Notes under the pieces: model-generated
Seen by the model: the letters and a program-made list of their open reading frames with translations, nothing else
Database searches by the model: none
Told to the model about the DNA's origin: nothing
Shown: positions 1-37,441 of the stretch, piece by piece
Layout of the letters: each line of letters starts with the position of its first letter
How positions within the stretch are numbered: position 1 is the first letter of the stretch
Translations under genes and position numbers: made by a program
NCBI GenBank assembly: GCA_023145475.1
Contig: JAGLDR010000068.1
Location: forward strand, 1-37,441
Source of the DNA: a bacterium
Lineage (GTDB): Bacteria; UBP6; UBA1177; JAGLDR01
Length of the DNA stretch: 37,441 nucleotides
Reading direction: 5' to 3'

Positions 1-220
1 CCTATACAACAAAGTGTATATAATATCACTTTTTTCACATCATCCTCCAACAGATTGTTACCGTACATACACTCTTATTGTAATAAAGATAGAGAAAAAG
101 TAAACTACAAAAAAAGTAAATAGAGATATAAAGTTACTATTAGCTAATTTGTTCGCTTCTTTTATAGACATCATTTTTTTCTGTGCTATACTCGCTCGAT
201 TTCTGGTTGGAGGTGTAGTT

Positions 221-733
221 ATGAAACAGGTATCTATTTTACTTTTTATCTCTTTACTTATTAGTGGATGTAAAGCAAAAGGTGAATCAATAATGACAGT
301 AGGCGTAACATCTCAAGTCACTGATACTACTGTTTGTTTTATCTTAAAAGACACATCTATTTCTGACGACTCGTGGCCAAAATCGTCCGATGCTGATGAT
401 GGAATTGCCCGCTGTGCAGGCTCTGATGAAATTAAGGATTCATACCATCTCACGACTGACACCAACTTTGAAAAACTTATCACCTGCTTTTATGGTGATA
501 CCATCTGCTTCGGAGGTGGGAGCACTGGAAAATCATGGGGTGTCGGAATTACAGGAGATCGAGATGAATATGACAAAGATGTTTTCTGTACCTCTTGCGC
601 AACAAAAAGTGTCACATTTACACTGACAAACAGCAACTCAGACGAAGGCGAATCTGATGATGATGAAGAAACACCAGATGAAGATAGCGGAGAAACCGAC
701 AATGACAAACTCACCGATAACGACTCAGAATAA
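221..733 (+). CDS. Putative lipoprotein with an acidic Asp/Glu-rich C-terminal tail
   Basis: ORF 149..733 has an internal ATG at 221 giving MKQVSILLFISLLISGCKAKGES, a typical lipobox signal peptide; the C-terminus is DEGESDDDEETPDEDSGETDNDKLTDNDSE. Confidence 0.75.
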   Translation: MKQVSILLFISLLISGCKAKGESIMTVGVTSQVTDTTVCFILKDTSISDDSWPKSSDADDGIARCAGSDEIKDSYHLTTDTNFEKLITCFYGDTICFGGGSTGKSWGVGITGDRDEYDKDVFCTSCATKSVTFTLTNSNSDEGESDDDEETPDEDSGETDNDKLTDNDSE

Positions 734-743
734 GGAGAAACCT

Positions 744-1772
744 ATGTACTCAGATCGAGGTCAACTTGGTATTATTGCTTGTGATTCAGCTAGAGAATTT
801 GCTGAGTTGGTGGTAAAACATCTCAAAAAGATGTATCGTCGAGATAACAATGAAACACGCTTTAAATACATTAAGTCGACTGAAACGATGTTTGCAAATG
901 GTGAGATTAAAACAACATTAGATGAGCCGGTGAGAGGTTCTGATGTCTATGTTATCCAACTTGTAGATGATCCGTTGTCGACCCGCTCTGTCAATGATAA
1001 CTTGATGTCACTCACCACGACTATCAATGCAGCATACAATAGCGATGTATCTAATATCACTGCCGTTATTCCTCAATTCCCCTATTCTCGTCAAGAGCGA
1101 AGAAAAGGGAGAGAGAGCCTGACAGCTGCGATGGTTGCCACTTTTATGGAAGAGTGTGGAATGCAGCGAGTATTGACAATTGATATTCACGCCGAGGCAA
1201 TTGGTGGCTTTTTTCACCGCGCTCGCCTCGATAATCTTCACGCTTCTTACTCTCTGATGAAGGCGATGAGAACCAGAAACCTTATCAATGAAACCACCGT
1301 GATGGTTGCTCCTGATGTTGGCTCTGCTGAAACTGCTCGCTACTATTCAAGAGAGCTCGAAACAGATATGGCACTTATTGTAAAAGAGAGAGACTATTCT
1401 CAAGCATCAACAGTCGTTGACACGCGACTTGTCGGAGATGTTACTAATAAAGATGTTATTATTGTCGATGATATGATTGCAACTGGTGGAACACTGCTTG
1501 CTGCCTGCAAACGACTGAAAGAGTTTGGAGCACACACAATTCATGTCTTTGTTACTTTTGCTTTTTTCAATGGTGATGCAGTTGAAAAAATAGATGCAGC
1601 ATTCAAAGAGGGTATTATTCACTCTATCACGGGCACCAATGGCGTATGGCGTGGCGCTGCATTCTCTGAGAAACATGAGTGGTATCACGAAGTTGACATC
1701 TCTCAAGTCTTTGCAAAAACAATCTATCGTATCAACCATATGAAATCAATATCAAAAATCTTGGATGTTTAG
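744..1772 (+). CDS. prs: Ribose-phosphate pyrophosphokinase (PRPP synthetase)
   Basis: PRPP synthetase motifs (IPQFPYSRQERR, VLTIDIHAEAIGGFF, PRPP loop VIIVDDMIATGGTLLAA). Start placed at ATG 744 after AAGGAG, not at ORF start 657. Confidence 0.92.
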   Translation: MYSDRGQLGIIACDSAREFAELVVKHLKKMYRRDNNETRFKYIKSTETMFANGEIKTTLDEPVRGSDVYVIQLVDDPLSTRSVNDNLMSLTTTINAAYNSDVSNITAVIPQFPYSRQERRKGRESLTAAMVATFMEECGMQRVLTIDIHAEAIGGFFHRARLDNLHASYSLMKAMRTRNLINETTVMVAPDVGSAETARYYSRELETDMALIVKERDYSQASTVVDTRLVGDVTNKDVIIVDDMIATGGTLLAACKRLKEFGAHTIHVFVTFAFFNGDAVEKIDAAFKEGIIHSITGTNGVWRGAAFSEKHEWYHEVDISQVFAKTIYRINHMKSISKILDV

Positions 1773-1780
1773 GAGCTACT

Positions 1781-2680
1781 ATGAACAAAACAGTTGTTGT
1801 CGCAGGACACAAAACATTAATTAGCACCGACTTGCCATTTTTAACTCCGTTTAAGAAGGGAAAAGTGCGCGAAGTATATGAAATTGGCGAACATCTTCTT
1901 ATTATTGCAACTGATAGAATCAGTGCGTTTGATGTTGTGATGGATACTCCAATTCCGAAGAAAGGAGTCTACCTTACCGCACAAAGCTCATACTGGTTCA
2001 AAGAGCTGGAAAAAGCTGGATATCCAACCCATTTTGTTACTGACGATTTTGATGAAATTGTGAAAATAACAGGTATTACTGAGCTTAATAGTGTTAAAGA
2101 TGATTTAGATGGACGAGTTATGCTTGGGAAAAAAGCGGCGGCACTTCCTATTGAAGCAATTTGTCGTTTTCGTATCTTTGGCTCGGCTCTGAGTGCACTC
2201 AAAAACAGCACTTGGATTTGGGAGCCAATCACTTTAGAGGGTGAGTTAGAGCCAGGCGTAAAAATTGTTAACGGCCCTGCATTTACTCCAACAGATAAGT
2301 CAGAAACCGATGAAAAGATAACTTTTGAACAGATGACAGAACTTGTGGGTAATGACAAAAATCTTGCACTTCAAGTGAAAGAGCTTTCTGTTGGTATCTT
2401 TCAATTTGCCAACAAAAAGGCGATTGCAGAGCTTGGTTTTGAAATTGCAGACGGTAAAGTTGAGTATGGTATTCTCAATGATGAACTCATTTTGATTGAT
2501 GAAACCTTTACCTCAGACAGCACCCGTTTTATGCCAGACAAATCAAAAGAGGTTTTTCGTCAGTGGCTTATTTCAAACGGATTGAAGGGCAAAGCAGCGA
2601 CAATTCCTGATGATGTTGCAATGGAAGTTTCAAAACTCTATCGTGAGCAGTGTCAAAGTATGGGAATAACACTCAAATAG
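1781..2680 (+). CDS. purC: Phosphoribosylaminoimidazole-succinocarboxamide synthase (SAICAR synthetase)
   Basis: GKVREVYEIGEHLLIIATDRISAFDVVM...IPKKGVYLTAQSSYWF and LILIDETFTSDSTRF are typical of PurC. Confidence 0.93.
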   Translation: MNKTVVVAGHKTLISTDLPFLTPFKKGKVREVYEIGEHLLIIATDRISAFDVVMDTPIPKKGVYLTAQSSYWFKELEKAGYPTHFVTDDFDEIVKITGITELNSVKDDLDGRVMLGKKAAALPIEAICRFRIFGSALSALKNSTWIWEPITLEGELEPGVKIVNGPAFTPTDKSETDEKITFEQMTELVGNDKNLALQVKELSVGIFQFANKKAIAELGFEIADGKVEYGILNDELILIDETFTSDSTRFMPDKSKEVFRQWLISNGLKGKAATIPDDVAMEVSKLYREQCQSMGITLK

Positions 2681-2689
2681 CAGATATTT

Positions 2690-4396
2690 CTATAAAATAT
2701 GCTCGGTCGGTTCTCCAAGATAGTAGCCTTGAACATAATCAATTCCTAACTTTTTAACTATCTCATAAATCTCTTTTGAATGGACAAATTCTGCAACAAG
2801 TTTCATACCCTTTTCATGGGCGTAGTGTTGAATTGTGCTTACAATAATTTGAGACTCTTTTGAGGTATCAAGATTTTTTATATATTTTCCATCAATTTTT
2901 AACATTGTTGCGCCTAAATCTTCTAGCTGAGAAAAGTTTGAGCAACGGGTACCAAAATCATCAATAACAATTTCAAGTCCTAAATCACTAAGCTTAGCCA
3001 CTTTTTTGCGAACACACGGCTCGTCACTGACAGAATTATTCTCAAGAATTTCCAAGGTAATCAAGGAGGCATTTACAGCATCATCTTTTAGAACTTTTTC
3101 AACAAAGTGGAGTAACTTTGGATTATGAAGAGAGACATTTCCAATATTTATACTAAAGTTATGCCCTGTTTTTGCTGAATCCGAGCACGCTCTCTTAAAC
3201 ATAAACCTAAATATATCAAATAGTTGACCATTATTTTCAGCAGCTTCTAAAAAATAGTTTGGGGTATAAATCTTATCATTGTAACGCAACCGAACAAGCA
3301 TCTCATACTTGTAGAGTTCTTGAGTCTGAGTATCATATATCGGCTGGTAATAGGGCAAAATATTATTTAACGAAAAGGCCTCTTTAATTCGCTGTCCCCA
3401 ATAATTCGTATTTTCTATCCGTTTAATAATTTTTAAATCATCACGATAGAATTGGACTTGATTTTTACCACTGTGTTTTGCTTCTGTCAGTGCCAGCTCA
3501 GATTTTTGGAGTATATTAGTGCCACATTTGTGAGCAACACCAATGGTTGTATCAAGCGATCTATGAAAATGTTCAGTGTGAATGACAACTTGATCGAGAC
3601 TCTGCTTTATCTTTGATACCACATCAATGATACCGTTTTCTTGCTTGGCAGGGATTAATATAGCAAATTTATCAGCATCAAGATGGTATATTTGATAGCG
3701 ATCTCCATACGATGAGAGCAAAAAGACTCCGAACTGAATCAACACCTCATCTCCTGCTTCAAATCCATTGGCTTCATTTATAGAAGAAAATGCAACAATA
3801 TCAACAAGAAGAAGTACGCTATCGCTATCGCTGTCAACATCTAAATCTTCAATCAACTTTCGACGATTGGGAAGTTGTGTTAAAGAGTGCGTTACCATCT
3901 TTTTATAGGTCTCTTCATATTTTTGCTTAAGTTCAAGAAGTTGCTCATATTGTTTGATAGATGTTCTAAAAACTGTGTAGAGTTTTTCAAGCGTTAGCTC
4001 TGCCTTCTCTTTATAGCCATTAATATCATATTTATCAATAACACTCATTTGAGGTGCTTCATTTGGCTGCCCCGTCCTAATAATGAGCCTTATAAGGTCA
4101 TTCTTCAAAACGGTTCGAATATACTCAATCAAATCAAGACCGGCATTTGGTGTCTCCATCACGACATCAACAAGTGCCATCGCAATATCTGATTGCTTAC
4201 CAAGTATATCTTTTGCCTCTTTCCCACTGTATGCGTGTAAAACATCAAGGGTATAATCTTTAAAAACCATTGATTTTAATGCACTTACTGTAATAGCGTG
4301 CATCGCCTCATCATCATCAACTATTAACACTTTAAAAAGAGGTTTGTTAATTTGATTCTGACTCTCTTTTGCTTTAGCAAAACTAAGATTCCCCAT
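2690..4396 (-). CDS. Response regulator with REC, degenerate GGDEF and EAL domains
   Basis: REC N-terminus (KVLIVDDDEAMHA...), GGDEF fold with LDADKF in place of GGDEF, EAL-type C-terminus (YEMLVRLR, LEILENN, VIDDFGTRCSNFSQLEDLGATMLKIDGKYIK, VAEFVHS). RBS GAGGAGGAG before ATG. Confidence 0.88.
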   Translation of the reverse strand: MGNLSFAKAKESQNQINKPLFKVLIVDDDEAMHAITVSALKSMVFKDYTLDVLHAYSGKEAKDILGKQSDIAMALVDVVMETPNAGLDLIEYIRTVLKNDLIRLIIRTGQPNEAPQMSVIDKYDINGYKEKAELTLEKLYTVFRTSIKQYEQLLELKQKYEETYKKMVTHSLTQLPNRRKLIEDLDVDSDSDSVLLLVDIVAFSSINEANGFEAGDEVLIQFGVFLLSSYGDRYQIYHLDADKFAILIPAKQENGIIDVVSKIKQSLDQVVIHTEHFHRSLDTTIGVAHKCGTNILQKSELALTEAKHSGKNQVQFYRDDLKIIKRIENTNYWGQRIKEAFSLNNILPYYQPIYDTQTQELYKYEMLVRLRYNDKIYTPNYFLEAAENNGQLFDIFRFMFKRACSDSAKTGHNFSINIGNVSLHNPKLLHFVEKVLKDDAVNASLITLEILENNSVSDEPCVRKKVAKLSDLGLEIVIDDFGTRCSNFSQLEDLGATMLKIDGKYIKNLDTSKESQIIVSTIQHYAHEKGMKLVAEFVHSKEIYEIVKKLGIDYVQGYYLGEPTEHIL

Positions 4397-5729
4397 CTAT
4401 CTCCTCCTCGATTTTGATAACAAATGAGAGACCTTGCCCCTCTAAAGTATCATCAATTTTAATTGTACCACCTAGCGTTTTATATATAAGATTATAGACA
4501 ATATTCAATCCAAGTCCACTGCCGCCACTGCCTAAAGCTGTCGTAAAAAACGGATCGAAAATCTTCTTCTCAATCTCTTTCGAAATCCCTTTTCCATTGT
4601 CAGAAAAGAGAATTGTTAGGATACCATCTTTCTCAAAGCCATCAATCGTTATCTGATTGTCAGGAGCAATATCAAATGCGTGCTTCACAGCATTCATTAC
4701 CAAATTGGTTATTATTTGAGAATAAATCCCGGCATAAGAATTCAGTTCAATTGTCTCGTCGACATTATTATGTATCACAACCTGCTTCTGCTTCAGTTCA
4801 TTCTTTAATGAAAGAACAACCTCATTAACATACTGCTTTAGATTAAAATTCCGCTTAACATCAGAATGCTGATCAGCACTAATTTGCTTAAAAGATTTTA
4901 TCAAATCACGAGCCTTCTCTAATGCAATCATCACAATGCCCGCACTCTCTTTTGATGTCTTCAAATAGTCGCGAAAAACCTCTTCAGTCATAGTTTCATC
5001 ATCATATAGTGCCTCTAATTGGGCAACTTCATGCTTTAACTGAGAAATACCGGTCAATCCAATTCCTAGCGGCGTATTAACCTCATGTGAAACCCCCGCA
5101 ACCAAAGAGCCAAGTGATGCCAATTTCTCAGATTCAACAAGTTGCTGTTGAGCCTGCTTCAACTCTTCAATCACCTCTGTAAGCTCATTGTTTTTATCGG
5201 AAAGAAGCCCCCTAATCTGCCAACTAAAGCGTTGGAAATAAGTCGCAAACAGAGAGAAGAAAACAAACGCGAGCAGTGCCTCTCTCAACTGAAATAGATG
5301 TACAACACCTGGCAAAAATCCAAAATGAATAAGCAAAAGAAGTATTGCAAGAGAAAAATTCAAAACAATAACCCAAATTCGCCCTATTGAAAAATCAAGA
5401 AGATTAAGCATAAAAAGCGGCATAAAAGTGAGCCAAATAAGCATCTGCAACTGCCCTTGAGGGGCCATTGCGAAAAGAATAAGAGTCAGAAAAAAGAGTA
5501 TTCCCGTAAGGAGCGTTGCCGTTACTTCTACCTGTTTAGTAATAAAGAGATAGATAAGTAAACTATACGACAGAATTGCAAGCACGCCATCAAGAATAAC
5601 ATCACTTTCCCATTCAGCACTCCTGTGTAAATCCATTACAAATAAAATTGTTAACAGAATAGATGATGATATTAAAAGAACAAAAAGAAGGCGCTCTTTA
5701 TGCTGAATAAACAGTCTGCTTTTAGCCAT
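4383..5729 (-). CDS. Membrane sensor histidine kinase
   Basis: Several hydrophobic N-terminal segments, H-box LASLGSLVAGVSHEVNTPLG, N-box NLVMNAVKHAF, DNGKGIS, GSGGSGLGLNIVYNLI. Start at ATG 5729 (MAKSRLF). Overlaps the downstream regulator ORF by 14 nt. Confidence 0.9.
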   Translation of the reverse strand: MAKSRLFIQHKERLLFVLLISSSILLTILFVMDLHRSAEWESDVILDGVLAILSYSLLIYLFITKQVEVTATLLTGILFFLTLILFAMAPQGQLQMLIWLTFMPLFMLNLLDFSIGRIWVIVLNFSLAILLLLIHFGFLPGVVHLFQLREALLAFVFFSLFATYFQRFSWQIRGLLSDKNNELTEVIEELKQAQQQLVESEKLASLGSLVAGVSHEVNTPLGIGLTGISQLKHEVAQLEALYDDETMTEEVFRDYLKTSKESAGIVMIALEKARDLIKSFKQISADQHSDVKRNFNLKQYVNEVVLSLKNELKQKQVVIHNNVDETIELNSYAGIYSQIITNLVMNAVKHAFDIAPDNQITIDGFEKDGILTILFSDNGKGISKEIEKKIFDPFFTTALGSGGSGLGLNIVYNLIYKTLGGTIKIDDTLEGQGLSFVIKIEEEIDGES

Positions 5730-5858
5730 TATCTCCACTCAAAACTATGCGTTTCTCCTCAAACAGATGTGTGTAGCTCATAACAATCAAGTGAGTATAA
5801 CAGTTTACATAAAATAAACAAATTTTAGTTTAAATAACGAAGATACGAGCTCTTATCG

Positions 5859-6773
5859 TCAGTTAGAAAAGTTGAAGCAGATAACGCGGGCCAAAGCCTT
5901 CTGACTCGCTAACCAGCTGTCAAAGGCCTTTTGTTGGTTCTCAATATAAAAACGATTCATCAAACTCATTTTGACTTTTTCATACGGCACAGGTTCGCCC
6001 TGCTTCACCGCATTGAGCTTGATAATATGCCATCCAAAACGACTCTTAAACGGCTGTGAGATTTCACCTTCCTTCATATCTTGTAGCACTTTTGCAAATG
6101 CAGGAACCATATCGGAAGAATAAAAAGTTCCAAGAGATCCACCTTGCGCAGCACTACCATCGTTTGAATATTGGCGGGCGGCCTCTTCAAAAGAAATCTT
6201 CCCCGCTTGAATATTAGTATAAATCCCGTTAATCATCTCATAGTTATCTTGACGAATCAAAATATGCGATGCGGTATACTTTCGAGAATCAGTGTACTGC
6301 TTTTTATACATTTCACGAAGAAGAGCATCATCAACACTCAACTGTTTCGTTGCAATCACCTGTTTCAACTTCAACATCTTCAGCTGTTTTACCAAAACCT
6401 CTTTTTTATAGGTTTCCCAAGAAATACCGCCTTTGGTAACCTCTTGTTGAAGCTGGTCAAGCGTCATACTGTTTTGTGAGGCAACATTACGAATCGCATT
6501 ATCTACCTCACTCTCTGTAATAGATAAGTTTTGTCGCTCGAGCTCTTGATCCACTAAAAGTTGGTTAATTGCAATATCCATCAGTTTGGCTCGCCGCTCT
6601 AAAACAGCATCAGCCGAAACACTCTCTGGGCTTTCAGGATTGAGTTGTTTTTTCAAATCATACATTGTTACAGGATCACCGTTAATGGTGCAAACAATCA
6701 TATTAACAATATCATCTTTTGAAAAGAGTGTGCTAACAGATAGAAAAAGAAGGAGAAAAAGAATTTTTTTCAT
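5859..6773 (-). CDS. Exported SurA/PpiC-type peptidyl-prolyl isomerase
   Basis: Signal peptide, SurA-like N-terminus (VCTINGDPVTMYDLKKQL), parvulin core (YTASHILIRQDN...FEEAARQYSNDGSAAQGGSLGTFYSSDMVPAF...SRFGWHIIKL). Confidence 0.85.
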   Translation of the reverse strand: MKKILFLLLFLSVSTLFSKDDIVNMIVCTINGDPVTMYDLKKQLNPESPESVSADAVLERRAKLMDIAINQLLVDQELERQNLSITESEVDNAIRNVASQNSMTLDQLQQEVTKGGISWETYKKEVLVKQLKMLKLKQVIATKQLSVDDALLREMYKKQYTDSRKYTASHILIRQDNYEMINGIYTNIQAGKISFEEAARQYSNDGSAAQGGSLGTFYSSDMVPAFAKVLQDMKEGEISQPFKSRFGWHIIKLNAVKQGEPVPYEKVKMSLMNRFYIENQQKAFDSWLASQKALARVICFNFSN

Positions 6774-6779
6774 CGAGGC

Positions 6780-7919
6780 TTATTTCTCTTGAGCTTTAGG
6801 AGCTGGCGCCATTCTTCTCATGCCTTTTCCTTTGCCTTGTCCTTTTTTGTTAAAACGCATCTCTTGCATCTTTTTTATCTGATCTTTGTTCAGTTTAAGT
6901 TGAGGTTTTCCCTGACCATTCATCTGTGGCCGAGCGCCCTTCATACCTTCACCCATTTTAGGTGCATTCTTAACTTCGTCAGGAATATCCATTTTGATAG
7001 CTTGAACTGCAGCTTCATCTATTTTGAAATTGGTGCGCTTCTTTATGTCAACTAATGCTGTTTTGTAAGCCTCTTTTCTCTTGTCTGCTTTCAATGCTGA
7101 CTCAATTCTCTTCTCTACATCATTAATATTCTTAACGACAGCCTCTTTTTTGCCTGTCAATTTAATGATATGAAATCCATACTGAGTTTTAACAAGTGCA
7201 GAGATATCACCAATATCTTTCAGGGCAAAAGAAGCTTCTGTAAACTCTTTAACCATTCTTCCGCCGTTTGCAACTGTTGCAAAATATCCAACATCGCCAC
7301 CGCGTCTTTTTGATCCTGCATCATCACTATATTTTTGCACCAACTTAACAAATGACTGTGCCTTGCCTTTTGATGTCATCACTTCTCCGTAGACCTTTCC
7401 AGCCAACTTCTTTGCGGCTGCTTCATCTCTGGCGTCTGTAATTTTAACAAGAATATGGCTTGTCTTTACCTTTGCTGGTTGAGTATACTTGGCTGTATTC
7501 TTCTTAAAATACTCTTTAATCTCAGCTGGAGTTACCTTTATCTCTTTTTCAATCTTATTCTTCAGAACTGAACCCATATAAAAACGGGCGATGTTACTTT
7601 TAATCTTTGTCAGCAATACCTTGTCTGTTGCTGCGCCCTCTTTCATTGCGTAGTATGCAAGCAACTCACCTTCAACGATTCTATCAACAAGCTCTTTTTT
7701 CTTTTCTGGATCTGAATAACGATTTCTTAAATAAGGATTCAACTGATTAAGATAAGACTCAACATACTCATCCGTAATAGTAAGTCCATCAAACGATGCA
7801 ATCACTTTCCCACTTTTTGTGGCTGGAAACAAATTCAAATTAGTTCCATTGTCGCCGGCTTTATTACAGCCAACCAATGAAATAGCAATAAGAAACAACA
7901 CTAACAATACTTTCTTCAT
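6780..7919 (-). CDS. Lipoprotein PpiC-type peptidyl-prolyl isomerase with a basic Met/Gly/Lys-rich C-terminal tail
   Basis: Start at ATG 7919 gives MKKVLLVLFLIAISLVGCNKAG (lipobox). Parvulin core KTSHILVKI...SDDAGSKRRGGDVGYFA...TQYGFHIIKL. Tail ...MGEGMKGARPQMNGQGKPQLKLNKDQIKKMQEMRFNKKGQGKGKGMRRMAPAPKAQEK. Confidence 0.85.
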   Translation of the reverse strand: MKKVLLVLFLIAISLVGCNKAGDNGTNLNLFPATKSGKVIASFDGLTITDEYVESYLNQLNPYLRNRYSDPEKKKELVDRIVEGELLAYYAMKEGAATDKVLLTKIKSNIARFYMGSVLKNKIEKEIKVTPAEIKEYFKKNTAKYTQPAKVKTSHILVKITDARDEAAAKKLAGKVYGEVMTSKGKAQSFVKLVQKYSDDAGSKRRGGDVGYFATVANGGRMVKEFTEASFALKDIGDISALVKTQYGFHIIKLTGKKEAVVKNINDVEKRIESALKADKRKEAYKTALVDIKKRTNFKIDEAAVQAIKMDIPDEVKNAPKMGEGMKGARPQMNGQGKPQLKLNKDQIKKMQEMRFNKKGQGKGKGMRRMAPAPKAQEK

Positions 7920-8022
7920 AACAACCTCCAGATAAAAAAAATAATATCTTTCTGACCTGCCGTAGCAAGTAAAATAATAAAACAAGGGGGGTACTACGAC
8001 CCCCCTAAAATCGAAAAAGCGC

Positions 8023-8238
8023 TTAAAATCTTCGTTTCTTAAGATTTTTTCTTCTACGACGCTCAGCTTCTTCACGCTTTCTGCGTTTACGAACACTTGG
8101 CGGCTCGTAGTGGCGACGCTTTTTAAGCTCCTTATACAATCCTTCGAGAGCCATCTTCTTTTTAAGAATCTTAATAGCTCTTTCAAGATCATCAGTTACA
8201 TGAACTTCTAAGGGCCCGATGTACTTCTGTCTACGCAT
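8023..8238 (-). CDS. rpsU: 30S ribosomal protein S21
   Basis: Small, very basic: MRRQKYIGPLEVHVTDDLERAIKILKKKMALEGLYKELKKRRHYEPPSVRKRRKREEAERRRRKNLKKRRF. Start at ATG 8238 with AAAGGTGG upstream. Confidence 0.87.
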   Translation of the reverse strand: MRRQKYIGPLEVHVTDDLERAIKILKKKMALEGLYKELKKRRHYEPPSVRKRRKREEAERRRRKNLKKRRF

Positions 8239-8289
8239 GGCATTCACCACCTTTCAACTTCAAATTTGTTAAGAACAAGAAGTGGGTGG

Positions 8290-8317
8290 ATTATATGCCT
8301 TAAAAAAGAGAGGTCAA
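8290..8317 (-). promoter_or_regulatory. Sigma70-like promoter upstream of rpsU
   Basis: Minus strand TTGACC (8312-8317), N16, TATAAT (8290-8295). Confidence 0.6.
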
Positions 8318-8478
8318 CTATTATTTGCCAAAAGTTTTGACTTTTCATTTTTTTTGTGTTTAATGGTAGTTGTAATTGACTGAGAAGTGTATGCAGTGAT
8401 TGTTATGTTCAAAAAAATTCTAAAAGAAAATCAAACAAAACAACACAGCAGGTTTAAACCCCAACGAGGAGAAGTAAG

Positions 8479-8682
8479 ATGAGTAAAGGTACAGTAAAGT
8501 GGTTCAATTCAGAAAAAGGCTATGGATTTATCGCACCAGCTGATGGTGGAAAAGATTTGTTCGTACATCATTCAGAAGTACAAACCCCTGGAAGAGCAAT
8601 GCTTGACGAAGGTCAGGAAGTAGAGTACGAAGTTGGCGAAGGACAAAAAGGTCCATGCGCAGTTAATGTAGTTCCTAACTAA
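8479..8682 (+). CDS. Cold-shock protein (CspA family)
   Basis: [35 protein letters not shown]...; RNP1 and RNP2 motifs. Confidence 0.95.
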
Positions 8683-8713
8683 GAACACATAACAGAACTT
8701 TGCATTTTATATG

Positions 8714-8746
8714 AGCCGGTTCTAACGAATCGGCTTTTTCTTTTTT
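8714..8746 (+). terminator. Rho-independent terminator after the cold-shock gene
   Basis: AGCCGGTTC-TAAC-GAATCGGCT 9-bp stem (one G-T pair) followed by TTTTTCTTTTTT. Confidence 0.8.
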
Positions 8747-8760
8747 ATCTCACTATTTAT

Positions 8761-9267
8761 TTAGCAGACAGCTTTAAATAACATTAGAAGCGCTTTTTTT
8801 GTCGCTTCATTGCGTATTTCGTTGCGATTTCCTGAGAATTGGTAGCGTTCGATATGGCTGTTATCAACTGTTTTGATACCAATTATGACGGTACCAACTG
8901 GTTTTTCAGCGGTTCCTCCACCTGGGCCTGCAATACCTGACACCGCTATCCCTACATCTGAATGAAGTCCTGCAAGCATTTCTGAAACGGTCTCTTTTGA
9001 AACTGCCCCGTCTGTTTCGAGTGTTTTTTCAGATACGCCTAGCAACTCTTTTTTAGATTGATTTGAATAGGTAATCAAACCGTGCGAGAAGACAGATGAA
9101 ACACCAGAAACAGAGACAAAGGCATCACAGACAAGTCCGCCGGTGCAGCTCTCTGCGATAGAAAGGGTTAATTTTTTGGATTGGAGTGTTTCAACGATTT
9201 TATGTACCATTTCCAAGATAATTTCCTCGTCGAACGGAGGTATCAAACCGACGCACGAATAGTGCAT
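8761..9267 (-). CDS. CinA C-terminal/PncC-type nicotinamide-nucleotide amidohydrolase
   Basis: LSIAESCTGGLVCDAF...HGLITYSNQSKKELLGV...AVSGIAGPGGGTAEKPVGTV. The start could instead be ATG 9210 (MVHKIVETL). Confidence 0.87.
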   Translation of the reverse strand: MHYSCVGLIPPFDEEIILEMVHKIVETLQSKKLTLSIAESCTGGLVCDAFVSVSGVSSVFSHGLITYSNQSKKELLGVSEKTLETDGAVSKETVSEMLAGLHSDVGIAVSGIAGPGGGTAEKPVGTVIIGIKTVDNSHIERYQFSGNRNEIRNEATKKALLMLFKAVC

Positions 9268-9285
9268 CGGAATGACACCGTCCTA

Positions 9286-11319
9286 TTATGAATTTCGTTT
9301 TTTCATTGTGCGAGCAATCAATTCATCACTCGCGATGTACGGCAATGTAATATGATACTCACCAATATGTTCACTGTTATATGTTGCTGAAGTTTCGATT
9401 GAATGGTCATTTCGTGCCCACGCGCGTCTCGCAACGCCACCCATAACATCCCATGGAAATGCGGTGTCTAAAATGGCGTCAACTCGTTTAGAGCCATCAA
9501 GTACCATGCCAAACCCACCATTGATAACTTTTCCAATTCCAACGCCGCCGCCGTTATGCAGAGCGACAAGACTCATTCCCCTCGCTGCATTGCCAGCAAA
9601 AATGGTGGTCGCCATATCAGCCATAATATTTGAGCCATCTTTTATGTTGCTCGTTTCACGGAATGGACTATCTGTTCCACCGGTATCGTGATGATCGCGG
9701 CCAAGCATAATTGGTCCAACGACACCATCTCTGACCAGAGCGTTAAATTTGAGTGCAATTGCTCGTCGCCCGCCAGCATCTTGATAGAGTATGCGCGCCT
9801 GCGTTCCAACAACCAACTTGTTTTTCATTGCGTCTTTAACCCAGTTGTAGTTGTCTCTATCTTGGTATCGCAACTCTTTACGAAGATTTTGAATAATATC
9901 AGCAGCGGCATCATCTGTCTTTTGCAAATCGTCTTGCTTGCCACTCAGACAGACCCACCGAAATGGTCCATATCCATAGTCAAACAGCTCAGGTCCGAGC
10001 ATATCCTCAACATAACTTGGCCAGATGAAGCCATCAAAGGTATTTTCACCATTTTTGGCAATATCACTGACGCCAGCATCAAAAACAGCCTTCATAAAAC
10101 TATTTCCGTAATCAAAGAAGTAACACCCTTTTTTCACGAGTGAAACGATAACTGCATAGTGCTTTTTAAGCGTTTCGTCCACCAGTTTATTAAATTTTGC
10201 TTTGTCTGCTGAAAGCATCTCTGTTCGCTCTTCAAATGAAATGCCCGTTGGACAGTAACCACCTTCGTATGCTGCGTGACAACTCGTTTGATCGCTTAAC
10301 AAATCAATGTGAATATTTTCGGTATTTGCATATTCTAATAAATCAACGATGTTGCCAACAAAAGCGATGGAGAGCGGCTTCTTATCACGCTGAGCTTCTG
10401 CCGCAACTTCAAATGCCTCTTGTGGGCTATGAGCCACAACACCAACCCACCCTTGCGAATGGCGTGTCTCAACTCTTGATGGATCAACTTCAGCAAAAAT
10501 ACCAACGCCACCAGCGATTTCGACCGCCTTTGGTTGCGCACCACTCATACCGCCAAGGCCACTTGAAACAAAAAGTTTTCCTGCAAGATTTGCATCACTT
10601 TTCACGCCAAGTATCATCCGACCAGCAATCATCAAAGTGTTGTATGTCCCATGAACAATGCCTTGAGGACCGATATACATCCAGCCTCCAGCCGTCATTT
10701 GACCATAGTTTGCCACACCAAGTGCCGCTGCACGATTAAAGTTATCAATATCATCAAACTGACCAATCATAAGACCGTTTGCCGTAATAACTCTCGGTGC
10801 CGATGAGTGGGATTTAAAAAGTCCAAGTGGATGGCCGCTGTGCAAGACAAGTGTCTGCTCTTGCGTCATCTGCTCAAGATATTTCTTGGTCAGTTGGTAC
10901 TGCATCCAATTTTGGCAGACAGCGCCCGTTTCACCGTAGGTAATCAGTTCATAAGGATAGAGCGCCGTCTCAAAGCTGAGATTGTTATCAATCATCACCT
11001 GAAACGCCCTGCCCTCAATGCAATTCCCTTTGTATTCATCTATCGATTTTCCATAGAGACGACCTTTCGGACGAAAACGATAGCCATAGATGCGTCCTTT
11101 AGTGAGCAATTCATCTAAAAATTCTGGTGCAACCGTTTCATGATACTCTTCTCGAACATAACGAAGGGCATTTTTCAGTGCAAGAGCAATCTCACTCTCA
11201 TTCAAGGTAAGCTCGCGTTTTGGAGCGCGTCTATATTGAGAATCAAAGTGCGGATATTCCGGCAAATCGCCGTCTAATTTAATGGTCATCGCTTGTGAAA
11301 TGTCACTGTTTGTAAGCAT
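9286..11319 (-). CDS. hutU: Urocanate hydratase
   Basis: Long urocanase-type protein with GGMSGAQPKAVEIAGGVGIFAEVD, MLGRDHHDTGGTDSPFRET, LHNGGGVGIGKVINGGFGMVLDG. Start at ATG 11319 with GGAGAAA upstream. Confidence 0.9.
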   Translation of the reverse strand: MLTNSDISQAMTIKLDGDLPEYPHFDSQYRRAPKRELTLNESEIALALKNALRYVREEYHETVAPEFLDELLTKGRIYGYRFRPKGRLYGKSIDEYKGNCIEGRAFQVMIDNNLSFETALYPYELITYGETGAVCQNWMQYQLTKKYLEQMTQEQTLVLHSGHPLGLFKSHSSAPRVITANGLMIGQFDDIDNFNRAAALGVANYGQMTAGGWMYIGPQGIVHGTYNTLMIAGRMILGVKSDANLAGKLFVSSGLGGMSGAQPKAVEIAGGVGIFAEVDPSRVETRHSQGWVGVVAHSPQEAFEVAAEAQRDKKPLSIAFVGNIVDLLEYANTENIHIDLLSDQTSCHAAYEGGYCPTGISFEERTEMLSADKAKFNKLVDETLKKHYAVIVSLVKKGCYFFDYGNSFMKAVFDAGVSDIAKNGENTFDGFIWPSYVEDMLGPELFDYGYGPFRWVCLSGKQDDLQKTDDAAADIIQNLRKELRYQDRDNYNWVKDAMKNKLVVGTQARILYQDAGGRRAIALKFNALVRDGVVGPIMLGRDHHDTGGTDSPFRETSNIKDGSNIMADMATTIFAGNAARGMSLVALHNGGGVGIGKVINGGFGMVLDGSKRVDAILDTAFPWDVMGGVARRAWARNDHSIETSATYNSEHIGEYHITLPYIASDELIARTMKKRNS

Positions 11320-11501
11320 TACTTTTCTCCTTATCGTTATAGTAAGTGGTATCATCCCGTTGACTTGATACCATCCTTCGTTTAGTTTTATATCTTTTAA
11401 AATAAAAGAGCAAGAAATTGGAAAAATCATCAGATTATATTACTATGGCAACGGATAGATATGAATGAGGTTTTGCTATCAAATTTTTCTCTCAGAAAAC
11501 A

Positions 11502-12758
11502 GTGTATATTACGCTTTTTGTCTCACTATTTCTGCTTATGGGACTTTTTTTCGATCAGCAGCAGCACAAGTTTCACTTCTACCTTCATCTCTATGGTCGC
11601 ACTCCAAGCGAAACAAAGAAGGCCGTCGTGATGATAATGGCAAAAGATGGTGCAATTGTTCAAAATCCACAACTGACAATTAATGGTCAAAAAAAAGAGG
11701 GGAATCTTATCACAATCGACCCGTCTGTTCGCGCAATCGAGACAGATGTCGATGGTTTTCAAGCTCGTTTTGAGATTTCGTGGGAAGAGATGGTTAATAA
11801 AGCGCGATTTTTGCCAGAGAATCACTCATTTACTCAGCAAGAGATACATGCATCAAAACGGATAAAAGAGACAAGTTTTATCGGAGGGCGAGAGATTTTT
11901 CTTCTCCCTACATCATTTCGAATGGTGGCTGAATTTGATGTGCCAGGCTATATTTACTGTCTCAAAGGTGGTAAGCCCTGCTCTGACAACTCACTGAGCC
12001 TCGATGGCAAGGAGTATCCTCTTAAAAATGGCGTTGCTGAAGTTATCTTTAAAATGCCGCCATCAACAATGGCTGTCATATCTTTTCCTGATGGAGCAAT
12101 GGGTGCTGTTGGGTTTCCCTTTAAAGGCAAAATGTTTTGGTGGGATGAAGCAAAAGAAGTGTTATCACTTCAGACACTTATTCCTGTGAGACGCATTGTA
12201 ATTGACTGTTTTAAAAAAGAAAAATGGCTGTTTTCTGACGCAGTAAGCTCGGAAGGTATCTTAACATTACCTCGCAGATATGAACAGTGTGATCGTATTC
12301 AAGCATCATTTGATAGCGGTAATCCTGGCCGCAGTTTTGCTGTTTTCACCTCTCACTCTGAGGGTGATACTCAAGTTGTCGATCCCTACTACAACGCTCT
12401 AGTAGAGAAAATAACTCTTTTTGGCGAAAATCATCTGCAAATATTCTCTCGAATCTATCAACGCTCATTTTTTATCCCTCTTGTCCATCTCTATAACGGC
12501 AGAGTACAAGAGAAGCTGTTTGCGGAACATCAACGGTCAAAAATGGCTCTACTCTGGTGGGGAATAGCATCTATTCTTATATTTGGAATCCTCTTTTTCT
12601 CCTATTCAGTGTTGAGAGAAATAAAGGTGGTAGAAGATGAAGATGGAGAGCTTCTGACTCACTCATTTAACAAACAAATGGTGGCACTTATAGCATCATC
12701 GGCACTGCTGTCACTGTTTGCATTCGGACTTCTTTATTTACTTAAACATATGGCGTAA
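11502..12758 (+). CDS. Uncharacterised membrane-anchored protein
   Basis: Open frame from a GTG at 11502; hydrophobic N-terminus (MYITLFVSLFLLMGLFF) and two C-terminal hydrophobic segments (ALLWWGIASILIFGILFFSYSV; ALIASSALLSLFAFGLLYLL). No family recognised. Confidence 0.65.
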   Translation: MYITLFVSLFLLMGLFFDQQQHKFHFYLHLYGRTPSETKKAVVMIMAKDGAIVQNPQLTINGQKKEGNLITIDPSVRAIETDVDGFQARFEISWEEMVNKARFLPENHSFTQQEIHASKRIKETSFIGGREIFLLPTSFRMVAEFDVPGYIYCLKGGKPCSDNSLSLDGKEYPLKNGVAEVIFKMPPSTMAVISFPDGAMGAVGFPFKGKMFWWDEAKEVLSLQTLIPVRRIVIDCFKKEKWLFSDAVSSEGILTLPRRYEQCDRIQASFDSGNPGRSFAVFTSHSEGDTQVVDPYYNALVEKITLFGENHLQIFSRIYQRSFFIPLVHLYNGRVQEKLFAEHQRSKMALLWWGIASILIFGILFFSYSVLREIKVVEDEDGELLTHSFNKQMVALIASSALLSLFAFGLLYLLKHMA

Positions 12759-12761
12759 CTA

Positions 12762-14483
12762 ATGGGAAAAATTGAACTATTACCAGAGCAACTTATCAAC
12801 AAAATTGCAGCAGGAGAGGTAGTCGAACGACCACTTTCTGTAGTAAAAGAGCTGATTGAAAACAGTATTGATGCCAATGCATCAGAGATAACAATTGAGC
12901 TGAAAAAAGGCGGAAAAGCACTTATTAAAATTCGTGATGATGGCGATGGAATGGAAGAGAGTGATATATTTCTCGCACTTGAACGATACGCAACAAGTAA
13001 AATGGTCGATTTGAGTGATTTGAAAAGCATTAAGACACTTGGTTTTCGTGGCGAGGCTCTCCCCTCAATTGCTGCAGTATCTCGAATGAAAGTTGCAAGT
13101 GCGACAACTCATGGCGAAGGATATTTTATTGAATACGCAGATAGCATTCTGAGAAAGAATGGTGCAACACCAATGGCAAAAGGGACTGAAATTACGGTTG
13201 CAAACCTTTTCTTCAACATTCCCGTTCGCCGTAAATTCCTCAAAAGCGATGATAGAGAGCTTGCGCTAGTCAGAGAGATGATTCAAAAGATTGCTGTCCA
13301 ATATCCGCACATTGCATTTACCCTTATTCATAACGAACGAAAACTTTTTTTCTATCCGCAAAGCAGTTCAAAAGAGCAACGACTGTTAACGGTGTGGCAT
13401 GTTTCAAAAGAGGCGATTGCAACGCAATCAGATGATGAAAACAATGAACAAATCAGCGTCAGTGTTGGAACACCATTTGCCACCTTCAGTGGGCCATCTA
13501 TTGTTGCAGTAAACGGGCGGATTATCAACGACAGACGGATAAATGGCGTGGTATACCGAACATTTAGGGAGACGGTTGGTGGCGCTTTTTCAGCTCCATT
13601 TGCACTCTTTTTGCAACTTAATCCTACCTCACTTGATGTCAATGTCCATCCGACAAAACTTGAGGTACGATTTGTTGATGAGAAAAAACTGTTTGTGCGT
13701 ATTGAACGGCTGTTAAAAGAGGCATTACATTCATTCCGCGAATCCGCACCAATTCCCCCCACTGTAGGGACGGACCTGCGTGTCCGCTCGTCGGGAAATG
13801 GACAACCGTCCGAATATGGGCAAACACAGAGGTCAAACCCAACATATATTCGTGAACAGACACCGCTCTGGAATAACGAAACAGAGGGCGAAGATTTCAA
13901 AACCATTTTCAAAAATTATGCGGTGCATGGAACGGTTTTTGGACTCTATATTGTTGTTGAAATGGAAAACACTCTCTATTTAATTGATCAACACGCCAGC
14001 CATGAACGGATAACCTTCAATAAGATGAAAGAGCTCGTAAAACGAAAAAGTGGACTCTCTCAAATGTTTATCACGCCCTCCGTTTTGCAACTATCGCCCG
14101 AAGAGATGGTGCTCCTTTCAGAAAACAGTGAGCTCTTTGACAATCTCGGCTTTATTCTCGAACCATTTGATGAAAAAACAGCACTTCTACGAGGTGTGCC
14201 AGCACTTGGAATGGAGGTAGAGTGGACGCAGTTAGTGAAAGAGATGTTTGGTGAACTCAAGAGAGATGGCGACATCTCTGCGTTTAATGAAGAGTTTCTC
14301 GGCTTTGTCGCAACGAGGGCATGCCATGCATCAGTCAGAAATAACGACGCATTGAATGACGGTCAAATTGAAGCACTGCTGAAAGATATCAACATTTCAA
14401 ACGCACTCACCTGCCCCCACGGTCGACCATTCTTTTTCAAAATCACGAAAGATGAGATTGAAAAACAGGTGAAACGCCGATGA
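12762..14483 (+). CDS. mutL: DNA mismatch repair protein MutL
   Basis: IELLPEQLINKIAAGEVVERPLSVVKELIENSIDANA, DDGDGM, TLGFRGEALPSIAAVS; MutL C-terminal dimerisation region. Confidence 0.95.
   Translation: MGKIELLPEQLINKIAAGEVVERPLSVVKELIENSIDANASEITIELKKGGKALIKIRDDGDGMEESDIFLALERYATSKMVDLSDLKSIKTLGFRGEALPSIAAVSRMKVASATTHGEGYFIEYADSILRKNGATPMAKGTEITVANLFFNIPVRRKFLKSDDRELALVREMIQKIAVQYPHIAFTLIHNERKLFFYPQSSSKEQRLLTVWHVSKEAIATQSDDENNEQISVSVGTPFATFSGPSIVAVNGRIINDRRINGVVYRTFRETVGGAFSAPFALFLQLNPTSLDVNVHPTKLEVRFVDEKKLFVRIERLLKEALHSFRESAPIPPTVGTDLRVRSSGNGQPSEYGQTQRSNPTYIREQTPLWNNETEGEDFKTIFKNYAVHGTVFGLYIVVEMENTLYLIDQHASHERITFNKMKELVKRKSGLSQMFITPSVLQLSPEEMVLLSENSELFDNLGFILEPFDEKTALLRGVPALGMEVEWTQLVKEMFGELKRDGDISAFNEEFLGFVATRACHASVRNNDALNDGQIEALLKDINISNALTCPHGRPFFFKITKDEIEKQVKRR
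13764..13843. repeat. Imperfect inverted-repeat (REP/MITE-like) element inside mutL
   Basis: Left arm GTAGGGACGGACCTGCGTGTCCGCTC (13764-13789); right arm GGGCAAACACAGAGGTCAAACCCAAC (13818-13843), whose reverse complement GTTGGGTTTGACCTCTGTGTTTGCCC matches the left arm at 17/26 positions. Confidence 0.5.
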
Positions 14484-15397
14484 CACTTATTGTTATTGTT
14501 GGTCCTACCGCATCAGGAAAAAGTAGTATTGCTCATAAATGTGCACTCGATTTCAATGGTGAGATTGTGGGTGCGGACTCTGTGCAAATATATCAAAATT
14601 TGGTAATTGGCTCGGCAGCGCCAACGGCAGAAGAGCAATCTGAAGTGCCGTATCATCTTGTTGGAACACACTCGCTTGATGACGAAATCAATGTCGCAAC
14701 ATTTATTACTGAGGCTCATGCAGCCATTGATGATATTATAGCGAGAGGCAAGGTGCCAATTATGGTTGGTGGCACACATTTCTGGGTTGATACATTTCTT
14801 GATGGGCTCAGTCCAATCCCACACTTTAACGAAGAAGAAAAAGAGAAGGTACGCACAAAATATGCAGAGTATCCGGTTGAAAAACTTTTTGAGGAGTTGC
14901 AAAAGATAGATCCAATCTGGGCAGAAAATATCTCCTCTCCACAGGATAGACAACGCATTTTAAGAGGACTTGAAGTCTTTTTACTCACCGGAAAACCGCT
15001 TTCACACTTTCATACACTTCCTCGCGAAGGTGGATATGATAAACCCTATCTCAAAATCGCCGTCCACCGCTCACGCAAAGCTATTATTGAACGCATAGAA
15101 AAACGAACGAAAATAATGATTTCAAATGGCATTATTGATGAAGTGAAGGCATTGAGAGAGAGAGGCTACACCGCAGACAACTGCCGCCCACTCGCCACCA
15201 TCGGTTATAAAGAGACAAACGACTTTCTTAATGGAACAATAGAGAGTCGCGAACAGCTTGAAGAACTCATCGCAATTCACACTCGCCAACTGGCAAAACG
15301 GCAAATGATATGGCTCCGGAAAGATGAGAAATCGCTCTGGATACAGGAACAGGCAACACTTAAGAAGATTGTGGAACTGTTTCAAAACGAAAAATAG
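14480..15397 (+). CDS. miaA: tRNA dimethylallyltransferase
   Basis: IVGPTASGKSSIAHKCA, GEIVGADSVQIYQNLVIGSA, PIMVGGTHFWVD, LATIGYKE. ATGA overlap with mutL. Confidence 0.94.
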   Translation: MTLIVIVGPTASGKSSIAHKCALDFNGEIVGADSVQIYQNLVIGSAAPTAEEQSEVPYHLVGTHSLDDEINVATFITEAHAAIDDIIARGKVPIMVGGTHFWVDTFLDGLSPIPHFNEEEKEKVRTKYAEYPVEKLFEELQKIDPIWAENISSPQDRQRILRGLEVFLLTGKPLSHFHTLPREGGYDKPYLKIAVHRSRKAIIERIEKRTKIMISNGIIDEVKALRERGYTADNCRPLATIGYKETNDFLNGTIESREQLEELIAIHTRQLAKRQMIWLRKDEKSLWIQEQATLKKIVELFQNEK

Positions 15398-15458
15398 AAT
15401 CCAGTCCACCCATCTAAAACACGCATCTTCTATCAAAAGCTTTTTCTTACTAATTCTC

Positions 15459-15487
15459 TTGACTTACAAACCGCTTTTTGCTATAAT
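15459..15487 (+). promoter_or_regulatory. Sigma70-like promoter upstream of the carD-like gene
   Basis: TTGACT (15459-15464), N17, TATAAT (15482-15487). Confidence 0.75.
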
Positions 15488-15522
15488 GTTGCTCGTTAGT
15501 GTTCTTAACCGAGGAGGTACAA

Positions 15523-16008
15523 ATGAAACGATTTAACTTGGGAGACCTTGCTGTCTATCCAAACCACGGTGTCGGAAAAGTTGTCTCAATCGAAGAGAAA
15601 CGACTTGGGAGTGACACAGTTAGTTGTTATGTAATTACCACTCTCTCCTCTGCTTCTAAACTTTTTGTCCCTATTGAAAGTGCTGGAAGACTGGGCTTAC
15701 GAGGCATTACACCTCAATCTGAAACGACTGATGTCTATCGCTGTTTTGAATCGAAAAACCCTGATTTGTTACGAATGAATTGGAACAAGCGTTATCGCTT
15801 TCTCCAAGACAAGATGAAACTGGGAACAGCATATGATGTTGCAATGGTTATCAGTGACTTGCTCTATCTTAAAAAGCTCAAAGGTCTCAGCTACGGTGAG
15901 GAGAAACTTCTAACTGATGCTGAAGATATCTTGACGACAGAGCTCAGTATTGCAGAAGAAATTCCAAAATCTGATGTGAAAGATAAAATCCACAACATTA
16001 TTGCATAG
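15523..16008 (+). CDS. CarD-family transcriptional regulator
   Basis: MKRFNLGDLAVYPNHGVGKVVSIEEKR... is a CarD/TRCF RNA-polymerase-interacting domain. RBS GAGGAGGT; start at ATG 15523. Confidence 0.88.
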   Translation: MKRFNLGDLAVYPNHGVGKVVSIEEKRLGSDTVSCYVITTLSSASKLFVPIESAGRLGLRGITPQSETTDVYRCFESKNPDLLRMNWNKRYRFLQDKMKLGTAYDVAMVISDLLYLKKLKGLSYGEEKLLTDAEDILTTELSIAEEIPKSDVKDKIHNIIA

Positions 16009-16116
16009 TAAACCCTTCCCTTTGCAAAAAAAATCATTTTAATTCAAATAAAAACATTTTTGTTTTGACTATTATTTTCTTAAAGGTAGTCTATTGTTAT
16101 CCAAAGGGAGGATGGC

Positions 16117-16710
16117 ATGGCTTATGTAACAGTATTTGACTTTGAAACAACAGGCTTATCACCAACTACAGGTGATAGAGTGATTGAGGTTGGGGCAATT
16201 AAACTTGATGGAAACAGTGTCATTGGAGTTTTTGACTCTCTTGTCAACCCTGGTCGACTGCCATCAAAACGGGCTCAAGATATCACAGGAATTAGCGATG
16301 AAATGGTTCTTTCCGCACCTGATTCTAAAACAGTTTTTACCCAATTTGCCGATTTTCTTGAAGATGACTTGCTCGTCATTCACAATGTTGCCTTCGATAG
16401 TGCCTTTCTCAAACATGAGTTGGATCTTTGTGATATCCAGAGAACTTATGAATATTATTGCACACTAAAAACAGCACGCAAAAAAATTGAGAAGAGTCCA
16501 AATTATCGATTAGCGACCCTCAAAAACTTTCTGCGTCTTCATATGATGGGAAATATGCACCGTGCACTTGCTGACGCTTTTGTTACTGCTCAACTCTATC
16601 TATCGCTTGAAAAACAGCTTGGCGTTGACACCATCAATCTTATGGAAAAAACTTTCAAACAGTATGACAAAGATCAACTTGAAAAGCCATCAATCGCCTG
16701 GTTGAAATAG
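16117..16710 (+). CDS. DnaQ-type 3'-5' exonuclease (Pol III epsilon-like)
   Basis: VFDFETTGLSPTTGDRVIEVGAI (Exo I), HNVAFDSAFLKHEL (Exo II), HRALADAFVTAQLY (Exo III). Confidence 0.88.
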   Translation: MAYVTVFDFETTGLSPTTGDRVIEVGAIKLDGNSVIGVFDSLVNPGRLPSKRAQDITGISDEMVLSAPDSKTVFTQFADFLEDDLLVIHNVAFDSAFLKHELDLCDIQRTYEYYCTLKTARKKIEKSPNYRLATLKNFLRLHMMGNMHRALADAFVTAQLYLSLEKQLGVDTINLMEKTFKQYDKDQLEKPSIAWLK

Positions 16711-17742
16711 CAACAAATCACCTTCTTCAATTTTCAGGCCTGAATTATCGGGTTCTGTGGCTTCTTCCTCCTCTTCTTCCTCTTCATCGAGTGTGGCAAT
16801 AACTCTCTTTTTACTGTTAGGATCTCCACCAGCAAAAGAGCCTTTTTCCCATCTTCCATATTTAATTTCTCCACCAGTTTTGTCTTGCAAAACACCATTC
16901 CCATGCCGTAAGCCATTCCAAAATTCACCAACATACTGGATACCATTCTTATAGGTTAGCACCCCCTCGCCATTTGGTTTGTTGTTTCGAAAAGAGCCTT
17001 TATAAGTGTTACTCTCTTTTTTATAGAAGAATGTGCCTTGCCCCGCCATGATATTCTTATTAAAATCACCATCATAGAGGTCACCGTTGGCAAAAATCAT
17101 CACCCCCTTTCCCTCTTTTCGGCCATCGATAAAGCCACCTTTATATACATTTCCATTTTTATATTTTCTCGTTCCAAAACCAGTTATAGAATCTTTATTA
17201 AAATCACCCTCATATTCATCACCTGAGGCAAAAATCAAAAGCCCCTTTCCATGCCGCTTTCCTTTGCGAAAAAAACCACGATATTCATTCTCATTAGAAA
17301 ATCGAAAAACGCCTTCGCCCTCCATATAGTCATTATGAAACTCTCCATCATATTGACTGCCTGAAGGAAACTCCATCGTTCCTTCACCCTCCTTCTGCCC
17401 TTTACTAAATTGCCCAGTATAGACAAGTCCACTTTGATAGACCATCACTCCATCACCATCAAACTTGCCAAGATGAAAAAGCCCCTTGTATGTATCACCA
17501 TTAGCAAACTTATAAACACCTTTTCCCTCTTTAAAATCATTAAAATAACCGCCATAGTAGGAATCGCCATTTTTCATTTTATAAAGCTTGCCATGGCTAA
17601 TCAAAGAGCTGTCGGGCAAATCACTTTGGTTACTCTCTCCCTCTTCTGTTTTTTGGATTTCCACTGGTTTCTTTACTTTTTTCTTAGGAACAGAGCCACA
17701 CGAAATAAACAAAAGAAGTAAAACAACAAAAATAACGCGCAT
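16690..17742 (-). CDS. MORN-repeat lipoprotein
   Basis: Signal peptide MRVIFVVLLLLFISCGSVPKKK; many ~23-aa repeats of the type YxNGDxYxGxFxxGxxxGxGxxxF; acidic DEEEEEEEEATEP near the C-terminus. Confidence 0.88.
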   Translation of the reverse strand: MRVIFVVLLLLFISCGSVPKKKVKKPVEIQKTEEGESNQSDLPDSSLISHGKLYKMKNGDSYYGGYFNDFKEGKGVYKFANGDTYKGLFHLGKFDGDGVMVYQSGLVYTGQFSKGQKEGEGTMEFPSGSQYDGEFHNDYMEGEGVFRFSNENEYRGFFRKGKRHGKGLLIFASGDEYEGDFNKDSITGFGTRKYKNGNVYKGGFIDGRKEGKGVMIFANGDLYDGDFNKNIMAGQGTFFYKKESNTYKGSFRNNKPNGEGVLTYKNGIQYVGEFWNGLRHGNGVLQDKTGGEIKYGRWEKGSFAGGDPNSKKRVIATLDEEEEEEEEATEPDNSGLKIEEGDLLLFQPGD

Positions 17743-17772
17743 AGTAAACCTCCAGAAGTAAACCGTCCCGCT

Positions 17773-17801
17773 ATTTTACACTATTAACAATTATTTCTCA
17801 A
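17773..17801 (-). promoter_or_regulatory. Sigma70-like promoter upstream of the MORN gene
   Basis: Minus strand TTGAGA (17796-17801), N17, TAAAAT (17773-17778). Confidence 0.5.
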
Positions 17802-17830
17802 GAATCATCGTAAATCTATTTGAATATCTC

Positions 17831-19015
17831 TTATTGAGCAGCTTTATATTCACAGATATCGGAGAAGTGTTCGGGAAGCTCTTCAGCCCATGGAGATGTT
17901 TCAGTTCCAAGTGGATGAGCAGCAAAGAAATCTACAATGTCCTGCGCTTTAATCTCAGCAGAAACACCAGCATTGTGTCCACCATTGTGATCACACACAA
18001 TAACATCGTGCCCTAAATCATTCAAATAGGGTGTTGCAAATCCCGCCATACGGTAAAAGTTCATCTCCATTACTGAATAGGTAAACTTATCTTCTGCCTC
18101 ACTGCCATGTTCAAGAACTTGCACATATTTGTTGGCTGTATCAAGCTCTGGCCAATAAATCATACTGCCAATTGCGATTCCATTGTATGAACCAAGATCA
18201 TCTTGTGAGTTTTGATCTGAAAAATAGGCACCAGAGAGAGAAAAAATGCTCGCAATTTGATCGCCACGCAAGGCACCAAGAGCATTTGACATAATAGCAC
18301 CAGCAGAGTGACCCATTGTATAGATTCGATCCTCATCTACTCCCCATTTTTCATCAACACACGCTAAAATTGCATCAAATAATTCAGCATCAGCACTCCC
18401 TTGTGCCTCAATCGTCAAGTTATCCCAATCAACACCAGTTGGGGGAACGCCCATTTTGAAAAGATCGCCTCTATCTTCAGGTACTGCCAATATAAATGGC
18501 ATCGCACCGTTATCAACCAATCCTTTCATCCAGGCTGATATATTTATTGCTGTATCTCCCATTCCATGCCACAAGAAAATTATTGGCCACGGACCTTTTG
18601 TCTCAACATCTTTCGGGAAATAGAGATAAAACGCTCTCTCTAACCCACCCTCTTCTAAATCCTCACTCTTTTCACCTTTTACGATAAAATCGGTATTAAG
18701 ACCTTCAAGAACCTTTGCGCACTGATCTTCTTCTCCAGTATCCGCAGTGTCTGATGTGTCTGCCGTATCTGCGGTGTCTGCCGTATCAGCACTGTCTGCG
18801 GTATCTGCGGTATCTGCGGTATCGGCACTGTCAGCTGTGTCTGATGTATCAGCAGTGTCTGAGGTATCTGCGGTATCTGAGGTATCTGCGGTATCTGATG
18901 TGTCTGCGGTATCGGCACTATCACCACTGTCTGAATTGTCACTGCTGCCCCCGCAACTGACAAAGCCCATAAAAAGAAAAAATGATAACAAGAACAATAA
19001 AGCACTCTTTTTCAT
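17831..19015 (-). CDS. Lipoprotein alpha/beta-hydrolase (PHB depolymerase/feruloyl esterase-like) with an N-terminal Asp-Thr-Ala/Ser tract
   Basis: Start at ATG 19015 gives MKKSALLFLLSFFLFMGFVSCGGSSDNSD (lipobox); (S/A)DTADTSD tract; GHSAG nucleophile elbow (YTMGHSAGAIMSN); candidate catalytic His in GGHNAG. Confidence 0.82.
   Translation of the reverse strand: MKKSALLFLLSFFLFMGFVSCGGSSDNSDSGDSADTADTSDTADTSDTADTSDTADTSDTADSADTADTADTADSADTADTADTADTSDTADTGEEDQCAKVLEGLNTDFIVKGEKSEDLEEGGLERAFYLYFPKDVETKGPWPIIFLWHGMGDTAINISAWMKGLVDNGAMPFILAVPEDRGDLFKMGVPPTGVDWDNLTIEAQGSADAELFDAILACVDEKWGVDEDRIYTMGHSAGAIMSNALGALRGDQIASIFSLSGAYFSDQNSQDDLGSYNGIAIGSMIYWPELDTANKYVQVLEHGSEAEDKFTYSVMEMNFYRMAGFATPYLNDLGHDVIVCDHNGGHNAGVSAEIKAQDIVDFFAAHPLGTETSPWAEELPEHFSDICEYKAAQ
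18738..18935. repeat. Degenerate 9-bp repeat tract encoding Asp-Thr-Ala/Ser units
   Basis: Plus strand shows successive gt(g/a)tc(t/a)g(c/a)(g/t/c/a)-type 9-mers encoding SADTADTSDTADTSD... on the minus strand. Confidence 0.8.
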
Positions 19016-19051
19016 AGAAATCTCCCTATTATTAAAAAACAACAACAGCAA

Positions 19052-19081
19052 AGTATAGCAGAAAATAGAGTATATTGTCAA
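19052..19081 (-). promoter_or_regulatory. Sigma70-like promoter upstream of the esterase lipoprotein
   Basis: Minus strand TTGACA (19076-19081), N18, TATACT (19052-19057). Confidence 0.6.
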
Positions 19082-19105
19082 CAAATAAGCGTCGTAGAAT
19101 GGTAT

Positions 19106-19294
19106 TTAGCTCTTTACTTCAGCACTGCTACACGATTTTGCCATCGGACATCCCTGACACCCACTGCTGCATGAGATAGATATATCTTCTTTCTTCTTTT
19201 GAAAAAAAAGTCCCCTGATAACGGCAGTACGAGTGTAGATAATATATGATAAGGCTATTAAAACAATCGCAATGATAATAATTGTTTCCATCAC
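19106..19294 (-). CDS. FeoB-associated Cys-rich membrane protein
   Basis: One TM helix followed by CSSGCQGCPMAKSCSS, directly downstream of feoB. Confidence 0.8.
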   Translation of the reverse strand: MMETIIIIAIVLIALSYIIYTRTAVIRGLFFQKKKEDISISCSSGCQGCPMAKSCSSAEVKS

Positions 19295-19300
19295 AATCTC

Positions 19301-21364
19301 CTATAAAAAGAGTCGCCCAATCTGATAGGCAAAAACAGCAACACCAAATGCAATCAGTGTCATACCAAAGAATTGAAAAATGGGCCATCGCCATGAGCGT
19401 GTTTCAGATTTCACAATAGCAAATGTTGCTATACACGGTGCCGATAAGAGTATAAACAGTATAAACGCCAGTGCCGCAGGAAGTGAATATCTCTGTTTAA
19501 TCTTCGCCTGAAGAGAGTTATTATCTTCATCAACATCAGAACCAAGAGAGAAGAGAATGCCAAGCTGAGAGACAAAAACCTCTTTTGCGGCAAGAGAGGC
19601 AACAAATGCGCTACCAACTTTCCAATCGCCACCCATCAAGGCAACAGCTGGTTCAACAAACTTTCCCACTTTTCCTATAAATGAATTTTCTACCTGCATT
19701 TTAACAATCTGCTGGTTACTCATATTCGAGCCTGCTGGAGCTTCATAGCGAGGAAAAACTGTCATCACCCAGAGAATTATCGAAACAGCAAGAATGATTG
19801 TTCCCGCCTTTTCAAGAAAGTGTTTTCCTCTATCCCATGTATAAATCGCAAGAGTTCGCACAGTCGGCATTGCATAGCCTGGCAACTCCATTAAAAGTGG
19901 GTTCTCATCACCTTTTAAGACAGTTTTGCGGAGGAGTTTGGCAACAATCAACCCCACCATCACCCCAAACATATAGATTCCCCACAGTGAGAGCGCTTGA
20001 TATTCAGCAGGGATAAAAATAGAGACAAGCAGGAGATAAACAGGCAGCCGAGCACCACAACTCATAAATGGAATAATCAAAATCGTCGTCAATCGTTCCC
20101 ACTTATTTTCAATGATACGAGCACCCATAATTGCAGGGACAGAGCACCCAAAACCAAGAATCATCGGTACAAAACTTTTACCACTCAATCCAAGTCGTGC
20201 CATATACTTATCCATGATAACGGCAACTCGAGCCATATACCCGCTTCCTTCGAGAAAGGCGATACCAAAAAACATCAAAAAGATGTTGGGAGCAAACAAT
20301 AAAACGCCTCCGACTCCACCTATAATACCATCAACAATCAGTGACCTCAGAAGAGAATCACTCCCGTCCGGCCACAATCCAGAAACAGCGTCCCCAATCC
20401 ACCCAAACAGTGTTTCAAGCCCGCCCATCATCGGATCACCGAGGGTGAAAACCATCTGAAACAGAACAAACATCAGAAGAAAAAAGAGTGGCAAAGAGAG
20501 ATGCTCATGCAAGACAATAGCATCAACTTTTCGTGAAAAAGATGAGCGTACCTCACCACTTCGTTTTATCGCTTTCTTTGAAATATCCTCAATAAGATTA
20601 TAGCGTTCCTTGATAACAGCAGCAACAGAATCAGCGCCATATTCCTTTCTAATCTCACGCTCTAACTCTTTGATGTGAGACTTTATATGAGTGAGAAATC
20701 CATCATCAAAATATTGCTCAATTTGGTTATCTTTTTCAAGAAGTTTAACAGCAATCCACCCTTGTGTCATTTCAACAGAGTGCTGAGCTAAGACAAGCTT
20801 AATATCCTCTATAAAAGATTCCATTTTATCAGAATAGGTAATGCCCGGATATTGTCTCTTCTTCTCATATACAGCAATCGCCGTTGTAAGCAACTCAGTC
20901 AAACCCTCTTTTTTGCTTCCGATACCAGAGACAACAGGAATACCAAGTTCATTAGAGATAGCACTCTTACTGATTTTCATCCCATTCTTCTCAGCAATGT
21001 CCATCATATTCAAAAAGAGAACAACAGGAACACGCATCTCAAGAAGTTGCAGTGTCAGATAGAGATTTTTCTCAAGATTAGAGGCATCAACGACATTTAT
21101 AACTAAATCAGGTTTTTCATTGACGATAACATCTCGTGCAACTATCTCTTCAGGAGAAAATGCACTCATAGAGTAGGTGCCGGGGAGATCGTGGATTTTC
21201 AGATGGTAATCACCGTATGAAACCTCACCCTCTTTACGATCAACCGTAACACCTGGATAGTTTCCTACATGTTGTCGTATCCCTGTTAAAAAATTAAAAA
21301 TCGTGCTTTTACCAACATTCGGTTGTCCAGCAATAGCAATATTTATAAACTTCTTAGCTGACAT
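19301..21364 (-). CDS. feoB: Ferrous iron transport protein B
   Basis: G1 GQPNVGKSTIFN, DLPGTYS, NMMD; GYMARVAVIMDKYMARLGLSGKSFVPMILGFGCSVPAIMGARIIE. Confidence 0.95.
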   Translation of the reverse strand: MSAKKFINIAIAGQPNVGKSTIFNFLTGIRQHVGNYPGVTVDRKEGEVSYGDYHLKIHDLPGTYSMSAFSPEEIVARDVIVNEKPDLVINVVDASNLEKNLYLTLQLLEMRVPVVLFLNMMDIAEKNGMKISKSAISNELGIPVVSGIGSKKEGLTELLTTAIAVYEKKRQYPGITYSDKMESFIEDIKLVLAQHSVEMTQGWIAVKLLEKDNQIEQYFDDGFLTHIKSHIKELEREIRKEYGADSVAAVIKERYNLIEDISKKAIKRSGEVRSSFSRKVDAIVLHEHLSLPLFFLLMFVLFQMVFTLGDPMMGGLETLFGWIGDAVSGLWPDGSDSLLRSLIVDGIIGGVGGVLLFAPNIFLMFFGIAFLEGSGYMARVAVIMDKYMARLGLSGKSFVPMILGFGCSVPAIMGARIIENKWERLTTILIIPFMSCGARLPVYLLLVSIFIPAEYQALSLWGIYMFGVMVGLIVAKLLRKTVLKGDENPLLMELPGYAMPTVRTLAIYTWDRGKHFLEKAGTIILAVSIILWVMTVFPRYEAPAGSNMSNQQIVKMQVENSFIGKVGKFVEPAVALMGGDWKVGSAFVASLAAKEVFVSQLGILFSLGSDVDEDNNSLQAKIKQRYSLPAALAFILFILLSAPCIATFAIVKSETRSWRWPIFQFFGMTLIAFGVAVFAYQIGRLFL

Positions 21365-21582
21365 CAGACAACCTCAATCGCAATCTTCTCTGCCATTCCT
21401 CTGCCCATTGCCACTCTCTTGCCATCTGAATCAACAAGGAGAGGTCCCCGATTGGGATTTGAGACCACAGAGAGACAGCTCCCAACCACAATTCCCATTG
21501 CGGCTAACCGCTTGACAAGGTCACTTCCCGAGAGAATCTCTGTAACTTTGCCCCGTTCTCCATTTTTCAACATTGAAAGCAT
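21364..21582 (-). CDS. feoA: Ferrous iron transport protein A
   Basis: Small SH3-like FeoA protein immediately upstream of and overlapping feoB. Confidence 0.87.
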   Translation of the reverse strand: MLSMLKNGERGKVTEILSGSDLVKRLAAMGIVVGSCLSVVSNPNRGPLLVDSDGKRVAMGRGMAEKIAIEVV

Positions 21583-21639
21583 CTCTCAATCTCCACACAG
21601 TTTGTGACTCACGCTCCACACAACGCCAAAAAAGGCAGA

Positions 21640-21688
21640 GTTAGGAAGCACTAACTTAACTTATAGTTAGGAAAGACTAACTTGTCAA
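21640..21688 (-). promoter_or_regulatory. feo promoter with two DtxR/IdeR/MntR-like operator boxes
   Basis: Minus strand TTGACA (21683-21688), N17, TATAAG (21660-21665). GTTAG-N6-CTAAC at 21666-21681 lies in the spacer; a second at 21640-21655. Confidence 0.78.
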
Positions 21689-21730
21689 GAGGTTTTTCAT
21701 TTTTTTGGAGTTTAAAAGCTATCGTTTAGG

Positions 21731-24700
21731 CTAAATAATAACACACCGCTTGCCATAAGCCGTCTTTAGCAGTCGCAACAACTCATCTGAAAAGACAACT
21801 TTTTTACTAAGAACTGCCTTCCCGTTCTCTTTCGGAAAAGCGATATGTAATTTTAGTGATACGCCACCATATTGAGCAAAGTGCGGCTGTAATAAGTCAA
21901 CTGCTTTATCAACTTCAGTTTGAGAAATCTCAAGATTGAGTGAGATTGCATGCCCCTCCTCTTCAACAAATTGTTTAAATGTCTTAATATCGTTGCGAGG
22001 TTTTAAGATTGCTGCACTAATTCCTGAGAACTCGCCCGTATCTCTATCACGGTTTGCACGAATTTTCACTCTAAAAAAGAGAGGTATCAGATTAGTTAAG
22101 ATTGCAAGTGGCGGCTCATCTGCCTTCGCACTCATCAACTTATTCATTGAAAAGGGAAGTATGTCGCCAGGACCCTCAATAACGCCCCGCAGAAAGAAAT
22201 CACCATCTCGCCCTTTTTGTGGTTTAATCTCAGTCGTTACCACCCCAAAGACCCAGACACTCTCTCTCATTCCATATTTTGAATGGGCAACCTGTTGCGT
22301 CAGAGATGAAACAGAAGGAAGTCTCATATTTTTAATATCCTGCTCAAAATAACGAGCGGGATGACTGCTGAGATAGACACCGAGAACCTCCCTCTCAACA
22401 GCAAGAGTCTGAAAAAGATCCCACTCCTCTGCCTGCACTTTGTCAAAAAAGTCACCATCGCTAATCGCCTCATCTTTCGTATCGCCACTCCCTGACGAAA
22501 AAATAGAAAAGAGGCTCGTTTGACCAGAAAGTCTATCCTCACGAATTTTTGCACCCTCTTTTGAGGCCAAAGGAAGAAGCTCAATCATCAACCCTCTGTT
22601 GATATGTGAAAAATCAAATGCACCAGCTTTTATAAGATACTCAAGCGTCCTCAAATTCACCTTAGCAGTATCAATACGAGAGAGGAAATCTATGAAACCA
22701 TTGAAGCTCCCATTTTTTGCTACATCATCTACAATTTCAACAATTGATGCCTCTCCAACATTTTTTATTGCACCCAATCCAAATCGTATACCCGTTGGAT
22801 TAATGGTAAAATCAACACCCGAAGTATTGACATCTGGTGGCGCGACAACAATCCCCATCTGCGTCGCATCGTTGATATAACTCAGCACTTTTGTAGAATC
22901 TTGAGCAACAGAGGTAATCATTGCCGCAAAAAATTCTTTTGCATAGTGTGTCTTCAAATAGGCTGTTTGATAGCTAATATAGCCATAACAAGCAGCATGA
23001 GATTTGTTAAAACCATAAGAGGCAAACTTAAACATATGGTTAAAAACCTTTACTGCAATCTCTTCTTTAACCCCCTTCTCTTTGGCACCAACAAGAAAAT
23101 CGACTTTCATCGTTTCCATTACATCGAGCTTCTTTTTGCCCATTGCTCGACGAAGAATATCCGCCTTTCCAAGAGAGAATCCCGCCATCACCTGGGAGAT
23201 TTGCATAACCTGCTCTTGATAGACAATAAGCCCAAAAGTTTCTTTGAGAATAGGCTCTAACCATTCGTGATCATAAACTATATCTTCTCTTCCATGCTTT
23301 CTTGCAATATAATTTGGAATAATATCCATTGGACCAGGACGATAGAGAGCAACAGCAGCAATCAAATCTTCAAAACGATCAGGTTTCATACCGTGAACCA
23401 TCTTTGCAAATCCATCACTTTCCATTTGAAAGATACCAAGTGTACTTTGAACACCTAAAAACTCAAAAACAGCAACATCATCAACAGGAATCTTATTTAT
23501 ATCAAAATCGGGAACTCTCTGCCTCACTAACCGTTCCGCATGGGCAATCATCGTCAATGTTTTGAGACCCAAAAAGTCAAATTTGACCAGTCCAACCAAC
23601 TCTACCGCATCTTTATCATACTGCGTTATCCGGTTCTTATCTTTATCAATAAAGAAGGGTGAATATTCCCAAATCTCTTTTGCGCCAATGACCAGTCCAG
23701 CTGCGTGCTTTCCTGTCTGTCTAAAAAGCCCTTCAACTTGCGTTGCAATGTTCAATATTTTACTGTAATCCTCATCATTTTGAACTATTCGACGCTCTCC
23801 TTCAAAAGCGGCAAGTGCGGTAATCAAAGGAGAAATCTTCTCTTTTTCCTCTTTATCAAAATGTTGGTGAGATAAAAAAGCAAGCAGTTGATCTGGATCC
23901 TTTGAAACAGCTTCAGATATCTTATATTTTTCAACAACAAACTTTGTAATATCTTTAACACTTTTTGTTGTTTCTGGGTGCAAAAGCTCATCAAAACTAT
24001 CGGGAAGCAACTTTGCCATATTGTTGGCAATGGTCAAATCCATATCAAGAGCTCTTGCGACATCTCTCACTGCTGACTTTGCCTTCATCTTGGCATAGGT
24101 AGCAATTTGAGCTACATTATTTTCTCCATACTTTTCAGTCACATAGTCAATTACTCGCTCTCTATTATCTTGACAAAAATCTATATCGAAATCGGGCATA
24201 CTCACTCTGTCTGGATTCAAAAAACGCTCAAAAAAGAGTCCATATCGAAGGGGGTCTAAATCGGTGATTTTTGTCGAATACGCAACAAGTGAGCCAGCTC
24301 CACTACCACGCCCCGGACCAACAGGAATATTGTTATCTTTAGACCACTGAATAAAATCAGCAACAATCAAAAAATATCCAGGAAAACCCATCTCAGTAAT
24401 GATACCCAACTCAAATTCTAGTCGCTCATAATACGGTTTTTTTGCAGCATCTGTCGCAATATTCAGCTCTATAAATCGCTCTTCTAACCCTTTGTTTGAA
24501 ATCTGCTTCAAATATATCTCTTCTGAAAGACCTTCGGTATCAAACGGTGGAAGGTAGTTATGCCCAATATCAAGCTCAACTGAGCATCTATCAGCAATCA
24601 CGACTGTGTTGTCTATCGCCTCTCTTCCCGCATCTCCAAGCGATTCAAATTGCGAGCGCATCTCTTGTTCTGACTTCAAATAAAAGGCATCTGTCTCGTG

Positions 24701-25456
24701 ATGGAGTCGATTTTCAGTATCAGCAAGCGTTGTCTTTGCCGTAATGGCAAAAAGTGTCTCTTGGGCTTCTGCTGACTCTTTTTTAAGATAGTGGGCATCA
24801 TTTGTAGCAACCAAAGGAGCGCCTATCTCTCTCGCGACTTCAATCAACAGCGGATTTATCATCTCCTGTTTTTGGATTCCGTTGACCTGTATCTCGATAA
24901 AGAAATTGTCTTTTCCAAATATCTCTTGATATTCACGACCGATTTTAATTGCCTTCGTTTTATTGGCATTTTTCACAAGAGAGTTTGCTTCACTTTCACT
25001 TATCTCTTTTGTAATACGCTCAGGAATCAGTGCTCGTGAAATCTCTCCACCCATACAGGCGCTCAGTGCAATAATTCCCTCAGAGCGACCTTCAAGAAGC
25101 TCTCTATCAATGCGTGGTTTGTAGTAAAAACCATCAACAAATGCATGTGAACTCAGGTAACTGATATTTTTATACCCAATCTCACTTTCAGCAAGCAAAA
25201 CAATGTGATATGCATCGCCCTGCACCCGCTCTTTTCGGCTGTCTGCGGAGATATATGCCTCAATACCTAAAATAGGTTTTATCCCTGCATCTCTCGCTGT
25301 TGTATAAAAATCAACAACACCGTGCATATTGCCATGATCCGTAATTGCAGCGGCGTTCATATCAAGCTCTTTGAGGCGAACCATAAGCTCTTTCGGCTTA
25401 ATCATTCCATCAAGAAAACTGTAAGTTGTATGTAAATGCAGATGAACAAATCCCAT
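21731..25456 (-). CDS. dnaE: DNA polymerase III alpha subunit
   Basis: PHP N-terminus FVHLHLHTTYSFLDGMIKPKEL...ITDHGNMHG, GPGRGSGAGSLVAY, MPDFDIDFCQDNRERVIDYV. Start at ATG 25456 with GAGG upstream. Confidence 0.95.
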   Translation of the reverse strand: MGFVHLHLHTTYSFLDGMIKPKELMVRLKELDMNAAAITDHGNMHGVVDFYTTARDAGIKPILGIEAYISADSRKERVQGDAYHIVLLAESEIGYKNISYLSSHAFVDGFYYKPRIDRELLEGRSEGIIALSACMGGEISRALIPERITKEISESEANSLVKNANKTKAIKIGREYQEIFGKDNFFIEIQVNGIQKQEMINPLLIEVAREIGAPLVATNDAHYLKKESAEAQETLFAITAKTTLADTENRLHHETDAFYLKSEQEMRSQFESLGDAGREAIDNTVVIADRCSVELDIGHNYLPPFDTEGLSEEIYLKQISNKGLEERFIELNIATDAAKKPYYERLEFELGIITEMGFPGYFLIVADFIQWSKDNNIPVGPGRGSGAGSLVAYSTKITDLDPLRYGLFFERFLNPDRVSMPDFDIDFCQDNRERVIDYVTEKYGENNVAQIATYAKMKAKSAVRDVARALDMDLTIANNMAKLLPDSFDELLHPETTKSVKDITKFVVEKYKISEAVSKDPDQLLAFLSHQHFDKEEKEKISPLITALAAFEGERRIVQNDEDYSKILNIATQVEGLFRQTGKHAAGLVIGAKEIWEYSPFFIDKDKNRITQYDKDAVELVGLVKFDFLGLKTLTMIAHAERLVRQRVPDFDINKIPVDDVAVFEFLGVQSTLGIFQMESDGFAKMVHGMKPDRFEDLIAAVALYRPGPMDIIPNYIARKHGREDIVYDHEWLEPILKETFGLIVYQEQVMQISQVMAGFSLGKADILRRAMGKKKLDVMETMKVDFLVGAKEKGVKEEIAVKVFNHMFKFASYGFNKSHAACYGYISYQTAYLKTHYAKEFFAAMITSVAQDSTKVLSYINDATQMGIVVAPPDVNTSGVDFTINPTGIRFGLGAIKNVGEASIVEIVDDVAKNGSFNGFIDFLSRIDTAKVNLRTLEYLIKAGAFDFSHINRGLMIELLPLASKEGAKIREDRLSGQTSLFSIFSSGSGDTKDEAISDGDFFDKVQAEEWDLFQTLAVEREVLGVYLSSHPARYFEQDIKNMRLPSVSSLTQQVAHSKYGMRESVWVFGVVTTEIKPQKGRDGDFFLRGVIEGPGDILPFSMNKLMSAKADEPPLAILTNLIPLFFRVKIRANRDRDTGEFSGISAAILKPRNDIKTFKQFVEEEGHAISLNLEISQTEVDKAVDLLQPHFAQYGGVSLKLHIAFPKENGKAVLSKKVVFSDELLRLLKTAYGKRCVII

Positions 25457-25520
25457 TAAAACCTCTCGTTTCTGATTTATCTCCATCGGTGTGAGAGAGA
25501 AAAAAACAGTGAATCGAGCC

Positions 25521-25549
25521 AGTGTACACTCATTCTATTTTTATGTAAA
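25521..25549 (-). promoter_or_regulatory. Candidate dnaE promoter
   Basis: Minus strand TTTACA (25544-25549), N17, TACACT (25521-25526). Confidence 0.45.
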
Positions 25550-25603
25550 TAGTCTTTTAAGAAGAAATTGTAACCACTCTAAACGATAGAGACTTTAAGT
25601 ATG

Positions 25604-27514
25604 TTAGGAAAACATTTTTTTGAGCGTATCATCCCACTCAGTTTGCACAATCCCAGAATCGATTAACAACTTGTAGTAATCTCCGATTTTATCCATTAAC
25701 TCATCTCCCGCCATATAGTGAAAAGTTACGCGTTCTAAAAAGAGTTCAACATCATCAGGTTGTTGTCGCATCATATCAAATGAGAGTGCTGCGGCAGCTT
25801 TTTTGTTGGTTGTAACCCACTCAATCGCACTTTTAAGCTCTTCAAGAAAGAGTTTTACCACTTCGGGATGCTTTCGTGCAAGCTCGCCCTTGAACATAAC
25901 GCCAGCGTTTGGAAAGAGACCAAATCCTTCATTGACCTCATTCCAGACATCTCCAAATGAGACAACAGAATATTTGTCTCCCCGTTTTTTGAGAGCATTA
26001 ATAGCAAAACTTGCTTCTGGCTCTCTGAGAATTGCTGTATCTGACTCACCTTTTATCAATGAGTCAAGAATCTCTTCAGGACGACCAAATGGCTCACCAT
26101 ATTTGAAGTTAAAGTCTGAGATATCCATATTCAAAGACTCTATCAAGTATTTGGTTATTTTTGTCGGTGGTGCATCTTCAAAAAGTGGCGTATGAATCGT
26201 CCTCCCTTTGATATCTTCAAACGATTTTGCTTTATATCCTCGTGTTATGACAAAAAAGTTATCCCAAACAAACACAGCGGGCATTATAATATCATTTTGC
26301 TTCAATTTTGAAGCAGTAATAACCGCAGAAAAGGTAACATCAGCACGACCATCAACAACCCACGCGAGATGCTTTTCTGTCTCTCGCCATACTTTCAACT
26401 CCTTAATTGATACGGCATCAGTCAACCGTTTAGACTGCAAAAGACGCATAATCACAGGATATCCAACAGGTGTTGCCGATTGGATAGTCAATGCAGGTTT
26501 GTCACTTTGCTCTGTTTCACCCTGCTCTTCTATTTTTGGGGTTTTATAAAAATAGGTAGAGACCTCTTGAAAGATAAAATCACCCTCTTTTTCAATAACA
26601 TGATGCTCAAAACCCATCTCAGATAGCATATTTATCAGTGGTTCGGGTTTGAACTTTTGAACAATTACAAAACCATCACCCTGTTTTGTATCGTATGCCT
26701 TCTTCAAAATAACATCAAACGGATCCTCTTTCATCTTGCGAACATCCAATTGTTCAAACTCATCAAGTCGCTCTGTCCACTCCTCCTTATCGGCGGCATT
26801 CTCTTTATAAATAGAGAGCTTAAACCGTTTTGGATGGACCACTTCAATATTGTATAGAGCCCCATTTTCTTCAATCACTTTGATAAGAGGATTGACAACA
26901 AATTCACTAAAAACAATCATATTCTCGCCACTCTTCAGCCCAAGAACATGGTCAATAACCGCTGGTGTTCTTTTTGTTTCATTGCCCGCAATATCAAAAG
27001 ACTTTCCCTCTTCACGCCAGGAAATCGGCAGACTACTAAACTGCTCCGCAACGGGCGTAAAGTTGTGTTGAATACACTCTGGAGCATTTTTAAAAAGCTC
27101 ATCTTCTGTTCCTAGTTGCTTATTTAAAGTGTGCAAAATCTCACACACTGAAATTCCGGTCATTTTTGCCGCATCTTTGAAGGTGGCAAAACGGGCAACA
27201 GTGTTCCACATCACTGGATTTTGCATCGTCTTAAACTTAGGTGACATCGCCCACAGCGTCTCTCTTAGCTCTGGATTTTGTTCAAGTGTCTCTCTCACCT
27301 TTGACATTGAGACGATAACTTTTTTATCTGAGGCAACTTCAATAGCTTGAACAGGACAGATGCCCTGTGCAATATCACATGCCTTCTCCTCTTTTTTGTT
27401 TTTTGGTTGCGTAATCATAAAGGCTTTTTTGCCCTTCATTTCCATGTTTTTTGGTGCGACCTTAATACACGCTTTGCATCCTATGCACTTCTTGTCTATT
27501 ATAAAACTTTTCAT
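25604..27514 (-). CDS. Chimeric protein: ferredoxin + DUF1858-like + two DUF2249-like modules + NMT1/SsuA-like solute-binding domain
   Basis: CIGCKAC...GICPVQAIEV (mono [4Fe-4S] pattern); VRETLEQNPELRETLWAMSPKF...FKDAAKMTGISVCEILHTLNKQLG; FDIAGNETKRTPAVIDHVLGLKSGENMIVFSEFVVNPLIKVIEENG and LDVRKMKEDPFDVILKKAYDTKQGDGFVIVQKFKPEPLINMLSEMG; SATPVGYPVIMRLLQSKRL...TAILREPEASFA...HPEVVKLFLEELKSAIEWV. No signal peptide. Confidence 0.72.
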   Translation of the reverse strand: MKSFIIDKKCIGCKACIKVAPKNMEMKGKKAFMITQPKNKKEEKACDIAQGICPVQAIEVASDKKVIVSMSKVRETLEQNPELRETLWAMSPKFKTMQNPVMWNTVARFATFKDAAKMTGISVCEILHTLNKQLGTEDELFKNAPECIQHNFTPVAEQFSSLPISWREEGKSFDIAGNETKRTPAVIDHVLGLKSGENMIVFSEFVVNPLIKVIEENGALYNIEVVHPKRFKLSIYKENAADKEEWTERLDEFEQLDVRKMKEDPFDVILKKAYDTKQGDGFVIVQKFKPEPLINMLSEMGFEHHVIEKEGDFIFQEVSTYFYKTPKIEEQGETEQSDKPALTIQSATPVGYPVIMRLLQSKRLTDAVSIKELKVWRETEKHLAWVVDGRADVTFSAVITASKLKQNDIIMPAVFVWDNFFVITRGYKAKSFEDIKGRTIHTPLFEDAPPTKITKYLIESLNMDISDFNFKYGEPFGRPEEILDSLIKGESDTAILREPEASFAINALKKRGDKYSVVSFGDVWNEVNEGFGLFPNAGVMFKGELARKHPEVVKLFLEELKSAIEWVTTNKKAAAALSFDMMRQQPDDVELFLERVTFHYMAGDELMDKIGDYYKLLIDSGIVQTEWDDTLKKMFS

Positions 27515-27558
27515 CTTTCTCCCCCTGAGAAAAGAACAAAAAAAACCTTTCGCCTCAC

Positions 27559-27586
27559 ATTATAGGACTCGCGAGTCCGAAATCAA
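27559..27586 (-). promoter_or_regulatory. Predicted promoter of the ferredoxin/SBP chimera with a palindromic spacer
   Basis: Minus strand TTGATT (27581-27586), N16, TATAAT (27559-27564). The spacer contains the perfect palindrome GGACTCGCGAGTCC (27565-27578). Confidence 0.68.
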
Positions 27587-27604
27587 CCCTTTGAGTAAAA
27601 AAAC

Positions 27605-29710
27605 TCACCCACTACGGTAACGCATAAACTTCTCTTTGTGCAAAACAGCGAACCACTCTTCGATTTCAGCTCTCTTTTCAGAAGAGAAAACAGTGTATGC
27701 ATGCCCTCTCGATTTTTCAATCAAAACACCATACCGAGCGGCAACGAGAAAATAGGGATCATTCTTAAATCCCGATTGCATAACTCCTGTCAATGCTCCT
27801 GGACCTCTCTGCGACAAGTCATATTCTGCAATCTTAAATCCGCTATGATTTTCAGACAAAAATGTCAGCCGATTTGATGCTTTTTCAGATATATCTTCAC
27901 TCGCAAGCAGTGCACAGAAAGATTTTATAGCTCCCCGCCCTACTCGACCTCTTAATTGGTGTAGTTGCGCAAGTCCGAATCGCTCTGCATTTTCTATTAC
28001 GATAAAAGAAGCATCAGGGATATCAACGCCAACCTCGATAACAACGGTCGAAACAAGCACGCTTACTGTGCCATCTCGCAGCTGATTCAGAACGCGGTCT
28101 TTCTCTTCCGCTTTCATGCGACCATGAAGCAGAGCAACGCGACCACCAAAGAGTTCAAACAGCTCTTCAAACACCCCTTCAACATGCTTCAAATCCATCT
28201 TTTCGCTCTCTTCAACAAGCGGACAGACCCAATAGCCACGACGACCATTTTCTTCAATTATTGCACGAACATACTCAATAACAACAGTGCGTTTATTGTG
28301 CATGACAAAACGGGTATTGACCGCCTCACGCCCTGGTGGCATCTCATCAATGACGCTAATCTCTATTCCACCAAAAAGGGTGAGAGCAAGTGAGCGAGGA
28401 ATTGGCGTTGCACTGACCACAAGAATGTCAGAATCATCACCTTTTTCTATCAATTTCATCCGCTGACCGACACCAAACCGGTGCTGCTCATCAATAATAA
28501 CAAGACCAATATCGGACATCTCGTCAAGTCGCTCGTAAAGTGCGTGCGTTCCTATGATAAAGTGGCTGTCAGCAACTTGTTCCATCGCTTTTTTTGCCTT
28601 TTTTCCTTTGCCTAAACTGCCAACTAGCAAAGTTGTTTTATACCGCTCAGGCAGAAGTGATTCAATGGTTTTGAGATGCTGTTTTGCCAAAATCTCAGTC
28701 GGTGCCATAATCAGCGTTTTGTAGCCAGCATCAACAATATCAAGTCCAGCAAGCAACATAACAACCGTCTTTCCTGAACCAACATCACCTTGCAACAGAC
28801 GACTCATTGGAATCGATTTTTGCAAATCACTGCGAATTTCTGCAAGAACACGAGATTGTGCAGTAGTCAATGCAAATGGCAGACTCTTTTCAACATCAAT
28901 CGCTGGGGAAGATGGCGCACTAATTGAACGATTCTTATCTTTCTCTGTGCGTTTTCGGTAGAGTGCCGTCCCAAAAGAGAGAAAAAAGAGTGTGTCATAC
29001 GCAAGTCGCTTGTGCCACTTTGTCAACCCGCTGTTGAGCACATCAATATTAGTTGATAAAAGGGGGAAATGGACATTTTGAATTGACTCAACAAGAGGAG
29101 GTAGTGCCATAGACTCTAACAGTGCACTGTCAAGCCAATCACCCTTGAAATGAGACAGCTGTTTGAGAAGCTCTCTCATCACACGCAAGAAAAAGAGGTG
29201 CGAAACACCTGGAATCTTGCGATAAGAGGGTACATATCCGCTCAGTAACTCCTCCCACACCTCATCAAATGCAAAGAGTTCAGGATTTGTCAGTGTTGGG
29301 TGTAAAGTTTTAGTCGACATAGTACCAGAGAGCAAAACACGAGAACCAACAGGAAACTGCTGCACATATCGCAGACCAACTTTGCCAAAAAAGGTTACCG
29401 AAAAAGAGCCATTTTTGAGCGTAACACGCCCTGTCGTTGGCACTCGTTTAAAACCTCGTTTCCACGCTGAAATAACACCATCAAGTGTTACCGTCTCACC
29501 TGGTTGTAAGACAGAGAGTGAGGTTGCATGTACTCTCTGTTCATATTTTAGCGGCACTGTTCCAAGAAGTATGTGGTGCACTCGCTCTCCAACTGCCGCA
29601 ACAATTTTTTTCATCTGTCCACTATGCAATGGGACTAAAGCTGTTAAATTGGTATTAAAAAAGTGAAGAAGAGCTTTTCGTGCCTCTTCTGTTTCAGATA
29701 AACTCCACAT
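27605..29710 (-). CDS. recG: ATP-dependent DNA helicase RecG
   Basis: [66 protein letters not shown]. Start chosen at ATG 29710 (MWSLSETEE), overlapping greA. Confidence 0.92.
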
Positions 29711-30167
29711 CAAGAATCTCGTATCCTCTCTCGCCAGAAGGAGTGCGGACAATAACCTCATCTCCAATCTCTTTGCCAAGCAAAGCTTGTGCAATTGGTG
29801 CCGTTATTGAAAGCTTATTTGCCTTTAAATCACTCTCATACTCGCCAACTAACTGATAGGTAACCTCTTCTTCTGTATCCATTTCATAAAGAGTAACTGT
29901 CGCACCAAAAAGAACAACATCCCCACTTAGTTGTGTATGTTTAATCACCTCGGCATCTGCCATCATTCCTTCATACTTTTGAATCTTTCCTTCAATAAAC
30001 CCCTGTTTCTCGCGCGCAGCATGATATTCTGCATTTTCTTTCAAATCACCATGAGAGCGAGCCTCAGCAATTTTCTCTATGATTTCAGGGCGTTCAATTT
30101 TTCGTAAATGACCCAACTCTTTCTGTAATGCCATATATCCAGCAACTGTGATTGGAAAACTAGTCAT
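29694..30167 (-). CDS. greA: Transcription elongation factor GreA
   Basis: [57 protein letters not shown]... Confidence 0.95.
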
Positions 30168-30200
30168 ACTTCCTCCATTAAAACAAAACTACGGAAGGCG

Positions 30201-30228
30201 ATTATACAAAAATAACTCTCTTTTTCAA
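30201..30228 (-). promoter_or_regulatory. Sigma70-like promoter of greA-recG
   Basis: Minus strand TTGAAA (30223-30228), N16, TATAAT (30201-30206). Confidence 0.6.
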
Positions 30229-30251
30229 TATTACCTATCGAAATAGCATTC

Positions 30252-30280
30252 TTGAAATCAACTTCCATATCGTGTAGAGT
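30252..30280 (+). promoter_or_regulatory. Candidate promoter of the thioesterase gene
   Basis: TTGAAA (30252-30257), N17, TAGAGT (30275-30280); AAAGGAGG RBS downstream. Confidence 0.45.
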
Positions 30281-30309
30281 GCAAATACATTTATCGAAAG
30301 GAGGATTCG

Positions 30310-30756
30310 ATGGCTAGAGTTATTATTCTTACCCCAAAACAATTTCTATTTAAAACAGTTGTTCCTGTCAGAATTACTGACATCAATTATGGCAATCACC
30401 TTGGCAATGATAAGGTTTTATCTATCATCCACGAAGCACGAGTGCAGTTTCTAGCACATCTTGGTGGCTCAGAGCTTGATATTATGGGGAGTGGACTCAT
30501 TATGGCTGATGCTGCTATCCAATATCGCTCGGAATGTTTTTATGGCACAAAAATTGAGATATTAGTTGCCGTCAATGAAATTTCTACAAGCACTTTTGAT
30601 ATGATTTTTCTTTTGCGAGATAGCGAGAACAGCAAAGAGATTGCGAGGGCAAAAACAGGAATGGTCTGCTTTAATTATGCAGAAAAAAAGGTTATAAAGA
30701 TACCAGAAATGTTAAAATCAGTTATTGGATTGAGTAACCACACAATCGAAAAATAG
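30310..30756 (+). CDS. Hotdog-fold acyl-CoA thioesterase family protein
   Basis: VVPVRITDINYGNHLGNDKVLSIIHEARVQFLAHLG... resembles the 4HBT/YbgC-type motif. Confidence 0.8.
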   Translation: MARVIILTPKQFLFKTVVPVRITDINYGNHLGNDKVLSIIHEARVQFLAHLGGSELDIMGSGLIMADAAIQYRSECFYGTKIEILVAVNEISTSTFDMIFLLRDSENSKEIARAKTGMVCFNYAEKKVIKIPEMLKSVIGLSNHTIEK

Positions 30757-30764
30757 TAGAGATA

Positions 30765-30824
30765 GAGGGACGGGGTAATTCCGGTACATTTTGAAGAAAT
30801 GTGACGGTTTGACACCTCCCGCTC
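30765..30824. repeat. Imperfect inverted-repeat element between convergent genes
   Basis: GAGGGACGGGGTAATTCCGGTACATTT-TGAAG-AAATGTGACGGTTTGACACCTCCCGCTC: perfect inner 6-bp ACATTT/AAATGT stem and imperfect outer arms. Confidence 0.5.
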
Positions 30825-30838
30825 AACAAAAAAAATCA

Positions 30839-31285
30839 CTATACATACTTTGCAAGAAATCTATCAAGTTGCGCGGCAAATGCCTGTTTTTGCTTTTGCC
30901 CGAACGGCGCTGAGCCCCCAGTCTGCATACCGCTATCTCGGAGGTATTGTGCATAATCTCTCACATCTAGTCGAGCGCCAATATTATTCTTTGTATAGAG
31001 TTCACCTCGTGGATTAAGGGCAAAGCCCCCCTTCTCAACTACACGGTGCGCAAGTGGAATATCCGCTGTGATAACAAGATCATTTTCCTCAGTCAATTCA
31101 ACAAGTTTATCATCTGCAATATCGGGTCCTTGCGAAACCAACAGAAAGGAAAAAAGTGGTGAATCAGGCAGCGTTCGATAGCTATTTGCAACCACTATAA
31201 CTGCAATTTTTTTGCGCGATGCCGCTCGAAAGAGAATTTCCGCTGCAGCACCAGGCATTGCATCACCATCAACAAGAATACGCAT
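30839..31285 (-). CDS. YaiI/YqxD-family (DUF188) protein
   Basis: MRILVDGDAMPGAAAEILFRAASRKKIAVIVVANS...GPDIADDKLVE...VITADIPLAHRVVEKGGFALNPRGELYT. Confidence 0.9.
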   Translation of the reverse strand: MRILVDGDAMPGAAAEILFRAASRKKIAVIVVANSYRTLPDSPLFSFLLVSQGPDIADDKLVELTEENDLVITADIPLAHRVVEKGGFALNPRGELYTKNNIGARLDVRDYAQYLRDSGMQTGGSAPFGQKQKQAFAAQLDRFLAKYV

Positions 31286-32133
31286 CAGTCGTTACACTGA
31301 TAAGCTGTGTGCTGCATCGCAGCTGCACATTCAGTATCATTCTGACAACCTTGATGCTGGCAAATATTATCTTCACACTTGTAATGATCCGCATCGTAGA
31401 GTGCCATTCCCGCCGTTTCGCAATCTGCAGGTGAATTACAGCCTCGCACACACACCTTCATTGTCATACCAGCAAGTTGGTGACAAACATAACTGTCGCT
31501 TGTTCCACCCATTGACTCTTGACACTCAACAGTGCTATTACAGCCATTATATTCACAATATCCACCGGTACAAAGATAGTTGTTTTCACTGTATGCCCCA
31601 TCCGTTACCGCGGCATTCACACACTCAGAAACGACGGCACATTTTTTTACACACGAGCCAACATTATTCTTTCTAAAACAGCCATATCCTGTGGTAATTG
31701 CTTCGACACATTCAGCATCTGAATTACAGCCTGAATAGACACACCACCCATCATTGCACGAATAGTTATCTGCACCAAGTATTGGAGATGTCGTGTTAGT
31801 AACACAATCAATCGAGGACGAACAGGAAATCTCACAATACGGTATAGCTTCAGGTGTAGTGTCTGCAGTGTCTGCAGTGTCTGCGGTATCTGCGGTATCG
31901 GCTGTGTCAGCGGTATCAGCGGTATTTGCACTGTCTGCGGTATCTGCTGTGTCGGCTGTGTCAGCTGTATCAGCACTGTCTGCTGTGTCAGCTGTGTTTG
32001 CAGTGTTTGCACTGTCTGCGGTGTCGGCTGTGTCAGCGGTATTTGCACTGTCTGCGGTATCTGCTCTATCAACACCGCTACCACAAGCTGTCATCCAAAC
32101 AATCATCATCAATAAAATAAGTGTTTTTTTCAT
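31285..32133 (-). CDS. Lipoprotein with an Asp-Thr-Ala tract and Cys-rich internal repeats
   Basis: MKKTLILLMMIVWMTACGSGVDRADTADSAN... lipobox; tract; then recurring C-x4-C-x3-GC-x4-EC units. TGATG overlap with the DUF188 gene. Confidence 0.8.
   Translation of the reverse strand: MKKTLILLMMIVWMTACGSGVDRADTADSANTADTADTADSANTANTADTADSADTADTADTADTADSANTADTADTADTADTADTADTADTTPEAIPYCEISCSSSIDCVTNTTSPILGADNYSCNDGWCVYSGCNSDAECVEAITTGYGCFRKNNVGSCVKKCAVVSECVNAAVTDGAYSENNYLCTGGYCEYNGCNSTVECQESMGGTSDSYVCHQLAGMTMKVCVRGCNSPADCETAGMALYDADHYKCEDNICQHQGCQNDTECAAAMQHTAYQCND
31856..32066. repeat. Degenerate 9-bp repeat tract encoding (Asp/Asn)-(Thr/Ser)-Ala units
   Basis: Plus strand gtgtctgca/gtatctgcg/gtgtcagct etc. 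in 9-nt period, encoding ADTADSANTADTADTAD... on the minus strand. Confidence 0.8.
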
Positions 32134-32173
32134 CGTTACCTCCCGTAACTTAAAACCGTATCGAACTATATAT

Positions 32174-32201
32174 AAGATAGAGTGATGATATTATCTGTCA
32201 A
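32174..32201 (-). promoter_or_regulatory. Candidate promoter of the Cys-rich lipoprotein/DUF188 pair
   Basis: Minus strand TTGACA (32196-32201), N16, TATCTT (32174-32179). Confidence 0.45.
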
Positions 32202-32211
32202 TATTATAGAG

Positions 32212-33123
32212 TCACATCATCGACTGATAGGAGCTCCCAACAGCTTTAATAACTCCGGCCATCTCAAGTTCAAGCAATCCAACCGACAATTCAACAACAC
32301 TTTTTGAAAGTTTATCACTTAATTCATCTATTGATATCGAATTACCATGTGAATGTATCATCTGAAAAAGAGAAAGATGCTCTTCAGGAACAGAAGAGAT
32401 ATCAGTTTCATTTTTTTGTTGTGGAGATGCCACAGGATGCTGCATAAATAGGGTCGCCTGCCGCACATTTTTAGTGCTAAAAATGGCCGTAGAAAACGCA
32501 AGGGTTACCAGTGGATTATTCTGGTGTTTTGCGTAAAACGCCCAATTTCCTGCAAAAGTATAGCTATCAAGCGGACCGGGAATAATAATTACTCGCTTTC
32601 CCTCTTCAAGCGCAAGCCTTGCAGTGATAAGACTGCCGCTTCTTTCATGCGCCTCAACGACAACAACGCTATCAACCAACTTTACAACGGTTAGATTGCG
32701 AATTGGAAAGTTTTTTTTGAGCGGTGCTGTCCCATCGGGAAACTGAGACAGAAGCACGCCATTTTGTGCAACTTGTTGTGCTAACTCGCGGTTTTCAGCA
32801 GGATATATTGTGTCTATGCCACTTCCTAACACTGCAACAGTTCGTCCACCCTTTTCAAGCGTCTCTCTGTGTGCTACTGAATCAATCCCTTTTGCGAGTC
32901 CACTGACAACGGTCTTGTTCAGTTTCAATGCCTCAGAAACAGCATTTTGTGCCATTCTCACACCATACGATGAGGGGTTTCGTGTCCCAACAATTGCCAC
33001 GCCACCACTATCACTTGGCAAAAACTCGCCATCAAGAGAGAGTGGATAACGGATAGGTACAAGAAGTTTAAGAGCAGCATCAGGATGCCGAGCGTCATCG
33101 GCTGAAACTCTGATAACACTCAT
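32212..33123 (-). CDS. dprA: DNA-processing protein DprA/Smf
   Basis: VAIVGTRNPSSYGVRMA, VVSGLAKGIDSVAHRETLEKGGRTVAVLGSGIDTIYPAENREL, SGSLITARLALEEGKRVIIIPG. Confidence 0.93.
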   Translation of the reverse strand: MSVIRVSADDARHPDAALKLLVPIRYPLSLDGEFLPSDSGGVAIVGTRNPSSYGVRMAQNAVSEALKLNKTVVSGLAKGIDSVAHRETLEKGGRTVAVLGSGIDTIYPAENRELAQQVAQNGVLLSQFPDGTAPLKKNFPIRNLTVVKLVDSVVVVEAHERSGSLITARLALEEGKRVIIIPGPLDSYTFAGNWAFYAKHQNNPLVTLAFSTAIFSTKNVRQATLFMQHPVASPQQKNETDISSVPEEHLSLFQMIHSHGNSISIDELSDKLSKSVVELSVGLLELEMAGVIKAVGSSYQSMM

Positions 33124-34007
33124 AGCTGCTCCAAAAAAACTTTAAGCTCTTCAATCTGATTATCGGGAGTGGAAGCCCCCGCAGTTATCCCCACTTTTTT
33201 AGATTTTTTCAGCACACTAATATCGTTCTGAGTGAAATCAGAAGGCGATTCAATATGCCATACATCATCAAGAATTTCACTGACCACCAAAAATAGCTTG
33301 TGGGTATTTGATGAGTTAAATCCACCGATTACCACCATTGCATCAACCTGCCGAGCAACTTCTCTTGCGCTATCTTGCCGATAATTTGTTGCGTTGCATA
33401 CCGTATTTTCTTGCACTATCTCTATCTGTTTACCAGCCGCAGAATCAGTCAAAACACCGAGTACTTTAAGATAATTCGATGGCTGAGATGTCGTCTGAGC
33501 AACAAGAAGCACTCGTCTCCTTTGTTGGATAAAATCTGTTATCTTTTGCCCTGCACTTTCAAGCTCTTCTGGCGCAATTACAAGACAGTCAACAACAATG
33601 CGAGATACAATCGCCTTCACTTCAGCGTGATTCGAGCTTCCGAGTACAATTACAGCCTCGTCTTTCCGTGTGAAAGGCGTTACTAGTTCATAAATTCGTT
33701 TTACAAATGGACAGGTCGTGTCAACCTCATTCACCCCTTTCTGAGCAACAAGTCGAATCTCATCATCTCTGGTAATACCATGACTCCGTACAACAACAAC
33801 GCCATCATCAGGCAACGCATCAATTGAGACAACGGAAACACCCTGCTCTCCATACTCCTGTATAACACGAGGGTTATGAATAATCGAACCAAGCATAACT
33901 GCTTGTTTTTTATCTTTTTTTGCAGAACTTATAGACAAATCGAGAAGATCTAACGAACGACGGACACCAAAGCAAAAACCAGCATTTTTAGTAACAATAA
34001 CTTCCAC
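33120..34007 (-). CDS. ispH: 4-hydroxy-3-methylbut-2-enyl diphosphate reductase
   Basis: NAGFCFGVRRSLDL, LGSIIHNPRVIQEYGEQGV, RSHGI, DTTCPFVKRIYE, VVIGGFNSSNTHKL, GITAGASTPDNQIEEL. Confidence 0.94.
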   Translation of the reverse strand: MEVIVTKNAGFCFGVRRSLDLLDLSISSAKKDKKQAVMLGSIIHNPRVIQEYGEQGVSVVSIDALPDDGVVVVRSHGITRDDEIRLVAQKGVNEVDTTCPFVKRIYELVTPFTRKDEAVIVLGSSNHAEVKAIVSRIVVDCLVIAPEELESAGQKITDFIQQRRRVLLVAQTTSQPSNYLKVLGVLTDSAAGKQIEIVQENTVCNATNYRQDSAREVARQVDAMVVIGGFNSSNTHKLFLVVSEILDDVWHIESPSDFTQNDISVLKKSKKVGITAGASTPDNQIEELKVFLEQL

Positions 34008-34682
34008 TCATTCACTCCGCTCGTGGGCATATTTTACAATCGACTTTGCTGTCTGCACAAGATTAAGATGAGAATTATTAAGCAAAATGGCATCATCAGC
34101 CTGTTTGAGTGGTGCCACCTTTCGTGTCGAATCTTGGTGGTCTCGCTGTTTTATATCTTCAACCATCTCAGCAAGTGAAGGTGGCGTTTTTCCACGAGAC
34201 GCAAGCTCTTTTCGTCGCCTCTCTGCACGCAATTCAACATCGGCAATCAGAAATATTTTCAGCTCGGCAGATGGCATAATTACCGTACCAATATCTCGTC
34301 CCTCCATCACAACACCCTCTTCCATTGCAAATGCCCGCTGAATGCCAAGGAGAGCAAAACGAACAAATGGAATCGCCGAAACGGTAGAGGCAAGCATACT
34401 CACCTCATTTGTACGGATAAAAGCCGTCACATCTCTTCCGTTTGCAATAATATGGTTAACGCCCTCTTCCATTTTGTAATCAATACTGATATCACTAAGA
34501 ATTTCACGAAGGAGCGGTTCATCTTGTGGAGTCCCACCCTTTTCAGACAGCAAAAAAGCAACCACGCGGTAGAGTGCGCCAGTATCAACATATCGGTAGT
34601 CGAGCTCCGTAGCAACCATCTTGCTTACACTGCTTTTCCCTGATCCTGCTGGACCATCAATCGCTATTCTTATTTTCTTCAT
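34008..34682 (-). CDS. cmk: Cytidylate kinase
   Basis: IRIAIDGPAGSGKSSVSKMVATELDYRYVDTGALYR, VVMEGRDIGTVIMPSAELKIFL. Confidence 0.94.
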   Translation of the reverse strand: MKKIRIAIDGPAGSGKSSVSKMVATELDYRYVDTGALYRVVAFLLSEKGGTPQDEPLLREILSDISIDYKMEEGVNHIIANGRDVTAFIRTNEVSMLASTVSAIPFVRFALLGIQRAFAMEEGVVMEGRDIGTVIMPSAELKIFLIADVELRAERRRKELASRGKTPPSLAEMVEDIKQRDHQDSTRKVAPLKQADDAILLNNSHLNLVQTAKSIVKYAHERSE

Positions 34683-34683
34683 A

Positions 34684-36120
34684 TTACTGTCCTATTGTCC
34701 AATTTGTCCCTTGCGGAGTATCTTTTATGACAATTTTCAGTTCAAGTAACTTATCACGAATTGCGTCTGCTGCTGCAAAATCACGCTCTTTTCGTTTTTC
34801 ATTTCTCTCTGCAATCAAGGTCTCTATTTCTGTACGATTAACGCCAAGTCGCTTGATTTGCACATTTTTTATCTCTTCTTTAATAGCAACAGGCTCTTTA
34901 TCAATAAAACCAAGAATTGAAGAGGCTATTTTCAATACTTCCTGATAACCACGCAAAACCTCACCGCTTGGACGAATTTTTTTCGAGGGGAGGACATTGT
35001 TCAGGTGAGTAAAAATTGCAAAAAGAGCGGCATAGACCCGTGGAGTATTAAAATCATCGTTTAGCGAACTTTCAAACTCATTCAGAAATTTCTCAGCATG
35101 CTCATCTCGCTCTGGAAGACCGGTTGCCTTCTCTGCAAATGCGTTCAATTGCTCAAGAGTATCATAAAAATAGGTGAGTTGGCGCTCACTATCTGAAAGA
35201 CGGCTCATCGCAAAATCAATTGGCGTTCTGTAGTGTGTCGCCAACATAAAATAGCGAAGCACCTCTGGATGATACTTTTGCAAAGCGTCATCAACAGTGA
35301 TAAAATTGTTGAGTGACTTGCTCATCTTCTCGCCTTCAACCGTCAGAAAACCGTTATGAACCCAATAGTTTACAAATTTTTCGCCCGTTGCTCCTTCCGC
35401 TTGAGCAATCTCATTCTCATGGTGAGGAAAAATCAAATCTCTGCCACCAGCATGAATATCAAAGTTGTTTCCAAGATAGGTGGTACTCATCGCTGAACAC
35501 TCAATATGCCAACCTGGACGCCCGCTGCCCCATGGACTTTCCCATGATGGCTCGTTTGGTTTTGAGGTTTTCCACAGTACAAAATCAAGCGGATTTTGCT
35601 TATCCTCTTCAACCGAAACACGAGAACCAGCAATCATATCATCAATATTCCGCCCACTCAGCTTGCCATACCCTTTGAATTTATCGACACCAAAATAAAC
35701 TGAACCATTTACTTCGTATGCAATACTGTTTTCAATCAGCTTTTCTACCATAGCAATAATGTGTGGAATATGCTCAGTCGCCTTTGGCTCAACATCAGGA
35801 CGCACAAGACCAAGAGCGTCAACGGCACGATAAAATGCCTCGATATTATCTTCGGTCAGCTCTGTTATTGACATCTCTCTTTCGTTTGCTCGCTGTATAA
35901 TCTTATCATCAACATCAGTAAAATTACGAACATAAGTCAAATCATAGTCAAGATACCGCAACCAGCGAATAACCAAATCCATCGCAATCTCTTTACGAGC
36001 ATGGCCAATATGTGGCTTATCATACACCGTCATACCGCAGGCGTACATTCCAACCTTATTGCCATTAAGTGGTTTGAATTCATCTTTCTTTTGTGTAAGT
36101 GTGTTATAAATCTTGAGCAC
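34684..36120 (-). CDS. cysS: Cysteinyl-tRNA synthetase
   Basis: YACGMTVYDKPHIGHARKEIAMDLVIRWL, FTDVDDKIIQRA, GRPGWHIECSAMS, HENEIAQAEGATG, KMSKSLNN. Confidence 0.95.
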   Translation of the reverse strand: MLKIYNTLTQKKDEFKPLNGNKVGMYACGMTVYDKPHIGHARKEIAMDLVIRWLRYLDYDLTYVRNFTDVDDKIIQRANEREMSITELTEDNIEAFYRAVDALGLVRPDVEPKATEHIPHIIAMVEKLIENSIAYEVNGSVYFGVDKFKGYGKLSGRNIDDMIAGSRVSVEEDKQNPLDFVLWKTSKPNEPSWESPWGSGRPGWHIECSAMSTTYLGNNFDIHAGGRDLIFPHHENEIAQAEGATGEKFVNYWVHNGFLTVEGEKMSKSLNNFITVDDALQKYHPEVLRYFMLATHYRTPIDFAMSRLSDSERQLTYFYDTLEQLNAFAEKATGLPERDEHAEKFLNEFESSLNDDFNTPRVYAALFAIFTHLNNVLPSKKIRPSGEVLRGYQEVLKIASSILGFIDKEPVAIKEEIKNVQIKRLGVNRTEIETLIAERNEKRKERDFAAADAIRDKLLELKIVIKDTPQGTNWTIGQ

Positions 36121-36216
36121 TGTCTCCTCCTCAAAAAAGTTCTGTTTATTATGTCTTAATAGCGAGGAAAATCAAGAGAAAAAATACGCTGAGAGCGATT
36201 CATTCAAATCGATAAT

Positions 36217-37347
36217 TCAATGCATCAAAACAAACTCTTCAAAATTGTCTGTCGATATTTTCTTAACCTCTGAATCAGGATATGCTGTTAAAAAAGATTT
36301 TGGGATTTTTGCTTTTTTCTTGGGATTCCACTTGAATTCGTACGCATGCAAAAACCCGTCATATTCTTCAATATAATCAATCTCTTGACCAGCATGTGTT
36401 CGCCAAAAAAATGCGTTAACAGAATTTTCGTTATAATGATTTCGTTTTTGTCGTTCGCTCATGAGAAAATTTTCCCACAGTGCCCCAACATCATTTCTGA
36501 CATTCAGCAAGTTGTAATTATTTATAATACTGTTTCTAATACCGTTATCATAAAAATAAATCTTCTTTCCCTTCTTTATTTCATTTCTAAGATTACGACT
36601 TAGTGACGGCAACTTAAATACAACAAACGATTTCTCTAGCAAATCAATATACTTTTCAACAGTGGTTGGATTAGAACCGACCAATTGCGCTATTTCATTA
36701 TATGAAACTTCATTACCCAGTTGCAGAGCGAGTGCTTGCAATATTTTCTCCAGAAGTGGTGGTTTTTTTATCCCTTCAAGCGCAAAAAGATCTCGGTAAA
36801 GATAGCTGTCCGAAAGAAGGTTGAGAAGTTTTCTTTCTTCTCCAGGAGAAGTTACAACTTCTGGATAACAACCAAAAATCATACGATGCTCAAGAAGACG
36901 CCTCTCCTCTAGAAACCCATGCTTTTCAACCATTTCTGAAAAGGAGATAGGATAGATGTTATATTCATATTTTCTACCAGTTAGAGGCTCCTTTAGATGG
37001 TTGGCAAGCTCAAGTGATGAAGAGCCAGTAACAAGCAGTTGCACATGCGAGAAATTATCAACAATAAGCTTCAGTGTTAGTCCAATATTAGTGATTCGTT
37101 GAGCTTCATCAATAACAATAAGTGTCTTATTACCGATAATAGTTTTTAGCTGCGTGCTTGTTGTGTTTGTAAGCAGATTTCGTATATCAGGTTCGTCTCC
37201 ATTTAACCAGAGCAGTTCTTTCTGTCTATTTTTTGTAATCAATTTCAACAAAGTTGTCTTTCCAACTTGTCGTGCACCAAGCAAAAGAATAACTTTTCCT
37301 TTAAATAGGTTTGATTTAACGATCTCATACAACGCTCTATTTATCAT
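36217..37347 (-). CDS. AAA+ ATPase with DUF4143-type C-terminus
   Basis: Walker A LLGARQVGKTTLL, Walker B TLIVIDEAQR, LLVTGSSSLELANHLKEPLTGRKYEY, C-terminal ENFLMSERQKRN...FFWRTHAGQEIDYIEEYDGFLHAYEFKW. Start taken at ATG 37347 (MINRALYE). Confidence 0.88.
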   Translation of the reverse strand: MINRALYEIVKSNLFKGKVILLLGARQVGKTTLLKLITKNRQKELLWLNGDEPDIRNLLTNTTSTQLKTIIGNKTLIVIDEAQRITNIGLTLKLIVDNFSHVQLLVTGSSSLELANHLKEPLTGRKYEYNIYPISFSEMVEKHGFLEERRLLEHRMIFGCYPEVVTSPGEERKLLNLLSDSYLYRDLFALEGIKKPPLLEKILQALALQLGNEVSYNEIAQLVGSNPTTVEKYIDLLEKSFVVFKLPSLSRNLRNEIKKGKKIYFYDNGIRNSIINNYNLLNVRNDVGALWENFLMSERQKRNHYNENSVNAFFWRTHAGQEIDYIEEYDGFLHAYEFKWNPKKKAKIPKSFLTAYPDSEVKKISTDNFEEFVLMH

Positions 37348-37441
37348 AACACACCTCAACAACACTCGTTAACATAACAGGCGTAATTAAAAATATTATA
37401 TGAATTTTTTAATTTAAATCAAAGAATTTATATGAATTTTT

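Follow-up and report, generated by a model that had tools for sequence, protein, structure and literature searches.

Locus and domain architecture

In the window, by which we mean the complete stretch of 37,441 nucleotides analysed here, a gene for a multidomain protein lies between recG and dnaE, with greA also nearby (Table 1). The open reading frame is real and the coordinates given for it in an earlier sequence-only reading are exact; the strand, which that reading had left out, is the minus strand. The proposed D. gigas-type ferredoxin module was recovered by Pfam at the N-terminus as Fer4_13 (residues 6-60, 7e-11), with the Desulfovibrio types 1dax, 1f2g and 1dwl as the nearest solved structures, and the proposed DUF1858-like helical domain as DUF1858 (72-126, 9.7e-14). 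Both lie above the gathering cut-off, as does DUF2249 at residues 256-311 (3.9e-11), which accounts for one of two consecutive DUF2249-like modules that had been read from the letters. The other, degenerate one was not separately resolved by Pfam (residues about 170-237); profile-to-profile comparison with the canonical module (hhalign, probability 98%, E 3e-13) substantiates it, and a beta-alpha-beta-alpha-beta-beta order is predicted for both.

Table 1 Features of the window gene, its upstream region and other sites mentioned in the text
Feature	Position	Strand	Remarks and basis
Whole gene, 636 aa, ATG start	25604-27514	-	ferredoxin, DUF1858, DUF2249-like, DUF2249, NMT1/SsuA/Thi5-type binding domain
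Mono-[4Fe-4S] ferredoxin module, residues 1-62	27329-27514	-	Fer4_13; putative ligands C10, C13, C16, C53 (CxxCxxC...CP)
DUF1858 helical domain, residues 72-126	27137-27301	-	Pfam and family alignment
Degenerate first DUF2249-like module, residues about 170-237	26804-27007	-	hhalign against second module, predicted fold
Canonical DUF2249 module, residues 253-326	26537-26758	-	Pfam
Substrate-binding-protein fold, residues 340-636	25607-26497	-	AlphaFold, Foldseek, alignment
Perfect palindrome GGACTCGCGAGTCC, candidate repressor operator between -35 and -10	27565-27578		sequence
-35-like TTGATT, 16 bp from -10	27581-27586	-	sequence
-10-like TATAAT, directly after palindrome	27559-27564	-	sequence
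Likely ribosome-binding site AGGGGGAG, 4 bases ahead of ATG	27519-27526	-	sequence
FeoB-type ferrous iron transporter; lies beyond dnaE, two genes downstream of the window gene	19301-21364
Two predicted lipoproteins with long (S/T/A)DTAD repeats	17831-19084; 31285-32133
GGACTnnnnAGTCC sites in the window genome (G000)	C19:2535 (iscS); C212:27565 (window gene); C209:1106 (hcp); C31:426 (hydE); C167:37317 (hydG)

In the two lipoprotein genes of the window, antisense frames are kept open by the repeats, and open reading frames in those stretches should therefore be read with caution.

A binding domain without an importer

The NMT1/SsuA/ThiY-like binding domain suggested earlier is clear by predicted structure and sub-threshold by sequence profiles. 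AlphaFold modelled the C-terminal 297 residues as a substrate-binding fold (pLDDT 86.9, pTM 0.84), for which Foldseek returned 1287 PDB matches at E<=0.001 (E down to 3e-15), the top ones being 3hn0 (best), Thi5, SsuA, TauA and PqqT, with TM about 0.65-0.75; sequence profiles reach it only weakly (NMT1 0.056, SsuA_fam 0.0035), and matches to VitK2_biosynth are weak as well. Within the 38-member family alignment described below, 64 of the 109 near-invariant positions fall into this domain, and its motifs are conserved far better than the remainder of the protein. It carries the family-specific motifs W376xETExH, W417DNF, A448PP, F476GRP, L496REPEA and P535NAG, several of which are absent from secreted, ABC-linked relatives, and a set of extremely conserved charged residues (E380, H382, D418, R478, R497, E498). 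Four secreted binding proteins akin to the C-terminal domain (L026, L033, L035, L037) each have genes for an ABC permease and an ATPase immediately behind their own, and knowing what they bind would help in understanding the cytosolic family.

The protein itself seems to stay inside the cell. As had been noted before, it lacks a signal peptide (its highest 19-residue Kyte-Doolittle value, 1.15, is internal), and none was found in any of 11 family members examined. By-eye reading of the window bears out that no ABC genes are near, and none of an importer adjoin the family genes at the loci inspected. The window genome, a MAG of 94.6% completeness, gave one BPD-type permease hit, located in an operon that was read from its sequence as being of the tungstate/molybdate type and that has its own binding protein. 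An importer-type binding domain is thus retained inside the cell without an importer. The chemistry of the Thi5/NMT1 HMP-P synthase was considered and rejected: Lys62 and His66 are replaced by Ser396 and Thr400, and the CCCFC iron motif by a cysteine-free stretch. With these residues unconserved, the thiamine-precursor role contemplated earlier is not supported.

Distribution and evolution of the family

Relatives were recovered by alignment-based search, while a scan of genome contigs with the single protein gave no match; the family alignment comprises 38 relatives from several phyla, so that the family has at least 38 members. Full-length relatives occur in G026 (of the same phylum as the window organism), G077, G071, G126 and three more genomes of G077's family, a group which, as read from its genes, may be Marinitoga-like; further ones come from a Peptostreptococcaceae-labelled bin and from Bacteroidales MAGs, and relatives turned up in 30 of 393 genomes in a sample taken around a Bacteroidales centre. 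What had been called a chimera is indeed a domain fusion, but not a singular oddity, as the same architecture recurs in the 38 relatives. The family is unstudied but widespread in bacteria, and the literature searched yielded no description of the architecture as a whole.

The ferredoxin is fused in 31 of the 38 relatives, with C10, C13, C16 and C53 invariant in all 31, and absent from six, G026 and G071 among them; a 571-aa frame without it (L133) is probably cut by the contig end. Cys residues in DUF1858 (C124) and just beyond it (C147) are conserved in 37 of the 38. In half of the six unfused members (L155, L156, L158), the family gene is preceded, at a distance of 35-74 bp, by a gene for a 62-aa ferredoxin of this type. 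The fused members form one clade (100/100) with the six unfused rows outside, in a tree whose root is arbitrary and in which G026 and G071 are long branches; this topology agrees with one event in which a ferredoxin gene from next door was fused. The window protein clusters (99/97) with proteins of the G077 group and of the Peptostreptococcaceae-labelled bin, not with G026 of its own phylum, and lateral transfer of the gene therefore is likely. Two copies interrupted by stops were also observed, one split into two frames (L057:7134-9010, in G388) and one with a single in-frame TAA (L135, in G551); in these genomes the gene appears to be dispensable or decaying, or else misassembled.

Candidate operators and regulon

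The window genome contains two exact copies of the palindrome GGACTnnnnAGTCC, one at the window gene and the other upstream of iscS, which is followed by an iscU/nifU-type gene (names read from sequence). After a near-copy at hcp had been seen by eye, a genome scan gave 18 one-mismatch copies, some of them intragenic; others precede hcp, hydE and hydG as well as genes for a thioredoxin-like protein and a transporter (names except hcp read from sequence). Genome-wide, GGACTnnnnAGTCC is not over-represented (20 near-matches compared to 51 for the reversed control), and the case for an operator therefore rests on the location of the copies; that one should lie by chance at 200 bp or less from hcp has a probability of about 0.002. 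The one clear Rrf2 regulator of the genome (L100:1483-1908), which has three clustered Cys, is a candidate reader of the palindromic site. Window gene, iscS, hcp, hydE and hydG constitute a candidate Fe-S/redox (NO) regulon of a poorly studied lineage.

Another box is found in the G077 group. GTAACnnnnGTTAC, described by Rodionov et al. (PMC1274295) as the HcpR2 box in groups of Clostridium, Bacteroides and Thermotogales, lies upstream of the family gene in three of four members (G388, 85 bp, exact; G077, 89 bp, and G392, 62 bp, one mismatch each) and is absent from this position in G387; 0-0.3 sites would be expected by chance per 17-kb locus. In a G392 locus composed of FNR-like, hemerythrin-PAS and hcp genes, the hemerythrin-PAS gene is flanked by two exact copies of the box. 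No GTAACnnnnGTTAC site occurs in the window or in the upstream sequence of its gene, and the palindromes upstream of Bacteroidota members mostly are A+T-rich inverted repeats with no clear common motif.

Gene neighbourhoods

Ten of the 38 family genes have hcp, qNOR or hemerythrin-PAS no more than about six ORFs away, where a rough estimate by gene density would predict about 0.5 by chance. The hybrid-cluster protein gene hcp is near the family gene in four Bacteroidota (L155-L158), qNOR in L134 and L136 and, together with Rrf2, in L043, L046/L132 and L147, and hemerythrin-PAS in L041, L043, L046 and L134. In L155, L156 and L158, a divergent FNR-like regulator, the small ferredoxin, the ferredoxin-less family gene and hcp follow each other in this order. 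DUF2249 genes without the binding domain keep similar company, as in Rrf2-DUF2249-hcp (L030, L031) and FNR-type-DUF2249-hcp (L045). With regard to both operators and neighbours, the family's link to an NO/Fe-S regulon is well supported. It counts against a response to NO that 28 of the 38 relatives have no hcp, NO reductase or hemerythrin-PAS neighbour, that no N-oxide genes stand beside the window gene and that hemerythrin is missing from the window genome.

Hemerythrin was rejected as an obligatory partner, as it was not found in five of 11 carrier genomes, the window genome included, and the label DUF438 for the hemerythrin-PAS neighbour was dropped, since Pfam gave Hemerythrin and PAS domains only. 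In five Bacteroidota (L042, L137, L138, L139, L144), the family gene is near genes of MinD/NBP35-like ferredoxin ATPases, mostly together with DUF134 and NifX-like genes. The NBP_b label on a 307-aa gene in L158 was discarded, most likely being a match to its ferredoxin part alone.

Possible function

On the reading that we prefer, and hold to be about as likely as not, the protein has a DrpB-like core and serves in the cytosol as an adaptor/sensor when anaerobes respond to nitric oxide (N-oxide) and Fe-S stress. The ferredoxin would hold one [4Fe-4S] cluster, which is either attacked by NO or an oxidant or exchanges an electron, and the binding domain would close on a small cytosolic ligand; the joint redox/ligand state would pass through DUF1858 and the pair of DUF2249 modules, perhaps with the help of C124/C147, and so reach a partner protein in the Hcp/NO-reductase circuit. 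Cluster binding, ligand binding and this relay are steps that we infer, and by analogy to Thermus DrpB a regulatory output is preferred over a catalytic one. Two points count against a sensor: no output domain (DNA-binding, kinase or other) is present, and in Thermus it is DrpA which has been proposed as the actual nitrate receptor. The sequence-only reading had suggested a ligand- and redox-responsive sensor or a role in Fe-S metabolism, which fits the regulatory and neighbour evidence (NO/nitrosative stress, Fe-S gene sets); its sulfur-metabolism option received no specific indication. A more far-reaching version, possible but rather doubtful, would have a former ABC binding protein, now cytosolic, read a small molecule of nitrosative stress and the fused ferredoxin report damage to its cluster; the joint signal would reach the NO-detoxification circuit through the DUF1858/DUF2249 core. 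If true, this would be a new kind of soluble sensor.

Substrate-binding folds can also form catalytic pockets, as in Thi5 and MqnA/MqnD. The protein might accordingly take part in NO/hydroxylamine detoxification, as a redox enzyme or as an electron-transfer accessory whose ferredoxin supplies electrons either to Hcp or to a substrate in the pocket of the binding domain, and the fused or adjacent ferredoxin beside hcp in L155-L158, the extreme conservation of the six charged residues and the resemblance to cytosolic enzymes of this fold (the Thi5 and weak VitK2_biosynth matches) speak for it. We nevertheless consider it unlikely, given the missing Thi5 catalytic residues, the two relatives entirely devoid of a ferredoxin module (G026, G071) and the regulatory role of the DrpB-like core in Thermus. 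A repair or assembly factor for Fe-S clusters, with a role like that of RIC/YtfE, in which the ferredoxin would provide a carrier or sensor cluster and transfer would take place at C124/C147, would agree with the candidate operator common to iscS, hydE, hydG and hcp, with the near-universal conservation of both Cys residues and with the five Bacteroidota members near MinD/NBP35-like ATPase and NifX-like genes. In Fe-S maturation proteins of the SufT/DUF59 kind, DUF1858 moreover occurs as a fused domain (PMC4982691), and CxxU selenoprotein forms of it are known (PMC9312934), the latter being compatible with a redox role. Such a factor is quite improbable all the same: no scaffold or sulfurtransferase motif was recognised, the likeness of DUF2249 to TusA is marginal (0.068, one member), and the binding domain is left without a role.

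That the binding domain is an ordinary ABC importer component, fused by chance, hardly deserves credence. The fold and the four secreted relatives with their permease and ATPase genes are what one would expect of it, but none of the 11 members has a signal peptide, the ferredoxin and DUF modules precede the binding domain, and no importer genes adjoin the inspected family genes; as the only BPD permease hit in the genome lies in an operon with its own binding protein, an importer role is untenable.

Comparison with known systems

With ABC substrate-binding proteins the family shares the two-lobed fold, but neither the export signal or lipobox nor the cognate permease and ATPase. Sequence kinship of its binding domain is recognisable with the ABC-linked L026 (G219), which has the NMT1/SsuA/TauA/Thi5 fold; unlike its secreted relatives, however, the domain is cytosolic, fused and without transporter, and it has an FGRP insertion and family-specific motifs that those relatives lack. 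Yeast Thi5 (HMP-P synthase) is another cytosolic use of this fold, but its catalytic Lys62, His66 and CCCFC are missing here. The ferredoxin module resembles Desulfovibrio ferredoxins I/II (Fer4_13) in its CxxCxxC...CP motif and domain length, and differs from them in being fused to the N-terminus of a larger protein, except for the stand-alone forms of L155, L156 and L158. As for the HcpR2 regulon, the available part of its description (PMC1274295) does not name the family gene, and the operator employed in the window genome appears to be a different one, GGACTnnnnAGTCC.

DUF2249 genes are induced during haloarchaeal denitrification (PMC11218638) and the Bradyrhizobium NnrR regulon includes a DUF1858 gene (PMC6710368). 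Both domains thus recur across denitrification and NO-stress gene sets, and since the present family, in several phyla, joins them to two assayable domains (an Fe-S cluster and a ligand pocket), DUF function becomes directly testable. The closest counterpart of this core is DrpB of Thermus thermophilus, a cytoplasmic protein of 273 aa composed of DUF1858-DUF2249-DUF2249, which together with DrpA is required for nitrate-dependent control of nar (PMC6282519). Order and number of these domains are equal in both, both lack a signal peptide, and both are linked to the control of anaerobic nitrogen-oxide genes. DrpB has no further domains, whereas the window protein has gained the N-terminal ferredoxin and the C-terminal binding domain; drpB is encoded with drpA downstream of nar, whereas the window gene has no nar operon beside it and is surrounded by recG, greA and dnaE. 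The family is DrpB-like in its core and, by size and locus, stands outside DrpB membership.
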